In this document: piece after piece, positions 1 through 64,000 of the stretch
How positions within the stretch are numbered: position 1 is the first letter of the stretch
Layout: each line of letters begins with the position of its first letter
Source of the DNA: Alphaproteobacteria bacterium
Lineage (GTDB): Bacteria > Pseudomonadota > Alphaproteobacteria > SMXP01
Assembly: GCA_028285305.1 (NCBI GenBank)
Contig: JANQPV010000021.1
Coordinates: 62,001 to 126,000 of the forward strand
Reading direction: 5' to 3'
DNA: 64,000 nucleotides
Made by a program: the position numbers and the translations under genes
Notes under the pieces: generated by a model
The model's database searches: none
The model's input: the letters and a program-made list of their open reading frames with translations, nothing else
Told to the model about the DNA's origin: nothing

Positions 1-547
1 GGCACCTGACCGCGTTGAGCCCCGGAAGGATTGCGGCTCGCGCTATGAAGCGCTCTTGGGCGATGTAAATGGTGGCGACAAAAGAGACCAGAGCGGTCGC
101 GACTCCGCCGACAATCCCGGCCAAGACAAGATAGCCGAACTGGGGATCGTCCAACAAATTTGGCCCAATGACATATGTATAGACGAGCGCGCCCAGCAGA
201 AGCGGGCCAATGAATAGGGCGCGGATCATCAACGAACTGCCAAGGACTTCCGGCGCGTTCTTCGGGTCGTGATTGAGCCGGTAGGTGTAAAATCTCAACA
301 CGCTGCTGTCGATGGACTCGCCTAAGAGCCCCAAGGACAGGGTGACGATCAGCATGTAGGTGTAAAAGAGACCGTAATCTTCGACGCCGAAAAACCGGGC
401 GATCATCACACCGATGAGAAAGCCGATCGCAGAACGCACCATACTGCCCCCATAGAGCAGGAACGGTGGGAGGAGTTTGTCGATTTGGTACTTTCGCGAC
501 AGTTGCCGCAACCGAACCAATCGGCGCTTGTTCAGACGAAATTGCAT
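1..547 (-). CDS. Polysaccharide flippase, N-terminal part (cut by window edge)
   Basis: The minus strand is open from an ATG at 547 to the window edge, giving about 182 residues with no stop. After a basic, soluble first 25 residues come several hydrophobic stretches (around residues 30-50, 60-75, 108-128 and 140-160). The phrase ARFFGVEDYGLFYTY is typical of the start of MOP-superfamily (Wzx/O-antigen) flippases, which move lipid-linked sugars across the inner membrane. It lies 28 bp downstream of the radical SAM gene and closes the visible glycan operon (UDP-xylose synthase, glycosyltransferase, radical SAM). The substrate cannot be inferred. The C-terminal half is outside the window. Confidence 0.75.
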   Translation of the reverse strand, partial: MQFRLNKRRLVRLRQLSRKYQIDKLLPPFLLYGGSMVRSAIGFLIGVMIARFFGVEDYGLFYTYMLIVTLSLGLLGESIDSSVLRFYTYRLNHDPKNAPEVLGSSLMIRALFIGPLLLGALVYTYVIGPNLLDDPQFGYLVLAGIVGGVATALVSFVATIYIAQERFIARAAILPGLNAVRC

Positions 548-575
548 CTACTTCGCTCAGCAAAATAGAGACTTG

Positions 576-1652
576 CTAAAAAATCTGCAGTCTTCCGCGG
601 ATGGTGCGAACGACATTCCGGATCGAGAATTTTTCCGTATCATAAGGCATATCGCACCCTTTGCAGGCCTCGATCTCTTCCGGCTCTTCATCCAATAGCT
701 TTTGCCGCATATTTTGCATGGCGGCGCCGTTCCAGATTTCCGGTAGGCTCTGTGTAAAGAGGTTCCCAAGGACGGTCTTGTGTTGAAGGTCCCGACAGCA
801 GGCTACGACATCCCCATTTGACGTAATGGAAAGAGATGTCCAAGGATAGGGGCACAAGAAGTATTTGCCGCCCGCCTTCGTTCCCTTCTTGGGCAAAAAC
901 CCCGTACCGTTGTGGAAGGTCTTCGTAAAGAGCTTCAATCTCGGCGAGGCTGGAAGAAGCGAGCGAAGATTGGCAAAGTTTTCCTCAACGACTTTAGGAT
1001 CCTTTTGAGAAAAGGAGCTGATGTCTTTCACCTCAAGAGAAATATGGCTGAAGCGTTCATCGGTCAAGATGGTTTCGATGTTCTTCTTGATGACGGGCCA
1101 AGACTCTCTTGTCCCACGGATCTCTTCAAAGAGCTCTTTGTTATGGCAAAAGTCGATAATGAATGTATAGCGACAATCTTCAGATGGCAGAGTGCTCAGG
1201 CGGTCGGGTGTACAGAGCATTCCGTTGGTCGCGAAATACATGTGTGTGAATCCATGCTCGACACCCACACGGCAGATTTCGTGGAAGCGCTTGTTCATGA
1301 ACGGCTCACCGTCATGGGTCCAATGAATGACGTTGGTACGTACACCGCCTTCGCGAAGTCTGCGCAGAAGGATCGATGCTTGTTCAGGAACGAGATAGGT
1401 TTTGGGGACGATGTCGTGGTGGTTCGCTAGGCTCTGGACGCAGAACGCACATTTGAAATTGCAGACGTTAGTGACTTCCAGAAGAATGTCCTCCGGCATG
1501 TAATCCACACGTGGCTTATTCGCAATCCGGTAGTCGTAAAAGACGCGGGCGTAGTGGCTCATCTTGCCCATAAGAGACAAAGGCGGTTTTGGCGCAACGC
1601 GGGGTGAAGAAGGCACGGCCACTTGCCGCTCTTGGGTGTCAATACTCGCCAT
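576..1652 (-). CDS. Radical SAM/SPASM domain protein
   Basis: The protein has 358 residues. The N-terminal third carries the radical SAM cluster motif CNFKCAFC (CxxxCxxC), which binds the 4Fe-4S cluster that cleaves S-adenosylmethionine. The C-terminal part has a SPASM-type cysteine set: FLCPYPW, then VVACCRD, then the CKGCDMPY pair, which binds auxiliary clusters. SPASM enzymes modify peptides, proteins or sugars; the substrate here is unknown. The ATG at 1652 is preferred over a GTG at 1661 because AGGAG lies 8 nt before the ATG. It sits between a glycosyltransferase and a flippase, so a role in making or decorating a surface glycan is inferred. Confidence 0.85.
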   Translation of the reverse strand: MASIDTQERQVAVPSSPRVAPKPPLSLMGKMSHYARVFYDYRIANKPRVDYMPEDILLEVTNVCNFKCAFCVQSLANHHDIVPKTYLVPEQASILLRRLREGGVRTNVIHWTHDGEPFMNKRFHEICRVGVEHGFTHMYFATNGMLCTPDRLSTLPSEDCRYTFIIDFCHNKELFEEIRGTRESWPVIKKNIETILTDERFSHISLEVKDISSFSQKDPKVVEENFANLRSLLPASPRLKLFTKTFHNGTGFLPKKGTKAGGKYFLCPYPWTSLSITSNGDVVACCRDLQHKTVLGNLFTQSLPEIWNGAAMQNMRQKLLDEEPEEIEACKGCDMPYDTEKFSIRNVVRTIRGRLQIF

Positions 1653-1753
1653 GCATCTCACTCCTACTCGGACGCTTTGCCCTACATGATGTCAACGTCG
1701 CGCAGTTCTCTGTTAGGCCCTCATACCATGGCCATAGTGAAAGCTTCAAATCT

Positions 1754-2884
1754 CTAGGCATGTTCATGCACCAAAGATAGGGCCGGGCTTCCGGTGACTG
1801 ATTGATAGGCGTCCTGTGTTTGTTTTGCGATCTCGTTCCAGGAATATCGCGCAGCAACAGCAGGAACACCTTCGTCAAATGCGGCACGGAGCTCGTTGTC
1901 CGTGATCACTTGAATGAGAGCTTTGGCAAGGGAGGCCGGATCTTTGGGCTCGACCAGCAGTCCGTTGACGCCATCTTGCACGACCTCGTCGAAGCCGCCG
2001 ACGCGCGTTGCCACGACCGGTTTGCCGAAGCCCATCGCTGAGGCGAGGACGCCGCTGTTCCAGCCGGTTTCGTAGGGCAGGACAACGACATCGGCTCTGT
2101 GGAAGTGCCCAGCCATTTCCTCAAAGGTTGCGTATCTTGGAATGATCTTAGCGCGATCCTGGAGTCCGGCGCGCTCAAGGCTTTCTTGATAAGGCGCCAC
2201 GTCTATTTGCGGCTGTCCGACCACAAACAAAAAGGCATCTGGGACTGCCTTCGCTACGCGCTCGAATGCTAAGACGAGACTGTCCAAGCCTTTGCGCAAC
2301 TGAATTTGACCGAAAAACAAAATGACCTTTGCATTCGGAGGACACTCCGGGTCAACAGGTGTCAAGTCTGTGCGTGTGAAGGCGGTTAGGTCGGCGATCG
2401 GCAGGATTGTTACACTTTCCTCTTTTACACCGAAATAGTCTTTGACCGTGTCAAGATTTTGCTTCGCGTTGAGAAAGACATGCCCCATTTCTCTGTACAG
2501 AGAGACAAACGCTTTCATCTGGTTCGCTTTTTGATATGTGGGTAAAACGTCTTGGGGCGTGTACACGAACCGGGCCTTTGTGATCAGCCGCAGCGTTTTG
2601 CACATGATCAGATAGAGTGTTGGGTGCTGCGCTCCCTGAAAATGGATGATGTCCGGCTGAAACGAACGCACCAAGCTATAGAATTTCGCAAGCTTGGAAG
2701 GATGGGGTTTGTATCTGTCAAAAACCTCCAAGACTTCGTACTTGCGCGGGTAGGGCGTCATTTCGTATCCCACAGCCGTTACCATCGCGACCTCATGGCC
2801 CAGATCGACCAAGGCGTTCGCGAGATTGTGCGCGTATTGAGGCGTGCCCGCGCGTGCTGTCGGAGATATCTTCAGTATGCGCAT
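1754..2884 (-). CDS. Glycosyltransferase family 4 protein
   Basis: The protein has 376 residues and a two-Rossmann GT-B layout. The N-terminus contains a Gly-rich acceptor-side loop (TARAGTPQYAHNLA), and the C-terminal half has FFGQIQLRKGLDSLV and the nucleotide-sugar region GVLASAMGFGKPVVAT. In the usual GT4 EX7E motif the second Glu is replaced here (ASAM instead of LEAM), a variation seen in some GT4 subgroups. It would transfer a sugar from a nucleotide donor to a growing glycan at the cytoplasmic face. It starts 20 bp after the UDP-xylose synthase gene, so the two are probably co-transcribed and UDP-xylose is a possible donor (inference). Confidence 0.88.
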   Translation of the reverse strand: MRILKISPTARAGTPQYAHNLANALVDLGHEVAMVTAVGYEMTPYPRKYEVLEVFDRYKPHPSKLAKFYSLVRSFQPDIIHFQGAQHPTLYLIMCKTLRLITKARFVYTPQDVLPTYQKANQMKAFVSLYREMGHVFLNAKQNLDTVKDYFGVKEESVTILPIADLTAFTRTDLTPVDPECPPNAKVILFFGQIQLRKGLDSLVLAFERVAKAVPDAFLFVVGQPQIDVAPYQESLERAGLQDRAKIIPRYATFEEMAGHFHRADVVVLPYETGWNSGVLASAMGFGKPVVATRVGGFDEVVQDGVNGLLVEPKDPASLAKALIQVITDNELRAAFDEGVPAVAARYSWNEIAKQTQDAYQSVTGSPALSLVHEHA

Positions 2885-2904
2885 TGTGCTTTCGGGGCCC
2901 GCAT

Positions 2905-3840
2905 TTACACCACAGTTTTGAAATAGTCGATCGTTTCGCGAAGACCTTCATCGAGCTGGACCTCTGGCGCCCAATCGAGAACTTGCCTTGCCAGTCGGAT
3001 ATCCGGCTGACGCTGTTTCGGGTCGTCCGTGGGCAAGGGCATCTGTATGAGATCTGCGGACGAGTGTGTCATATTCCGAACTTTTTCGGCCAATTCGCGG
3101 ATGGTGAACTCATTGGGGTTGCCCAAGTTTACCGGCCCGGTGAAATCAGAGGGGCTTTCCATCAATTTGATGAGGCCTTCGACGAGATCACTGACATAGC
3201 AGAACGAGCGTGTCTGCTCCCCTTCGCCGTAAATCGTAATGGGCTCGTCTTTGAGGGATTGGACGATAAAGTTGGAAACGACCCGGCCATCAGATGAATT
3301 CATGCGAGGGCCATAGGTGTTGAAAATCCGCGCTACTTTGATCTCAAGACCGTGCTGGCGATGATAGTCAAAGAACAAAGTCTCCGCGCACCTCTTGCCT
3401 TCATCGTAGCACGAGCGAGGGCCGATCGGATTCACGTTTCCCCAATACTCCTCCGTTTGCGGGTGGGTATGGGGGTCACCATAAATTTCGCTCGTGGATG
3501 CCTGCAGGATCTTGCATTTCAGCCGCTTCGCCAGACCCAGGAGGTTTATCGCACCGTGTACAGATGTTTTCGTGGTCTGAACGGGGTCATGCTGGTAGTG
3601 GATGGGTGAAGCGGGACATGCCAGATTGTAAATCTCGTCCACCTCAACATACAAAGGAAAGCAAACGTCGTGGCGGAGAAACTCAAACTTTGGGTTGTTG
3701 TGCAGATGATAAATATTCTGCTTGCTGCCGGTAAATAGATTGTCGACACAGAGGACTTCGTGTCCCCGCTCCAGCAGTGCATCGATAAGATGCGACCCCA
3801 AAAATCCGGCCCCGCCGGTAACCAAAACGCGACGCGTCAT
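2905..3840 (-). CDS. uxs: UDP-glucuronate decarboxylase (UDP-xylose synthase), extended SDR
   Basis: The protein has 311 residues, the normal length for bacterial UXS. The NAD-binding motif [10 protein letters not shown] lies at residues 9-18 and the catalytic YxxxK appears as YDEGK. Further family landmarks are the CPASPIHYQ region, TSEIYGDP and the [10 protein letters not shown] segment. UXS converts UDP-glucuronate to UDP-xylose with bound NAD+. It is the first gene of a minus-strand glycan operon followed by a GT4 glycosyltransferase, a radical SAM protein and a flippase. The 361 bp upstream hold no gene and probably contain the operon promoter. Confidence 0.92.
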
Positions 3841-4201
3841 CGACTAATTCCCACTCTTACCCAAATAGAAGAATTTGTCCGTGATTATTGCAGACTTCGT
3901 ACCAGTTAACCTGACCCAAAAAAAGCGAATTAGTGGGCGAGATCTATACGCTCAAGGTTGAAGTCAATCAGTGCTGAATCAAAGCAATTGCCTTGCTTTC
4001 GGTGTGGGGCGAACAACCAGTTTGTCGCTCGACATGCCCCCATTATCGCTTAGCAAGAATTTGAATCTTCGCGTTCTTTTTCCGGTTGTAGGCGAAATTT
4101 TGTAGGGATGCGGCTCTGACCTATTTTGAACGAACAGGGCGGTCCGGGTTCCGATTTTGTCTCACGAGCTCCCGAGAACCGGAGGATGGGGGATCCGACG
4201 C
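3841..4201. other. Intergenic region between uxs and amn
   Basis: This 361-bp AT-richer stretch lies between the start of uxs and the stop of the AMP nucleosidase gene, both on the minus strand. I see no convincing ORF, RNA gene or strong terminator. It should contain the promoter of the glycan operon. Confidence 0.5.
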
Positions 4202-5683
4202 CTATCGGAAGGCTGGTTCGTCGAATGACCGGAGTTTTCGCGAATGGAGTGTGCCGGCGTCGGCTTCTTTGCGCAGGAGTTCTATGGAGCGTATGCTGAT
4301 TTTTAAGTGTTGGCTGACGCTTTCCTCGTAAAAAAGGTCCGCCATGCCGGGCAGTTTGATTTCGCCGTGAAGAGGCCGGTCGGAGACGCAGAGCAGCGTT
4401 CCGTAAGGCACGCGGTACCGATATCCATTTGCGGCGATGGTGGCTGACTCCATATCGATGGCGATGGCTCTGGATTGGTTGAAACGGGTCGCGAGTTGAT
4501 CAAAGCGCAGTTCCCAGTTTCGGTCATCGGTTGTGACGACTGTTCCCGTGCGCAAACGGTTCTTGCTTTCCCGCCCCTTTAGACCCGTGACCTCTCCAAC
4601 GGCCGCTGTGAGCGCGACTTGCACCTCTGCGATTGTTGGCAGGGGTATTTCGGGAGGCAGATGTTCGTCCAATATGTGATCGTCCCTCAGATACGCGTGG
4701 GCGAGAACATAGTCGCCTAGACGTTGACTGCGCCTGAGGCCTCCGCAATGGCCAATCATGAGCCATGCGTGGGGCCGTAACACCGCGAGGTGATCGGTTA
4801 CCGTCTTGGCGTTCGATGGGCCAACGCCGATATTTACCAGACTGATGCCCAAACGGTCGTCCCGGGTCAGATGGTAGGCGGGCATTTGCGGAAGCTTAGC
4901 AATCGGTGGATTTGGATCGGGCGAGCCCTTGACCGAGATCCGATTGCCCGGTTCCACGAACGATGTATAGCGGCCGGCGTCTAGTTCCGCCTTGCCGTAT
5001 TCAACAAATTCATCCACATATCGCTGATAATTTGTAAACAGAATAAATCTTTGAAAGTGTTCAGGGTGCGTTGCAGTGTAGTGAGATAGCCGGTGGAGCG
5101 AATAGTCGATCCGGTCGGCGGGAAAGAGGGACAGCGGTTTTATGGAAACGTCTTTGGGGAACGGTTTCCCGTCTACAATACCATCGTTTGTTCCCGCCAA
5201 ATCGGGGACATAAAAGTAATGAGGCAAGTTTTGGCGGTGCTCAAGCGAGACCTGAGCCGTGGCCTTTTCCAGCGCAAAGGTGATGGGAATGCGGGACGTG
5301 CTGTTACCGACGAAAATCGGCACACTGTTGCCGTCCATGATCAAACTGAGCTGTTCTTCGATATAGTCGCGAAAAATCAACGGTGCCGTGAGCGTCGTGC
5401 CATAGATTCCGGGCGCGCGAAACTTGCCAAACGCTAGATTGTTCTTTTTGGGAGTGAACCAGTCGGGCGAAATGTCGACGGCCAAATAGGGATAGGTGGC
5501 TTGCCCACGATCCGGATTGAGGGTGCCGTTCAAATAGTCATCAAACTCTTTTCGGAGTTGTGCGATAGCACGATTGTACCTCAACTCTATTTCCGCAAGC
5601 GCGTCCTTCACATCACCGCACCTTTTGAGGTCTGATGCAGAGGCGCCTTCAGTGAGTATGGCGGGAATGATGTCGTTGCTCAT
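4202..5683 (-). CDS. amn: AMP nucleosidase
   Basis: The protein has 493 residues from the ATG at 5683, close to the roughly 480-residue family norm. The frame is open upstream to 5872, but that part lacks conservation. AMP nucleosidase hydrolyses AMP to adenine and ribose 5-phosphate. The N-terminal Amn-specific domain includes TYPYLAVDIS and TLTAPLIFRDY. The C-terminal phosphorylase-like catalytic domain contains GVGPSNAKTVTDHL, GHCGGLR and AIDMESATIAANGYRYRVPY, the last being the purine and ribose-binding segment of this superfamily. It is divergent from a LOG-type phosphoribohydrolase gene, which acts on the same bond in nucleoside monophosphates. Confidence 0.93.
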   Translation of the reverse strand: MSNDIIPAILTEGASASDLKRCGDVKDALAEIELRYNRAIAQLRKEFDDYLNGTLNPDRGQATYPYLAVDISPDWFTPKKNNLAFGKFRAPGIYGTTLTAPLIFRDYIEEQLSLIMDGNSVPIFVGNSTSRIPITFALEKATAQVSLEHRQNLPHYFYVPDLAGTNDGIVDGKPFPKDVSIKPLSLFPADRIDYSLHRLSHYTATHPEHFQRFILFTNYQRYVDEFVEYGKAELDAGRYTSFVEPGNRISVKGSPDPNPPIAKLPQMPAYHLTRDDRLGISLVNIGVGPSNAKTVTDHLAVLRPHAWLMIGHCGGLRRSQRLGDYVLAHAYLRDDHILDEHLPPEIPLPTIAEVQVALTAAVGEVTGLKGRESKNRLRTGTVVTTDDRNWELRFDQLATRFNQSRAIAIDMESATIAANGYRYRVPYGTLLCVSDRPLHGEIKLPGMADLFYEESVSQHLKISIRSIELLRKEADAGTLHSRKLRSFDEPAFR

Positions 5684-5961
5684 GTCAGAGATAGAGAGAT
5701 GCGTTGTGCACCCGGCCGCTTTCTGTTTCTCTATGTGGGTATATGAAAGAGAAAATGTGTACAAATTCTTGTTATCCATGCGATTGGATCGATCAGGTTT
5801 AATGAGTCTTCTGGACGTTTTGCTGGCGTTCGAAGGGTGCCAAAAGTGAATGTCCTTCGAATCCGGATACATAACGCTCTGTTTGATCCGTTTTCCGACT
5901 CACATACCGCTGTGTCCGTTCGAAGATCCAAGACTCCAAATAGGGATTGATAGACTTGAGG

Positions 5962-6543
5962 ATGACAAATTTTTGCGTGTTTACGGGTTCCAGTTTGGGA
6001 AAAAGGGAAGTCTACAGAGAAAAAGCTCATGAACTGGGTGCAACGCTCGCCAATCGAGGCATCGGTGTTGTCTATGGGGGAGCGACGGTTGGCCTCATGG
6101 GGGCGGTGGCGGATGGGGCCCTATCGCAAGGTGGTAAGGTTTACGGCGTCATTCCCGAAGCGCTGGCCGACTATGAAATTGCCCACCAAGATCTTACTGA
6201 ACTTTTCGTCGTCTCGTCCATGCACGAGAGAAAAGCGAAGATGGCGGATCTCTCCGACGGGTTCATTGCTATGCCCGGCGGTATCGGAACGCTCGAAGAG
6301 ACGTTCGAAGTCTGGACGTGGTCTCAATTGGGGTTTCACAGCAAACCGCTGGGCCTGCTCAACGTGGATGGATTCTATGCGCGATTGGAGGATTTTCTCG
6401 ATCAGCTGGTCGAAGAAGAATTCGTGAAGCCCGCCCACCGCGGTATGGTGTGTACAAATGATGACCCGGTGCAATTGATTGACCAGTTATTGGACCAAGA
6501 CGTACCGGCGGTGCGCAAGTGGATTGATCGCAACGAACGTTGA
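5962..6543 (+). CDS. LOG-family nucleoside 5'-monophosphate phosphoribohydrolase (TIGR00730)
   Basis: The protein has 193 residues. It shows the LOG/YvdD signature PGGIGTLEETFE plus CVFTGSSLG at the N-terminus and VYGGATVGLMG. Members cleave the N-glycosidic bond of AMP or cytokinin riboside monophosphates, releasing a base and ribose 5-phosphate. The ATG at 5962 matches the usual family N-terminus; a TTG at 5947 is a possible alternative, and neither has an ideally spaced ribosome-binding site. It is divergent from amn across a 278-bp gap. Older annotations call the family lysine decarboxylase, which is wrong for the enzymes tested. Confidence 0.9.
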   Translation: MTNFCVFTGSSLGKREVYREKAHELGATLANRGIGVVYGGATVGLMGAVADGALSQGGKVYGVIPEALADYEIAHQDLTELFVVSSMHERKAKMADLSDGFIAMPGGIGTLEETFEVWTWSQLGFHSKPLGLLNVDGFYARLEDFLDQLVEEEFVKPAHRGMVCTNDDPVQLIDQLLDQDVPAVRKWIDRNER

Positions 6544-6603
6544 GAGGATCAGAGTTATGGAGTTCGCTCAAGCCGACAAAATTTGATTAGGAAGGGACAT
6601 GTC

Positions 6604-7083
6604 ATGGACGAGACAATTCAGTGGCTAAAGGACAAAGCCGATATTCAAGACACAATCCTCAAATATGCAACCGGCATCGACACACGAGATTGGGACCTTT
6701 ATCGCTCAATCTTCGCCGATGAGGTTGAAATGGACTTCTCTTCCTACAGCGGGCAGCCTGCGTCCGTGGTGACCGGGGACCAGTGGGTTCAAGGCGTGCA
6801 GGCCATGTTGCCGGGATTTGATGCCACACAACACGTTTTGACAAATTTTGTGATTGATGTGGACGGGGATAAAGCAGTCGCGACTGTTTATATGAAGGCG
6901 GAACACTTCATCGCCAACACAGATGGAGACAACAGTCATACCCTTGGCGGGTACTATACCCATAAGCTGCAGCGTACCGAAAGTGGATGGAAGATTCACG
7001 CGACGAAGCTCACCGTTACCTGGAGCCGCGGCAATCGCCACGTATACGAACTGGCCGCCAAAAGAGTGGCTCAAGGAGGATGA
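6604..7083 (+). CDS. SnoaL-like/NTF2-fold protein
   Basis: The protein has 159 residues. The N-terminal DIQDTILKYATGIDTRDWDLY and the following FADEVEMDFSSY are typical of SnoaL_4-type nuclear-transport-factor-2 folds, small cone-shaped alpha+beta barrels that bind hydrophobic ligands and sometimes act as isomerases, dehydratases or hydrolases. The ATG at 6604 has AGGAAGGGA 6 nt upstream, which favours it over a TTG at 6583. It lies 60 bp downstream of the LOG gene and may share its transcript. No specific substrate can be assigned. Confidence 0.75.
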   Translation: MDETIQWLKDKADIQDTILKYATGIDTRDWDLYRSIFADEVEMDFSSYSGQPASVVTGDQWVQGVQAMLPGFDATQHVLTNFVIDVDGDKAVATVYMKAEHFIANTDGDNSHTLGGYYTHKLQRTESGWKIHATKLTVTWSRGNRHVYELAAKRVAQGG

Positions 7084-7123
7084 TCGAGTTTGGTTGATTT
7101 GTACGATCAACTCACCTTCAATT

Positions 7124-7157
7124 CGGATGGCCTTAATCGCGCGTTAAGGCCAATCCG
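7124..7157. repeat. Perfect intergenic hairpin
   Basis: GGCCTTAA (7129-7136) and TTAAGGCC (7144-7151) are perfect complements around a 7-nt loop. The stem extends with CGGAT (7124-7128) pairing to ATCCG (7153-7157) across a single bulged A. There is no T-run on either side, so it is not a standard intrinsic terminator. It may still end the upstream transcript or act as an mRNA-stabilising structure. Confidence 0.6.
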
Positions 7158-7170
7158 CCACTCTCGATGA

Positions 7171-8526
7171 ATGCAACACGCGTTTTATTCCAACTTAGCC
7201 ATTACCAAACTGCGCCTGTGGATGGGACTAGGCGCTCTGCTCTCGATGGTCTGGGCGACGAGCCTCATCGCCGCGATCCCTCAGTCAGAAGAGTCGGTTC
7301 CCGAAACCAAGAATCGAAACACCCCTGATCTCTTGCCTCCCCGAATTCCCCGCGGAATGACGGAAGCAAAGTACGAATTCCAATGGAGTACACACCGAGC
7401 TTTGGGCAAGTGCTCGGATGGCGTGGATTGCACGTGGGAACAAACGTTCGGTGGGCCTCTTGAGGACAAAGTCCATGGGGTCGTGTCACTCGCGGATGGT
7501 GACTTTGTCGTCACCGGACATACGCGGTCTCATGGCGGGCGCAGTTATGATGGTTTTATCGCGCGTTTGGCCCCTGATGGAACGCGCCGTTGGCACAAGA
7601 TTCTTGGGGGAGCGGACGCCGACTTACTCTACGGTGTGGTTGAAGTGCCGGGTGGCTTTGTGGTTGCCGGTCACACCAAGTCCGTGGGCGCCGGTGACAG
7701 CGATGCATGGGTTACGAAGGTTTCTGCGGACGGTGAGGTCATGTGGTCCAATGCTTACGGAGGTGAAGGGAAGGATCGTGCACGCGGGCTTGCGGCGCTC
7801 TCCGATGGGTCCATAGCGGCAGCCGGATTCTCCAGCTCATCTGGCGCACAGGGCCGGGATTTTTGGGTATTCAAGGTAGACGCGACCGGGCGATTGGTTT
7901 GGGAGCAGATTATCGGCGGAGCAAAGAACGACGAAGCGTTCGCTATCGAAGCGTTAAGGAATGATGATGTGGTGGTCGCCGGCTATAGCAATTCGGGTCC
8001 CGTCGCTGGTCACGCCCAATGGATCGCCAAGTTCGTTTCGGACGGTAACCTCGAATGGCAGAATTCATATGGAAACGGTTGGTTTTCCGTTGCTACGGCG
8101 ATTGCGCAAACCACCGACAATCGGTTTTGTATTGTTGGACTTGATCAGCGGCAGGCGGGCGAGCGAGCAAATCTGTCGTTTAGGCACGTTGGGGCCGGCG
8201 GAGAGCTGATCGATACCCGTGTTATCGGTGGACCGCGACGGGATAGCGGTTGGGGTGTGACAGCGGGCGATCAGGGTGCGTGTACGGTTCTCGGGTCCAA
8301 CCAATCGGCCGGAGCGGGCAGCAGCGATGGTTGGCTGCTGCAGTTTACCAATAACTCAGATATCGTTTGGGAGCGGACCTTTGGAGAAAAGCTCTGGGAT
8401 AAACCAACGGCAATCGCCCGCACGCTGAGCGGAGGGTATGTGGTCGCCGGTTACACCACGAGCAAGGGGGCCGGCTACGAAGACGCCTGGCTGGTGCGGC
8501 TTAATGCAAATGGTAAGTTCGAGTAA
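7171..8526 (+). CDS. Secreted beta-propeller-like repeat protein
   Basis: The protein has 451 residues. A signal peptide is visible: basic start, hydrophobic core GLGALLSMVWATSLIAA, then the mature chain. From about residue 85 a unit of about 50 residues repeats about seven times, each containing a W..GG/YGG turn, GDFVVTGHT-like strand and D.(W/F)(V/I).K(V/L) strand (for example WEQTFGGPLEDKVHGVV and WSNAYGGEGKDRARGLA). This is the pattern of delta-60/SBBP-like propeller repeats in exported proteins. No catalytic motif was seen. The role is unknown; surface binding or envelope scaffolding is possible. Confidence 0.7.
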   Translation: MQHAFYSNLAITKLRLWMGLGALLSMVWATSLIAAIPQSEESVPETKNRNTPDLLPPRIPRGMTEAKYEFQWSTHRALGKCSDGVDCTWEQTFGGPLEDKVHGVVSLADGDFVVTGHTRSHGGRSYDGFIARLAPDGTRRWHKILGGADADLLYGVVEVPGGFVVAGHTKSVGAGDSDAWVTKVSADGEVMWSNAYGGEGKDRARGLAALSDGSIAAAGFSSSSGAQGRDFWVFKVDATGRLVWEQIIGGAKNDEAFAIEALRNDDVVVAGYSNSGPVAGHAQWIAKFVSDGNLEWQNSYGNGWFSVATAIAQTTDNRFCIVGLDQRQAGERANLSFRHVGAGGELIDTRVIGGPRRDSGWGVTAGDQGACTVLGSNQSAGAGSSDGWLLQFTNNSDIVWERTFGEKLWDKPTAIARTLSGGYVVAGYTTSKGAGYEDAWLVRLNANGKFE

Positions 8527-8657
8527 GGCGACCTATCGATCCGCTCTCGCTCGAAGGCCGACCGTTGATGTGCGCGATGAGGAACTCCATCGCCTGCCCA
8601 ACTATCTGCGGCCGAGCTCACTGCTGTGTCGCAACCCTTGGTTTTAGGGAGCGTTGG

Positions 8658-8933
8658 TTACTTCTTGCGGCCACCCAGGACAGAGACGAGTTCTTCCACC
8701 TTTTCACGACGCTCGCGTGGGTCGTCGCCGGTCAAGGCTGTGTGGACGCACGTATCGAGATGATCGTCGAGAACGATTTTTTCCAACCCCGATAGGGCGG
8801 CTTTGACGGCCTGGATCTGGCGAACCACGTCGATACAATAGCGGTCTTCTTCAATCATGCGACTGACACCACGGACTTGCCCTTCGATTCGGGCAAGTCG
8901 TCCAATAGCGCCGGATTTGGTTTTGCTTTTCAT
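8658..8933 (-). CDS. csoR: CsoR/FrmR-family metal-sensitive repressor, CsoR-type
   Basis: The protein has 91 residues and is all-helical (DUF156), with the family start GRLARIEGQVRGV. The Cu(I) ligand set of CsoR is present: Cys33, His58 and Cys62 (RYCID, DDHLDTC), which distinguishes it from persulfide-sensing CstR (no His) and formaldehyde-sensing FrmR. It would bind operator DNA as a tetramer and release it on binding copper. A matching operator lies just upstream at 8938-8957, so autoregulation is expected. No copper ATPase or chaperone gene adjoins it, which is unusual. Confidence 0.85.
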   Translation of the reverse strand: MKSKTKSGAIGRLARIEGQVRGVSRMIEEDRYCIDVVRQIQAVKAALSGLEKIVLDDHLDTCVHTALTGDDPRERREKVEELVSVLGGRKK

Positions 8934-8937
8934 GTTC

Positions 8938-8957
8938 TATACCCTATAGGGGGTATA
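8938..8957. promoter_or_regulatory. CsoR-type operator
   Basis: TATACCC-TATA-GGGGGTATA is a GC-tract palindrome flanked by TATA, the form recognised by DUF156-family repressors. It starts 5 bp before the csoR start codon (minus strand), suitable for autorepression. Confidence 0.75.
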
Positions 8958-9265
8958 AAGGACGTACAAAAAATCTGTCAATAACTTCGTTTGGTTGCGG
9001 TGCAAAGCAGCATACGGAGTGTTTATGTGGCTAAATTTGTCACAAATATTGAACACGACTCAGGCACACGCTTTTTGTTATCAAGAGTTCGCGAAAAAAG
9101 TGTTCGCATACGCAGCAATTTATTGACTTTTGTTGGAAATCGGCCTAAGTAATGACCTTAGTTAGTTCTCGCCGGGAACCTCGTCTGACAGGTGCCCGTT
9201 AAGCAAACATAAACTTTCAGTTAACCATAATCCGCTGCCACCCTTCCTGGGTGAGAGGAGAAGTC
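8958..9265. other. Intergenic region between csoR and WS/DGAT gene
   Basis: This region of about 308 bp has no convincing ORF. A TTGACT at 9123-9128 could be a -35 element, but no good -10 follows at standard spacing. The ribosome-binding site GAGGAGAAG precedes the next gene's ATG at 9266. Confidence 0.45.
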
Positions 9266-10786
9266 ATGGCGGTTGATAAAGTTCGTGCGCTCGACGCATG
9301 CTGGCTACATTTCGAGACTCAGGATATGCCGCTCCACGTAGCGAGCGCTTTGGTCTTCAAGCTTCCCGAAGGGAAAGCCGACACTTTCTTTGATGAGCTG
9401 AAGGGCCATGTTCAAAGCCGCATCCACCTGCTGAAGACTTACAGTGTCAAGAAAAAGGACACGCCGCTCAATTTGGACCATCCTGTATGGGTCGAAGCCG
9501 ATGAGATCGATATTGAGTACCACGTCAGACGACTGATTTTACCGGAACCCGGTACCCAAACGCAATTCGACGAGGCTTGCGGTCATATCCAAGAGATGCC
9601 GCTCGATCCGGAGCGCCCCTTGTGGCAGTTGACATTGATTGAGGGTCTGAAAAACGGACGCGTTGCTCTTTTTGTGAAGAACCATCACTCCGTCATTGAC
9701 GGTGAGTCGGGTGTGGCCCAGTTGGATGTCCTTTTTGACAAAACCCCTGTACCCAGAGAGGTGCAGCCGCCCACGGTCAAGCGCCATTCCAATTCTCCTT
9801 CGTCTTTGGAGCTCTTAGCCGATGCCTATGTGCGATTTTGGATGCAACCCGTCGAGCTGATGACGAAGATCCCTGACTTTGCGAAGGCGGCTCAGAACTT
9901 CGCTCGCGTTGTTCTGGATACCAATCGTGTCAGCAAGGTTCTTACTCCTGCACCCAAGACGAGATTCAATCGGTCGATCTCGCGGCGGCGGGTGTTTTCT
10001 TCCGTCTCAATTCCGCTGAGTGAAATCAAAGACCTAAAAAAAGCAGCCGGGGTGACTGTTAATGATGCGGTGCTGGGCGTTTGCAGCGGCGCGCTTCGGC
10101 GGTTCTTGATGCGGACCGGTGAACTTCCCAAACACAGCCTTGTTGCCGCTGTTCCTGTCTCACTGCGACGAGGAGACGCTTCCTCCGCTGACGAGATGGG
10201 AACACTCGTGACTTCGATGACCTGTCCTTTGGCAACGAATGAGCATGACGCAACCAAACGTATGGCGCTCATTAAACGGGGAACGGAAGAAGCCAAGAGA
10301 AACGTCGAAGCGACAAAAGGGGCCCTCATCCAAAACTTCAATGTCTTTGGTGCGCCCATCGCTCTGCGGCTGGCGGCGCAAGCCTATGGTGCTTTGCGTT
10401 TGGCGGACCATCATAGTCCGATCGCCAATTTGGTGGTCTCAAATGTTGCCGGGCCGCGTCATGCCATTTATCTCATGGGGGCTGAGATGGAACATTACTA
10501 TCCTGTTTCGGGTGTGGCCCATGGGCAAGGGATCAACATTACGGTACAAAGCTATCGCGATACTTTAAATTTTGGCCTCATCGGCTGCACCGATCTTGTG
10601 CCGGATCTCACCGTATTGCGGGATTGCATCGTTGCCAGTCTGCAAGAATTGAAATCCATATACCTCGAAAGCGAAGAGCTTGACGAAGAAGAATTGGATG
10701 TTGTCCTGCCTTCGGCTCGCGATATCGAAGATGGCGAGCAGTATACAGACCAAGATGTACCCTTGGTAGCAGCACCTCTAGAGTAA
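9266..10786 (+). CDS. Wax ester synthase/acyl-CoA:diacylglycerol acyltransferase (WS/DGAT)
   Basis: The protein has 506 residues, normal for the family. The catalytic HHxxxDG motif is intact as HHSVIDG (His140, His141, Asp145 counted from the ATG at 9266). The C-terminal region contains NLVVSNVAGPR, matching the conserved ND/SNVPGP-type motif, plus NAVL-like VNDAVLGVCSGALRR. These enzymes join acyl-CoA to fatty alcohols or diacylglycerol, making wax esters or triacylglycerol stored as lipid bodies. The ATG at 9266 is preferred over a GTG at 9251 because GAGGAGAAG lies directly upstream. It ends before a strong terminator. It suggests neutral lipid storage in this organism. Confidence 0.93.
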   Translation: MAVDKVRALDACWLHFETQDMPLHVASALVFKLPEGKADTFFDELKGHVQSRIHLLKTYSVKKKDTPLNLDHPVWVEADEIDIEYHVRRLILPEPGTQTQFDEACGHIQEMPLDPERPLWQLTLIEGLKNGRVALFVKNHHSVIDGESGVAQLDVLFDKTPVPREVQPPTVKRHSNSPSSLELLADAYVRFWMQPVELMTKIPDFAKAAQNFARVVLDTNRVSKVLTPAPKTRFNRSISRRRVFSSVSIPLSEIKDLKKAAGVTVNDAVLGVCSGALRRFLMRTGELPKHSLVAAVPVSLRRGDASSADEMGTLVTSMTCPLATNEHDATKRMALIKRGTEEAKRNVEATKGALIQNFNVFGAPIALRLAAQAYGALRLADHHSPIANLVVSNVAGPRHAIYLMGAEMEHYYPVSGVAHGQGINITVQSYRDTLNFGLIGCTDLVPDLTVLRDCIVASLQELKSIYLESEELDEEELDVVLPSARDIEDGEQYTDQDVPLVAAPLE

Positions 10787-10811
10787 GCGCTTTTTCCACC
10801 ATTGCGATTTC

Positions 10812-10844
10812 GGCGGCCTCTCGTGAGAGGGGCCGCCTTTGTTT
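10812..10844 (+). terminator. Rho-independent terminator after WS/DGAT
   Basis: GGCGGCC(T)CTC pairs with GAG(G)GGCCGCC around a GTGA loop, followed by TTTGTTT. This fits the end of the acyltransferase transcript. Confidence 0.75.
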
Positions 10845-10859
10845 GTGCGCACCGGTTTG

Positions 10860-10875
10860 GTAAGTCTTGACTTAC
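10860..10875. promoter_or_regulatory. ArsR operator O1
   Basis: GTAAGTCTTGACTTAC is an inverted repeat of GTAAGTC arms. It overlaps the putative -35 TTGACT (10867-10872) of the downstream arsR-type gene, and its centre lies 35 bp from that of O2. Confidence 0.7.
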
Positions 10876-10902
10876 CTTAAGGTATTGAGTATTCGTAAGT
10901 CA
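10867..10902 (+). promoter_or_regulatory. Putative promoter of the ArsR-type gene with start at or beside the ATG
   Basis: TTGACT (10867-10872), a 16-nt spacer and GTATTC (10889-10894) place the transcription start near 10901-10902, which is the A of the ATG. This predicts a leaderless mRNA. The -10 element is a poor match (3 to 4 of 6), so the start needs mapping. Confidence 0.45.
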
Positions 10903-10911
10903 TGACTTACG
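10894..10911. promoter_or_regulatory. ArsR operator O2 containing the start codon
   Basis: CGTAAGTCATGACTTACG is a perfect 18-bp palindrome whose centre is the ATG start codon at 10902-10904. It shares its arms with O1, so one repressor should bind both. Confidence 0.75.
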
Positions 10912-11210
10912 GACAGAAGATCGAGGCTCTTGCTGTGCCTACCCGACGCGCGGTGCTGGAGCGCCTGATCGAAGGCCCCGCTTCGGTTGGGGAAATTGCG
11001 GATGGATTACCGGTTTCCCGGCCCGCCGTGTCTCAACATTTGCGGGTCTTGAAGGATGCAAATCTGGTCCGCGAAACAAAACACGGCACCCGCCACATCT
11101 ATTCTCTCAACGCCGAAGGCTTTCAGGACCTGCGCGCTTATTTCGATCAGTTCTGGGATGGGGCACTCGCGGCCCTTCAAACAGCCGTGAAGGCGTCTGA
11201 AGAGCAATAA
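10902..11210 (+). CDS. ArsR-family winged-helix transcriptional regulator
   Basis: The protein has 102 residues. The winged helix includes PTRRAVLERLIEGPASVGEIA and the recognition helix VSRPAVSQHLRVLKDANLV, followed by a wing (KHGTRHIYSL). There is no CxC metal motif in the DNA-binding helix, so it belongs with the metal-independent members often found beside GST- or SRPBCC-type genes. Two matching palindromes lie at and upstream of its start, and no ribosome-binding site precedes the ATG. A glutathione S-transferase gene follows 44 bp downstream, probably as the regulated partner. Confidence 0.88.
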   Translation: MTYGQKIEALAVPTRRAVLERLIEGPASVGEIADGLPVSRPAVSQHLRVLKDANLVRETKHGTRHIYSLNAEGFQDLRAYFDQFWDGALAALQTAVKASEEQ

Positions 11211-11254
11211 TCCGTTTGAAAAAGAAAGCGTCTGCAGAACTCGGAGGTAACACA

Positions 11255-11923
11255 ATGCCCAATGTCGTCGTCTACGGATCTCCCAACAGCACATTCACCC
11301 GCGCAGTCCTGATGGCCTGCAAAGAGAAGGAAATAGACTTCGACAATGTTGCCATAGGGGCAGGCGCTGAAGATATGAAGGGCGCAGCGCATATGGCCCG
11401 CCATCCCTTTGGGCGTATTCCCGCCATGTCTCATGGAGACGTAACGCTCTTTGAGAGTGCGGCTATTGCTCAGTATATTGATGATATGTTTGACTCTGGA
11501 TCGCGCTTACAACCGTCCGATCCCGTCGAACGGGCGCGCATGGTGCAATGGATTTCGGCGATCATCGATTATATTTCGGGTGATTGTACACGCGAGTTCG
11601 TTTTGCAGTTTTTCTTCCCTAGCGGGGCTGCCGGACAAAGGGACGAAGAGCGTATCGACATGGCGCGTCCGCGCATTCGCAGCCACTGCGAGATTATCGA
11701 CAAAGCGCTGGAAGGCCGCACCTACTTGGCCGGCCACGACAGGCCCTCGATCGCCGACCTTATGTTGGCGCCGCCGCTTTTCTACGTTGGCAGTATGCCG
11801 GGCGGAATGGAGAGTTTTACCGGGCTAGAGAACCTGGGAAGATGGTGGGAGGCTATCAGTACCCGGCCGAGTTTTGTAGAGACACGTCCGCCGATTATCG
11901 ATCAAGTGAGCCTCGACGCTTAG
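11255..11923 (+). CDS. Glutathione S-transferase family protein
   Basis: The protein has 222 residues. The N-terminal thioredoxin-like domain has VVYGSPNSTFTRAV in the active-site loop and the glutathione-binding FGRIPAMSHGDVTLFESAAIAQYI (cis-Pro and the ES pair). The C-terminal half is the all-helical GST domain, with YLAGHDRPSIADLMLAPP as the conserved N-capping box. The ATG at 11255 has GGAGG 7 nt upstream. It probably conjugates glutathione to electrophiles or acts as an isomerase. It is likely co-transcribed with and controlled by the preceding ArsR regulator. Confidence 0.88.
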   Translation: MPNVVVYGSPNSTFTRAVLMACKEKEIDFDNVAIGAGAEDMKGAAHMARHPFGRIPAMSHGDVTLFESAAIAQYIDDMFDSGSRLQPSDPVERARMVQWISAIIDYISGDCTREFVLQFFFPSGAAGQRDEERIDMARPRIRSHCEIIDKALEGRTYLAGHDRPSIADLMLAPPLFYVGSMPGGMESFTGLENLGRWWEAISTRPSFVETRPPIIDQVSLDA

Positions 11924-12069
11924 GCAGGCCAGCGGGACCAAACTGGGACAGCGCAGTTCTTTCGAGAATAGACCACTTAGCGCTCACTGCGGCGACCGCC
12001 TTGTAAAGAGCAAACGGGTCATCTATCAACGTCTCCGTTGATAAATGATGGTGTCGGAGCGTAGGCGAG

Positions 12070-12804
12070 GTGTCGGACCAAATAGCGAGTATGGTAGTGC
12101 CCAGCCAGTTTAACGGCCCGCCGGGATCGGGAAATGGAGGGTATGTCTGCGGCAAGCTTGCCGGGATTCTCAGCGAGCCCGATACAGGTGTTTGGACGGA
12201 GGTGTCACTTCGTGCCGCTGTGCCTCTGGAGAAAGAGCTCAGAGTTGAGGTCGAAGGGGACCGGGCGGATCTTGTCGATGGCGAGAACATCGTGGCCTCG
12301 GCCAAAACTGTAAGTCTTGATCTTAACATCCCCAGTCTTCCGACTGACCAGGAGATCTCGGATGCATCACAAAGGTACCGTTGGCGGGAAGACCACCCAA
12401 TACCCGAATGCTTTGTCTGCGGACCGTTGCGAACCAAAGAAGATGGATTGAGGATCTTTGCAGGTCCGTTGCGGGAGAGGGATCAAATCATGGTTGCTAC
12501 GCCGTGGCGGCCCCATCCCAACTTCGCCGATGATGACGGTATGGTGCCGCCCGAGATCATTTGGGCGGCTTTGGATTGTCCTGGTGCATATGCCATTGAT
12601 GAATTGGAAACGACGTCTTTGAAGCTGCTTGGGCGGTTGACAGCACGGACGATGAAACCCATTCGGGCTGGTACGAACTGTGCTGTTTTGGGCTGGTATA
12701 TCTCTTCCGATGGCCGCAAACATGAAGCAGGGACTGCAGTCTTTGATGAAGACGGTGAGCTGGCCGGTGCGGGAAAGGCCACTTGGATCGAGTTGAAAAC
12801 GTGA
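12070..12804 (+). CDS. Hotdog-fold thioesterase-like protein
   Basis: The protein has 244 residues and starts with GTG. The phrase FNGPPGSGNGGYVCGKLA matches the N-terminal region of acyl-CoA-thioesterase-like hotdog proteins, and the C-terminal LLGRLTARTMKPIRAGTNCAV plus KATWIEL resembles the second hotdog unit. A CFVCG segment in the middle could bind metal or stabilise a fold. I infer a double-hotdog protein acting on acyl-CoA. It is followed 20 bp later by a gene of unknown function. Confidence 0.55.
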   Translation: MSDQIASMVVPSQFNGPPGSGNGGYVCGKLAGILSEPDTGVWTEVSLRAAVPLEKELRVEVEGDRADLVDGENIVASAKTVSLDLNIPSLPTDQEISDASQRYRWREDHPIPECFVCGPLRTKEDGLRIFAGPLRERDQIMVATPWRPHPNFADDDGMVPPEIIWAALDCPGAYAIDELETTSLKLLGRLTARTMKPIRAGTNCAVLGWYISSDGRKHEAGTAVFDEDGELAGAGKATWIELKT

Positions 12805-12824
12805 AACGGTGAATCAAAAGGCCC

Positions 12825-13922
12825 ATGTCTTCCAACCCCTTTATCCAGACGTTGAACGTGCCGGTTGCGCCTCACTCCCGTGAGGCGGAATTCCGGGCGG
12901 TCGCCCACTTGTATCATGCGCTGTTCACAGGGCTTATGCTGCATGTGGTGTTGAAGAAGGGAGCCGCGGTTGCCGGTGAATGGACGTACCGGCTCTTTCG
13001 AGCCCAGCATTTGGAAAAATTTGCGTCGAGTTTTGACAAGCTCGGATTGACCGAAGTTTCAGATGCGGTTGCCGCAGCTCAATATCATTACTTGTCCAAT
13101 TCCGTTGGTGGGGTCGAAGTCGAGTTCATTCCGGAAACGGACAAAAAAGCCTGGGTTCACTTTTGCCATCCACGATGGATGTTCGACGGAACCGCCTTGT
13201 GCGGCATGCCGGTGGAGATCAGCCGGGGTATTCTGACCGGGTGGTACGGCCATAATGGCGTATCGCTCGGCAATCGCCGTCTTGGTTTTGTCTGTACAAG
13301 CCAAGATATGACTGGTCAGTACGGACTGGCTGGGTATTTCCAAGAGTTCGACCGGGAGTTGGCCCCAGAGGAGAGGGTGCAATATTCGCCAGGGGAACTC
13401 GCTCCGAAATTCGATCCCGCTTTGGCGCCTCAGCTCGATCTGGCGGCTTGGCCCGCCGAGCGGCTGATCAAGGCCAACCGCAATTATGCGATGGAGTACA
13501 TCAAAACGGGATTGACCCAAATGCTGGCGCTGTTAGGGCCCGACGAGACTCGGGCGATTGTCGGTAACACGGCGGGGTTGATCGGGCGACAGTTTTACCG
13601 CGGTCTGCAAGAGACTTTGGGATTAGGGCAAGCTGACGAAAGTGCTCACGGCTTTGCAGAATTTATGAAGCGCTTCGCCGCGGGACAGGATGATGACGTT
13701 GAAACAATGTCCGACGGCGATGGCGTCGTCATTGGGTGGACTGGCTGGCGATTGATGCGCGGATTGACAAATCTGCATCCGGCCGCTTTTGAAGCCTGGC
13801 TCGGATTGTTTACGGGTGCGCTCGCGGTGCACAATCGTTTCTTGAGGTTGGACCTGTTGGACGCCGCCGGGTTAGGTGAAGGTTCGCTGAAAGCTCGACT
13901 TAAGATCAGTCCCGTCAAGTGA
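12825..13922 (+). CDS. Conserved hypothetical protein, 365 aa
   Basis: I do not recognise this protein firmly. It is soluble, with no signal peptide or membrane segment. Notable features are FRAQHLEKFASSFDKLGL, CHPRWMFDGTALCGMP, and a Trp-rich C-terminal half with GWTGWRLMRGL. A distant resemblance to L-2-amino-thiazoline-4-carboxylate hydrolase-like proteins is possible, but weak. It lies 20 bp after the hotdog gene, so the two are probably one operon. It ends 8 bp before the convergent stop of the next gene. Confidence 0.5.
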   Translation: MSSNPFIQTLNVPVAPHSREAEFRAVAHLYHALFTGLMLHVVLKKGAAVAGEWTYRLFRAQHLEKFASSFDKLGLTEVSDAVAAAQYHYLSNSVGGVEVEFIPETDKKAWVHFCHPRWMFDGTALCGMPVEISRGILTGWYGHNGVSLGNRRLGFVCTSQDMTGQYGLAGYFQEFDRELAPEERVQYSPGELAPKFDPALAPQLDLAAWPAERLIKANRNYAMEYIKTGLTQMLALLGPDETRAIVGNTAGLIGRQFYRGLQETLGLGQADESAHGFAEFMKRFAAGQDDDVETMSDGDGVVIGWTGWRLMRGLTNLHPAAFEAWLGLFTGALAVHNRFLRLDLLDAAGLGEGSLKARLKISPVK

Positions 13923-13930
13923 GCGGCGCG

Positions 13931-14281
13931 CTAGTTCTTTCGGATTCGGCTGGTCCGTTTCACTTCGAACCCGGCATACGTGCCTGAGTGGATCGGTTTG
14001 TTTTGCGTGTCAGGGTGAATGGTTTCTTTCGCCTCTTGTAAGTCCTGCGCCAGCCGGGCGACAGCCGCATTGATGTCCCGGCATTGACGTTCCAGATCTG
14101 TGACATCGAAGGCCATTTCCATAGAACGCCCTTTGGCCGACTGCTCGGCTTGCTCCGACGTGCGCTTTGCACGGCCCATGCCGCCCAGCAAAAACCCAAA
14201 GACCGACCCAATCAAAAAGATACCGATTGTGACGCTGATCATTGTGGTGGACGATGTGAGCGTTACATATACATTCGACAT
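13931..14281 (-). CDS. Small single-pass membrane protein with coiled coil
   Basis: The protein has 116 residues. A transmembrane helix near the N-terminus (MISVTIGIFLIGSVFGFLLGGM) is followed by a basic patch (GRAKR) and a helical, probably coiled-coil segment (about residues 45-80) rich in Glu, Gln and Ala. The ATG at 14281 has GGGAG 6 nt upstream. The function is unknown. It is divergent from the RNA-repair gene hen1 across 132 bp and may be unrelated to it. Confidence 0.55.
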   Translation of the reverse strand: MSNVYVTLTSSTTMISVTIGIFLIGSVFGFLLGGMGRAKRTSEQAEQSAKGRSMEMAFDVTDLERQCRDINAAVARLAQDLQEAKETIHPDTQNKPIHSGTYAGFEVKRTSRIRKN

Positions 14282-14384
14282 TAGGTGCTCCCGACACAGG
14301 GGCTGCAATTTGTGGCGCTTTCAAAAAGGCCCTTTGTGGCAAACCGTTAGAGTGGGGTTTGGTAGTCTGATTTTGTTTTCTCGC

Positions 14385-14390
14385 TATACT
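14385..14390 (+). promoter_or_regulatory. Putative -10 element of the RNA-repair cassette
   Basis: TATACT lies 24 bp before the hen1 ATG. No good -35 hexamer is present at 16-18 bp, which suggests an activator-dependent or alternative-sigma promoter, or simply a weak one. Confidence 0.3.
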
Positions 14391-14413
14391 ATACCACGTA
14401 CGGTTTGTCCGAC

Positions 14414-15805
14414 ATGTTTCTGAAAATTTCTACCACCTATGAGCCTGCCACAGACCTCGGATTTCTCCTTCGGAAGAATCCTGCCAATCTGTATCGCGCG
14501 GACCTGTCGTTTGGGGAGGTTTTGCTCTTTTATTCTGTGGCAACCCGTTCGCAATGTGAAGCTGTTTTGATGCTGGATGTGGATCCCGTTAGACTTGTTC
14601 GTGGGCGGATGGGTCGCTCGGGAGAGGCGCTTTTAGATCACTATGTAAATGATCGCCCGTATGCTGCCTCTTCGTTTCTTAGCGTCGCTATGGCCCGGTC
14701 GCTCAGGGATGCGATGGCGGGCCGGGCGCCGGAGCGCTCGGACTTGGCCGCCACACCCATTCCGCTTCAGCTTTCCGTTTCTCCCTTGCCATGCAGAGGA
14801 GGAGCGGCTCTGGTTGAGAAATTGTTTGAGCCGCTTGGCTACACGGTGCAGACCCAAAGCTATGTTCTGGATCAGAACCATCCCGATTGGGGCAATAGCC
14901 CATACCTGACCGTAACCCTGAGTGGAACGAAACGGGTTTCGGAGGCGCTAACACATGTCTACGTGTTGGTGCCGGTTCTCGACAATGCGAAACACTATTG
15001 GGTTGGGGAGGACGAAGTTGAGAAGTTGATCGAAAAGGGCGGAGAGTGGCTGCACTCTCATCCTGAACGGGACCTGATTGCGAAACGGTATCTCAAGCGC
15101 AGGCGATATGCACGGCAGGCCTTAGAGCTGCTGGATGAGCGATTCGCTCCGCACCAAGATGAGAACGCGGAAGAGCCGGAAACAGAAGATCTTTTGGAAC
15201 AGCCGCTTGGACTGAATCAACAACGCTATGAGGCTGTGGCTCGCATGTTGGAGGAAAAGGGCGTGCGCAAGGTGTGCGATCTCGGCTGCGGGGAAGGCAA
15301 GTTGGTCTCGCGGTTGCTACAGGAAAAGCATCTTGAGCGGATTATCGGAATTGAGGTTTCGTCGAGTGAATTGGAAAAGGCGGATCGGCGATTGAAGTTA
15401 GAACGGATGCCGCCAAGCCAACGGGCCCGGGTCGATCTGTTTCGAGGCTCTCTTGTTTATGACGATGATCGCCTAAAGGGTGTGGATGCCGTCACCCTTA
15501 TCGAAGTGATTGAACATGTCGACCCAGAACGCCTGGGGGCGCTTGAGCGGGTTGTTTTTCACACGGCGGCACCGCGTCTCGTTATTGTGACGACACCTAA
15601 CAAGGAGTTCAACGTGACGTTTGAGAACATGATGCCAGGCACGTTGCGGCATTGGGATCATCGGTTCGAGTGGACGCGCAATGAGTTCGAAGGCTGGTCT
15701 CGCGGTGTGTGCGACCGCAACGGCTACCAAGTTGATTTCCGTGTGATCGGCGATGTGCACGAGGACTTTGGAGGACCCACGCAGATGGCGGTCTTTTCAA
15801 GGTGA
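14414..15805 (+). CDS. hen1: 3'-terminal RNA ribose 2'-O-methyltransferase Hen1
   Basis: The protein has 463 residues, as expected for bacterial Hen1. The N-terminal ligase-activating domain begins ISTTYEPATDLGFLLRKNP, a signature of the family. The C-terminal methyltransferase has the SAM-binding DLGCGEG (about residues 290-296) and the metal-coordinating EVIEHVD plus RHWDHRFEW, giving the Glu/His set that holds Mn2+ at the RNA 3' end. Bacterial Hen1 methylates the 2'-OH at a break before Pnkp seals it, so the repaired RNA cannot be cut again at the same site. Its stop overlaps the next start by 4 bp (GTGA). The start has no clear ribosome-binding site. Confidence 0.94.
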   Translation: MFLKISTTYEPATDLGFLLRKNPANLYRADLSFGEVLLFYSVATRSQCEAVLMLDVDPVRLVRGRMGRSGEALLDHYVNDRPYAASSFLSVAMARSLRDAMAGRAPERSDLAATPIPLQLSVSPLPCRGGAALVEKLFEPLGYTVQTQSYVLDQNHPDWGNSPYLTVTLSGTKRVSEALTHVYVLVPVLDNAKHYWVGEDEVEKLIEKGGEWLHSHPERDLIAKRYLKRRRYARQALELLDERFAPHQDENAEEPETEDLLEQPLGLNQQRYEAVARMLEEKGVRKVCDLGCGEGKLVSRLLQEKHLERIIGIEVSSSELEKADRRLKLERMPPSQRARVDLFRGSLVYDDDRLKGVDAVTLIEVIEHVDPERLGALERVVFHTAAPRLVIVTTPNKEFNVTFENMMPGTLRHWDHRFEWTRNEFEGWSRGVCDRNGYQVDFRVIGDVHEDFGGPTQMAVFSR

Positions 15806-16623
15806 CGAACGTGGATGATGCAGCGACTCTGAATTCGGTATCTTCAGACATGCAGGAGGTCATCGCGCGCGAGCTCGATGCAATCGAGAGCCGGGAAAAC
15901 GTGCGCCTGCTCTTTGCCATCGAGAGCGGGAGTCGCGCCTGGGGCTTTCCGTCTCCAGACAGCGACTATGATGTGCGCTTTGTCTACGCGCGGCCGGTTG
16001 ATTGGTATCTGTCGCTTGAGCCGGGGCGGGACGTTATTGAATTGCCTCTTGAGGGGGATTTGGACATTAACGGATGGGATATCAAGAAAACGCTCAGCCT
16101 GCTTCTTAAACCCAATCCCGTCGCACTCGAATGGCTGTCCAGCCCGATCCGGTACAGATGGAACGATTACGTTTGTGACGACTTGATCGCTTTTTCGCAG
16201 CGGGTGGCGCATGGACCGGCGTGTTTACATCACTATCTTCATCTGGGTGGTCGGCAATGGCAGGTCTATGTCGAGGATAAAGTCCAGGTAAATCTGAAGA
16301 AATATCTTTATGTGGTGCGGCCGGCCATGGCGATCCGGTGGATTAGATTGTATCCAGAGCAAATTCCGCCAATGAATTTTCATGCGTTGCGCGCCGGAAT
16401 TGATTTGCCTCAGCAATTGACCACTGCGCTGATGGATCTCTTGGACAAGAAAAGCCGCTCCAAAGAACTGGGTGAGGCGCCGCGGATTGAGCCGATCGAT
16501 CGGTTCATCGAGGAGGAGTTCAATTGGGCCAGAGAGGCGGTCACGACCGCGTCCTATGAGCGCAAGGAACTCAGATCAGATGCGGACGATCTATTCCGTA
16601 AGATCATTGGACGGGACGAATAA
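15802..16623 (+). CDS. Nucleotidyltransferase (COG3541/YcgL-like) in the RNA-repair operon
   Basis: The protein has 273 residues and starts with a GTG that overlaps the hen1 stop. The pol-beta-type active site is GSRAWGFPSPDSDYDVRF, with the GS motif and two carboxylates (DxD) followed by a third candidate Asp in DLDINGWD. The rest is helical and basic. Such proteins transfer a nucleotide to a substrate that is not known for this family. Its tight placement between Hen1 and Pnkp implies a role in RNA repair, such as adding nucleotides to a damaged 3' end, but this is inference. Confidence 0.8.
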   Translation: MTNVDDAATLNSVSSDMQEVIARELDAIESRENVRLLFAIESGSRAWGFPSPDSDYDVRFVYARPVDWYLSLEPGRDVIELPLEGDLDINGWDIKKTLSLLLKPNPVALEWLSSPIRYRWNDYVCDDLIAFSQRVAHGPACLHHYLHLGGRQWQVYVEDKVQVNLKKYLYVVRPAMAIRWIRLYPEQIPPMNFHALRAGIDLPQQLTTALMDLLDKKSRSKELGEAPRIEPIDRFIEEEFNWAREAVTTASYERKELRSDADDLFRKIIGRDE

Positions 16624-16680
16624 CATTTAATCCGGTCTGAAATCAAAGCGATGCCAGACCCGCTTGAAAAATAAAGAAGA

Positions 16681-19233
16681 ATGCGCACTCGCCTTTCCAT
16701 TCCTGAGTTTTGTCTTGTCTTACTTGTCGGTCCCACAGGGTCGGGCAAATCCACGTTCGCCGCGAAGCATTTTAAGGCCAGTGAGATCGTATCGTCCGAT
16801 GCCTGTCGGCGGATCGTATCCGATGATGAGTCAGACCAAGGCGCAACGTCCGATGCTTTTGATCTGGTGGAATTCATTGCGGAAAAACGTCTGGCGGCGC
16901 GGAGGCTCACGGTCATTGACGCGACCAACGTGAAAGCTGAAGACCGCGCGAGATTTGTTGCCCTTGCCAAAAAGTACCACGCCCTTCCCGTCGCCTTCGT
17001 CTTTTTCATTGATGCGAAGACCTGCCATAACCGGAACCAAAGCAGGACAAATCGCGATTTTGGCATCCATGTCCCGCGCAATCACCTGAATGCTTTGAAG
17101 CGAGGCTTTAAGCGCATGCGCCGGAGCGAAGGGATCCGCCAATTGGATGTGTTCGATACACCGGAAGAAATGGCTGCGATTGAGCGCATCGAGCGAACTC
17201 CTCTGTGGCCGGACAAACGGTATGAAAAAGGTCCCTTCGACATTATCGGCGATATTCACGGGTGCGCCGCTGAGCTGGAGACACTTCTGAGAAAACTGGG
17301 TTACGGCGTATCGAGTGAAGGTGAAGAAGGGTTGCGAACCTATTCCATAACGCCGCCGCCGGGAAGGCGCGCCATCTTTGTTGGGGACCTCGTTGATCGA
17401 GGTCCGCGCACGCCGGACGTATTGCGCCTCGTGAAAAGCATGGTTGAGGAGGGACACGCGTTTTGCGTCATCGGAAATCACGAAAACAAGCTTATCCGAA
17501 AGCTAAAGGGCAAGAACGTCAAACTGACCCACGGGTTGGGTGAGACAATCGAACAATTCGCTCAGCAGCTGGACGGGTTTGAAAAAGAGATGCTGCCGTT
17601 CATCGACGGCCTCATCAGTCACTATGTTCTCGATGAGGGTAGGCTGGTGGTGGCTCATGCGGGGTTGACGGAAGACATGCACAACCGGGCATCGGGCAAG
17701 GTGCGCAGCTTCGCCATGTACGGAGACACAACCGGCGAGATCGATGAATTTGGTCTGCCGGTCCGCGCGGATTGGGCGGCGCGTTATCGCGGGGAGGCGA
17801 AAGTCGTTTACGGTCACACACCCACGCCTGAGGCAGAGTGGGTTAACGGCACGATTTGTATTGATACGGGCTGTGTGTTCGGCGGCAAGCTTACGGCACT
17901 GAGGTGGCCGGAGCTTGAGCTTGTCGACGTTCCCGCCGAAAAAGTCTGGTGTGAGCCCATCAAGCCCTTAGAACCTGCGGAACAGGCGAGTGATCCCACT
18001 TCTATCGGGCTCGCGGATGTGCTTGGTAAGCGGACGATCTCGCTTGGACGGGGTGGGCGTGTCACCATATCCGAAGCTCAAGCGGCAGGGGCGCTCGAAA
18101 CCATGAGCCGCTTTGCCATCGATCCGCGCTGGCTTATCTATCTCCCACCTACCATGTCGCCGGTTGAGACCAGTGAGCGGGAGGGTTGGCTGGAACGGCC
18201 GGAAGAAGCCTTTGAGCACTATCGCTCCAAAGGTATTGAGGCCGTCGTCTGCGAAGAAAAACATATGGGCTCCCGAGCAGTTGCGGTCGTCTGCAAAGAT
18301 CCAGGCGTGGCCGCGAAGCGCTTCCGGTCGACGGAACGTGACGGCGTGATCTATACTCGAACGGGACGCCCTTTCTTTTCTTCGGAGGTGGAGACTGCTG
18401 TTCTTGGGCGGATGCGAGACGCGATCGATGCGAGCAATGTGTGGGCGGAGCTTTCAACGGATTGGCTGTGTCTTGATATGGAGATCATGCCCTGGTCGGA
18501 AAAGGCGCAAAGCTTGCTCGTTGATCAATACGCAGCTGTCGCGAGTGCAGCGGAAATCGGTCTGGGCGCGGCGGTCGAGGCTTTATCGATGGCGGTGAAC
18601 TGGGTCGACGGTCTCGGGGGGCTGTTGGACAAGACACAAAACCGGTTGTCAGCGGCACACGCATTCCGGGACGCTTATAATCAGTATGCCTGGAGTGTAG
18701 ATGCGATCGACGACTTGCGCGTGGCTCCTTTTCATATCTTGGCGGCGGAGAACCGGTCGTTTACGGATCAGCCCCATTCTTGGCACATGGATCTTGCAGC
18801 CGAGTTGGCGGGATCAGGCGGCCCAATGATGCTGGTGACGGAGTGGAAGCATGTCCGCCTCGACGACGGAGCGGCGTGTGAGGATGCCATTCTTTGGTGG
18901 GAAAACTTGGTCGCCAAGGGTGGGGAAGGCATGGTCGTAAAGCCGGCGGACTTTGTCGTGCGCGGATCAAAAGGATTGCTTCAGCCGGCAGTCAAAGTGA
19001 GAGGCAAGGAATATTTGCGTATCATCTACGGTCCCGATTACGATGCACCCGAACACTTGTCGCGGCTAAAGCGGCGCGGGCTGGGCCGCAAGCGCGGCCT
19101 CGCCATTCGCGAATTCAGTCTCGGCTTAGAAGCGCTTGAGCGATTTGTGCGCCACGAACCTCTGTCGCGCGTTCATGAGTGCGTGTTTGGCGTGCTGGCA
19201 CTCGAAACGGACCCCGTGGATCCGCGCCTCTGA
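16681..19233 (+). CDS. pnkp: Polynucleotide kinase-phosphatase-ligase Pnkp
   Basis: The protein has 850 residues with the three Pnkp modules in order. The 5'-kinase carries the P-loop GPTGSGKS (residues 17-24). The 2',3'-phosphatase is a metallophosphoesterase with GDIHG (190-194), GDLVDRG (235-241) and GNHE (265-268). The C-terminal adenylyltransferase/ligase has the nucleotidyl-accepting lysine in KHMGSR (Lys527). Pnkp heals both ends of cleaved RNA, especially ribotoxin-cut tRNA, and seals them together with Hen1. The ATG is 57 bp after the nucleotidyltransferase stop and aligns with the usual family start. It ends 4 bp before the convergent SDR stop. Confidence 0.96.
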   Translation: MRTRLSIPEFCLVLLVGPTGSGKSTFAAKHFKASEIVSSDACRRIVSDDESDQGATSDAFDLVEFIAEKRLAARRLTVIDATNVKAEDRARFVALAKKYHALPVAFVFFIDAKTCHNRNQSRTNRDFGIHVPRNHLNALKRGFKRMRRSEGIRQLDVFDTPEEMAAIERIERTPLWPDKRYEKGPFDIIGDIHGCAAELETLLRKLGYGVSSEGEEGLRTYSITPPPGRRAIFVGDLVDRGPRTPDVLRLVKSMVEEGHAFCVIGNHENKLIRKLKGKNVKLTHGLGETIEQFAQQLDGFEKEMLPFIDGLISHYVLDEGRLVVAHAGLTEDMHNRASGKVRSFAMYGDTTGEIDEFGLPVRADWAARYRGEAKVVYGHTPTPEAEWVNGTICIDTGCVFGGKLTALRWPELELVDVPAEKVWCEPIKPLEPAEQASDPTSIGLADVLGKRTISLGRGGRVTISEAQAAGALETMSRFAIDPRWLIYLPPTMSPVETSEREGWLERPEEAFEHYRSKGIEAVVCEEKHMGSRAVAVVCKDPGVAAKRFRSTERDGVIYTRTGRPFFSSEVETAVLGRMRDAIDASNVWAELSTDWLCLDMEIMPWSEKAQSLLVDQYAAVASAAEIGLGAAVEALSMAVNWVDGLGGLLDKTQNRLSAAHAFRDAYNQYAWSVDAIDDLRVAPFHILAAENRSFTDQPHSWHMDLAAELAGSGGPMMLVTEWKHVRLDDGAACEDAILWWENLVAKGGEGMVVKPADFVVRGSKGLLQPAVKVRGKEYLRIIYGPDYDAPEHLSRLKRRGLGRKRGLAIREFSLGLEALERFVRHEPLSRVHECVFGVLALETDPVDPRL

Positions 19234-19237
19234 GAAG

Positions 19238-20134
19238 CTAATCCAAATCCTTACCATCCATGCCCGCATTCTTGCGGGCGGTCTTCATCATCTCCGCGAC
19301 TGCGGCGCCCATTTGTGTGGGGTCCTTCACCGGTTCATGAGATGGGCCGCGGTGCCAACCTTCGGCAATGGCGAGCGTTGACCCACTCGATTCAAACATC
19401 CGCCCCGTGACGTCTTTGGATTCCTCGCTCGCCAGCCACACGGCGATCGGCGCAACGTGCCTTGGCGAACTGCGTTCTTGATCCTCTTCGGAAAACTCGC
19501 GCAAATCGGACGTAAGCCGTGTGAACGCGCCGGGCGCTATCGCGTTGACGGTGATGCCATAACGGCGCAACTCCCGCGCAGCGATGATCGTGAACGCGCC
19601 GATCCCTGCTTTTGCGGCGCCGTAGTTGGTCTGGCCGGGATTGCCGTAGATGCCTGAGACGGAGCTTGTGTTGATGAGGCGCGCATCGACGGGTTCGCCG
19701 GCCTTTGACCGGTCCCGCCAATAGGCGGCGGCATGATGAGCAGGCGCGAACGTTCCTTTGAGGTGGACGCGGATGACCGCATCCCACTCTTCTTCTGTCA
19801 TGTTGACGAGCATGCGGTCGCGCAGAATGCCTGCGTTGTTGATCACGACGTCGAGTTTGCCGAACGTATCAACCGCCTGATCGATCATGGCTTTAGCTTG
19901 TGCAAAATCACTCACGTCCGCACCGTTCGCCACAGCCTCACCGCCGGCCTTGCGGATTTCTTCGGCCACTTCGTCTGCTGGTCCGGGATCGCCCCCGGTT
20001 CCGTCTCTCGCCCCACCGAAATCGTTGACGACGACCTTTGCGCCATGCTCTGCGAGCATCAATGCGTATTCGCGCCCGATGCCGCGGGCCGCGCCCGTTA
20101 CGATTGCGACGCGCCCCTCACATAATTGGGCCAT
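19238..20134 (-). CDS. SDR-family 3-hydroxyacyl-CoA dehydrogenase-like oxidoreductase
   Basis: The protein has 298 residues. Cofactor motif TGAARGIG, NNAG (NNAGILRDRMLVNMTEEEWD), catalytic Ser in NTSSVSG and YxxxK as YGAAK are all intact. The sequence resembles the N-terminal dehydrogenase of peroxisomal multifunctional enzyme type 2 (17-beta-HSD4), which oxidises 3-hydroxyacyl-CoA in beta-oxidation or steroid side-chain degradation. The ATG at 20134 has AGGAGG 6 nt upstream, which rules out the longer frame to 20230. It is convergent with pnkp. Confidence 0.88.
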   Translation of the reverse strand: MAQLCEGRVAIVTGAARGIGREYALMLAEHGAKVVVNDFGGARDGTGGDPGPADEVAEEIRKAGGEAVANGADVSDFAQAKAMIDQAVDTFGKLDVVINNAGILRDRMLVNMTEEEWDAVIRVHLKGTFAPAHHAAAYWRDRSKAGEPVDARLINTSSVSGIYGNPGQTNYGAAKAGIGAFTIIAARELRRYGITVNAIAPGAFTRLTSDLREFSEEDQERSSPRHVAPIAVWLASEESKDVTGRMFESSGSTLAIAEGWHRGPSHEPVKDPTQMGAAVAEMMKTARKNAGMDGKDLD

Positions 20135-20312
20135 TTGTGTCCTCCTATGGATTTTGATCTCTACAAAGTATGACCATTGGACGTTTATGATGTCGAGCGG
20201 ATTTCTGGTAAGGCTTGCCAAAAAGAGCAATTGGCGCTCCTTTCAACCATCGACTGAGTGCAGAAATGGACTTACTGTGAGGGCGGGTGCGTTTGAGAGT
20301 TGTGGAGGCGGT

Positions 20313-21053
20313 ATGGTCTGGCGAACGAACACGGCGATGGTTTTGCTGAGCGGCATGTTGACGGTCTTTTGGGCCGTTTCCGTGCCGGCCCAAACGTTTG
20401 ACTTTGATCGAAGCATTGATGCGATGAAGCAGGCTGAGCCGCTTTCGTGCGAACAAGTGAAGGAGACGCTGGCCGCGCAAGATGGGTATGACGAAGTTTG
20501 GGCGCTGGACGGGTGTTTACAATTGGTTCATCAGCTCACAGAAATAAGTTGTCCCCTCGAAACGGGCTTCGGAGAACTGACCGGCTTTAACGTCATTGCT
20601 CACAATGATGTTCCCTTCGGTCATGATGTGGGATGTCAATACCGGTTGGGGGCGGGGGAACTCGATCTCTACAAACTTGGGACGGTTACGCTGTTTGTTA
20701 CCAACTACTCCAAGTTTGCTCTTTCGGACGAGCAGATCTTCGCCGATGTGGTCGGACATATTCAACAAGTCTATGCCGGATTGGAGGAGCGGCCGTCTAT
20801 CAGTATGTCGATGGAAACGGACTCCGGAGAGGAGATTAGAAATCTAAGCGCTTCATGGGCATTCGATCACAAACGCGATCGGTACATCACGAGTGTGTGG
20901 TTCAGTTTGCAGAATGATTGGGCCATCAAAGTGCGCGCGACATATGACGAGCATCACGAGGAAAGCGAGGCGATGGCGCAGGACTTGCGAATTGCGCTCT
21001 TTTGGGCGGAAAAATCACTTGAAGAACAAGGGGTCAAGCCGGAACGGGAGTGA
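20313..21053 (+). CDS. Secreted hypothetical protein, 246 aa
   Basis: The protein starts with a signal peptide (hydrophobic TAMVLLSGMLTVFWAVSVPAQ) and is rich in Asp, Glu and aromatic residues afterwards. Two Cys (in LSCEQV and DGCLQL) and two more further on could form disulfides. I do not recognise the family. The ATG at 20313 has GGAGG 6 nt upstream; the open frame further upstream to 19887 overlaps the SDR gene on the other strand and is spurious. It ends 5 bp before the convergent hydrolase stop. Confidence 0.55.
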   Translation: MVWRTNTAMVLLSGMLTVFWAVSVPAQTFDFDRSIDAMKQAEPLSCEQVKETLAAQDGYDEVWALDGCLQLVHQLTEISCPLETGFGELTGFNVIAHNDVPFGHDVGCQYRLGAGELDLYKLGTVTLFVTNYSKFALSDEQIFADVVGHIQQVYAGLEERPSISMSMETDSGEEIRNLSASWAFDHKRDRYITSVWFSLQNDWAIKVRATYDEHHEESEAMAQDLRIALFWAEKSLEEQGVKPERE

Positions 21054-21058
21054 TGACG

Positions 21059-21976
21059 TCAGCGCCTTTGGACAGCTCGCTCCAGCGCTTTTAGCACGTC
21101 AGTGGGCCGCTCATGTTGGATCTGATGGCCCACCCCTTTTAGGACCGTGAGATTCACGCCGGGGACTTGTTGCTCCAACGCCTTGGAGTGAATTGTCGTA
21201 CTGACGCTCTTGTCCCGATCCCCTGAGACAACTTCAATTGGCAGGGTGAGATCGCCATACGAGGGGCTTAGGATTTCTGTAAATTGTTTTGTGTGCACCA
21301 GGTCTTGAGAATTTGCTTTGAAGGTCTTTGCACGAAACAAGAGGTCTACGCCGGCCATGTCATAATAGCCCTCGGGGAAAGGGCTGCCAGTGGAGGACCG
21401 CCCGATCCGGCGTCCGATTGTAGGTACGAAAGTCCGGCGGAAGACAGGTCCGAGAAGCGGTGTTGTGGCGGCGTGGTGATACCAATCGACTCCGCCCGGC
21501 CACGGGTGACTTACCGGCGCCAAGAGGACCAGGGCCTCTGCAAAATTCGGGTTTTCCAATGCCAGCGAAAGCGAGATGAAGCCTCCCAAGCTGTGTCCAA
21601 GGACAACCGCCCGCTCAATCCCAAGGGCATTGGCCGCTCCCGTGATGAGGCGCGCCTGAACTCTCGGATCATGACCGTTCTCAGGGCGCTCGGACCGGCC
21701 GAGGCCGGGGCGGTCAACCAGGAGGACCCGGTATTTCTGCGCTGCCGTCTCTCCCAGCGCTATCTTGAGATCGCAAAGGTTGCCACTCGCGCCATGGATC
21801 ATCACAACGTTCGTGTCGCCCGAACCGATCAAAGCGTGATGCATTCGAACGCCTTCGACCGTCACATAAGCCTGTTCCACGGTGCCACACGACATAGGTT
21901 CCGTCTCCGCTGTTTGGGCCGCAGGGGCGAAGGCAAATATGATCGCCGCTGAAAGAAACTGAAAAAAGCGCTTCAT
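21059..21976 (-). CDS. Secreted alpha/beta hydrolase
   Basis: The protein has 305 residues with a signal peptide (FLSAAIIFAFAPAAQTA). It has the canonical fold landmarks: HG oxyanion loop (VMIHGASG), nucleophile elbow GHSLGG, Asp in EVVSGDRDKSV and catalytic His in GVGHQIQHE. Substrate is unknown; lipases, esterases and epoxide-hydrolase-like enzymes share this pattern. Export implies a periplasmic or extracellular substrate. Confidence 0.85.
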   Translation of the reverse strand: MKRFFQFLSAAIIFAFAPAAQTAETEPMSCGTVEQAYVTVEGVRMHHALIGSGDTNVVMIHGASGNLCDLKIALGETAAQKYRVLLVDRPGLGRSERPENGHDPRVQARLITGAANALGIERAVVLGHSLGGFISLSLALENPNFAEALVLLAPVSHPWPGGVDWYHHAATTPLLGPVFRRTFVPTIGRRIGRSSTGSPFPEGYYDMAGVDLLFRAKTFKANSQDLVHTKQFTEILSPSYGDLTLPIEVVSGDRDKSVSTTIHSKALEQQVPGVNLTVLKGVGHQIQHERPTDVLKALERAVQRR

Positions 21977-22042
21977 GGAACGTGTCCGGTCGAGGTTAGA
22001 ACTGGATACGGCCGTCGCTTTCGTTTGGATCTTTCTTCGCGA

Positions 22043-23008
22043 TTACAGCCACCCACGTCTCCGAAAGTACCAAAGGGGGAGGGCGGCTGAAAGGACCATC
22101 AAAACGATGGCCGCGGGGTAGCCATAAATCCAATTGAGCTCGGGCATTCTCTCAAAGTTCATGCCGTAGATGCTGGCGATGAGCGTTGGTGGAAAAAACG
22201 CGGTCGCGGCAACAGAAAAACCTTTTACAATATTGTTCTGCTGCACACTGATCACGCCCAAGGTGGCATCAAGCAGGAAACTTACTTGTTGCGTTAGGAA
22301 ATCGGCTTGTTCTGCGATTGATCTCAGATCTCGTGTGGCCGTTTTCAATCGTGCGCGTTCTTCCTTTGACAAATTTGTGCCCGTTGTACTCAGGAACGCT
22401 ACAAGACGCGTAAGGCCGGTTAGGCAACTGCGGATATGCGAAATATTCTCTTTAGACTGACCAATAGATTCCAAAAGATCCTGCAAGTCTCGCGAGCGTT
22501 CCTCTTCCGCGCTTGGCCTGAAGACTTTGGCCGAAATAGCATCGACTCTGGACGCGGTAAACTCAACAATGTCTGCGGCCCGGTCAATGATTGCTTCCAG
22601 CAAACCAATTGTCATCCCAGTCGGTGACTCATATTTTCGTGGATTGCGCTGTAGCCGTTGATTGAACAGTGTGATGAATCCTGGATGGAGGTATCTGAGC
22701 GTGATGAGCGTTTCTTTGGCCAATACAAATGTCATCAGGCCAACTTGGAGTTGAGGTGTTTCGCCTTTCGCCAGAATAGGCGTGGTCATATAGAGAACGC
22801 CATGATCGGAATAGAGTCGGCTTGAGGCCTCGATTTCCGACATTTGTTCCACGTTCGGTAGAGACACGCTATGGATTTGCTCTAGACTCTCGGTTTCACT
22901 CGGTGTGGGCGTTTCAAGATCGTGCCAAAGGACTGGCGTCGTGGTCTCGGTCGGGTGCCAATCCGAAGCGCTCACGCGTCCATCACTGTACTGATAAGCC
23001 GTGATCAT
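22043..23008 (-). CDS. CorA-family divalent metal transporter
   Basis: The protein has 321 residues from the ATG at 23008, which has AGGTGG upstream; the longer frame to 23083 is not needed. It has a long N-terminal cytoplasmic domain and two C-terminal transmembrane helices, with the selectivity motif as GMNFERMPEL (CorA uses GMN). CorA proteins form pentameric Mg2+/Co2+ channels; ZntB relatives export or import Zn2+. The intact GMN followed by FE-P favours Mg2+ or Co2+, not proven. It is divergent from the antiporter gene. Confidence 0.9.
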   Translation of the reverse strand: MITAYQYSDGRVSASDWHPTETTTPVLWHDLETPTPSETESLEQIHSVSLPNVEQMSEIEASSRLYSDHGVLYMTTPILAKGETPQLQVGLMTFVLAKETLITLRYLHPGFITLFNQRLQRNPRKYESPTGMTIGLLEAIIDRAADIVEFTASRVDAISAKVFRPSAEEERSRDLQDLLESIGQSKENISHIRSCLTGLTRLVAFLSTTGTNLSKEERARLKTATRDLRSIAEQADFLTQQVSFLLDATLGVISVQQNNIVKGFSVAATAFFPPTLIASIYGMNFERMPELNWIYGYPAAIVLMVLSAALPLWYFRRRGWL

Positions 23009-23187
23009 TCTACCACCTGGTGCAAATAACGTATGTGTCCATGGTCTTTGCGAGTCCCTAGCGCGGCGGCGAGAGAATGCCAAGCGAAAGGTGGAAATCT
23101 CTAATCGATCGATACCTTTTCTTGTTCACGCGTGCACACCCGAGTAAGACGTGGAGCCGAATTCGATCATCTTGGACAGATAGCCCT

Positions 23188-25017
23188 ATGGCCGTGCCAA
23201 GTGCACCCTTAGATCTTCTTACCACCGCTGCGCTCATCGGCGCGGTAGGTATTGGATCGCAATGGATTGCGTGGCGTCTCCAGCTGCCCGCGATCTTGAT
23301 CATGTCGATCGCCGGTCTTGCCATTGGGCCGGGACTGCAAATCGTCGATCCGAGCGTCCAATTCGGTGATGCCTTTGAGCCCATGGTCGGCATTGCGGTC
23401 GCGGTCATCCTCTTTGAAGGAGGTCTTACTCTCAATTTCCGCGAACTGCGCGCCTCCACGCGAAGTGTCTGGCGCTTGACCGTTTTCGGTGCGCCGCTTG
23501 CGTGGGCTTTGGGCAGCGCGGCAGCCTATTATTTGGCTGACCTTTCCCTAGGCGTTTCGATCTTGTTGGGGGGCATCTTAGTGGTGACCGGTCCGACCGT
23601 TATCATCCCATTGTTGCGGCAGGCGCGCCTGAAGCGCCGTCCTGCCACGGTGCTGAAATGGGAAGGCATCGTCAATGATCCGATCGGAGCCATTCTTGCG
23701 ATCCTTGTCTTTGAGTACCTGCTCTACTCCGAGAAAGGACAATCTTGGATCGATGTGGTTGGTGGTGTGGCCATGGGATCGGCTTTTGCCACCGTAGTTG
23801 GGATTGCTCTCGGTCGCTCCTTGGTTTGGGCGTTCCGCGCCGGGCATGTTCCTGAATTTCTCAAGGCGCCCGTCATCTTGTGCGCCGTCTTGGTTTGTTT
23901 CGCCGTATCGAATCTCGTTCAGCACGAAACGGGCCTCCTTGCCGTAACAGTGATGGGTCTCGCGATTGCCAACGCTCATCTGCCGAGCATAGAGGATCTG
24001 CGGCGTTTTAAGGAGACCATCGCGACGATCTTGATCTCAGGTGTGTTTGTGCTCTTAACGGCGGACCTGGACCGATCGATCTTTTTCAATGTCGACTTGA
24101 GCGTTGTGCTCTTTGTATCGGCGATCCTGTTCTTGGTGCGCCCACTGACGGTCCTGCCAAGCATGATTGGGACCGACCTGACGTGGAAAGAGCGGCTGTT
24201 CGTCTCCTGGATTGCGCCCCGGGGGATCGTCGCGATTGCCATCGCCTCTGTCTTTGCCCAGGGCCTTACCGACATCGGCAGCAACGAAGGCGACAGACTT
24301 GTTACGCTCGTCCTATTCGTCGTTTTCGCGACCATCATAGCCCACGGCTTGACAGTTAACTCGTTCGCAAGAGCTCTCGACCTGGTTGCAGCGTCCAAGC
24401 CCGGCGTGTTGATCGTCGGTGCCTCTCGCTTTAGTTTGCAATTGGCGAGAGCCTTCCGCGACTTGGATGTGAATGTGACGATTGCAGATTCGAATTGGCG
24501 GAGGCTGAGGGACGCGAGGCTCGATGGCATTGATGTCTATTACGGAGAGGTCTTGGCGGAAGTTGCCGAGCATCATTTGGAGTTCAGCACGTTCTCCCAT
24601 GTTATAGCGGCCACCGACAGTGATCACTACAATTCCTTGATCGCGGTTGACTTCGCCCCGGAGATCGGACGTAACCGGATTTTTCAGATTGGTGCACCAT
24701 CTAACGAGCCTGATAATCGGCATGATCTCAGAGGGACTATTCGGGGCCGGCAACTCATTGAAGCGGGCTACGAATATTACGATCTGCAGGCAAAGATCTT
24801 GGACGGGTGGACGTTTCGAAAGACCAAGCTGAGTGACGCGTTTACTTATGATCAGCTTAAGGAACAGCGAGGTGATGAAGCGGATGTCATTTTGTTTCTT
24901 GCGCGAGATGGAAAGCTCGTCTTTCGAAATGAAACGTTGTCCGGAAAACCAGGCAAGAGCTCTACTGTACTTGCGTTTGTTCCGCCGGCTAGTGAAAATG
25001 ATGCAGGTCAGCTATAG
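23188..25017 (+). CDS. CPA-type sodium/proton antiporter with TrkA-N domain
   Basis: The protein has 609 residues. The first 390 residues contain about 12 membrane segments of a Na+/H+ exchanger, including the FEGGLTLNF segment and the NDPIGAI motif with the conserved ND pair used in ion exchange. The C-terminal part contains a Rossmann domain of TrkA-N type (VLIVGASRFSLQLARAFRDL), which senses nucleotides or regulates activity. The ATG at 23188 begins just before the first helix; the frame extends to 23077 but overlaps nothing conserved. It helps set cytoplasmic pH and sodium. Confidence 0.9.
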   Translation: MAVPSAPLDLLTTAALIGAVGIGSQWIAWRLQLPAILIMSIAGLAIGPGLQIVDPSVQFGDAFEPMVGIAVAVILFEGGLTLNFRELRASTRSVWRLTVFGAPLAWALGSAAAYYLADLSLGVSILLGGILVVTGPTVIIPLLRQARLKRRPATVLKWEGIVNDPIGAILAILVFEYLLYSEKGQSWIDVVGGVAMGSAFATVVGIALGRSLVWAFRAGHVPEFLKAPVILCAVLVCFAVSNLVQHETGLLAVTVMGLAIANAHLPSIEDLRRFKETIATILISGVFVLLTADLDRSIFFNVDLSVVLFVSAILFLVRPLTVLPSMIGTDLTWKERLFVSWIAPRGIVAIAIASVFAQGLTDIGSNEGDRLVTLVLFVVFATIIAHGLTVNSFARALDLVAASKPGVLIVGASRFSLQLARAFRDLDVNVTIADSNWRRLRDARLDGIDVYYGEVLAEVAEHHLEFSTFSHVIAATDSDHYNSLIAVDFAPEIGRNRIFQIGAPSNEPDNRHDLRGTIRGRQLIEAGYEYYDLQAKILDGWTFRKTKLSDAFTYDQLKEQRGDEADVILFLARDGKLVFRNETLSGKPGKSSTVLAFVPPASENDAGQL

Positions 25018-25075
25018 GAGGCGACAATTCAACAAAGTGAGTGAAACGCGAATGGTTCCAGGATAACTTGGTGTG

Positions 25076-25507
25076 ATGATACAACTCATTCTGTCCTTGG
25101 TCGCGATTGGATTTCTAGCCATTTTGTCTCTCTGGCTGGGTCAGATGCGCACTGCGCCGCTTGACTCAATTCAAACTGTGAAGGCGCGATTGTCGAAAGT
25201 GGATCCGGAATTTCGATCAGATCGTATCTTTCTATCAGACGACAAACAAGCTGCCCTAGCATTTGATGACGGGAAGGCTGGACTGGCATTGGTGCGGGCA
25301 ATTGGAGATCATTATTCTGTACGGACATTTGGACATGGCGATTTGCTGGAGGTCTCGTCTCCCCGTACATCGGCTGATCCTGTTGTTTTGAGGACCAAGG
25401 ATGCGACGTTTCCGCGGCTGCGGTTTCGCACCAAAGACGAACAGCTTAAGAATGAAGTGGCTCAAAGGCTGGAGCCGTTTGTTGCCGTGAAGAGGGTTCC
25501 CTCATGA
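25076..25507 (+). CDS. Small membrane-anchored hypothetical protein
   Basis: The protein has 143 residues. One N-terminal membrane helix (QLILSLVAIGFLAILSLWLG) is followed by a soluble domain of about 110 residues with several beta-type stretches (DRIFLSDDKQAALAFDD). A GTG at 25073 is an alternative start. The stop overlaps the next start by 4 bp (ATGA), so it is translationally coupled to the sterol-desaturase-like gene. Function unknown. Confidence 0.6.
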   Translation: MIQLILSLVAIGFLAILSLWLGQMRTAPLDSIQTVKARLSKVDPEFRSDRIFLSDDKQAALAFDDGKAGLALVRAIGDHYSVRTFGHGDLLEVSSPRTSADPVVLRTKDATFPRLRFRTKDEQLKNEVAQRLEPFVAVKRVPS

Positions 25508-26427
25508 CTCTTCCAGATCCGGTTCAATACGCAATCCCCGTTTTTGTTGTTCTCATCGTCGCAGAAATGCTGCTTGCGCGATACCGGGGAACGGTGTCCT
25601 ACGAAACCCGGGACACGGTCGCGAGCCTCATGATGGGCTTTGGCAATTCCGTTGCGGGTGTTTTGTTCGGATCCATAGCCGTGGCCACATACTATTTGAT
25701 TCACGACTATGCGCTCTTCGACATTCCGGCCGTGTGGTGGGTCATTCCAATTTGTTTTGTTGCGGACGATTTTGCCTATTATTGGTTTCACAGGTTTTCT
25801 CACGAGTGCCGCTATTTTTGGGCGAGCCATGTGGTGCACCACAGTTCTCAACATTATAATCTGTCAACGGCATTGCGGCAGACCTGGACCGGTCGCGTAT
25901 CGTTTTCATTTATCTTTTATCTTCCCTTTGTCTATTTGGGCTTCCCGCCGGAAATCATGTTCTTCTGCGGCGGTCTCAATTTGGTGTATCAGTTTTGGAT
26001 TCACACGGAGGCGATCGACAAAATGGGGCCGTTAGAGCTCTTCATGAATACGCCCAGCCATCACCGGGTCCATCATGGAACCAATCCGAGATATCTGGAT
26101 GCGAACTATGCCGGCACGTTCATCATTTGGGACAAGATGTTCGGCACATTTGTTCCCGAAGCGGAAGAAGATCCGGTAGAATATGGTATCATCAAACGGT
26201 TGGGCACGTTTAATCCACTAAGAATCGCTTTTCACGAGTGGATCGATATCGGCAAAGACGTCGTGTCCTCCAGGAGCTTAGGCGAGGCTGTGAGTTATAT
26301 CTTCCAGGCGCCGGGGTGGAGCCCAGATGGGTCGAGAAAGACAGCAGCCCAACTCAAGGCGGAATGGAGGGCCGAACAGGATCGGCGGTCTTCAACAAAG
26401 CTAAAAAAACCGGTGCCTGCGGAGTAG
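25504..26427 (+). CDS. Sterol desaturase/fatty acid hydroxylase family protein (first copy)
   Basis: The protein has 307 residues with several membrane helices. The di-iron histidine boxes are present: HRFSH, HVVHHS and HHRVHH, with further His in QFWIHTEAI. The family hydroxylates or desaturates lipids, sterols or carotenoids with O2. The substrate cannot be set; alkylglycerol- or hopanoid-related lipids are possible. A 4-bp overlap couples it to the upstream small membrane protein. Confidence 0.85.
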   Translation: MTLPDPVQYAIPVFVVLIVAEMLLARYRGTVSYETRDTVASLMMGFGNSVAGVLFGSIAVATYYLIHDYALFDIPAVWWVIPICFVADDFAYYWFHRFSHECRYFWASHVVHHSSQHYNLSTALRQTWTGRVSFSFIFYLPFVYLGFPPEIMFFCGGLNLVYQFWIHTEAIDKMGPLELFMNTPSHHRVHHGTNPRYLDANYAGTFIIWDKMFGTFVPEAEEDPVEYGIIKRLGTFNPLRIAFHEWIDIGKDVVSSRSLGEAVSYIFQAPGWSPDGSRKTAAQLKAEWRAEQDRRSSTKLKKPVPAE

Positions 26428-26433
26428 AGATCG

Positions 26434-27093
26434 ATGGACTACAAGCTTGATACGGCCAAGGGACGTTTTGACACCTATATGCACATGCTGTTCGTTGATC
26501 ATGGCATATTGCGTATCCTCTACTACACCAAATATGCGCTGTCCGACAAAATGGCCCGCACCAATCAGCCGCTTCCCTTTCAAATCAGACGTGAGGCGGA
26601 GAACGGCGTGAAGACGATCGTCAATCTCCGGGGAGAGAACAAATACGGGTCTTACTTTCTTGAGGAAGAAGCTTGTAAGACGCACGGTGTTGAGATGGTG
26701 AATTTTACGGTCAAGTCCCGGGATGTGCCCAGCAAAGAAGTGCTTCACGGTGCAAGAGATCTCTTCAACTCCATCGAATACCCGGCGTTGATGCACTGCA
26801 AGTCGGGGGCCGACCGGGTCGGCTTTATGAGTACGCTCTATCTCTTCTTGCACGAAGGAAAGCCGCTCGAAGAGGCGCTGAAGCAATTTCATTGGACCTA
26901 CGGTCATATTGCGGAAGGCAAGACCGGCATTCTCGATTACTTCTTCGACCAGTACATTCAGTACAATGCAGAAACACCGACAGACTTCTTTGACTGGGTC
27001 GACAATGTCTATGATCCCGACGCGGTCAAGGAGAGTTTCACCGCTACTTGGTGGGCGAACGTTTTGGTGGACCGGATCTTAAGGCGGGAATAA
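26434..27093 (+). CDS. Dual-specificity phosphatase-like protein
   Basis: The protein has 219 residues. The CX5R phosphatase loop is HCKSGADRVGF, preceded by a conserved helix (TIVNLRGEN) typical of small DSP-fold enzymes. It would remove phosphate from Tyr, Ser/Thr, lipids or other small molecules. GGAG lies 8 nt upstream of the ATG. It starts 6 bp after the hydroxylase stop, so it is likely co-transcribed and may act on the product or regulate that pathway (inference). Confidence 0.82.
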   Translation: MDYKLDTAKGRFDTYMHMLFVDHGILRILYYTKYALSDKMARTNQPLPFQIRREAENGVKTIVNLRGENKYGSYFLEEEACKTHGVEMVNFTVKSRDVPSKEVLHGARDLFNSIEYPALMHCKSGADRVGFMSTLYLFLHEGKPLEEALKQFHWTYGHIAEGKTGILDYFFDQYIQYNAETPTDFFDWVDNVYDPDAVKESFTATWWANVLVDRILRRE

Positions 27094-27120
27094 GGGCGTC
27101 AACAGGACAATCCAGTAAGA

Positions 27121-27265
27121 ACGTCCTTCCCCGGCAAGCTTTCCAGAGGAAAGCGCCGACCGGGGATCCAGAGTGTGGACACATGCCCTACTGGCCACTT
27201 AAACATCCGATCAGTTTCTATTTGTGGATCCCCGCTCTTCGCTTCGCTCGGCGGGGAAATGACAA
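27121..27265. repeat. Palindromic intergenic repeat (GGGGATCCA type)
   Basis: Two GC-rich arms face each other: CCCCGGCAAG...GACCGGGGATCCA at the left and TGGATCCCCGCTC...GGCGGGGAAATGAC at the right, each itself a hairpin. The arms match the general type of dispersed GTCATTCCCCG...GGGGATCC palindromic elements that occur in many bacterial genomes. Only one copy is seen in this window. Confidence 0.5.
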
Positions 27266-27317
27266 AAAAGTACGCTCACTGTACACGCTTCCCAAGAAGT
27301 GAAATGGCGTTCCCAGA

Positions 27318-28190
27318 TTAACCCGCTACTCCCTGCAGCTTGTCCGGATTCCTCACCACAAAGATTTTATCCATGTTTACGCCGGAAAAACTCATGGCAA
27401 TAACGCCTTCGAGTGTATCGCCGTCATACATCAAAACACCGATTTCGCCATTGATCCGACATGGCACAAGGCGGGGGTGTGTCCCTTTCTTGTAAATGCC
27501 GCAGAAGAACCGTGCGATATTGTTTGCGCCGTAGACGACGTTCATGGCGGCGATGGCCTTTCCTCCGCCGTCCGACCACATTTCCGCGGACTCGGTCAAA
27601 TAGCTTTCGACGATCTCCACATTTCCCGTCTCTACAGCTTGATAAAAGGCGCGCATGGTCTCCAAACGCTCTGCTTCACTGACATCGAAGCGGGGTTTGC
27701 CGGCCTGGACTCGCTTTCTCGCTCTTGCCAAGACTTGCCGGCATGCCGTTTCCGATTTCCCCAAAATCGCTCCCACCTCTGTGTACGAATAGTCGAAAAT
27801 TTCATGAAGAAGGTACGCGGCACGCTCGACCGGGGAAAGACTCTCCAAGACCACCAGCAAGGCCATTGAGAGATCCTCCGACAGCTCGGTCAGCTCTTCC
27901 GGTGACCGCTCGAGCTCTTCGGAAACGAGGGGTTCAGGCAGCCATGGCCCAACATAGTGTTCGCGTTGGCTCTTAGAGGCTCGCAGTTTGTCGATGCAAT
28001 GGCGGCTGCAGACGGTCATCAGCCAGCCCTCGGGGCTACTGACCTCGGATTGGTCCGCTTGGAACCACCGGATCAGCGTCTCTTGGACTGCGTCTTCGGC
28101 ATCCTCCACAAGGCCGAGCATGCGATAGGCTAGCCCGAAGAGCCTGGGTCGCATATTTTCCAAGAGTTCGTCGGATGCGCTCTTCGTCAA
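27318..28190 (-). CDS. ECF41-type RNA polymerase sigma factor
   Basis: The protein has 290 residues and starts at a TTG with AGGAAG 5 nt upstream. Region 2 (DAVQETLIRWF) and region 4 (YSYTEVGAILGKSETACRQVLARAR) are intact. The C-terminal extension of about 100 residues is a SnoaL-like domain with the ECF41 hallmarks WSDGGGK and, near the end, NPDKL. In this group the extension replaces a separate anti-sigma factor. It is the last of a three-gene operon with a typical ECF41 promoter in front of the first gene. Confidence 0.93.
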   Translation of the reverse strand: MTKSASDELLENMRPRLFGLAYRMLGLVEDAEDAVQETLIRWFQADQSEVSSPEGWLMTVCSRHCIDKLRASKSQREHYVGPWLPEPLVSEELERSPEELTELSEDLSMALLVVLESLSPVERAAYLLHEIFDYSYTEVGAILGKSETACRQVLARARKRVQAGKPRFDVSEAERLETMRAFYQAVETGNVEIVESYLTESAEMWSDGGGKAIAAMNVVYGANNIARFFCGIYKKGTHPRLVPCRINGEIGVLMYDGDTLEGVIAMSFSGVNMDKIFVVRNPDKLQGVAG

Positions 28191-28191
28191 T

Positions 28192-28707
28192 TTAACTTCC
28201 TACACGGACTTGAACGGCTTGGCAGGTCTTTAGGATGCCAAGACCGCGCTTCGCCTTTGGAAAGAACAAGACCGTCGCTACAGCCAGCGACAACTCTGTG
28301 TGTATTTCCTTACCATAGCGTTCTTCTACTTGGTCCGCCAAATCATTGGCATCGGGCAAACGCAATGTGACGGCCTTCGCGAAATCATAGATCAGCTTTT
28401 CGTCTGGGGGCAAATTGGCGCCTCCAGCGAGAGCGGCTTGGATGAGGTTTTGATCCATTCCGGACTTCACTGCCTGATCGACTGTGATCTGGAGACACAC
28501 GCCGCAATCCTCTGCCCTCATTGTTGCGAGCCGTGCGACGTTGAGTTGGGTGAGCGAAGCTTTGCGTTTATAGCTCATCAGCGGCGCTAGCCCTAAGAAT
28601 TTCCAAACCGAGCCCGGTGCGTTTTCGGCAAGCAGGGTCAGCCACTCAAACCGCATGGGGTCTTGCTTTTGGCCCCAGCGCACGAAGGTCTTTTCAAGCC
28701 AAGCCAT
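28192..28707 (-). CDS. AhpD-like/carboxymuconolactone decarboxylase-family protein
   Basis: The protein has 171 residues, all-helical, with the CxxC redox pair CGVC (Cys68, Cys71). The usual third-motif His of AhpD is missing after the second Cys, so peroxidase-partner activity is uncertain. ECF41 sigma genes are characteristically linked to a carboxymuconolactone decarboxylase-, oxidoreductase- or epimerase-type gene, and this is that partner. It overlaps the upstream gene by 14 bp and ends 1 bp before the sigma gene. Confidence 0.85.
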   Translation of the reverse strand: MAWLEKTFVRWGQKQDPMRFEWLTLLAENAPGSVWKFLGLAPLMSYKRKASLTQLNVARLATMRAEDCGVCLQITVDQAVKSGMDQNLIQAALAGGANLPPDEKLIYDFAKAVTLRLPDANDLADQVEERYGKEIHTELSLAVATVLFFPKAKRGLGILKTCQAVQVRVGS

Positions 28708-29131
28708 AGCGGCCTCCTTTTTGCTCTGAGTAAAGATTAAATGTAACGAGGGCGCTCAGGACTGCGGGAACGAAAATGGCGGGCGTGTCCACAATCAAGC
28801 TTGCGGGAGACAGACAGCCGGTAGCGACTTCCACGAGATGGAGGAGGGCATGAAGGACCAGCCATCCGCTTCCCACGGCCAAGAGGGGAACGCGCAGACT
28901 TTGGTAGTAGAGGCCGCCGGCGAAGCAGGCGCCGATGAGTGCAAATGTCAGTCCAATGTCCCGAACAAAATGCCTATTGTAGGGACCAGTATCTGGAACA
29001 CCTGGTGTGGACCAGTACCAGAATTCCGTTCCGAACAGCATTACGGCGGCATTTGCGAGGCTGGCTGCCGCCAAAAACCCGATAAAACCCAGTCGCATCC
29101 GGTGAAGGAGCGAAGTTTCGCTGAGCGTCAT
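28694..29131 (-). CDS. Four-helix membrane protein (DUF4345-like)
   Basis: The protein has 145 residues with four predicted membrane helices: GFIGFLAAASLANAAVMLF, IGLTFALIGACFAGGLYY, LLAVGSGWLVLHALLHLV and IFVPAVLSALVTF. A conserved-looking FVRDIG and HALLHLVE suggest a DUF4345-type protein. Function is unknown. It is the first gene of the ECF41 operon, directly behind the predicted ECF41 promoter. Confidence 0.65.
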   Translation of the reverse strand: MTLSETSLLHRMRLGFIGFLAAASLANAAVMLFGTEFWYWSTPGVPDTGPYNRHFVRDIGLTFALIGACFAGGLYYQSLRVPLLAVGSGWLVLHALLHLVEVATGCLSPASLIVDTPAIFVPAVLSALVTFNLYSEQKGGRYGLA

Positions 29132-29170
29132 TGAGAGGCTCCTTTCCTATCTATGGCTTTTGACAGGTAT

Positions 29171-29197
29171 GACGGAACGGCGAGGGGATATGTGACA
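29171..29197 (-). promoter_or_regulatory. ECF41-dependent promoter
   Basis: On the minus strand, TGTCACA (29197-29191), a 16-nt spacer and CGTC (29174-29171) match the established ECF41 -35 and -10 consensus. The start would fall about 35 nt before the ATG at 29131, which has a good AAGGAG site. This implies positive autoregulation of the operon. Confidence 0.8.
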
Positions 29198-29286
29198 GGT
29201 TTTCTTGTGATGTTGGAACTCTCTTGATAAACCAAGTTCCACACCCTGAGCCCCAGGAAGTCAGGACAGAAAGGTTAGGACCAGTC

Positions 29287-30720
29287 ATGAAAGAATATAT
29301 GCAGTTTTACATCAACGGTCAGTGGGTCGATCCGGCTGAACCCGGCAAGACGTGGGACGTGATCAATCCTGCGACCGAAGAGCCTTGCGGACGTATCGCC
29401 ATGGGCAGCAAAGCCGATGTCGACAAAGCGGTCGTTGCGGCGCGCAATGCCTTCCCCAGCTATTCTCAAACCAGCAAAGAAGAGCGCCTCGCGATTATCC
29501 AAAAGTACATGGAAATTTATACGGGCCGCCTTGCAGAGATCGAAGAAACGATTTCTCTCGAATTGGGGGCTCCGACATGGCTTTCAAAGGCGGTTCAGGC
29601 GCCGCTAGGCCTAGCCCACTTCAACGAGATCATGAACGTTCTCAAGGACTATGACTTCGAAGAACAGAAGGGTTCTGCTCTTGTCGTGAAAGAGCCTATC
29701 GGCGTGTGCGGGTTCATTACGCCGTGGAACTTCCCCATCAACCAGATCGTCTGCAAAGTGGCGCCGGCTCTTGCGGCGGGCTGCACCATGGTGGTGAAGC
29801 CGTCTGAAGAGACTCCCTTGAGTGCCGTTTTGCTTGCAGAGATCCTTCATGAGGCGGGATGCCCTCCAGGAGTGTTCAATCTCGTCAACGGTGACGGGCC
29901 CACGGTAGGCTCCGCCATTTCTTCTCATCCGGACATCGACATGGTGTCGTTCACTGGCTCAACCCGCGCCGGCATCCAGGTTGCCAAGGATGCGGCCGAT
30001 ACGGTGAAACGCGTTCATCAAGAGCTGGGCGGAAAGTCCGCGAATATCGTTTGCGAAGACGCTGACATCGAGAAGGCTGTCGCCGGCGGCGTGCAGAGCA
30101 TGATGATGAATTCCGGCCAAGTGTGTACGGCGCCGTCGCGTATGTTTGTGCCTGAGAGCAAGCACGACCAGGCTGTCCAGGTGGCGAAGGCTACTGCTGA
30201 GTCGCTCCCGGTTGGTGATCCGTTCGCGGAAGGCACCAATATCGGTCCGGTTGTAAATGAGCGCCAGTTTGAGCGTGTTCAAAGCTATATCGAGCAAGGC
30301 ATTAAAGAAGGCGCCGATCTCGTGACCGGCGGCACCGGCCGTCCGGAAGGCTACAACAAGGGTTTTTATGTTCGCCCGACCATCTTTGCCAATGTGAACA
30401 ATGACATGGTCATTGCCCGCGAGGAAATTTTCGGTCCTGTACTGAGTATTATGCCGTACAAGTCTGAAGAAGAAGCTATCGAAATGGCCAATGACACGAC
30501 CTATGGTTTGGCCGGGTATGTGCAGTCAGGCGACCCCAAGCACGCCCAAGAGGTTGGCTCCAAGATCCGGGCTGGCACCATCAACTTGAATGGCGCGGGC
30601 CCCGACATGGCGGCTCCGTTCGGCGGATACAAGCAGTCCGGCAACGGCCGCGAATGGGGTGAGTATGGCTTTGAGGAATTCCTCGAGGTCAAAGCCATGA
30701 CCGGTGTGAAAGCCGCATGA
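29287..30720 (+). CDS. NAD(P)-dependent aldehyde dehydrogenase
   Basis: The protein has 477 residues. Catalytic Cys is in NSGQVCTAPSR, catalytic Glu in HQELGGKSAN, and the cofactor-loop motif is FTGSTRAG, with the Rossmann-like turn TPWNFP. It oxidises an aldehyde to an acid; the closest named type cannot be told from sequence alone. The ATG at 29287 has AGGA upstream. It ends before a strong terminator, so it is probably monocistronic. Confidence 0.92.
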   Translation: MKEYMQFYINGQWVDPAEPGKTWDVINPATEEPCGRIAMGSKADVDKAVVAARNAFPSYSQTSKEERLAIIQKYMEIYTGRLAEIEETISLELGAPTWLSKAVQAPLGLAHFNEIMNVLKDYDFEEQKGSALVVKEPIGVCGFITPWNFPINQIVCKVAPALAAGCTMVVKPSEETPLSAVLLAEILHEAGCPPGVFNLVNGDGPTVGSAISSHPDIDMVSFTGSTRAGIQVAKDAADTVKRVHQELGGKSANIVCEDADIEKAVAGGVQSMMMNSGQVCTAPSRMFVPESKHDQAVQVAKATAESLPVGDPFAEGTNIGPVVNERQFERVQSYIEQGIKEGADLVTGGTGRPEGYNKGFYVRPTIFANVNNDMVIAREEIFGPVLSIMPYKSEEEAIEMANDTTYGLAGYVQSGDPKHAQEVGSKIRAGTINLNGAGPDMAAPFGGYKQSGNGREWGEYGFEEFLEVKAMTGVKAA

Positions 30721-30745
30721 GCTTACTCAAATAGAGTTGGTTGAA

Positions 30746-30772
30746 ACGGCCGCCTTCGGGCGGCCGTTTTTT
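30746..30772 (+). terminator. Rho-independent terminator after the aldehyde dehydrogenase gene
   Basis: ACGGCCGCC-TTCG-GGCGGCCGT is a perfect stem with a TTCG loop followed by a run of T. This is a textbook intrinsic terminator. Confidence 0.93.
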
Positions 30773-30860
30773 GTTGGCGTCTCTGAATGGCACACGATTA
30801 AGCGTTTTTTTATCGCTCGCTCCTAAAACAATCGGATCCCAGCCGAGTTCGGAGCCCCCG

Positions 30861-33110
30861 ATGAGCGAGTCATCCACAAGCGCCATTTCTTTAAATAAAA
30901 CAACGAGATATCTCGTTCCTCTGTTCACCCTAACCTTAGGGCTCAGTGCCTTTTTGCTGTTTTGGATTCAGCCGCTTATTGCGAAGGTCTTGCTTCCCTA
31001 TTTCGGCGGGTCACCTGCCGTGTGGACGACGAGCATGGTGTTCTTTCAGGCGGTGCTGCTTGCCGGCTACAGCTACGCCCATCTGCTGGCGCGATTCAAA
31101 TGGGTTCATCAAGTGGCCGTGCATGCGGTGCTTCTGCTTTGCGCCTTATTGTTTTTGCCTTTTGGCGTTTCCGATGCGCTTTTGACGTCAACCGAGAATT
31201 GGGAACCGAGTTTCCAGCTCTTGGCGGTTTTGGGATTGTCCGTCGGCGTTCCATTTCTGGTGATCTCGGCGACGGCCCCCTTGTTGCAGGTTTGGTTTTC
31301 TTACACGTCTCATGTAGATGCGGAGGATCCGTACTTCCTGTACGGAGCAAGCAACTTTGGCAGCTTGCTTGCGCTCTTGGCGTTTCCCATCGTCCTTGAA
31401 ACGACATTGGGTTTGGAAAACCAATCGATCCTTTGGGCCGCTGGGTTTGCGACTTTGGCGGTGTTCATTCTTACCTCGTTTGGGTTGGGCCAGGTAAACC
31501 AGGGTGCGATCGAAGTCGAATCTGATGTGTCCGAGGCGGCGGTGCGCGTTTCTTGGGCCGAGCGGGCAAAATGGCTCGGCTATGCTTTGGTACCGTCTGC
31601 GCTCCTCAACTCCTTCACCCTCAAAGTATCGACGGACATCGCGGCTGCGCCGCTTTTGTGGGTGATTCCGTTATCGCTCTACTTGGTCACCTTCATCGTG
31701 GTCTTCGCGCGCAAACCGATGATCTCCCACGACTGGGTCGTTCGCTATACGCCGATGGCTGCATTGTTATTGCTGATCCTGCCTTGGGTGTCGCACACAT
31801 TTGTCGGGCTGCTTCTGCATTTCCCCGCCTTCTTTATCATCGCATTGATGTGTCATGGGGAGTTGGCCGCGCGTCGGCCGGACAAGCGGCGCTTGACAGA
31901 GTTCTACCTGCTCATGTCGCTCGGCGGCGTGATCGGCGGCGGATTGACGGCGATCCTTGCGCCTCTTGTCTTTGATTCCTTGGTTGAATATCCAATCGCT
32001 TTGGCGGGCGCTTTGTTGCTCTTGCCGGCGGCCAAAAAATTTCAGACTTGGAAGTTTGATGCCGGACTCGCCGTCGGGGTTCTCGTGATCGCGTTATTGA
32101 TCGGAACCTTCGGCACATCTTTGGTCAGTGCGGATTCAGAATGGGCGCCGTTCGCTGAAAACGGCGTGATCGTCTTTCTAGCTTTTGTCGGTTTGTGCGC
32201 CTACGCCATGCGAGACTTGCCGGTTCGCTACGGTTTGATGATTGGCGCTTGCCTTTTGGCGGACACATATACGGTTAAAGAGGGTGAAATTCTTCACCGG
32301 GAGCGCAGCTTCTTTGGGATTTACAAGATCCTCAATATTGATGATCAGTACACCATGTTCCTGAACGGGACGACGGCCCACGGAGCTCAGGCGATTGCGG
32401 AAGAACATCAGACCTCAAGCATACTCTATTATCACCAAGAGGGCGCTTTTGCGGATGTTTTTAACGCCGTGCACCAAGTGAAGCCGGAAACGCAAGTGGG
32501 CGTTATCGGTCTCGGCTGCGGCGGGATGGCGTGTTACCGGCGCCCCGGCGATACGTGGACATTTTATGAAATCGATCCTGTTGTCGCCGAACTTGCCAAA
32601 GACGAAAGGTTCTTTACGTATCTCGGCAAATGCGCGTCCGACGAAAGCGTCGTGATTGACGATGGCCGTAAAGCCATTGAAAAGTTAGATGACGGATCAA
32701 TGGATATCCTTGTTGTCGATGCCTTTACATCGGATGCCATTCCCATCCATTTGCTGACCAAAGAGGCCATCGCGACCTATATGTCGAAACTCAAGGATGA
32801 CGGCGTGTTGGCGATGCATGTGTCGAACCGTTACTTGGAATTGCGGCCGATCATTCACCGTATTGCAGGTGAGCTTGGACTGAACGGGGTGCTCTCCTAT
32901 CATGATATTGAGGCGGAACTGGCGCGCATCGAGAGCAACGAGGGGCTTTTGTTCTCGCCGGCTCGTATCGTGGTTCTGTCAAAGCAAGGCTTTGATGTAA
33001 CGACGCTGCCGTTCGAGCACAAATGGACGTCGTTCAACGACTTCGAGACGGACGGTCCCGCGTGGACCGACGACCGGTCCAATATTGTCGAAGCGATTAA
33101 TTGGTTCTAG
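30861..33110 (+). CDS. Fused membrane protein/spermidine synthase
   Basis: The protein has 749 residues. The N-terminal 450 or so residues carry about 12 membrane helices, beginning LFTLTLGLSAFLLFWIQPL. The C-terminal 250 residues are a spermidine-synthase-type Rossmann domain: GVIGLGCGGMACY for SAM-type binding, YEIDPVV and DAFTSDAIPIHLLT. Such fusions are annotated as MFS/spermidine synthase but polyamine synthesis has not been shown for most. The ATG at 30861 has GGAG upstream; the open frame up to 30741 covers the preceding terminator and is not the start. A dispersed repeat follows the stop. Confidence 0.85.
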   Translation: MSESSTSAISLNKTTRYLVPLFTLTLGLSAFLLFWIQPLIAKVLLPYFGGSPAVWTTSMVFFQAVLLAGYSYAHLLARFKWVHQVAVHAVLLLCALLFLPFGVSDALLTSTENWEPSFQLLAVLGLSVGVPFLVISATAPLLQVWFSYTSHVDAEDPYFLYGASNFGSLLALLAFPIVLETTLGLENQSILWAAGFATLAVFILTSFGLGQVNQGAIEVESDVSEAAVRVSWAERAKWLGYALVPSALLNSFTLKVSTDIAAAPLLWVIPLSLYLVTFIVVFARKPMISHDWVVRYTPMAALLLLILPWVSHTFVGLLLHFPAFFIIALMCHGELAARRPDKRRLTEFYLLMSLGGVIGGGLTAILAPLVFDSLVEYPIALAGALLLLPAAKKFQTWKFDAGLAVGVLVIALLIGTFGTSLVSADSEWAPFAENGVIVFLAFVGLCAYAMRDLPVRYGLMIGACLLADTYTVKEGEILHRERSFFGIYKILNIDDQYTMFLNGTTAHGAQAIAEEHQTSSILYYHQEGAFADVFNAVHQVKPETQVGVIGLGCGGMACYRRPGDTWTFYEIDPVVAELAKDERFFTYLGKCASDESVVIDDGRKAIEKLDDGSMDILVVDAFTSDAIPIHLLTKEAIATYMSKLKDDGVLAMHVSNRYLELRPIIHRIAGELGLNGVLSYHDIEAELARIESNEGLLFSPARIVVLSKQGFDVTTLPFEHKWTSFNDFETDGPAWTDDRSNIVEAINWF

Positions 33111-33118
33111 TGCTTGAC

Positions 33119-33252
33119 GTCATCACAAGGAGCACCCGGATCGCGCCTTTGGCGCGTCCAAGTGTAAACTCCGCGACGAAGTGATCCAGGAGCCGCTTGT
33201 TCTGTTTTCTTGGCCTTGGATTGCCGCGCCGCCATCGGCGGCTCGCAATGAC
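33119..33252. repeat. Dispersed palindromic repeat, copy A (GTCATTGCGAG...GCAATCC type)
   Basis: It begins GTCATCACAAGGAGC, has GCGACGAAGTGATCC in its left arm and TTGGATTGCCGCGCCGCC with GGCGGCTCGCAATGAC in its right arm. The right arm is a strong hairpin. A related element is at 40934-41042. The type is widespread in bacterial intergenic regions; it lies between convergent genes (30861-33110 and 33258-34154). Confidence 0.7.
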
Positions 33253-33257
33253 GCTTC

Positions 33258-34154
33258 CTAACCCCGAAATGGGCGTCCTTTGGGCAAATCAAATTCCACA
33301 TAGTCCTGCATCTTTTGCGTGACCTCGGAGACATCGCCTTCCAACTGGTCCACACCGATCACAGGCCCGAACTTGAGCCTGAAGGTCTGTCCGCGCTTGT
33401 TAAGCATCTCATAGAACAAAGTCATGTTGCGTAGTTCATCGCTGAACTGATGAAAAAAGTAGTAGAGCCAAGAGTTTTTCGCGGTGATGTGCAGAGGCAC
33501 GACCGGAGTCTGGTATTTACGTATGAGATTGAGCGTTGTGTTGAGCCAGGGCCGTTCACGCAATCCTTCCCGCGTCATGCGGGCGATCCCTCCCGAGGGA
33601 AAGATCACAACAGCTTCGTTTTGCTTGAAGGCGCGGGCCGTGTGCTTGACCATCTCTTTCGTCTTGGTCACGTTCCGCTTCTCGTTGACCCACTCGACAG
33701 GAATGAGCAAGTCCAGGAGCCCAGGGGCCACCCGAACCGCATCGCGGTTCGCAAAAAAGCTCAGGTCCTCACGCACGCGCATCAAGGCTTCGTAAAGGGC
33801 GATCCCATCAACAATGCCGCTGGGATGGTTTCCCACAATCATCACGCGCCCCGTTGTAGGAACATGTTCCAGACCGCTTACATCCAAGTTGACGGGAATC
33901 TGGCGACAGAGTTCCTGCATACTCTCATGACCGTCGGTGAGGGCGATGCTGTCGGCCATGTCGATCGCTTCGTTGTACTGCAGCACCGGATAGAGGAATT
34001 GCCGGATCGCCCACCAAACCGGCGGGATCTTTCGCAGTTTTTCCGCCCGCTCTTCAATCAGAATGTCGACGATGTGCTTGTCATCGGAAGGTTGGATTTC
34101 TTCTGCAAGGGAGGGCAGGGCCGCAATGGCACGGGTGGAGACCGCTGACTTCAT
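33258..34154 (-). CDS. Lysophospholipid acyltransferase family protein
   Basis: The protein has 298 residues. The PlsC-type catalytic HX4D is NHPSGIVDG, and the glycerol-phosphate-binding motif appears as FPSGGIARM. A further PVVPLHI segment is typical of motif IV. It transfers an acyl chain onto a lysophospholipid or related acceptor at the membrane. The N-terminal 100 residues are extra to the core domain. It is divergent from the class II aldolase-type gene. Confidence 0.85.
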   Translation of the reverse strand: MKSAVSTRAIAALPSLAEEIQPSDDKHIVDILIEERAEKLRKIPPVWWAIRQFLYPVLQYNEAIDMADSIALTDGHESMQELCRQIPVNLDVSGLEHVPTTGRVMIVGNHPSGIVDGIALYEALMRVREDLSFFANRDAVRVAPGLLDLLIPVEWVNEKRNVTKTKEMVKHTARAFKQNEAVVIFPSGGIARMTREGLRERPWLNTTLNLIRKYQTPVVPLHITAKNSWLYYFFHQFSDELRNMTLFYEMLNKRGQTFRLKFGPVIGVDQLEGDVSEVTQKMQDYVEFDLPKGRPFRG

Positions 34155-34313
34155 TAAATTCCGCCGTTTTTCGGGACTATTTCACATGTCGCTCGATCAC
34201 GCTAGACCCCGTTCATGTTCGCGGCGGGACCCAAGGTTCGCCATAGATCTGCTCTGTGTTTTGCCTTAAACTTAGTCGAGACCATGGCCGAAGTCAGGAA
34301 CAGGGAGACAAAG

Positions 34314-35090
34314 ATGTCTGTAGCCTACGAACTGGATATTCCGTCTGTCAAAGAGCGTGTGTCTCCGGACGAGTGGGAACAACGCGTTAATCTGGCTGCG
34401 CTTTACCGCCTTGCGGCTGCGAACGGTTGGGACGACATGATCTTCACTCATATTTCGGCACGTGTCCCGGGGCCGGAGCATCACTTCTTGATTAACCCCT
34501 ATGGCATGTTCTTTGAGGAAATCACCGCATCCAGCCTCGTTAAGATCGACATCGACGGAAACATTATTGATGATACGGAGTTCTCGATTAATCCGGCCGG
34601 ATTTACAATTCATAGCGCGATCCACGATGCTAGAGAGGACGCAAAATGCGTTATTCATCTGCACACGAACGATGGATGCGCGGTGGCTGCGCAACAAGAA
34701 GGCCTTATGCCTTTGACCCAGCATGCCATGTTGATCCGCGAAGATGTTGCTTACCATGACTTTGAGGGCGTGGCGCTCGACCTTGACGAGAGAGAGCGTC
34801 TTGTTGCCGATATGGGAGAGAAAGGAAGTTTGCTTCTACGCAATCATGGGACCCTGACGGTGGGCGAGACGTGTGCCGACGCTTGGTTGCGGATGTACTA
34901 TCTGGAACGGGCGTGCACGATGCAAGTCAAGGCCCTCGCCGGAAACGCCACGATCAATTTCCCCAATGAAGGCGTTCCGGAAAAAACGGCGGGCCAAGGC
35001 GTGGCGGCATTCCAAGGATTCCTAGGCGATTTGGCTTGGCCCGGCCTGCTTCGCTGGCTTGATCGGCGTGATGTGAGCTACCGGAATTAG
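34314..35090 (+). CDS. Class II aldolase/adducin family protein
   Basis: The protein has 258 residues. The zinc-binding motif is partly visible as VIHLHTNDG and LLRNHGTLTVGET, with the first substrate loop ITASSLVKID. Family members are fuculose-phosphate-type aldolases, epimerases or dehydratases, but many subgroups have no assigned reaction. The ATG at 34314 has GGGAG 7 nt upstream; an ATG at 34284 is less well placed. Confidence 0.87.
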   Translation: MSVAYELDIPSVKERVSPDEWEQRVNLAALYRLAAANGWDDMIFTHISARVPGPEHHFLINPYGMFFEEITASSLVKIDIDGNIIDDTEFSINPAGFTIHSAIHDAREDAKCVIHLHTNDGCAVAAQQEGLMPLTQHAMLIREDVAYHDFEGVALDLDERERLVADMGEKGSLLLRNHGTLTVGETCADAWLRMYYLERACTMQVKALAGNATINFPNEGVPEKTAGQGVAAFQGFLGDLAWPGLLRWLDRRDVSYRN

Positions 35091-35185
35091 GCTGACCTGA
35101 AACGACGGGGGGCTCTTCCCAAAGTCCTCTACAGAACCAGAGGGGCACATCGCGCTGATGTCGGAGACACCTTGATTTCCGAGAC

Positions 35186-36136
35186 ATGACGACCGAGACG
35201 CCCGAAAAAGAAAACGCAAATGAGCCCCGGCTGCGCAGGGCGGGTTTTTTGCGGCTCGCTCACTCTGCGAACGATGCCCTTCAGGTGACGCCGTTTTGGC
35301 CCTGGGTAAGGACGTTCTGGATTCTCCTCGTGCGGCCTGTCGAGCGGTTCTATACTGACGGTACAAGCACGTACGCCGGGAACGTGGCCTTTTTCAGTCT
35401 GCTTGCTATGTTTCCTTTTCTCATCTTTGTAGCGGCCGTTGCGTCATTCTTTAACGAGGACGCCGCACTCATTGCTCTTCTCAATCGGTTGATTTCCGAA
35501 CTCCCCCCCATTACGGCGAATCTCATTGAGCCCAACATCAAGGCGGCGGTCGGAAACAATAGCGGTTCGCTCTTGACATTCGGCATGCTGGGCGCGCTGT
35601 GGGTGGCCTCAAGTGCGGTTGAAACACTTCGGACAGGTCTTAATCGGGCTTACCGTGTGTTTGATGGCCGAAACTACTTTTTCCACCGGGCCAAAGGCAT
35701 CTTGGTCGTGATTATTATCAGCATCATGATTGCCTCCTATATTGGCCTTAACTTCCTTGTGCCGATTGTGTTGGAGTGGTTTCGGGACGAGCCGGAGATA
35801 CGGTCGCGCATGGAGGGCATCTACGATGTTGGCCGCTGGATGCTGCCCCTGGTGTTGATCAGTATCAATGCCGCTTTGCACCGTTTTCTCGCCTATATGG
35901 ACTACACATGGCTCGAAATCTTACCGGGCGCGGCCTTGTCTTTTCTGCTCTGGACGTTCTTGGTGTCCTTCTTTGTAACTTACGTTCAAAGCGCGATGGG
36001 ATTCAGCGCCGTTTACGGCGGATTGGGCGGCATTATCGTCTTGCTGCTCTTCTTCTACCTTTCGGCGACCACGTTTTTGCTGGGGGCGGAGTTTAATGCG
36101 GTCTTGAAGACGGAGGTGAGGGGCCATGAACACTGA
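35186..36136 (+). CDS. YihY/BrkB family inner-membrane protein
   Basis: The protein has 316 residues with about six membrane segments. The conserved start NVAFFSLLAMFPFLIFV and end VYGGLGGIIVLLLFFYLSA, LLGAEFNAV are typical of the YihY/BrkB family, once misnamed ribonuclease BN. Some homologues have been linked to lipid or solute transport, but no activity is settled. It starts 95 bp after the aldolase gene and ends 7 bp before the convergent cytochrome gene. Confidence 0.9.
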   Translation: MTTETPEKENANEPRLRRAGFLRLAHSANDALQVTPFWPWVRTFWILLVRPVERFYTDGTSTYAGNVAFFSLLAMFPFLIFVAAVASFFNEDAALIALLNRLISELPPITANLIEPNIKAAVGNNSGSLLTFGMLGALWVASSAVETLRTGLNRAYRVFDGRNYFFHRAKGILVVIIISIMIASYIGLNFLVPIVLEWFRDEPEIRSRMEGIYDVGRWMLPLVLISINAALHRFLAYMDYTWLEILPGAALSFLLWTFLVSFFVTYVQSAMGFSAVYGGLGGIIVLLLFFYLSATTFLLGAEFNAVLKTEVRGHEH

Positions 36137-36143
36137 TGGGGTA

Positions 36144-37148
36144 TCACTGTTCGAGCGGCTTTAGCCATTTCTTTAGGGTTTCCGGTTCGTATAAAGATCC
36201 TGCGGAAACGAAACTGTTGCGACGATAGACTTCTTCAACTTCCTCACTCAAGCGGACTGCGCGCTGCGCCAGTTTTTCCCACTTGCCTTCAATCGCGAAC
36301 GAGTTCAGCCGCTGCAGGTCGCGGCTCCAGCTCACCAACACGCTGTATGTCTTGCGCTGGTGCTCAAAGGGAAACCTCTCGGCAATTCCGGCCAGCTGAT
36401 AGCGAAGCGATGCGATCACAAAAGAAGCTCCGTCTGCGTTCTTGCCTTCTGCCAATTCGATCAGCACACGCAATCCCCGCGACGTATCTTTCAAATCCTC
36501 TTCAAGGGTGATGGGTTCGGTTTGCTTGTCGCGGGGCTGTAAGGCGTTCATGTAAGCCAAGAGAGCATCGATCAACGTGCCTGTCGGCTGCTTGCCGGAA
36601 AACTCCTGCGTGATCACTTCTAAAGTGAATGCACGCAATGAGGGTTCGCGACCGTCATGTCCGTAGGGCGCCGTATTTGCGACGTTTACGAGGTCCGGAA
36701 TCTCAATCGGGTTAAATGTGTTGTCCCCGAGGGTCTTGCTGAACACCGCGCTCGTTGTGTCAAATGTTCCAGGCCGGGAGGAATGGGATTCCATGAAGAA
36801 ATTTCTGTTGGCATATCCATTCGTATGGCAAATCTGACATGTGAGTCCTTCGCGTGCGGCAAATCCGCCGAAGATGACCGGCGAGCGAAAGGCGATTCTT
36901 CCAAGCTCATACTCCAAGTTCCAGTCCGTTTGAGGATCATAATTCACCGGTTCCGCGGGACGGGATGTAAGTGCGGTGAGCCGGTCGGACCGTTGGTCGA
37001 GCCACCTGATGTCACGTAGTTTGGGTTCGATCGGTTCGGCGGTTTGGCCACCGACAATAAAAAAGCCGGCGCACAGGAGACCTAATGCGCCGGCCTTCCA
37101 ACCAGGGGTCGTATACTTATCCGTCCACTGTGCTCTTTTCGTGTTCAT
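36144..37148 (-). CDS. Single-haem c-type cytochrome related to cytochrome c peroxidase/MauG
   Basis: The protein has 334 residues with an N-terminal signal anchor (AGALGLLCAGFFIVGG). There is one covalent haem site, CQICH (Cys104, Cys107, His108). Downstream, TAPYGHDGREPSLRAF resembles the conserved HDGR segment of di-haem peroxidases, but the second CxxCH of those enzymes is absent. Peroxidase activity is therefore doubtful; electron transfer or sensing is possible. Its start overlaps the end of the TPR gene by 32 bp in another frame, implying coupled translation. Confidence 0.72.
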   Translation of the reverse strand: MNTKRAQWTDKYTTPGWKAGALGLLCAGFFIVGGQTAEPIEPKLRDIRWLDQRSDRLTALTSRPAEPVNYDPQTDWNLEYELGRIAFRSPVIFGGFAAREGLTCQICHTNGYANRNFFMESHSSRPGTFDTTSAVFSKTLGDNTFNPIEIPDLVNVANTAPYGHDGREPSLRAFTLEVITQEFSGKQPTGTLIDALLAYMNALQPRDKQTEPITLEEDLKDTSRGLRVLIELAEGKNADGASFVIASLRYQLAGIAERFPFEHQRKTYSVLVSWSRDLQRLNSFAIEGKWEKLAQRAVRLSEEVEEVYRRNSFVSAGSLYEPETLKKWLKPLEQ

Positions 37149-38061
37149 CGATTACTGACTTGAGATCATCATATTGGGTGCAGCCAAAGGGGCAGATCTG
37201 GTCCAGTTTGGCAAGTTGAGCGTACGCCTTGTCCATTTCGCCCAACTCTGCGTAAAGCTCGCCCAGATATTCATTCGCGCCTGCGTGGTTATCGTCGATT
37301 GCCAATGCGGCGAAATAATAGCCTTTGGCGACGTCATAAGCGCCGAGCTTGCGATGACTGTAGCCCAGATAGGTTATCGCGTCTGCATCGCGCGCGTCTT
37401 CGGCAACCAGTCCTTCCAGGACTTCGATGGCGTCTTCATAGTCTTCGGCATTCACCAACCGTGCGGCGCGGCGATAGAGCCTGTCGCGCGGCGGTTCCGG
37501 TAAGATCAAGAACGATTGTTCCGCGCCGGCGCCTTCGATGGCCGATGCGAGCGCATCAATCGACGCTTGAATCTCATATTCGTTCGTGCACGGCGCACTA
37601 CAGGTGGCTAAGATTTCCTCGAGCTCGTCGAGCTGCGCCTGAGCAGAAGCTGACTCTCCGTTTTTCAGGTGAACCATGCCTAGTTTTTCCCAGGCTCCGG
37701 TTATTGTCGTTTCATACTTGATCGCCTTTTCGAGGTTCTTTTGGGCCTCCTTCAGGTCTTCGAGCGCGAATTGGGACATTCCCAGGTAGGCCCGCGCGTC
37801 ACCGGAGCGGCGTTTCAGGCGGGTCGCTTTCTTAAAGGCTTTCGCGGCTTTCGCGTAGTCGCCGGAAACATAGGCAGCGATCCCGTTGTTGTAGTTCTCC
37901 GAAAACTCCGCTTCGACATCGCGTTCTTGGGCTGCGCCTGTTCCCGTACCGCTCGGAAGTCCGCCGGTTGGGGCTGCGAATGCGGATTGCGTAAGGATGC
38001 CGCCCAGTCCGATCGCGATTGCCGAACCGCAAACGATCAATTGCCTGTTAATTGACTTCAC
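37117..38061 (-). CDS. Exported tetratricopeptide-repeat protein
   Basis: The protein has 314 residues and begins at GTG with GGGAGGG upstream. A signal peptide ends near QSAFA. At least four TPR units are visible, for example YNNGIAAYVSGDYAKAAKAF and DAITYLGYSHRKLGAYDVAKGYY. Four Cys near a CSAPC and a CPFGC motif may form disulfides. It would act as a periplasmic protein-protein adaptor. Its overlap with the cytochrome gene suggests a shared complex (inference). Confidence 0.8.
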   Translation of the reverse strand: MKSINRQLIVCGSAIAIGLGGILTQSAFAAPTGGLPSGTGTGAAQERDVEAEFSENYNNGIAAYVSGDYAKAAKAFKKATRLKRRSGDARAYLGMSQFALEDLKEAQKNLEKAIKYETTITGAWEKLGMVHLKNGESASAQAQLDELEEILATCSAPCTNEYEIQASIDALASAIEGAGAEQSFLILPEPPRDRLYRRAARLVNAEDYEDAIEVLEGLVAEDARDADAITYLGYSHRKLGAYDVAKGYYFAALAIDDNHAGANEYLGELYAELGEMDKAYAQLAKLDQICPFGCTQYDDLKSVIDEHEKSTVDG

Positions 38062-38180
38062 GATGACCCTCCCTTTGAATTCGTGTGTCAGGACGTTACG
38101 ACAGAGAACGCGAGCCAGCTAGTGCGCCTCTCCATTTTGTGATTAAAGCTGAATGGAACAAAAGCAAACTGAGGACGTCC

Positions 38181-39176
38181 ATGAACAAGCAATTCATCCT
38201 GAAGGAGATCCCGAAAGGAAAACTGACTGCTGACCATTTTGAACTCGTGACCGCAGACATGCCGAATCCTGCCAGCGGCCAGATTCTTGTGAAAACCAAA
38301 ATCATGTCTTTGGACGCGGCGAACCGGGCCTGGATGCAAGGGGCGACGTACCGGGAAGCCCAAGGCGCCGGGGCGGTCATGTCCGGCGGGGGGCTGTGTG
38401 AAGTGCTCGAATCGAAATCCGATAAATTCAAGCCCGGAGACTTAGTCTTTGCCGATTGTGGCTGGCAGACCCATGCAGCGCTTGAGCCCAGGGGCCTTGA
38501 GAAGGTCGAGCCGATGGATCCTGAGAGCTACCTCTTGAGTGCCTACGGGGTGACCGGGCTGACAGCCTATTTCGGCCTATTGGAAATCGGTCAGCCGAAA
38601 GAAGGCGAGACCGTGTTCGTTTCGGCGGCCGCCGGTGCGGTGGGAACCATTGTTGGGCAGATTGCCAAGATCAAAGGGTGCCGAGTTGTTGGTGTCACGA
38701 GTTCCGAAGAAAAAGGGCGCTTGCTGACGGATGAACTGGGATTTGATGCTTATGTGAACCGGAAAGAACAAGATATCCGGCAAGCGATTGCCGAAACTTG
38801 TCCTAAAGGGATTGATGTCTATTTCGACAACACGGGCGGCGAGATTCTTCAGGCCGTGCTTTTTGCTCTGAATTTGTACGGGCGGATTTCGTGTTGCGGC
38901 GCTGTGTCCCAATATGATCAGCCAGGTGCCGGGGCGGGAATTGTCGGCATCCCCGGCATGCTCGTTGTCAAGCGCGCCTTGATGCAGGGTTTCATCGTCA
39001 TGCAATACTATGACAAAAAGCGGGAGGCTCTTGACGAAATGCAGCAGTGGGTGAGTGAGGGCAAGATCAAAGTCAAAGAAGACATTCTGGACGGATTTGA
39101 GCAGTTGCCTGCGGGCTTGGTCGGCCTTCTGGCCGGTGAGAATGTCGGCAAGCGGATGGTTCGGGTCTCAGAGTAG
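38181..39176 (+). CDS. NADP-dependent MDR oxidoreductase (LTB4DH/CurA-like)
   Basis: The protein has 331 residues. The Rossmann motif is AAAGAVGTIVGQIAK, and the start FILKEIPKGKLTADHFELV is typical of the zinc-independent prostaglandin reductase/curcumin reductase subgroup, which reduces the double bond of enones. No zinc ligands are present. The ATG at 38181 has GAGGACG upstream; the open frame to 38085 has no family match. Confidence 0.9.
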   Translation: MNKQFILKEIPKGKLTADHFELVTADMPNPASGQILVKTKIMSLDAANRAWMQGATYREAQGAGAVMSGGGLCEVLESKSDKFKPGDLVFADCGWQTHAALEPRGLEKVEPMDPESYLLSAYGVTGLTAYFGLLEIGQPKEGETVFVSAAAGAVGTIVGQIAKIKGCRVVGVTSSEEKGRLLTDELGFDAYVNRKEQDIRQAIAETCPKGIDVYFDNTGGEILQAVLFALNLYGRISCCGAVSQYDQPGAGAGIVGIPGMLVVKRALMQGFIVMQYYDKKREALDEMQQWVSEGKIKVKEDILDGFEQLPAGLVGLLAGENVGKRMVRVSE

Positions 39177-39228
39177 GACGTCAATTGCTCATTCCCGGAT
39201 TGCCCAGCAGGGACGGAGCGGCATATGT

Positions 39229-40017
39229 TCAGTCCAATAAGTTAGCTCTCACCGTTTCTTTGGTCGTTTCTGTGACGCCCAGACGCTTTTCAAGGTACGC
39301 CTCTACGGAACCGTACTCTTGCTGAATGGCGGTGATTGCTGAGCGTAGATAGTCCGCATCGACGGCGACCATGGGCCGGAACACCTCCGGGTCGCTTGTC
39401 TTAAGTCCGTATTCGTCCAGCGCCCGCTGGACAATCTGCATGAGCCGGTGGTCGGCTGGGTAGAACTGGTTTGTGAGGAGATAATCCTCAAAGATGAGAT
39501 CCTCTTCAACTCCCAAGACATGAAGGATCAGATAGGCGCCAAGACCTGTTCTGTCTTTGCCGGCGGTGCAATGAAAGAGCAACGGACAGTCGGTTCTGTT
39601 GGCGAGGAGGCGAAGCATTTCCGTGTAGTGCGCTGCGTAGTCTTCCGGCATCTCCCGGTACACCTGGATCATCAAATCGCGCGCGCTGATTTCCTCGTTC
39701 ACCAATTGGCCAAAAATGCTTGCGCCTCCCTCCGCCATGTCATTCGGGTGCGGATGAGTGGCGATATAAGGTTCGTGATCGTCGTGCCAAAGGGAGGGCG
39801 CATCGGTGCGTTCCGGTAGACGCCGAAAATCCACCACGGATTTGATCCCCAAATCCATCACTCTGTTTCGGTCGGTTTGTGTCAATTCGTTCAATTTGCC
39901 TGAACGGAAGAGCTTGCGCCAGGCGATCTGCCGGCCGTCCTTGGTTGTGTAGCCGCCGAGATCTCGAAAATTGTAGCCGCCTTCGAGTTCGATCGCTCGT
40001 GAATGGTTCTCGGCCAT
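39229..40017 (-). CDS. Tyrosine-protein phosphatase (IphP/Y_phosphatase3 type)
   Basis: The protein has 262 residues. The start FRDLGGYTTKDGR and FRSGKLNELT are typical, and the CX5R loop is HCTAGKDRTGLG with the extra Lys-Asp pair seen in this bacterial family. Members dephosphorylate phosphotyrosine proteins and some phosphoinositides. The ATG at 40017 has GGAGG 7 nt upstream. It is divergent from the enoyl-CoA hydratase gene. Confidence 0.9.
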   Translation of the reverse strand: MAENHSRAIELEGGYNFRDLGGYTTKDGRQIAWRKLFRSGKLNELTQTDRNRVMDLGIKSVVDFRRLPERTDAPSLWHDDHEPYIATHPHPNDMAEGGASIFGQLVNEEISARDLMIQVYREMPEDYAAHYTEMLRLLANRTDCPLLFHCTAGKDRTGLGAYLILHVLGVEEDLIFEDYLLTNQFYPADHRLMQIVQRALDEYGLKTSDPEVFRPMVAVDADYLRSAITAIQQEYGSVEAYLEKRLGVTETTKETVRANLLD

Positions 40018-40134
40018 GTTTGTGCCTCCATGCTGAGTGACGACTGATACCCCTCTACAAAGTCGCAACAGGGAAGTGACAGCGCCCGCCGACACAGCTA
40101 CATAAGCGAAGCAAAAGATACAAGGAGTGCTCTC

Positions 40135-40920
40135 ATGCCCGACCCCGTTATTCTTGTCGAAAAAGTCGGTGAAACCGCCACCGTCACCTTGAACCGGCCT
40201 AAGGCGATGAACGCGCTTTCGGTCGAGTTGCGGCGGGCGATTGCAGAAACCTTTGATGATTTGGAGAAGGATCCCGGCATTCGAGTCGCAATTCTAACCG
40301 GTGCGGGCAAAGCGTTTACAGCCGGGCTGGATCTCAAAGAATTGGGCGCGGGCGATGCCTCCGTGGGCGGCGCGGTGAGCGGTGAAGATGTGCCGGATCC
40401 AGCTCGGTCCATGGCCCGTTTCTCAGGACCGATTATCGGTGCTATCAACGGCGTGGCGATCACCGGCGGCTTTGAGATCGCGTTGGCCTGTGATGTCCTC
40501 ATCGCGTCCACGAATGCTAGGTTTGCCGATACGCATGCGCGGGTTGGCGTTATGCCCGGCTGGGGGCTGAGCCAAAGACTGTCACGGGCCGTTGGCATCT
40601 ACCGGGCGAAGGAACTCTCCTTGAGCGGAAACTTTTTGTCGGCGGAACAAGCGGCCGAGTGGGGATTGGTAAACCGGGTCGTTGCGCCTGAAGACCTGAT
40701 GCCCACCTGCCGTCAGCTGGCGGAGGATATGCTCTCCGTGGTGCCGGATATGCTTGTGCAGTACAAGTCTTGCATCGATCAAGGATTTGACGAGGCCTTT
40801 GGGGAGGCGATGAAAGTGGAGCAACGTTTGGCGCGCCAGTCGAAAGTAGACGTTTCAGCCGATGCGATCGAAGAGCGCCGCAAAGGGGTCCAGTCACGGG
40901 GACAAAGCCAAACGGCGTGA
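40135..40920 (+). CDS. Enoyl-CoA hydratase/isomerase family protein
   Basis: The protein has 261 residues. The crotonase fold is clear: NRPKAMNALS, AFTAGLDLKELG, AINGVAITGGFEIALACD (oxyanion hole) and ADTHARVGVMPGWG. The first catalytic Glu of classical hydratases is not at the usual place (a Gly-Trp-Gly loop is intact), so the exact activity is open. It probably works in fatty-acid or related acyl-CoA breakdown. GGAG lies 8 nt upstream. A dispersed repeat follows. Confidence 0.88.
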   Translation: MPDPVILVEKVGETATVTLNRPKAMNALSVELRRAIAETFDDLEKDPGIRVAILTGAGKAFTAGLDLKELGAGDASVGGAVSGEDVPDPARSMARFSGPIIGAINGVAITGGFEIALACDVLIASTNARFADTHARVGVMPGWGLSQRLSRAVGIYRAKELSLSGNFLSAEQAAEWGLVNRVVAPEDLMPTCRQLAEDMLSVVPDMLVQYKSCIDQGFDEAFGEAMKVEQRLARQSKVDVSADAIEERRKGVQSRGQSQTA

Positions 40921-40933
40921 TGGCTATCGAAAT

Positions 40934-41042
40934 GCCGTCTTTGTGAGGAGCGTTTTTGCGCGACGAAGCAATCCAAGGCGGCGAGCGCCCGACATTGCTG
41001 CTCTGGATCGCCACGCCGACGATTGGCCGGCTCGCGATGACG
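40934..41042. repeat. Dispersed palindromic repeat, copy B
   Basis: Left arm TGAGGAGC...GCGACGAAGCAATCCAAGG and right arm TGGATCGCCACGCCG...GGCTCGCGATGACG match copy A at 33119-33252 in layout. It too lies between convergent genes. Confidence 0.75.
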
Positions 41043-41058
41043 ATTCGTGTCTAACTTT

Positions 41059-41856
41059 TCAGGTCGAAACTTTCCGTGTGTGGACCATGAGCGTTCGGTA
41101 GGGGAAATCGACAATATCCTGGCCGCTGAGCTCCGGTGTCCGCTCAATCAGCCCCTCGATATTTTGGCGAAGCCGCACCTTTTCGTCGTCAGGCAAAAGT
41201 GAAATGTAGCTGATGGAAAAGGAGCGTTGAATGATCACAGTTTCAGGAGGCCCGCGATGAATATACCGGGCTTCGTGTTCCTGAAGTGGCCCCAGTTCGT
41301 CCGAAGGAAATAAGTCTCTCCACCACCCTTTGTGGTATTGGGGCGTTTCCTCATGTTCATAGACCTTCAACATCTCCTCAAGTTCAACCGCCCACGGGAC
41401 GGACTGGTCCCGGTAGTTCCAGATCAGTCCCAGGGCGCCGCCGGGTTTGAGAACACGCGAGATCTCCGCCAGGGCATCTCTGGTCGCAAACCAGTGAAAG
41501 CACTGTGCACACAAAACAGCGTCTGCCGATTCATCTGTAAGCGGAATATCGGTTGCCGATCCCGGGCGCGCATCGATGCCCGGTAGGAACCGAACGAGTT
41601 CGTCGCGCATGGTCTCCACGGGTTCAACGGCGATGACTCGCGCACCTGTGCGCGCCACAAACTGTGTGAATTTGCCCGTGCCGGCGCCCAAGTCCAATGC
41701 GCTCGACCCGGTGCTTAGACCGATCGTGTTATTCAGCCAGGGAACAACGTCTTGCGGATAATCGGGCCTTGCCTGGGCGTAATCGGCCGCGGCAACAGCG
41801 AAGCCTTCAGCAGCTTCTTCTCGCACTCCAGGAGGCCGATTGGTGGGGGTGGTCAT
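41059..41856 (-). CDS. Class I SAM-dependent methyltransferase
   Basis: The protein has 265 residues. SAM motif I is LDLGAGTGKFTQ, with VIAVEPVETM for motif II and VLKPGGALGLIW for motif IV-V. The layout resembles UbiE/Tam-like enzymes that methylate small molecules. Its ATG overlaps the stop of the upstream serine hydrolase by 4 bp, so the two are coupled. Confidence 0.87.
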   Translation of the reverse strand: MTTPTNRPPGVREEAAEGFAVAAADYAQARPDYPQDVVPWLNNTIGLSTGSSALDLGAGTGKFTQFVARTGARVIAVEPVETMRDELVRFLPGIDARPGSATDIPLTDESADAVLCAQCFHWFATRDALAEISRVLKPGGALGLIWNYRDQSVPWAVELEEMLKVYEHEETPQYHKGWWRDLFPSDELGPLQEHEARYIHRGPPETVIIQRSFSISYISLLPDDEKVRLRQNIEGLIERTPELSGQDIVDFPYRTLMVHTRKVST

Positions 41857-43181
41857 AAAGGTCGTTCATTGTCGAGTGCCGTAAAGATGACATTGGCCAG
41901 GCCGCTGATATCGGCGCTGTCTTCGTCCGGCGTGTAGCCAAGTCGGACGATCACCATGCGCTGGGACGGGATAATGATTACATATTGTGCTTCAAATCCG
42001 GCGGCCATATAGGCGTCCGCAGGCAGGCCGGCTTCGCGAGGGGAAAACTTTCGCTCGGGATCATTGAGCCACCAGTGTTGACCATACATGCCTTCAGACC
42101 CCGCCGTCGGTGTACGGGCGTCGTAGACCCATCCGTCCGGCAACATGCGCTGTCCTCCCACGATCCCATTGTTGAAATAGAGGAGACCAAATCGGAGCCA
42201 GTCTCTCGCCGTTGCAAAACCGAACGAAGATCCAACGAGATGTCCGCTTGCATCTGTTTCAATGATGGCGCTTTCCATGCCGAGCGGAGCGAACAAGGTG
42301 CGCCGCGCAAACGCGGCCGGATGCTCTCCATTTTTGAGGGCGATTTCCCCTATAATCCGTGACAAGATGTTTGTCGTGCCGCTGGAATAGTACCAATGAT
42401 CGCCGGGGGTGTGGGCCAGCGGGCGATGGGCCGTGTATGTGCCTGCGGCCGGATGATTAAACAACATGGTGGTCACGTCCGAAGGCGGAGAGTACCGCTC
42501 GCTGAAATCAAGCCCGTCGGTCATTGTAAGGAGGTGCCTAACTGTGATCGCGTTTCTCGGATCAATTTCGTCTTGCCATTCGGCAACGGGTGCGGCTGCA
42601 TCGGGATCTAATTGACCGCTTGCCACAAGAATGCCTGCTAGTGCGTGGATCATACTTTTCGTCATGGACCAGCCCTGGTGCGGCATATCAGATGTGAATC
42701 CGTCCCCATAAGCTTCGGCGAGGATCGCATTGTTGCGGGACACGATCACGGCTCGGGTGCGCAGGCTTTCGCGCGCGACGTAGTCCTCGATGGCCTGTTG
42801 GAGATTTGGCCTCATCTCTATTCTGATCAGCGTCTCTTCCATGGGCGGTTGAGCAATGGACTCTGCTTGAAGTTCTTCTTGCGTACGGCCTTTGACGAGG
42901 ACGCAGCCGAGGCTCGGACGGTAAACCGCAACGGAGGTGATGGGCCCGAAGGACGATTGAGCAAGGCGGTCGGCTTCGTTAATCTCGGTCGATAAGTAAG
43001 AGTAGCCTGAGAGCTCTCGGGACAGCACGTCCTCCAATGAGCGTCCCGATACGAACACGGAAGAACAGGCCATCTTGGCTGCGTAGCCCGACGCTACTTC
43101 CAACATGGGCCGCAAGATAAAGAGGCCACCAAGTGCGAGAGCGATAATGGTGCCTGCTATGATGATACGTATCGGGCTCAT
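41853..43181 (-). CDS. Beta-lactamase class C-like serine hydrolase
   Basis: The protein has 442 residues with an N-terminal membrane anchor or signal (IIIAGTIIALALGGLFIL). The SxxK nucleophile is SMTK in the GWSMTKSMIHALAG segment, and the second motif is YSSGTTN in place of the usual YxN. Many such proteins are esterases or D-amino-peptidases, not resistance enzymes. It is translationally coupled to the methyltransferase downstream. Confidence 0.85.
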   Translation of the reverse strand: MSPIRIIIAGTIIALALGGLFILRPMLEVASGYAAKMACSSVFVSGRSLEDVLSRELSGYSYLSTEINEADRLAQSSFGPITSVAVYRPSLGCVLVKGRTQEELQAESIAQPPMEETLIRIEMRPNLQQAIEDYVARESLRTRAVIVSRNNAILAEAYGDGFTSDMPHQGWSMTKSMIHALAGILVASGQLDPDAAAPVAEWQDEIDPRNAITVRHLLTMTDGLDFSERYSPPSDVTTMLFNHPAAGTYTAHRPLAHTPGDHWYYSSGTTNILSRIIGEIALKNGEHPAAFARRTLFAPLGMESAIIETDASGHLVGSSFGFATARDWLRFGLLYFNNGIVGGQRMLPDGWVYDARTPTAGSEGMYGQHWWLNDPERKFSPREAGLPADAYMAAGFEAQYVIIIPSQRMVIVRLGYTPDEDSADISGLANVIFTALDNERPL

Positions 43182-43242
43182 TTACACCGCCTTCCAGCTC
43201 CGTTGTGGGTTTACAACGACTCACAAAGTCGCCGCTGGAAGT

Positions 43243-43659
43243 TTATGTAATGTTAAACACGCCTGTCGACGTCATGAGTATGCGTTCACCCGACCGGATC
43301 GAGCCGTGGACGTACGCTAAGCGTTTTCCCAGTCTGTCGATGTAGCCGTCGGCTTCCAGCCAATCCCCTAATTTCGCCGGGCCTAAGAAATTGGTGCTCA
43401 GATTCACAGTCGTCACGGCAGGATTGGGAGTTTTGCTCAAATAGACCTGAAAACTAAGGGCAACGTCGGCCAAGGTGGTCAACACGCCGCCGTGGGCAAT
43501 GTCCACGTAATTGATATGATGATCCATGATCCGCAAGCCGACGAGAATGGTGTCTTCGGTTCTTTTGGTGAAGTAGGGGCCAACATGGCCCAAGTACTTC
43601 CCCTTGAATTGTGCGGGTTTGAAGCCCTCGGGGATGTCATGCTCCAGTGAATCCGTCAT
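43243..43659 (-). CDS. PaaI-family hotdog thioesterase
   Basis: The protein has 138 residues. The PaaI landmark HGGVLTTLADVAL is present, preceded by VGLRIMDHHINY and followed by NLSTNFLGPAKLGDWLEA. The family hydrolyses acyl- or aryl-CoA. Its start overlaps the MFS stop by 4 bp, so it is coupled to the transporter, perhaps handling an imported acid after CoA activation (inference). Confidence 0.88.
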   Translation of the reverse strand: MTDSLEHDIPEGFKPAQFKGKYLGHVGPYFTKRTEDTILVGLRIMDHHINYVDIAHGGVLTTLADVALSFQVYLSKTPNPAVTTVNLSTNFLGPAKLGDWLEADGYIDRLGKRLAYVHGSIRSGERILMTSTGVFNIT

Positions 43660-45275
43660 ACCGGCTCTCCTAAAGCTTGCGCGCGATCGATTCGTGTTTC
43701 CATGTCTTTCTTGATGTGTTTCGCGGCGAAGTAAAGGAACGCAAAGCCAATCGGGTAAGAGATTAGAACAATCATCAGAGCGTTTCGCAGTCCGTCCGCT
43801 TGCGAGGCTCCGCTCTCAACGAAGAAGTCCGATAGCCTCCCCGTTGTATACGGACCAAGAGCGAGGCCGACCAGAGTTAACAGGAGCAGAAACAGGGCCA
43901 TTGCGGACGCCCGCATACGCGGCATGACAAGGTCCATAACCGTCGCGTAGGAGGCGCCGATCCACATGCTTTTCAAAACGTTTGCAAAGAATGCAAGGAT
44001 GTAGACCGAGACGAGATTGGTGCTCAACAAAAACCCGAGACCAACGGGAATGGCGAGCGCCGATGAAAGAACCGCCACATAGATGCGCGAGGCGGCGAAC
44101 CGTTCCTTCAATATATCTGAAACATATCCGGCCGACGTCACTCCGAGCCAGCCGCCGATGGCAGCACCGAGTCCCAGATAGAGGCTGATCTCCCCGGCCG
44201 TCAGATCAAAGGCGCGCATAACGTAAGGAGGCATGAACGCGGCATAGCTATACGTCACAAAAGGAAAAAATGGAAAACCGATGAGCACGAACAACATCGC
44301 TTTCGATTGGAAGATCATGGCGTAAGCGGCGGGATCCTTTAGCCGCAAGCATTGGATCCACGTGATCGTGGCATAAACGCCAAGCCCCAAGGCGATCCAC
44401 TGGATGGGGTCGCCGACCAATTGGACGAGCGTGTAAGCTGCAATTGTCACCGCCATCGCCGCGGTAATGTTGAGCATGTAGTCTTCTTCTTTTGCGCCAG
44501 CTCTCTGCAGTCCTAAGACCGTGAATGGAGGAACCACACATGTAAATTCGTACCAGGCCTGCAGAAACGGTTTGGGATGATCCGGTGTACGGATGCCCTC
44601 ACTGGCACCTCGGATTGGTTCCTTAAGAGTCTTCACCCAGAGGGCCATCAACAGGCCGGGAAGTCCAACGATAACAAAGGCAGCTTGCCATCCCTTCAAA
44701 CCCAGCGGGGCGAGGGAAGGGTCGGGAAAGGCTGCGTTCCAGTTGTCGACGATGAGGCCGCCGAGAAAAATACCAATGCCAGAGCCGATATAGATTCCGC
44801 TGGCATAGATGGCGAGCGCGGTTGCGCGTCGCTCCGGTGGAAAGTAGTCCGACAACAGAGAATTGGCGGCTGGCGAAGCGCTGGCCTCACCGACGCCCAC
44901 GCCGATACGAAACGCAGCAAGGCTGGCAAAGTTTTTGGCAAAGCCCGACATGGCCGTCATGAGGCTCCAAAACCCCAGTCCGATGGAAATGAGCCGGGTG
45001 CGACTCCAAACATCAGCTAGTCGGCCAAGCGGAATTCCAAACACCGCGTAGAAGACCGCGAAGGCCGTTCCGTACAAGAAGCCGAGCTGGGCGTCGGAAA
45101 TCCCTAAATCGGCTTTGATGTCTTCGGCGAGGATTGTCAGTATTTGTCGGTCGATGAAATTAAAGACGTAAACAATCACCAATACGAAGAGCACGTAGTT
45201 TGCGTACCGGCCGCCGACTTCGCTCGAGTTTTCGGCCGCAGAACTCTTGCCCGGTGCTTCGGTCGTATCGGTCAT
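43656..45275 (-). CDS. MFS transporter, spinster-like
   Basis: The protein has 539 residues with 12 membrane helices and a longer central region. The MFS signature between helices 2 and 3 is GIPLGRLADVWSRTR, and the start FVLVIVYVFNFIDRQILTIL is the common form of the spinster/aromatic-acid subgroup. The substrate is unknown. The upstream region is shared with the divergent TetR-type gene, whose operator at 45455-45472 could also control this promoter. Confidence 0.9.
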   Translation of the reverse strand: MTDTTEAPGKSSAAENSSEVGGRYANYVLFVLVIVYVFNFIDRQILTILAEDIKADLGISDAQLGFLYGTAFAVFYAVFGIPLGRLADVWSRTRLISIGLGFWSLMTAMSGFAKNFASLAAFRIGVGVGEASASPAANSLLSDYFPPERRATALAIYASGIYIGSGIGIFLGGLIVDNWNAAFPDPSLAPLGLKGWQAAFVIVGLPGLLMALWVKTLKEPIRGASEGIRTPDHPKPFLQAWYEFTCVVPPFTVLGLQRAGAKEEDYMLNITAAMAVTIAAYTLVQLVGDPIQWIALGLGVYATITWIQCLRLKDPAAYAMIFQSKAMLFVLIGFPFFPFVTYSYAAFMPPYVMRAFDLTAGEISLYLGLGAAIGGWLGVTSAGYVSDILKERFAASRIYVAVLSSALAIPVGLGFLLSTNLVSVYILAFFANVLKSMWIGASYATVMDLVMPRMRASAMALFLLLLTLVGLALGPYTTGRLSDFFVESGASQADGLRNALMIVLISYPIGFAFLYFAAKHIKKDMETRIDRAQALGEPV

Positions 45276-45454
45276 GTCACTTCCTTGTGAGAGCGTGGGA
45301 AGGCCGCGACCCTATTTCCGCTTGCTTGAACTGTAAAGCGGAGAAGAAAATCCAAATTTTTCAATAGCTTGGATCTGATTTCGCTGTTTGCAACTCAGTG
45401 CTGCGGTGGCCAAAATTGACGGATCCTGAACTTTTGATCTATAGAAGTCAGAAC

Positions 45455-45472
45455 ATACCGGCCGGTCGGTAT
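45455..45472. promoter_or_regulatory. TetR-type operator
   Basis: ATACCG-GCCGGT-CGGTAT is an inverted repeat (arms ATACCG/CGGTAT) of the kind bound by TetR regulators. It lies 20 bp before the TTG start of the tetR-type gene. Confidence 0.65.
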
Positions 45473-45491
45473 TGTGGATTAAGGTCTAATC

Positions 45492-46154
45492 TTGAGCCAA
45501 GCATCTACCGAAACGAGGAGTGACGACAGCGCGCCTGTAAAGCCGAACCTGCGTGAGCGTCTCCTCGAGGCTGCGTTTGAGGTCACTTATGCAAAGGGCT
45601 TCCGGTCCTGCGGTCTCAATGACATTTTGGCGCTTGTCGGCGCAACCAAGGGCGCGCTCTATCACCATTTTGGCTCCAAAACTGAGCTTGGATATGCGCT
45701 CGTCGACGAGCATATCAGTCGTTTCGTGCGAGAGAGCTGGATCGAACCCTTGGAAACCGACGGGGACGGGATCGAGGCGATCAAAGAAGCATTTCTTGCC
45801 GGCAGAGAACGCGCGCTCGCTAAGGGGATGCGCGTGGAATATGGCTGCCCCCTGAGCAATCTCGCTCATGAGATGGCGTCCGTGGACGATGGATTTCGAG
45901 AACGGATCGATCGGGTCTTTGCGGAATGGCGGGCAAAGCTGGCAGCGCTCATCGAGAAAGAACAACTTGAGGGCCGTGTCCGCACGGACATCAGTCCCAC
46001 ACAGACGGCAACGTTCATCATATCCAGTTTTCAGGGGTGCATGGCACGTACGAAGATCACGCGTGACCCTGAGACCATGGAGGAAGGCATGGCTGCCTTG
46101 TTCACCTACTTGGATTTGATCCGGGCGGATATGCCGGGCGTAACGCAGAATTGA
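45492..46154 (+). CDS. TetR-family transcriptional regulator
   Basis: The protein has 220 residues and starts with TTG. The N-terminal DNA-binding domain is LRERLLEAAFEVTYAKGF, LNDILALVGATKGALYHHFGSKTEL, typical TetR. The C-terminal domain with a Cys in EYGCPLSNLAHEM resembles the TetR_C subgroup that controls efflux or envelope genes. The same-strand MMPL export genes begin 50 bp downstream. Confidence 0.9.
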   Translation: MSQASTETRSDDSAPVKPNLRERLLEAAFEVTYAKGFRSCGLNDILALVGATKGALYHHFGSKTELGYALVDEHISRFVRESWIEPLETDGDGIEAIKEAFLAGRERALAKGMRVEYGCPLSNLAHEMASVDDGFRERIDRVFAEWRAKLAALIEKEQLEGRVRTDISPTQTATFIISSFQGCMARTKITRDPETMEEGMAALFTYLDLIRADMPGVTQN

Positions 46155-46204
46155 AACAGTGTTTCCGCTTCACCACTGCGGAATGAGTTGTTGGGGATAC
46201 AATT

Positions 46205-48559
46205 ATGAGTGATCACACTGCTGAATATCAGAACGGCAACGGAGGTTTGGTTGCGGGCTATGCACGCCTGATTGTAAATTTGCGATGGCTGGTGATTTTG
46301 ATCATGTTGGGGGTGGTCGGTTTTGTTGGGAGCGGCGGCCGGTTCATCGAATTCTCGGGTAACTACCGTTACTTTTTTGATGAGGGTAATCCCTACCTCC
46401 AAGCGTTCGATAAGATCGAGAAGACCTATTCCAAGTTGGATTCCATCATCTGGGCCATTCAACATGATGAGTTGGATGCCACGGAACAGGAAGTGGCGCA
46501 AATCGTCTACGACTTAACGGAACGGGGATGGCAAGCGCCTTATAGCATTCGCGTCGATTCGTATACAAACTTTCAATACACGCAAGCGTTTGAAGATGAT
46601 TTGGTGGTTGAAGATCTCGTAGATGATCCGTCGACAATCGATCGTGCCCGCGCGGAAGAGTTGAAAAAGATCATCGACCAGGAACCTGCGCTCGCGAAGC
46701 GCATGTTATCCGAAGACGACAAAACCACCATCGTCATGGTGACCTTGAAGATGGACCAGGACAACAATGCGGCCGTGATGGAGATCATGAATTATGCGTG
46801 GGCCGAGGCCGACCGCATCATGGCCGAGAATCCCAATGTCCATGTGGCCGTCTCAGGGTCTGTCGGCATTGCGCATTCTTTTATCACATCCGCCCAGCAT
46901 GACGTAACGACGCTGTTTCCGATTGTGATCGTCATGCTTGTTTTGGCGATGTATCTCTTGACCCGGTCAATCCCCGGGACGCTTGCAACGCTTCTGGTGG
47001 TATTGCCTGCGGCGATCATGACCATGGGGACCGCCGGATGGTTGGGGATACAGCTCTCGCCGCCTTCCGCCAATGCGCCCACTTTGGTCTTGACGGTCGC
47101 GGTTGCGGACTCGATCCATATTTTGGTCACGGCACTGATTGCCATGTATCGTGGGCGGGACAAGCATGACGCCATCGTTGAGAGTTTGCGTGTGAATTGG
47201 GGACCGGTCATGTTGACCAGCGTCACCACGGCGATCGGGTTCGCCAGTCTTAACTTCGCGGAAGCGCCACCGTTCCGGGATCTGGGCACTCTCTCGGCGA
47301 TCGGTGCGCTTTACGCCTGGATCTTGTCGATCACTCTCTTCCCGGCACTCTTGGCTGTTCTTCCGCTCAAGGCGCGAGGCAGTCTGGAAGGCCAAAGCCG
47401 CTTCATGGAGAGTTTCGGCAGAGGGGTGTTGGCGGTTCGCTACCCTCTTTTGATAATTCTCGCAGGCGTCATCGGCTGGTCGGCCTATGCCATCCAAAGC
47501 ATCGAATTCAATGACAACTACGTTGAGTACTTCGATGAGCGCGTTCGCTTCCGCGTTGATAGCGACTGGATGGACGAAAATACAACCGGTGTTGCCCAGC
47601 TCAATTACTCCATGGAGGCGGGGCGCTACGGGAATGTGTCTCACCCTGAGTATTTGCGACTCATTGATGACTTTGCCGAGTGGGCGCGAGAGCAACCCCG
47701 GGTCGAGCACGTGGCCGTCTTTTCCGATGTGATGAAACGCGTCAATAAAAGTATGCACGGGGATGATTGGGACTATTACAGGATTCCAGACTCAACGGAG
47801 GCAGGTGCGCAATATCTCCTGCTCTATGAGATGAGTTTGCCCTACGGCTTGGATCTGAACGACCAGGTGAATATCGATAAAACCGCGACGCGCTTGATCG
47901 TCACATTGGGGAACCTGACGACAAAACAAATAGGTGAGTTTGAGGCTGCCTCCAACGCATGGATGGAGGCCAATATGCCTGAAGACATGCGGGCAAATCC
48001 GGCCGGCCAGTATCTGATGTTCTCCTACATCAACTTCACAAACTTTGAGCAAATGAGAACGGGGACGTTGATTGCTCTACTGATCATTTCGTTCTGTCTT
48101 ATGGTTTCTCTACGCAGTTTCAAACTTGGTCTGATCAGCTTGGTTCCAAATGTGGCGCCTCCTTTGGTCGCTTTTGGGCTCTTTACGCTCTATTCTGTTG
48201 AGGTTGGCTTCTGGTCGTCGTTTATTGTTGTCGTTGCACTCGGCCTTATTGTTGATGCGACCGTTCACTTCCTCAGCAAATACAAGCGCGCCAAAGTCGA
48301 ACTGGGGTATTCGACCCGCGATTCCATCGTCTATGCCTATGGGACTGTAGGGACGGCTTTGTTCGTTGCGACCCTTGCGCTCATCGCCGGGTTTGGCGTC
48401 TTGGCCTACTCGTTTTGGACCATCAACAAGATGCTTGGCATAATGGTCTCTCTCACCATCGCGGTGGCCTTCATTATCGATATGTTGATTTTGCCGGCGC
48501 TGTTGATGCTCTTCGACGGGGATGGGAAAAAGGAAAGTCAAAAAATAGCCACCGCCTAG
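46205..48559 (+). CDS. RND-superfamily MMPL-type exporter
   Basis: The protein has 784 residues with about 12 membrane helices in two halves, each with an SSD-like cluster (for example IVIVMLVLAMYLLTRSIPG and LIALLIISFCLMVSLRSF), and two large periplasmic loops (after helix 1 and helix 7). The first loop has YRYFFDEGNPYLQAFDKIE, a phrase shared by predicted exporters of this group. MMPL/HpnN-type proteins export lipids or large hydrophobic molecules with proton drive. It is followed by a LolA-like protein and an outer-membrane barrel, which would complete the path. Confidence 0.9.
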   Translation: MSDHTAEYQNGNGGLVAGYARLIVNLRWLVILIMLGVVGFVGSGGRFIEFSGNYRYFFDEGNPYLQAFDKIEKTYSKLDSIIWAIQHDELDATEQEVAQIVYDLTERGWQAPYSIRVDSYTNFQYTQAFEDDLVVEDLVDDPSTIDRARAEELKKIIDQEPALAKRMLSEDDKTTIVMVTLKMDQDNNAAVMEIMNYAWAEADRIMAENPNVHVAVSGSVGIAHSFITSAQHDVTTLFPIVIVMLVLAMYLLTRSIPGTLATLLVVLPAAIMTMGTAGWLGIQLSPPSANAPTLVLTVAVADSIHILVTALIAMYRGRDKHDAIVESLRVNWGPVMLTSVTTAIGFASLNFAEAPPFRDLGTLSAIGALYAWILSITLFPALLAVLPLKARGSLEGQSRFMESFGRGVLAVRYPLLIILAGVIGWSAYAIQSIEFNDNYVEYFDERVRFRVDSDWMDENTTGVAQLNYSMEAGRYGNVSHPEYLRLIDDFAEWAREQPRVEHVAVFSDVMKRVNKSMHGDDWDYYRIPDSTEAGAQYLLLYEMSLPYGLDLNDQVNIDKTATRLIVTLGNLTTKQIGEFEAASNAWMEANMPEDMRANPAGQYLMFSYINFTNFEQMRTGTLIALLIISFCLMVSLRSFKLGLISLVPNVAPPLVAFGLFTLYSVEVGFWSSFIVVVALGLIVDATVHFLSKYKRAKVELGYSTRDSIVYAYGTVGTALFVATLALIAGFGVLAYSFWTINKMLGIMVSLTIAVAFIIDMLILPALLMLFDGDGKKESQKIATA

Positions 48560-48642
48560 CCGAACAGTGTCATACAACACTGCATGCTGGTGACGATGTA
48601 GTAGACTATTGAGAATAGGACGTAGAAGAAGGAAGTAAACGC

Positions 48643-49464
48643 ATGAAACTCAAGGCCTTTTTGGGAACGATTGCCGTCACAATGACCGCGGCGGGAGCGG
48701 CATCTGCCGAGTTGCAATTCTCAGATGACCCCACGGTCAAGGGGAGACAAATCGCTGAAGAGTCGGACCGCCGGGACCAAGGGTTCAAAGACAGCGAGTC
48801 CGAAATGCTGATGATCCTCGAAAACGAATACGGCGAGACCAGTCAGCGCGAATTGCGTCAAAAGACCCTTGAAGTTCCCGATCCCAATCTTGGCGACAAG
48901 TCGATGATCGTCTTTGATGTGCCCAAGGACGTCGAGGGTACATCTCTTTTGACGCATGCGAAAATTCTGGATCCGGACGATCAGTGGATGTTTTTACCGG
49001 CGGTGAAGCGGGTGAAGCGGATCTCTTCTTCCAACAAGTCGGGCCCGTTTATGGGCAGCGAGTTCGCCTTCGAGGACTTCTCTTCGCAAGAAGTGGGCAA
49101 ATACGATTACAAATGGCTGCGCGACGAACCATGCCCGGAGCCGGTGGCGGACCGCACCTGTCATGTGGGCGAACGCTATCCCCTCTATGAAAACTCTGGC
49201 TACACCAAACAGATTTCGTGGACGGACACGACCGATTACCAAGCGCGCAAGGTTGAATATTACGATCGCAAAGGGGATCACCTGAAGACACTGTGGCTGC
49301 GTGATTACAAGCAATATTTGGGACAGTATTGGCGAGCGCACGAGCTTTACATGGAAAATCATGTTAAGGGTAAAAAGACCACGCTGAAATGGCTGAACTA
49401 CCAATTTCAAGTGGGTCTTGACGATCAGGACTTCTCTGAGGCGAGCTTGAAACGCGCTCGTTAA
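48643..49464 (+). CDS. Outer-membrane lipoprotein-sorting protein (LolA-like)
   Basis: The protein has 273 residues with a signal peptide (FLGTIAVTMTAAGAASA). The sequence DPDDQWMFLPAVKRVKRISSSNKSGPFMGSEF is the core of the lipoprotein-sorting/LolA-superfamily group that usually accompanies MMPL exporters. It would shuttle a lipid or lipoprotein across the periplasm between the exporter and the outer membrane. It lies 83 bp after the exporter gene. Confidence 0.88.
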   Translation: MKLKAFLGTIAVTMTAAGAASAELQFSDDPTVKGRQIAEESDRRDQGFKDSESEMLMILENEYGETSQRELRQKTLEVPDPNLGDKSMIVFDVPKDVEGTSLLTHAKILDPDDQWMFLPAVKRVKRISSSNKSGPFMGSEFAFEDFSSQEVGKYDYKWLRDEPCPEPVADRTCHVGERYPLYENSGYTKQISWTDTTDYQARKVEYYDRKGDHLKTLWLRDYKQYLGQYWRAHELYMENHVKGKKTTLKWLNYQFQVGLDDQDFSEASLKRAR

Positions 49465-49501
49465 ACGGAGGAGCGGGGGGCAGCGAAATGGGGATCGCGT
49501 C

Positions 49502-50710
49502 ATGTTGAAGGTCAGGCCAAGTCTATTGGCGATTGGCGTCTGCATGGGACTCGGGTCCCCGTTGGCGGCCGAAGACATGGACCTTGATCTTTCCGGGTTT
49601 ATCGAGCCCGAGATCCGCTACTTCATCGAAGACGGCAGCGACCCTAAGCAAGACGAATACAATCTGTCGCTGTCGGTAGATCTCGAAGTGGAGATGCTCT
49701 GGGGCCGGGACCGCCAATTGGTCATCAATCCGTTTGGCCGAGTGGACCAAAACGATCCTAACCGCACCCACGTGGACCTGAGAGAGTTTAAGTACCTCCA
49801 CGTCTTTCCAAATGATTGGGAAGTGCGCGTCGGTGTCGACCGTGTTTTTTGGGGGGTAACGGAATCGATCCACGTCATCGACATCATCAATCAGACGGAC
49901 CAGGTCGAGAACGTGGATGACGAAGATGCGCTTGGTCAGCCCATGGTGAAACTCGGTATACCTACCGACTTGGGTTTGTTTGAATTCTACTATTTGCCCT
50001 ATTCGAGGGAACGGACCTTTCCAAGCCGGGCAGGGCGTCCGCGCACGGATTTTCTTGTGGATGTTGACAATCCGGTTTTTGAAAGCCCCGCAGAGAATTG
50101 GAATCAAGACTTTGCCGTGCGCTGGAGTCAATTCATCGGCGCCTTCGATATTGGTGTTTCGCATTTTTCAGGAACCGGCCGGGACCCTATCTTTCGTCCG
50201 ACCTTTACGGGGACGGAAGTGAAACTGACACCGTTCTATCCGCAGATCGATCAGTCGTCTGTTGATGTACAAGCGACCATCGGACCGGTCCTCTACAAAT
50301 TTGAGGGTTTCTCAAGAAACGAATTTGGTGAGCGCTACTACGCAGCGACAGGAGGGATCGAGTATTCCTTCTATCAAGCGTTCGGGACCCAAGGCGATTT
50401 GGGGATCGTCGCGGAATATGTCTACGACAGCCGAGGCAACGAAGAGGCGACGACGCCCTTTGCCAATGACGCGTTTTTGGGGTTCCGCTGGGCTCAGAAC
50501 AATGAGCAAAGCGCGACCCTCTTGGTGGGGAGCCTTGTCGATGTGGAGACGGGCGCCATGTCCATCGGGCTGGAGGCGGAAACAAGGTACCGGCAAAACT
50601 ACTTCATCACGCTGGAAGGACGCTTTTTCAGCAATATCCCGGACGATGATCTTCTCTTTAGCTCCGCCGATGATGGGTTCATGCAGCTGCGCGTGCAGAG
50701 GTTCTTTTAA
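49502..50710 (+). CDS. Outer-membrane beta-barrel protein of the MMPL export locus
   Basis: The protein has 402 residues with a signal peptide (SLLAIGVCMGLGSPLAA) and a strand-rich, aromatic-rich mature chain ending in MQLRVQRFF, with a C-terminal Phe as in Omp85-inserted barrels. The layout resembles the DUF1302-type or alginate-export-like proteins that sit next to MMPL and LolA-like genes. It is the likely outer-membrane end of the same path. Confidence 0.75.
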   Translation: MLKVRPSLLAIGVCMGLGSPLAAEDMDLDLSGFIEPEIRYFIEDGSDPKQDEYNLSLSVDLEVEMLWGRDRQLVINPFGRVDQNDPNRTHVDLREFKYLHVFPNDWEVRVGVDRVFWGVTESIHVIDIINQTDQVENVDDEDALGQPMVKLGIPTDLGLFEFYYLPYSRERTFPSRAGRPRTDFLVDVDNPVFESPAENWNQDFAVRWSQFIGAFDIGVSHFSGTGRDPIFRPTFTGTEVKLTPFYPQIDQSSVDVQATIGPVLYKFEGFSRNEFGERYYAATGGIEYSFYQAFGTQGDLGIVAEYVYDSRGNEEATTPFANDAFLGFRWAQNNEQSATLLVGSLVDVETGAMSIGLEAETRYRQNYFITLEGRFFSNIPDDDLLFSSADDGFMQLRVQRFF

Positions 50711-50808
50711 GGTCATCAACTCTGTGAGCCACGCCTTTGTGTGTCTTTGCCTTTGCGAAAAGGTCGTGGTAAGCGCTTGGCGATTGATGAGCTAAGCAGA
50801 GAGCTTTC

Positions 50809-52122
50809 ATGGGAAAAGTCGGATTTGTGAGCTTGGGATGCCCAAAAGCCCTGGTGGACTCCGAGCGCATCCTCAGCAAGCTGAGAGCGGATGGCTACGA
50901 GGTGGCGTCGGACTACGAGGGCGCCGACGTGGTCGTCGTGAACACGTGCGGGTTTCTCAACAGCGCAAAGGAAGAATCGCTGGGTGCCATCGGCGAGGCG
51001 ATGACCGCAAATGGGCGGGTAATTGTCACCGGATGCCTGGGTGCAAATCCGGAGGAGGTGACAGGGGCCTATCCAAACGTTCTTTCGGTGACGGGACCCC
51101 ATCAATATGAGGCGGTGGTCGGCGCCGTTCATGATGCTCTTCCTCCGCCCCAAGATAAATTTACCTCCCTTATTCCGCCGGAAGGCGTGAAGCTTACACC
51201 GCGCCATTACGCCTATCTGAAGATTTCCGAGGGGTGCAACCATCGCTGCAGCTTTTGCATTATTCCGCATTTGCGCGGCGACCTTGTCAGCAGGCCTATT
51301 GATGCGGTGCTGAAAGAAGCGGAAAGACTGACCCAAGCTGGTGTCAAAGAGCTGCTTGTCATCTCACAAGACACGAGCGCCTACGGCCTTGACGTCAATT
51401 ACGCCGAGCGAGAATGGAGAGGTCAATCCTATCGGTCCAACTTTTATGATTTGTGCCGCGGATTAGGGGAGTTGGGAGATTGGGTGAGGCTGCATTATGT
51501 CTACCCCTATCCTCATGTGGATGACGTCATCCCGCTGATGGCAGAAGGCGTCATCCTTCCGTATCTGGATATTCCGTTCCAACATGCAAGTCCGCGGGTC
51601 CTGAAAGCCATGCGCCGGCCGGCAAGGGAAGATCGGGTCCTGGAGCGTATTCACTCCTGGCGTGCCCAGTGTCCGGATTTAACGATCCGTTCCACATTCA
51701 TCGTGGGCTTCCCCGGTGAAACGGAGGAGGATTTTGAGCATCTTTTGGCGTGGCTAGATGAGGCGGAAATCGAACGGGCCGGCTGCTTCAAGTATGAGCC
51801 TGTAGACGGGGCTGCCGCGAACGATCTCCCCGGTGCCGTTCCAGAGGAAGTGAAAGAGGAGCGCTATCATCGTTTCATGATCCGGCAACAAGAGGTCAGT
51901 ACACGCTGCCTTTCATCGAAGATCGGCAAAACACTGGACGTGCTGATCGATGAGGTGGACGAAGAAGGTGCTATCGGCCGTAGTAAAGGCGATGCCCCCG
52001 AAATTGATGGCTGTGTTTACCTTAATGGCGACACCGATCTCGTGCCCGGTGAAATCGTTTCTGTGTCGATCGAGCATGCGGATGAGTACGACCTGTGGGG
52101 GTCGCGGCCCTCCGTTTCGTGA
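50809..52122 (+). CDS. rimO: Ribosomal protein S12 methylthiotransferase RimO
   Basis: The protein has 437 residues. The N-terminal MTTase domain has three cluster cysteines (Cys11 in [10 protein letters not shown], Cys47 in NTCGFL, Cys76 in GCLG). The radical SAM cluster motif is CNHRCSFC (Cys143, Cys147, Cys150), followed by the RimO-typical [12 protein letters not shown]. The C-terminal TRAM domain is present. RimO adds a methylthio group to Asp88 of S12. It appears to be a single gene. Confidence 0.96.
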
Positions 52123-52243
52123 GAATTTTAGACGTTCGTTTCACTCAAAATTAGCCATCGGCGTCGTTCCGCTTACTGTAAGTTAGCGCACGCTCTGTAA
52201 CCTAGCGGTCCATCTTGACTGTATGAGTTGCGGAGTACGAGTT

Positions 52244-53989
52244 ATGAACGCCTTAACCCAGCGGGCATGGCACGACGGTGCCGTGCGTTCACCGGCGGAT
52301 AGTATTCAGCTTTGCTTCCGCGATCCTGACATGGAAGTTCTCTCCCGCGGCGCAAGAACGTGGTATGTGTCCGGCGCCCGGTTCAATCCCGATGAAATGT
52401 GGCGCTATCGGATCGATCAACCCGGGGTCGAGGAGTCTCTCTGCCGTCAGTGGAAGGATGTCATTATCGTGCGGACGGAATTGGGTCCGGACGGTAACAT
52501 TGCCGAAGTCAAATGTTGGAAGGGGCTCACTGCCGGCTACGATCTTTACTACGGCCAAGATGCACATGGGCACCTGGTGCTGGCGGACAATTTCGGTGAT
52601 ATCTGCCGCGCGCTGCCTCAAAACAAGCGGGTCCTGTCTGAGAACGGGGCCCTTGATCATTTGCTCTTTCGCGCCGTGCCGACCGAGGAAACCCATTTGG
52701 AGAGCGTACGGCGCGTCGGGTTTGGATGCAGTTTGGCCTTTAGAGCAGATGGGTTTGTCCACCAATATCGGCGTTTCGATCGGGTGAGCGCCGCGTTGGG
52801 TTCGCAGCCGCGCGATCGATACATAGATGCGATCGAAGCTGCGCTCGCCCATTCGATGGCCGGGTTATCGACGACTGAGCGAACCGCGACGCTTTTTACA
52901 GGTGGAATCGATTCAACGTTGGTGCAGAGCTTTTCAGAAGGGGCAAGCACGCCGATCAACGTCGAACCGGAATGCTTAAGCGAAAGTTGGCAATTCCAAC
53001 TCGACTATGCCCGCCAAGCCGCCGAATTGACTGGCAAAGAATTGGTCGGTGTGCCTGTGTCATTGAAAGACACGCGGGACCAAATCCTGTCCGCTATTCG
53101 TCTTGCCGGCTTACCTCAAAGAGATTTTCACACCTTGTTGTGGCCCAGTGCGTTCCGCGCCGATTATGATCTCTATTTGACTGGGGAGCGTGCGGATGCC
53201 CTCTTTGGTTCAAAAGGCGCCAGAGAAGCAAAAGCAGCGTATTGGCTCCTGTGTACAGTGCCCGGACTGTTCAATGGGGACGCCCCACCTGGCGCTTTGA
53301 AGGGGGGCGCCCAAGTTCAGTTGTGGAAGGCCGGAAACAGGCTGGCCAAGCATGCGGGCGATCCATTCGGATTTGCATCTATTCGTTCGTGTGGGGACTA
53401 TACAAATCTGCCTTGGCTTGAAAAGGTCTTCGGCACTGAGCGTGTGCGCGCGCGCATCGAGAACCGTTTCAAATCCTATTTGCGTCAGATTGATCCTGGC
53501 GCCATACCTCGGCATCCGTTCTATCGGCGTCTGTTCCTTGCCCATTGGACGACTTTTTGGTCCACAGAGGAACTGGCACGCATGCGCCAGATTGCGCATG
53601 CGTTAGGCAAGACGGTGTATGCGCCGTTCGCCGCCGGTCCGGTCGTAGATGTCAGTTGCGCCATTCCCGCAGCCGACAAATATGTGCGGGCCTTTCTGAC
53701 CAAACACCTCCTGAAGGCGCTTTTGCATAAGCGTGTGCCTGGCTACCCGACCAGTCAAAGAAAAGGGGTGACGGGGCTCGACTTTGGCAAGCTCTATCGG
53801 TCCGGGGACTTAGGAAATATTTGGGAAGACTACGACGTTCCCGACTTCGTTCCTGCGGAGTGGAAAGATACCGCACTAAAGGCGAGCACCAAACCTTCAG
53901 CGCCTCTGCCAGAGCTGTGTTGGCCGATTGCGAACCTTTCCATATGGAAAAAGGAAGTACTCGATCCGATGGCGGACAGCCGTTCCTGA
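52244..53989 (+). CDS. Asparagine-synthetase-like protein without catalytic N-terminal Cys
   Basis: The protein has 581 residues. The C-terminal ATP-pyrophosphatase domain has the PP-loop as FTGGIDSTL (usually SGGxDS) and TGERADALFGS, so it should adenylate a carboxylate. The N-terminal half has the layout of a glutamine amidotransferase domain, but the protein does not begin Met-Cys, so glutaminase activity is lost. Similar N-terminal loss occurs in lasso-peptide cyclases and beta-lactam synthetases. The ATG at 52244 has GGAG 8 nt upstream; an in-frame ATG at 52223 gives MSCG, where Cys is at position 3, not 2. No precursor peptide or partner gene is adjacent. Confidence 0.8.
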   Translation: MNALTQRAWHDGAVRSPADSIQLCFRDPDMEVLSRGARTWYVSGARFNPDEMWRYRIDQPGVEESLCRQWKDVIIVRTELGPDGNIAEVKCWKGLTAGYDLYYGQDAHGHLVLADNFGDICRALPQNKRVLSENGALDHLLFRAVPTEETHLESVRRVGFGCSLAFRADGFVHQYRRFDRVSAALGSQPRDRYIDAIEAALAHSMAGLSTTERTATLFTGGIDSTLVQSFSEGASTPINVEPECLSESWQFQLDYARQAAELTGKELVGVPVSLKDTRDQILSAIRLAGLPQRDFHTLLWPSAFRADYDLYLTGERADALFGSKGAREAKAAYWLLCTVPGLFNGDAPPGALKGGAQVQLWKAGNRLAKHAGDPFGFASIRSCGDYTNLPWLEKVFGTERVRARIENRFKSYLRQIDPGAIPRHPFYRRLFLAHWTTFWSTEELARMRQIAHALGKTVYAPFAAGPVVDVSCAIPAADKYVRAFLTKHLLKALLHKRVPGYPTSQRKGVTGLDFGKLYRSGDLGNIWEDYDVPDFVPAEWKDTALKASTKPSAPLPELCWPIANLSIWKKEVLDPMADSRS

Positions 53990-53999
53990 CTCCGAATTG

Positions 54000-55046
54000 T
54001 CAATTGGTTTTGGGCGTCGCCCCTTGTACAGCGGTCTCGCCGTCTTCGTCCCGGCGCGATGAGCTCGGCTGTAGATAAGACTTGAGTATCGCAAGAATCC
54101 TTTCCGCCGGCCGCCAGTAGGCTTGCCAAAGCGTATTGTATTGCTGCGGCAAGTCCGTATCGACACCAATCTCCAGAGTTTCACGCTCTTTTGGTACATA
54201 GAGCGTGCCGAACATCCAATCCCAGATGGCGAACGTCTGACCAAAGTTCTTGTCATAATGATGCTTGGCTGCCGAGTGGTGTATTTGGTGCTGTGCCGGA
54301 GAAACTAGGATCCTGCTGAGAATGGGGCCGTAACAAATCCAGATATGGGAATGGCGGAAATTCGCCGTGAAATTGAAAAGGGCTGCCACAGCGTTGATGC
54401 CCAAAATCTTCCAGACAGTTGGATCATCGCCGAGCAACCAAAAAGCAGGCGCGATGAGAACGCCGACAATCAGGGAGCGAATGATCGCCCTGTTCACGTC
54501 GTAGATGGGATGCTTACGGTGCTGGGTTAGGGGCGTGAGAACCTCCGCGCTGTGATGGACACGGTGGATCTCCCAGAGAATTGGAATCCGGTGGTGAATC
54601 GCATGGTTGGCAAATGACCCGAAGTCGCCAACCATCACGGAGTAAAACGTGAAGGCAACGATCACCAGAGGCGTATACTGAATGTCGAACGGAGCGAAGC
54701 CGACGGTCGATTCAATCAACTGAAGGGTCCAGTTGGCGACCAGCAGGGTGCCGAACACTAAACCGACAAAGCGCGTGAGCCCAAAGAAACGGTTGACGAG
54801 ATAGAGCTTTAGGTCGAGCAGTGTCGAATTGTTCAAATAGTGGTCCTTGGGAAACACGAACCGCAAACAACCTAAGAACGACTTTTGGCCGGACGTCTTG
54901 AGGACGAACAGATACAAGGCCGCGCCCCCCACCAGGAAGGCCAGCAAATACATCCAATAGAACCGCTCAACCGGATTGGTAAAGAGCGTGTCGTAACGAT
55001 CCAAATTCCGCCAAAGCAAATCCAAGCCAGTCTCAAACAATGTCAT
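54000..55046 (-). CDS. Sterol desaturase/fatty acid hydroxylase family protein (second copy)
   Basis: The protein has 348 residues with several membrane helices. Di-iron histidine boxes are HAIHH, HRVHHS and HQIHHS, with another His-rich end HHYDKNF. It acts on a membrane lipid or sterol-like substrate with O2. The sequence differs clearly from the copy at 25504-26427, so it is a separate subgroup. GGGGAG lies just upstream of the ATG. It converges with the asparagine-synthetase-like gene (10 bp between stops). Confidence 0.87.
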   Translation of the reverse strand: MTLFETGLDLLWRNLDRYDTLFTNPVERFYWMYLLAFLVGGAALYLFVLKTSGQKSFLGCLRFVFPKDHYLNNSTLLDLKLYLVNRFFGLTRFVGLVFGTLLVANWTLQLIESTVGFAPFDIQYTPLVIVAFTFYSVMVGDFGSFANHAIHHRIPILWEIHRVHHSAEVLTPLTQHRKHPIYDVNRAIIRSLIVGVLIAPAFWLLGDDPTVWKILGINAVAALFNFTANFRHSHIWICYGPILSRILVSPAQHQIHHSAAKHHYDKNFGQTFAIWDWMFGTLYVPKERETLEIGVDTDLPQQYNTLWQAYWRPAERILAILKSYLQPSSSRRDEDGETAVQGATPKTN

Positions 55047-55369
55047 TTCTGCTCCCCGTCTGGAGTTTGAAATCCCAAGGCCGCGCCCTCATGGCTGCAA
55101 GAACGGCGCAAACAAAGAGGGTTCCCGAATTGAGACACTTCGAAGCGGGTGAACTCCCCTAAGCGGGGAATGCTATTCAAAAGGCTTACCAGTTGGTGCG
55201 GCAACGTGGGCAGCGTTTACCGCTGTGTCGAGCGGCAGCGTCTGATGGTTGGCGCCCAGCGAACCTGTTTGAATTCTGATTGTTTTTCGCTAGCGTTTCT
55301 TAGGGCGCTGCGGAGTCCTACGAGACTTTCATATCCCTGTCCCGAGCACATCACTCCAGGAGATTAGAT
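55047..55369. other. Intergenic region between the sterol-desaturase-like and SDR genes
   Basis: This 323-bp divergent region has no convincing gene. A short CCCCTAAGCGGGG hairpin lies near 55156-55168. Promoters for both flanking genes are expected here. Confidence 0.4.
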
Positions 55370-56206
55370 ATGGACCAGAAGCCAGTTGCTGTCGTCATTG
55401 GCGCCACTTCGAAGTGGCAATCGGACGGGCGGAACACGCGTCTCATCCATGGGGACAGTATTGAGGATGGAGACTTGCCTCTGTCCGTCCGTTGGGGTCT
55501 GGGAGGCGCGTTGGCGTTGAAGTTTGCAGCCGAAGGCTACCATGTTGTTCCGACAACCCGCTCAGCGGCAAACGCAGAAGCTTTGGCAGAGGGGCTGAGA
55601 AGTCAAGATGGCACTTGTTCTGTGATTGAGTTGGATTTGGCATCGCCGGAGTCGATCGAGGCGGCATTCGCCAAAATCCGGGCCGATGTCGGTGAGCCTG
55701 AGGTCGTTATACTCAATGCAGGGTATTTGGACGGCAGGGATCTACCCAAAGACCAAGAGCTGCTTGAACATATGCCCGTGGAGATCTTTGAGACGGCTCA
55801 GCATGTTTCCAGTCGTGGCCCCTTTCTTGTGGCGAAACAGATTATGCCGGCAATGCGGGAGAGAGGTCGGGGGTCCTTTTTGATTACGAACAATGCGGCG
55901 TCTCTTCGCGGCCAAAAGCGGTACACCGGACAATCCCTCTATTATCCGCGGGGTATGATGCGTACGCTCGCCCAGGCGCTAACGGAGGAGTATTCAGAGT
56001 ACGGCGTACATATCGCCCATGTGATTGTCGACGGCTTGATCGATTCTCCCGGTACACGGGCCTTGCCGATTGCTCAAAAGCGACCTGAGATCATCATGAA
56101 TCCGGCAGCAATAGCAGATTCCTATTTCTATTTGCATTGTCAGGACAAGTCTTGCTGGACCCACGAAATTCAGCTCACGCCCTATTCAACGAAGCCAAGT
56201 TTCTAA
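55370..56206 (+). CDS. Atypical SDR-family protein
   Basis: The protein has 278 residues. The Rossmann core is interrupted: IGATSKWQSDG is followed by an insert of about 25 residues before GLGGALALKFAAEGYHV. The NAG motif is LNAGYL and the catalytic Ser region is ITNNAAS. At the YxxxK position it reads YYPRGMM, so the active-site lysine is missing. It may bind NAD(P) without classical oxidoreductase activity, or use another residue. GGAG lies 8 nt upstream. Confidence 0.72.
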   Translation: MDQKPVAVVIGATSKWQSDGRNTRLIHGDSIEDGDLPLSVRWGLGGALALKFAAEGYHVVPTTRSAANAEALAEGLRSQDGTCSVIELDLASPESIEAAFAKIRADVGEPEVVILNAGYLDGRDLPKDQELLEHMPVEIFETAQHVSSRGPFLVAKQIMPAMRERGRGSFLITNNAASLRGQKRYTGQSLYYPRGMMRTLAQALTEEYSEYGVHIAHVIVDGLIDSPGTRALPIAQKRPEIIMNPAAIADSYFYLHCQDKSCWTHEIQLTPYSTKPSF

Positions 56207-56250
56207 GTTGGCCTTGGGGTCCGGGACTCCATCTTTGTCGATCGGATGCC

Positions 56251-56928
56251 TCACGACAGCAGGCGCAATTCTCCCCATACGATATGCCACACCAGGTAGT
56301 ACCCGATGCGCATGGCGTACATGGGGAGGAAGCCGTGCGAACGAAAGACAAGTAACTGGGCAACATTGAAAATGTAGAGGTGAATCCCGGTAAACAGCAA
56401 AAGCGGGGCGCTTTCTGATTGAGCTAGGAGAAGTTGGAAAGCGGGTTCGATGAGGGCAATGGCAGCGATCAACGCAAATGAAATTCCTCTTGCGGAAGTG
56501 AGCAGCAGGAACAACGCGAACGGCAGCAAATGAAACGTGGTTTCTGCAACGAGCGCCATCGTTGGGTAATGCAGCACCGACCACGGGAAGCGCACGTTGA
56601 TATCGTCCGGAAAGCCGAACGCTAGATCTGCGATGATCGTAGGAAGTGCAAACAGGGCGCCTGCAAGAAAGGCCCAGGCGAAGGGCCTAAGCCATCCCGG
56701 ACCAAGGCCTGGCGCGGTTTGCATGTCCGTGAGCGCTCGCTGCGTGTCTAGATACCGCACGCAGAAGAAACCGGTGAGGCACACACCCCAAATTACGGCG
56801 ACGGGCTCTATTGGACCAAAGAAAGGCGGCAAACTTTGGCTGGCGCCATAGACCAGGATCGCGGTTGCGGATAATGCGAAGATGGCCAAGGCGGCATAGG
56901 CCTTCTGATCCGCTGTGAAACTTGCCAT
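56251..56928 (-). CDS. Polytopic membrane protein, possibly CPBP-like
   Basis: The protein has 225 residues and about seven membrane helices. The segment ALVAETTFHLLPFALFLLL recalls the glutamate motif of CPBP (CAAX/bacteriocin-processing) proteins, but the paired EE and the later His motifs are not clear. Function is unknown. The ATG at 56928 is 36 bp from an FNR-type box, though the spacing fits the opposite gene better. Confidence 0.5.
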   Translation of the reverse strand: MASFTADQKAYAALAIFALSATAILVYGASQSLPPFFGPIEPVAVIWGVCLTGFFCVRYLDTQRALTDMQTAPGLGPGWLRPFAWAFLAGALFALPTIIADLAFGFPDDINVRFPWSVLHYPTMALVAETTFHLLPFALFLLLTSARGISFALIAAIALIEPAFQLLLAQSESAPLLLFTGIHLYIFNVAQLLVFRSHGFLPMYAMRIGYYLVWHIVWGELRLLS

Positions 56929-56963
56929 GGTTACCACAACGACGAGAAAGGTCGTAGGTGGCT

Positions 56964-56977
56964 TTGATCTAAATCAA
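56964..56977. promoter_or_regulatory. FNR/FixK-type box upstream of the Rieske oxygenase
   Basis: TTGATCTAAATCAA matches the TTGAT-N4-ATCAA consensus perfectly. A CATAAG at 57003-57008 could be the -10, but lies about 3 bp further than ideal class II spacing. It suggests low-oxygen control of the Rieske-nnrU transcript. Confidence 0.7.
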
Positions 56978-57090
56978 GGCCAGCTTGGCCGGATTCAGTT
57001 GCCATAAGAAAGCGTCAGCCGTGACGGTATTTGAACACAATAGGCGCTGACAGATCTAAACCATCGCAATTCAGGAGGGAGGAGCGCGAC

Positions 57091-58641
57091 ATGACCGAGC
57101 TTTTAACAGGAACCAACCGTTCAGCAGGTGTCAGCTATTTGGAGCTTTTGGACCAAGATAGTCACCCGGTACGGGATGTTTTGCGGACAGAGTCCCCTAT
57201 GGAGCCAGGGCCGACAAAGGTTCCGGTCGAGCGATACTTCTCAAAGGAGTTTCATGATCTGGAAGTTGAAAAGGTCTGGAAGCGATGCTGGCAAATGGCG
57301 TGTCATGAAGATGATATTCCAGATGTGGGTGACTATCATGTTTATGATATCGCAAATCTGTCTTTTCTCATTGTACGAACGGCTGAAGACCAGTTCAAAG
57401 CCTTTTGGAATGCATGTCTGCATCGTGGACGGCAACTAAAAGAGACCCACGGCAAGCTCGCTCGCGGCTTCCGTTGTCCGTTTCACGGCTGGGCGTGGAA
57501 CCTGGACGGGTCGGTATTTCAGATCCCGTGTCAGTGGGATTTTCCGTCCGTTGATTTAGAAGAGTACAAGCTGCCTGAAGTGCAGTTGGATCATTGGGGT
57601 GGGTTCATCTTTATCAATCCGGACGAAAACAATACGCAGCCCCTTTCCGAGTTTCTGGGGACCTTGTCCGACGAGTTTTCTTTGTTGCCCTATGAAAAAC
57701 GCTACAAAGTTGCTCATGTCGCCAAGGTCTTGCGGTGCAATTGGAAGGTGGCCCAGGAAGCGTTCAGCGAAGCCTATCACGTGGTCGCAACTCATCCGAC
57801 GATTCTTGAAACGATCGGCGATGCGAATTCCAAATATGATGTGTTTGGCAACTACTCTCGGGCTTTATCGCCCCAATTCACACCGAGCCCGCATCTTGCA
57901 AATATGCCGGAATATGAAGCGCTGGCTGACGCTAAACTCTACACGAAGCTTCGTCATCCTTTGTCGGGCCACGTCTATGAACGCGGTGAGGACGGACTTG
58001 TTCACATTACCAATCACGACGGTGAGGTGAGTAAGTTTACGGCGCAAGCCGAATGGATTGAGGGTCCCGTGCGCCATGCCGATCCTCATATGTGCGACTG
58101 GATTGGCGGCGAGTTGCTGCCGGGTTCCGGTGAAGAGCCAGCCTTTGTTCCCGATTACAACGAGAATGGGGTGAATTGGCGGGCGAAAATGGCTGAGGGC
58201 CCACGGGAACAGTTCCGTCAAGTGCTTGGCGATGTCATGGACGACGTGTCCGATGCGGAGCTGATCGATTCTATCTACTACACCGTCTTTCCCAACTTTC
58301 ATCCGTGGGGGTCGTTCAATCAGATTGTCTACCGGTTTAGACCTTATGGGGACAATCCGGATGAATGCATCCACGAGTGCATGTACTTTGCGCCGGCGCC
58401 TGAAGGGGAGAAACGCCCACCGGCCGCGCCGATTCACTGGCTCGGACCTGACGACGACTGGACGGAAGCGCCGGAGTTGGGAATGCTCGCCAAAGTCTTT
58501 AATCAAGACGTGGTCAACATGCCATGGGTGCAAAAGGGTCTTAAGACCATGAAGCAACCCTATGTCATTTTCGCAGACTACGGAGAAACAAAGCCCCGGC
58601 ATTTTCATAAACTGTTAAATGAATGGATTGAAAAACCCTAG
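57091..58641 (+). CDS. Rieske non-haem iron oxygenase, alpha subunit
   Basis: The protein has 516 residues. The Rieske [2Fe-2S] site is CLHRG...CPFHGW (Cys109, His111, Cys129, His132). The mononuclear iron site is NWKVAQEAFSEAYHVVATHP, with His230 and His235 and a later Asp expected. Ring-hydroxylating dioxygenases, demethylases and other Rieske oxygenases share this layout; the substrate is unknown. The ATG at 57091 has GGAGG upstream. No ferredoxin or reductase gene is adjacent, so electron donors must come from elsewhere. It lies 27 bp before nnrU. Confidence 0.92.
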   Translation: MTELLTGTNRSAGVSYLELLDQDSHPVRDVLRTESPMEPGPTKVPVERYFSKEFHDLEVEKVWKRCWQMACHEDDIPDVGDYHVYDIANLSFLIVRTAEDQFKAFWNACLHRGRQLKETHGKLARGFRCPFHGWAWNLDGSVFQIPCQWDFPSVDLEEYKLPEVQLDHWGGFIFINPDENNTQPLSEFLGTLSDEFSLLPYEKRYKVAHVAKVLRCNWKVAQEAFSEAYHVVATHPTILETIGDANSKYDVFGNYSRALSPQFTPSPHLANMPEYEALADAKLYTKLRHPLSGHVYERGEDGLVHITNHDGEVSKFTAQAEWIEGPVRHADPHMCDWIGGELLPGSGEEPAFVPDYNENGVNWRAKMAEGPREQFRQVLGDVMDDVSDAELIDSIYYTVFPNFHPWGSFNQIVYRFRPYGDNPDECIHECMYFAPAPEGEKRPPAAPIHWLGPDDDWTEAPELGMLAKVFNQDVVNMPWVQKGLKTMKQPYVIFADYGETKPRHFHKLLNEWIEKP

Positions 58642-58668
58642 AGTGAGATAAACAAACTCGAGAAGACC

Positions 58669-59313
58669 ATGGAGCTGGCCGCCGCCTTGGCCGTGTTTAT
58701 TGGAAGTCACGTGGCGATTTCCAGAACAGCGATCAAACCGTTCCTCATTGAAAAATTTGGGCGGTCGGCCTATCTCGCCGCCTATTCGCTTCTGTCTCTC
58801 GTGCTTTTCACATGGGTGATCACCGCGTTGCTTCAAACGCGGATCATCCAGCTCTGGCCAACAACGGATTGGGGCTATGGTTTTGCTCTGGCGTTAACGT
58901 TTTTCGCAACTTTGCTTCTTGGGGCAGGGGCTGTGAGCCCTAACCCGTTTTCCGTCAGCTTTCACGAGCAAGGATTTGATGCGGCGCGGCCTGGCATTGT
59001 TGGTTTCACCCGTCATCCAATTGTCTGGGGCTTTGGCTTGTGGGGGCTTGCCCATGTTCCGGCCAACGGCGATGTCATGGCATTGTTGGTCTTTGGCGGC
59101 GTTTTTGCGTTTGCCCTTTTGGGAGCTCGATCCCTGGACCGGCGTGCGCGTCAGCGCTTGGGTGAAGACACGTTCAAACAGATGACCGCCTCGAACGGCT
59201 CGTTGGATCGGAATGCCATCGTAGGCGGCATTGCCGGAGCGCTGGTTTGGATGGGGATCGTGTGGATGCATCCGAGGCTCTTTGGCGTCGATCCTTTGTT
59301 TCCTTTCAAATAG
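58669..59313 (+). CDS. nnrU: NnrU family membrane protein
   Basis: The protein has 214 residues with five or six membrane helices. The family signature FTRHPIVWGFGLWGLAHVPANGD is intact. NnrU occurs with denitrification genes and is related to isoprenylcysteine-methyltransferase-like and 15-cis-zeta-carotene-isomerase proteins, which suggests a haem-containing isomerase fold; its role is not settled. It follows the Rieske gene by 27 bp and is likely co-transcribed. Confidence 0.9.
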   Translation: MELAAALAVFIGSHVAISRTAIKPFLIEKFGRSAYLAAYSLLSLVLFTWVITALLQTRIIQLWPTTDWGYGFALALTFFATLLLGAGAVSPNPFSVSFHEQGFDAARPGIVGFTRHPIVWGFGLWGLAHVPANGDVMALLVFGGVFAFALLGARSLDRRARQRLGEDTFKQMTASNGSLDRNAIVGGIAGALVWMGIVWMHPRLFGVDPLFPFK

Positions 59314-59431
59314 GGATTTTGCCCTCTGGCTTTGCGACATTTGGGCACAGAGTGGGCCCAATTGATCTCGGTCAAATCGCCTTGTTTGGTCTCATGAAAT
59401 CTTCAGCATGCATAGCGATGGCGAGACTTGG

Positions 59432-59445
59432 TTAAGATTTGTCAA
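59432..59445. promoter_or_regulatory. Degenerate FNR-type box upstream of ompW
   Basis: TTAAGATTTGTCAA matches TTGA-N6-TCAA at seven of eight positions. OmpW genes are FNR- or ArcA-controlled in enterobacteria, but here the match is imperfect. Confidence 0.3.
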
Positions 59446-59488
59446 GTATGCTCGTTAACTCTTTTTGGCTGCATAGGGGATTTCTGAG

Positions 59489-60145
59489 GTGGACAAGATT
59501 AAGACGATTTGTGTTGGAGCTTTGAGCGCGCTGATTGTGTGTTCGGGGGTGAGTATAGCGGAAGCGGCGGCGGCCGGGCCTTTGAAACTGAGGTTGCGCG
59601 GTATCGCAGTTGTGCCGCGTGACAATGCCGATATCACGCCGATTGGTGGATCTACGGAAATCAATACCAAATTCGTGCCCGAGATCGACATTACCTACCA
59701 TGTGACAAAACACTTTGCGTTCGAACTCATTGCGGCGACTGCCAAACACGATGTGGAGGCTGTCAGAACATCAATCGGCACAGTCGATCTTGGTTCGGTC
59801 CGTCATATTCCGCCGACGTTAACCCTTCAATATCACTTTTCGCCCGATGCCCAGGTACGGCCGTATGTGGGGGCGGGTCTGAACTACACGATCTTTTTGT
59901 CTCTTGATGACCCGGAAGGACTGGATGTCAAATACGACAATGGCTTTGGCGCCGCGCTCCAGGCGGGTGTTGACATCGGGCTCAATGACAATTGGCATAT
60001 CAACTTTGATGTGAAGCGGCTCTTTCTGGATACGGATGTTTCGATCAATGCAGAAGCCCTGTCGCTGGGAACGATTGATGCAGACGTAGATGTCGACCCT
60101 TGGATTTTCGGCATTGGCCTCGGCTACACATTTCCGATTGATTGA
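59489..60145 (+). CDS. ompW: OmpW family outer-membrane protein
   Basis: The protein has 218 residues with a signal peptide ending near IAEAAAA. The barrel has the OmpW marks LRLRGIAVVPRDNA near the start, PTLTLQYHFSPDAQVRPYVGAGLNYT in the middle and GIGLGYTF at the C-terminus, which ends in Phe-Pro-Ile-Asp. OmpW forms an 8-strand barrel with a hydrophobic channel for small molecules. The start is GTG with GAGG upstream. Confidence 0.92.
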   Translation: MDKIKTICVGALSALIVCSGVSIAEAAAAGPLKLRLRGIAVVPRDNADITPIGGSTEINTKFVPEIDITYHVTKHFAFELIAATAKHDVEAVRTSIGTVDLGSVRHIPPTLTLQYHFSPDAQVRPYVGAGLNYTIFLSLDDPEGLDVKYDNGFGAALQAGVDIGLNDNWHINFDVKRLFLDTDVSINAEALSLGTIDADVDVDPWIFGIGLGYTFPID

Positions 60146-60170
60146 CGCCTGAGTAGTTGTGGGGCTCAGG

Positions 60171-60199
60171 CGCCCTTATGGCCGGCCGGAGGCGTTTTT
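60171..60199 (+). terminator. Putative intrinsic terminator after ompW
   Basis: CGCC (60171-60174) and GGCG (60191-60194) enclose a GGCCGGCC palindrome and precede TTTTT. A second hairpin CGCCTGAG/CTCAGGCG (60146-60153 and 60165-60172) lies just before it. Confidence 0.55.
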
Positions 60200-60225
60200 C
60201 TCCGTGTCGGCTATTTTTTGTGCGC

Positions 60226-61719
60226 CTATTTCGATTTGACGCTTAGCTCGGACTTGCAGAGAGCCAGGGTCTTTTCGGGGCTTCCGGATGCATCGATGAG
60301 ATGCCACCGGCTGGGAGGCGCATACTTGGACAGCTGTCGGCGAAGTATCTCTACCGTTGCGTCTGACGCGTCATTGATGCGTGACCGAATCCTTTCCTCT
60401 AGCACTTCGGATGGGGCCTCCAACCACAGACCGACAAATTCAACGCCAGTTCGCTTTGCGAAGGACTCAATGTGGTCCTGTTCGCTTGCGGACAAAAAGG
60501 TTGCATCTACGACAACGGATACGCCGGCTTTAACGGCGTGAAACGCGTCCTTGCACAATCGCTGATAGACACGCTCGCTGTTTGCCGGCGTATAGTGGTC
60601 TGCGCTGAGCCTGGTCTCGGCTTGGACACCGGCAAGGCGTTTGCGGATGCTGTCGCTGCGAATCACGATGCAATCGGTCGGTTCACTCAATGTGGCCGAC
60701 AGTCTGCGCGCGAGCGTGGATTTTCCCGTGCCCGAGAGTCCGCCCACGGCAATCAGTTTTGGGCTGGGGCGGGGTTGCAGAAATTTCAGAGCGTATTCCA
60801 AAAAGACAGGCGCTTCCTCGCGTTGGCTTTGACCGGCTTCCGGCAAACCGCCAACCATTGCCCGAATTGCCGCGCGCATCGACATGAAGAGCGGAAGGAT
60901 ACTTAGACCCGAGAAGTCGCGGGTGTTTTCTTCATATCTGCTGAGAAATGCGTTGGCTTCCTGATCAAGCCCTCTATGGACAAGATCCATCAGAAGAAAA
61001 CTCACATCATAGGCGATGTCGATACAGCGGAAACTGTCATTAAATTCGATCGCATCAAACGGCGTCGGCCGATCTTGAAACACACAAATGTTTCCCAAGT
61101 GCAAGTCGCCATGGCATTCGCGGACGAAACCACGGCGTTGCCTGGCATTTAGTCGCGCCTTTACCCGTTCCGCGCTCGTATTAATTAGATCGATCCAAGT
61201 GGCGACATCGGGCCCGCTCAATGGTGAGGGTGTTCCCTTTTTTATGTTGGATATGAGATCAGTTAGAGTTGCCTCAGTTCCTTTGAAGCCGCCATACTTC
61301 GGCGCCGCGGGCGCTTGTTTGTGGAAGTCTGACACGACGTCGGCTAAGTCACGAACCACCTTATCGCTTAGACCGTGGTGAAGGGCGAGCGAATCCAGTT
61401 GGGCGTCGTCGTCGAAGCGGCGCATTTTGACGGCCCACTCGATGACCTCTCCTTGACCGCAAAACCGAATGGTTCTGTTCTCAAGGGTTATCGGCACCAC
61501 AGCCAAGTAGAGGCCCGGAGCTATGCGCCGGTTCAGGCGGAGTTCTTTCGCACACGCTTTTCGTCTAAGCTCTAGAGAAGAATAGTCCAGGAAGTTATAT
61601 GAAACGTTCTTCTTAATTTTGTAGGCAAAGTCTTTGGTCAGAATAATGTGCGAGGCGTGGGTTTCGATGTGCCGGTTTTCCTGAGGTGCGGTGGAGGAAG
61701 AGACCAGCAGCGCGTTCAC
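60226..61719 (-). CDS. APH-like kinase fused to AAA-type ATPase
   Basis: The protein has 497 residues and starts with GTG. The N-terminal 300 residues form an aminoglycoside-phosphotransferase-like fold, with HGDLHLGN (residues 203-210) and FDAIEF as catalytic and metal sites. The C-terminal 170 residues carry a P-loop GGLSGTGKST (about 326-335) of the gluconate-kinase/zeta-toxin type. Such fusions are common but uncharacterised; small-molecule or protein phosphorylation is likely. An FNR-type box lies 227 bp upstream of its start. Confidence 0.88.
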   Translation of the reverse strand: MNALLVSSSTAPQENRHIETHASHIILTKDFAYKIKKNVSYNFLDYSSLELRRKACAKELRLNRRIAPGLYLAVVPITLENRTIRFCGQGEVIEWAVKMRRFDDDAQLDSLALHHGLSDKVVRDLADVVSDFHKQAPAAPKYGGFKGTEATLTDLISNIKKGTPSPLSGPDVATWIDLINTSAERVKARLNARQRRGFVRECHGDLHLGNICVFQDRPTPFDAIEFNDSFRCIDIAYDVSFLLMDLVHRGLDQEANAFLSRYEENTRDFSGLSILPLFMSMRAAIRAMVGGLPEAGQSQREEAPVFLEYALKFLQPRPSPKLIAVGGLSGTGKSTLARRLSATLSEPTDCIVIRSDSIRKRLAGVQAETRLSADHYTPANSERVYQRLCKDAFHAVKAGVSVVVDATFLSASEQDHIESFAKRTGVEFVGLWLEAPSEVLEERIRSRINDASDATVEILRRQLSKYAPPSRWHLIDASGSPEKTLALCKSELSVKSK

Positions 61720-61798
61720 AATCTCTTGTTGCGAGATGTCGTCGGACTTGGTGCGAACGGATCGGATGGTTGCCCCCTAGAATGACGGCCCCAAAAGG

Positions 61799-61840
61799 AC
61801 CCGCCGGCGGACTTAGCGAGGGGCATTTATGCCGGCGGGT
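61799..61840 (-). terminator. GC-rich hairpin, possible minus-strand terminator
   Basis: ACCCGCCGGC (minus strand 61840-61831) pairs with GCCGGCGGGT (61808-61799) around a 22-nt loop. It is followed on the minus strand by CCTTTT, a weak U-tract. It could end a transcript starting near the box at 61946-61959. Confidence 0.4.
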
Positions 61841-61945
61841 TGCATCCGAAAACTCACCTTGATGGCCCGTGAGGCCTTTTAGGTCAGATTTCAAATGGTC
61901 ATTTAGCTGACTCTTTGGAGATTAGTATTTTTCCGTCCAATCGCT

Positions 61946-61959
61946 TTGATCCAGATCAA
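61946..61959. promoter_or_regulatory. FNR/FixK-type box, perfect consensus
   Basis: TTGATCCAGATCAA matches TTGAT-N4-ATCAA exactly. Its target is uncertain: it is 500 bp from ccoN and 227 bp from the APH/ATPase gene. On the minus strand ACTAAT at 61926-61921 is a possible -10, but about 3 bp too close. Confidence 0.65.
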
Positions 61960-62065
61960 CATCTTGAAGCGCAGGGCGGTTGGACTCTTCCGGAGTGGTG
62001 ATTCTCATTGGCTCTAGATTGATTGTTCTTGGCTCTCATTGTTGCAGCGCCCTTGCCGTATCTGC

Positions 62066-62112
62066 AAAAAAGTCCGCCGACTTCTTCAGCACTTGAAAAT
62101 TGATCGGCGGAC
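62066..62112 (-). terminator. Rho-independent terminator on minus strand
   Basis: GTCCGCCGA (minus 62112-62104) and TCGGCGGAC (62080-62072) form a perfect 9-bp stem around a 23-nt loop, followed by six T on the minus strand (62071-62066). Confidence 0.75.
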
Positions 62113-62207
62113 GTTCAGGAGAGAGATGAAAAAAAAGCGTGTCTAAAGCGGAGTTCAGCCGAGCGAATCAGCCTGATGTGTCACTTTCAGAACCCCTCTC
62201 AGGGTGA
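62066..62207 (-). ncRNA. Candidate FixK/FNR-induced small RNA (about 142 nt)
   Basis: On the minus strand a -10 element TATACA (62219-62214) lies exactly 29.5 bp from the centre of the FixK-type box 62242-62255, the class II (-41.5) geometry. Transcription would start near 62207. The first nucleotides form ACCCT-GAGA-GGGGT (62205-62192), a 5-bp hairpin with a GNRA-type loop. A U8 run (62136-62129) and a C/U-rich TCTCTCTCCTG that could pair with ribosome-binding sites follow, then the terminator. No ATG occurs in the transcript. All parts of an Hfq-type sRNA are thus present. Function and expression are inferred, not known. Confidence 0.55.
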
Positions 62208-62241
62208 GGTATGTGTATAGGCACAGCCTGGTCGAACCACA

Positions 62242-62255
62242 TTGACTGAAGTCAA
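62242..62255. promoter_or_regulatory. FixK-type box for the small RNA
   Basis: TTGACTGAAGTCAA fits TTGA-N6-TCAA. Minus-strand spacing to TATACA is ideal for class II activation. On the plus strand GATAAT (62281-62286) is about 3 bp farther than ideal, so the box might serve both directions. Confidence 0.65.
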
Positions 62256-62386
62256 AGCTCCACCAATTTTTCGCTGTGAGGATAATAGGACGGGTGCGGC
62301 AAAAAGACCTGCGCTAAGCAAACGCATTGTTATCTGGCGACGGGGTATGCATTGGTGCCACGAGATGCAGTGCGGTCCGATGCCGT

Positions 62387-62400
62387 TTGACTTGCATCAA
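62387..62400. promoter_or_regulatory. FNR/FixK-type box for ccoN
   Basis: TTGACTTGCATCAA fits TTGA-N6-TCAA. A class II start would fall near 62435, 22 nt before the ccoN ATG. The hexamer at the -10 position, CATGGT, is weak, as is common in strongly activated promoters. Confidence 0.65.
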
Positions 62401-62456
62401 TTTATCGATCGGACGAAGTTCCCATGGTGCCTTTACTTTAACGCGAGGGACTGAGC

Positions 62457-64000
62457 ATGGCATTGAACGCAAATCAAGCGTCAACGAATCCAATTGATGA
62501 TGTCGTTCTCACAAGTGTCTTTCTAGCTTTTGGAATTCTGCTTTCGTTGTACGTGGCGGCGAACGCGGCTGATCCGCAAATGGAGATTCATGCTCTCATG
62601 TTTGCGGCAGCCTTTGCGTTTGGAGCTTTGTTTCTTGCTCGCCATGTGATGGAGGAGCCCAAAGCCGAACCCGGCGGCTATGCCATGGGCGTCGTGCGTG
62701 CGGGCGTCTTTGCCTCGGTGTTTTGGGGGCTTGCGGGCTTTCTTGTCGGGGTGGTGATCGCGGCCCAGCTTGCGTTTCCCAATTTGCTCTATTTCCCCGA
62801 TGCAGCATGGACGAGTTTTGGCCGGTTGCGGCCGCTACATACGTCCGCAGTTATCTTTGCCTTTGGCGGAAATGTGCTCATCGCTACGTCGTTTTATGTC
62901 GTGCAGAGAACATGTCGGGCGCGATTGTTCGGCGGCATCGCTCCTTGGTTCGTGTTCTGGGGGTACAACCTGTTCATCGTCATCGCGGCGACAGGATATT
63001 TGATGGGCGTTACCCAATCGAAGGAGTACGCCGAGCCTGAATGGTATGCGGATCTTTGGCTGACCATAGTCTGGGTCGTCTATTTGCTTGTCTTCTTAGG
63101 AACGGTTCTCAAGCGAAAAGAACCCCATATCTACGTGGCGAACTGGTTCTATCTGTCGTTCATCGTAACGATCGCCATGCTGCATATCGTCAACAATCTG
63201 GCGGTGCCTGTTTCTTGGACGGGCTCGAAAAGCTACTCGTTGTTCTCAGGGGTCCAGGATGCGCTCACGCAGTGGTGGTATGCCCACAATGCCGTGGGCT
63301 TCTTCCTGACCACTGGCTTTCTCGCCATCATGTACTATTTTATTCCTAAGCGCGCGGAACGTCCGGTCTATTCATACCGCCTGTCGATCGTTCATTTTTG
63401 GTCGCTTATCTTCATCTATATTTGGGCAGGACCTCACCATCTTCATTATACGTCTCTGCCCGAGTGGGCGCAGACCCTCGGCATGACGTTTTCGGTCATG
63501 CTGTGGATGCCCTCTTGGGGCGGCATGATCAATGGACTGATGACGTTGTCCGGGGCGTGGGATAAGCTTAGAACCGATCCTGTGTTGCGCATGATGGTGG
63601 TTTCCGTTGCCTTTTACGGTATGTCCACATTCGAGGGTCCGCTGATGTCGGTGCGGGCGGTGAACTCGCTTTCTCACTATACGGACTGGACGATTGGTCA
63701 TGTCCACTCAGGTGCTCTTGGCTGGGTTGGCTATATTAGTTTCGGCGCTCTATATTGCCTTGTTCCTTGGCTTTGGAATCGGAAGCAGCTCTACTCCAAT
63801 GCGCTTGTCGAGTGGCACTTCTGGATCTCGACGATCGGCATCGTTCTCTATATTACATCCATGTGGGTGTCCGGAATTATGCAAGGTCTGATGTGGCGGG
63901 CCTATAACGAATTCGGGTTCCTTCAATATTCGTTCGTGGAAACGGTCGAGGCGATGCACCCTTACTATATCATCCGTATGATTGGCGGATCGCTCTTCTT
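62457..64000 (+). CDS. ccoN: cbb3-type cytochrome c oxidase subunit I (cut by window edge)
   Basis: The frame is open from the ATG at 62457 to the window end (about 514 residues); full CcoN has a few dozen more or fewer. Haem and copper ligands are visible: His128 in RPLHTSAV, the Cu-B histidines at His277 ([10 protein letters not shown]) and His327-His328 ([11 protein letters not shown]), and His415 and His417 in [11 protein letters not shown]. CcoN is the catalytic subunit of the high-affinity terminal oxidase used at low oxygen. GAGGGA lies 6 nt upstream of the start. The remaining ccoOQP genes should follow outside the window. Confidence 0.96.

Follow-up and report, generated by a model that had tools for sequence, protein, structure and literature searches.

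The window, by which we mean the whole 64,000-nt stretch of DNA analysed, lies in contig 46 of a 5.4-Mb genome and carries at its right end ccoN (62457..63998, + strand), which runs past the window end and is the first gene of a cco operon continuing with ccoO, ccoP, ccoG, a CcoH-like gene, and a copper P-type ATPase gene. Marinicaulis/Parvularculaceae and other alphaproteobacterial MAGs supply the nearest ccoN sequences, at 79-88% identity, which identifies the source as an alphaproteobacterium. A FixK box serving ccoN, TTGACTTGCATCAA (62387..62400, + strand), is located 57 bp before the ATG, a position class shared by most ccoN loci. On the minus strand, the neighbouring gene (60226..61719) encodes an APH-like and AAA_33 kinase and will be called the APH-AAA gene; a separate FixK/FNR box, TTGATCCAGATCAA (61946..61959, minus strand), lies upstream of it. 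Its start is uncertain, for the frame stays open over 19 codons upstream of the earliest usable start codon, GTG 61719 (61719-61780, minus strand), up to a stop, without any ATG, GTG, or TTG. Between this box and the gene, at 61799-61842, a strong hairpin, ACCCGCCGGC/GCCGGCGGGT, is followed by CCTTTTGG on the minus strand and is a possible attenuator. About 15 kb downstream of ccoN are genes for FixK (best model Caulobacter FixK), FixJ, and FixL, assigned by scores that lie below the equivalog cut-offs of those models, and the genome also encodes Hfq.

A further FixK/FNR-type box with palindromic half sites, TTGACTTCAGTCAA on the minus strand (TTGACTGAAGTCAA in the opposite-strand reading), is present at 62242..62255, where the initial annotation had placed it. 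Because ccoN and the APH-AAA gene each own a separate box, this one is an orphan. The box pattern TTGAYNNNNRTCAA occurs 70 times in the 5.4-Mb genome, compared with 6 matches for the reversed-pattern control, which indicates that most FixK boxes of this genome are real. Six boxes are found in the window; those before a ring-hydroxylating oxygenase gene, OmpW, the APH-AAA gene, the RNA candidate described below, and ccoN, five in all, fall between 56964 and 62400. At loci L125-L128 (contig 4, 9-76 kb), 16 FixK-type boxes crowd into ~66 kb, apparently a low-oxygen island. One of these loci (L128, 5902-6180, + strand) likewise has a class II FixK promoter that is an orphan; behind it comes an unannotated frame of 41 codons, MRALLMIIVLALAVVGAAALIDYTGVADVPMIDVIEQADES, with an SD-like sequence.

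On its minus-strand side, the orphan box is followed after 22 nt by a -10-like element, TATACA (62214..62219), which starts 29.5 bp from the box center; the class II distance claimed for it is therefore correct. Across the genome, a TA dinucleotide occurs at the 22-nt offset on 15 of 114 box sides versus ~3 at other offsets (16 of 140 box sides genome-wide carry the class II TA), so class II spacing is in use in this genome. The element itself is mediocre, matching at 4 of 6 positions and missing the usual final T. The putative intergenic promoter carries an FNR-family box in the class II position, as expected of an FNR- or FixK-activated sRNA. The closest -10 on the + strand is GATAAT, whose start at offset 25 misses the peak of 22 by 3 nt. 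This bears on a rather unlikely alternative, in which the orphan box is an auxiliary upstream site of ccoN, or is inactive or decayed, with no leftward transcription and with a terminator that is coincidental or that blocks antisense transcription. An auxiliary role is consistent with the second, distal box seen upstream of ccoN in several relatives (L026, L032, L067, L077, and L082), and in the same-family genome G001 the only good box lies 256 bp upstream of ccoN, with class II spacing on the + strand. The 3-nt displacement of GATAAT argues against it, as do the proximal box that ccoN already has and the rarity of orphan minus-strand terminators.

This rarity was assessed as follows. A GC-rich hairpin lies on the minus strand 170 nt further along from the box and its -10 element, and forms an intrinsic terminator at 62066..62112. 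The initial annotation had described a 9-bp stem and six U residues; we found the U6 run, but the closing stem, GTCCGCCGA/TCGGCGGAC (62112-62072), has 10 bp and a long loop that holds a second small hairpin. The window contains six strong terminators, this one among them. Across 1.76 Mb of the genome, annotated with a simple gene caller, there are 49, of which 25 lie behind same-strand genes, 18 lie inside genes, and six, including this one, are orphans that do neither. No upstream minus-strand gene exists that it could serve. Among the 57 boxes examined, only the orphan box leads to a same-strand intergenic terminator without an ORF. Between an orphan terminator and a class II box side (16 in all), ~0.006 chance matches are expected over all sequence; a rough calculation that places orphan terminators only in intergenic DNA raises this number to ~0.05. 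The predicted transcript would thus end at an intrinsic terminator without containing a long reading frame, the arrangement of an FNR/FixK-activated sRNA.

From the promoter anatomy and the terminator, we predict a noncoding RNA of ~142 nt on the minus strand (62066..62207), whose 5' end could fall anywhere within 62205-62210. No ATG occurs in 62207-62066, in agreement with the initial annotation, and the longest frame between box and terminator has 18 codons. A 9-codon GTG frame is present within the RNA (62184-62155), and GAGAGGGG (62193..62200, minus strand) sits 8 nt ahead of its GTG at 62184. That the transcript encodes this very small peptide, VTHQADSLG, is nevertheless extremely improbable, since it has only nine codons and no relatives and its SD-like sequence is buried in the fold.

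The predicted fold of the 142-nt RNA is more stable than that of shuffled sequences (z-score -2.84, with 0 of 200 shuffles as stable), mostly through the contribution of the terminator. A 5-bp hairpin with a GAGA loop, proposed for the 5' end, can be drawn at 62205-62192 but does not hold up in the full RNA, where its probability is ~0.005 and it is 3.5 kcal/mol worse than the pairing of GAGAGGGG with CUCUCUCC; it is predicted solely early in transcription, when the first 30-70 nt have emerged. The U8 run claimed earlier exists (62136-62129) and is internal rather than terminal. It continues into a C/U-rich stretch (62128-62117), and the two together, UUUUUUUUCAUCUCUCUCCU (62117..62136, minus strand), could be an Hfq-binding or seed region. 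The stretch had been likened to an anti-ribosome-binding-site seed. Its composition is as described, but the pairing of GAGAGGGG with CUCUCUCC implies that the proposed seed is hidden in the predicted fold, and its seed function lacks statistical support, pairing no better than shuffled sequence. A chaperone could alter the predicted burial. Opposite the C/U stretch, at 62117-62137 on the + strand, AGGAGAGAG precedes ATG AAA AAA AAG CGT GTC TAA; the resulting frame has 6 codons and a good SD and is probably a by-product.

The fold and the map also bear on whether the RNA is a 5' leader with attenuation, in which FixK starts transcription at 62207 and conditional read-through of the terminator supplies the APH-AAA gene ~350 nt beyond it. 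RNA and gene are on the same strand with no gene between them, the APH-AAA gene belongs to the same cluster of FixK boxes, and alternative pairings are available upstream of the terminator. However, the terminator stem itself has no competitor among the predicted folds, and the APH-AAA gene carries its own box at 61946-61959; we regard such a leader as quite improbable.

Target prediction used the 30-nt U/C segment as the query against 1670 predicted translation starts, about one third of the genome. Anti-RBS pairing of this segment did not exceed that of shuffles, 33 of 80 of which reached the mean of the top 20. No near-complementary 20-mer with up to 3 mismatches occurs elsewhere in the genome, and starts with anchored AGGNGAGAGATG were not enriched (12 versus a permuted mean of 14).

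The comparison covered four genomes of the same family and none of the same genus; the BLAST sets were 60 relatives and ~385 genomes of the class. BLAST with the candidate RNA returned only chance hits in the 60 relatives and the ~385 class genomes, and a single-sequence covariance model gave no credible homologue in 190 class genomes, the same-family genomes, and 83 ccoN loci. The two strongest matches of this model were rejected as homologues, both being inside protein-coding genes. The candidate RNA matches no Rfam family at E values up to 1. The comparative check suggested in the initial annotation, namely of box, -10, hairpin, and terminator in relatives, thus revealed no conservation among the four same-family genomes, the 83 ccoN loci, and the ~385 class genomes. 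Absence of hairpin and terminator in relatives, which that annotation had named as a refutation, is what this set shows, although with none of its members from the same genus the RNA may still be a lineage-specific one. It follows that the RNA is either lineage-specific or not an RNA, and judged by these searches the candidate is apparently lineage-specific. A repeat or mobile-element origin was rejected, as the sequence is single-copy and has no direct repeats. In G001, the gene divergent from ccoN is a protein gene, tentatively ompW by its initial residues, and in genomes G003 and G004 no good box was found upstream of ccoN.

Taken on the strength of promoter, terminator, and gene layout, our preferred explanation, held with modest confidence, is that the orphan class II promoter produces a FixK-activated noncoding RNA of ~142 nt from the minus strand at low oxygen, acting in trans. 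FixK would activate this promoter when oxygen is low; transcription would proceed between ccoN and the APH-AAA gene and stop at the strong intrinsic terminator; and the RNA would lower the translation of mRNAs unwanted at low oxygen, probably together with Hfq and through the U-rich and C/U-rich segment. Alphaproteobacterial FixK regulons are known almost entirely through their protein genes, and our search of open-access papers yielded no sRNA reported to be directly controlled by FixK. If real, the candidate would add an FnrS-like RNA arm to the FixLJ-FixK cascade, one that is directly testable.

Several known RNAs resemble the candidate in part. FnrS of Escherichia coli, which is FNR-induced, shares with it an FNR/FixK-type box, a short intergenic RNA, an intrinsic terminator, and a low-oxygen logic (PMC8139620, PMC5703892), but the two differ in lineage, and Rfam shows no match in sequence or structure. 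In the case of PcrZ, an alphaproteobacterial low-oxygen sRNA of Rhodobacter sphaeroides in an FnrL-type network (PMC8139620), a PrrA site is present and FnrL may act indirectly, whereas the candidate has a direct class II FixK-type box. For its expression, the sRNA PhrS of Pseudomonas aeruginosa relies on the FNR-type regulator ANR (PMC5703892); its sequence and target are, as far as known, unrelated to the candidate. NfeR1/alpha-r14 and AbcR are alphaproteobacterial sRNAs with C/U-rich anti-Shine-Dalgarno seeds (PMC10746234). Their motif, CCUCCUCCC, which is unpaired in hairpin loops, is absent from the candidate, and unlike the alpha-r14 and AbcR seeds, the candidate's CUCUCUCCU is predicted to be paired and is no better than shuffled sequence; no FixK control has been described for these RNAs. 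By analogy, the candidate would at best work like FnrS, PhrS, or PcrZ, and is a plausible new example of the known oxygen-controlled regulatory RNAs, not a new kind.

A second RNA emerged at the ccoN loci of two other alphaproteobacterial genomes. On the ccoN strand of L047 (Kiloniellaceae; 3773-3902), a FixK box is followed by TAAAAC (offset 22), AUCUCUCACCUCCUUG, and a strong terminator made of a 10-bp hairpin and U7; the corresponding leader RNA of ~60 nt would stop 22 nt short of the ccoN ATG. Within AUCUCUCACCUCCUUG is CACCUCCUU, which we take to be the 16S anti-SD sequence. In the homologous locus L252 of genome G336, the box is identical at 14 of 14 positions and the RNA at 58 of 59, the single change falling in the hairpin loop, and TAGAAA occupies the -10 place of L047. 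No change is seen in the first 38 nt of ccoN either, but the promoter spacer is only 73% identical, the DNA farther upstream 56%, and ccoN codons 14-100 are 78% identical. The leader RNA matches no Rfam family. From this pattern of conservation, it is read as a FixK-box-controlled leader RNA, either an attenuator or an sRNA, and it is better supported than the window RNA. Both RNAs have a FixK box, a class II -10 element (in L047), and CAUCUCUCnCCU adjoining the terminator hairpin. Unlike the window RNA, the leader RNA lies on the strand of ccoN, is only ~60 nt long, contains a true anti-SD, and is conserved in two genomes. Given its conservation, FixK-controlled RNAs at ccoN may be commoner than annotation shows. 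It is highly doubtful that the two represent one recurring alphaproteobacterial theme, in which FixK-driven, terminated RNAs beside ccoN, bearing CAUCUCUCnCCU complementary to the sequence from SD to start codon, would tune translation upon induction of the cbb3 oxidase. The CATCTCTCnCCT beside the terminator of the leader RNA recurs in the window RNA, with a shuffle p of ~0.004 that was computed after seeing the data, so this shared element is suggestive only.
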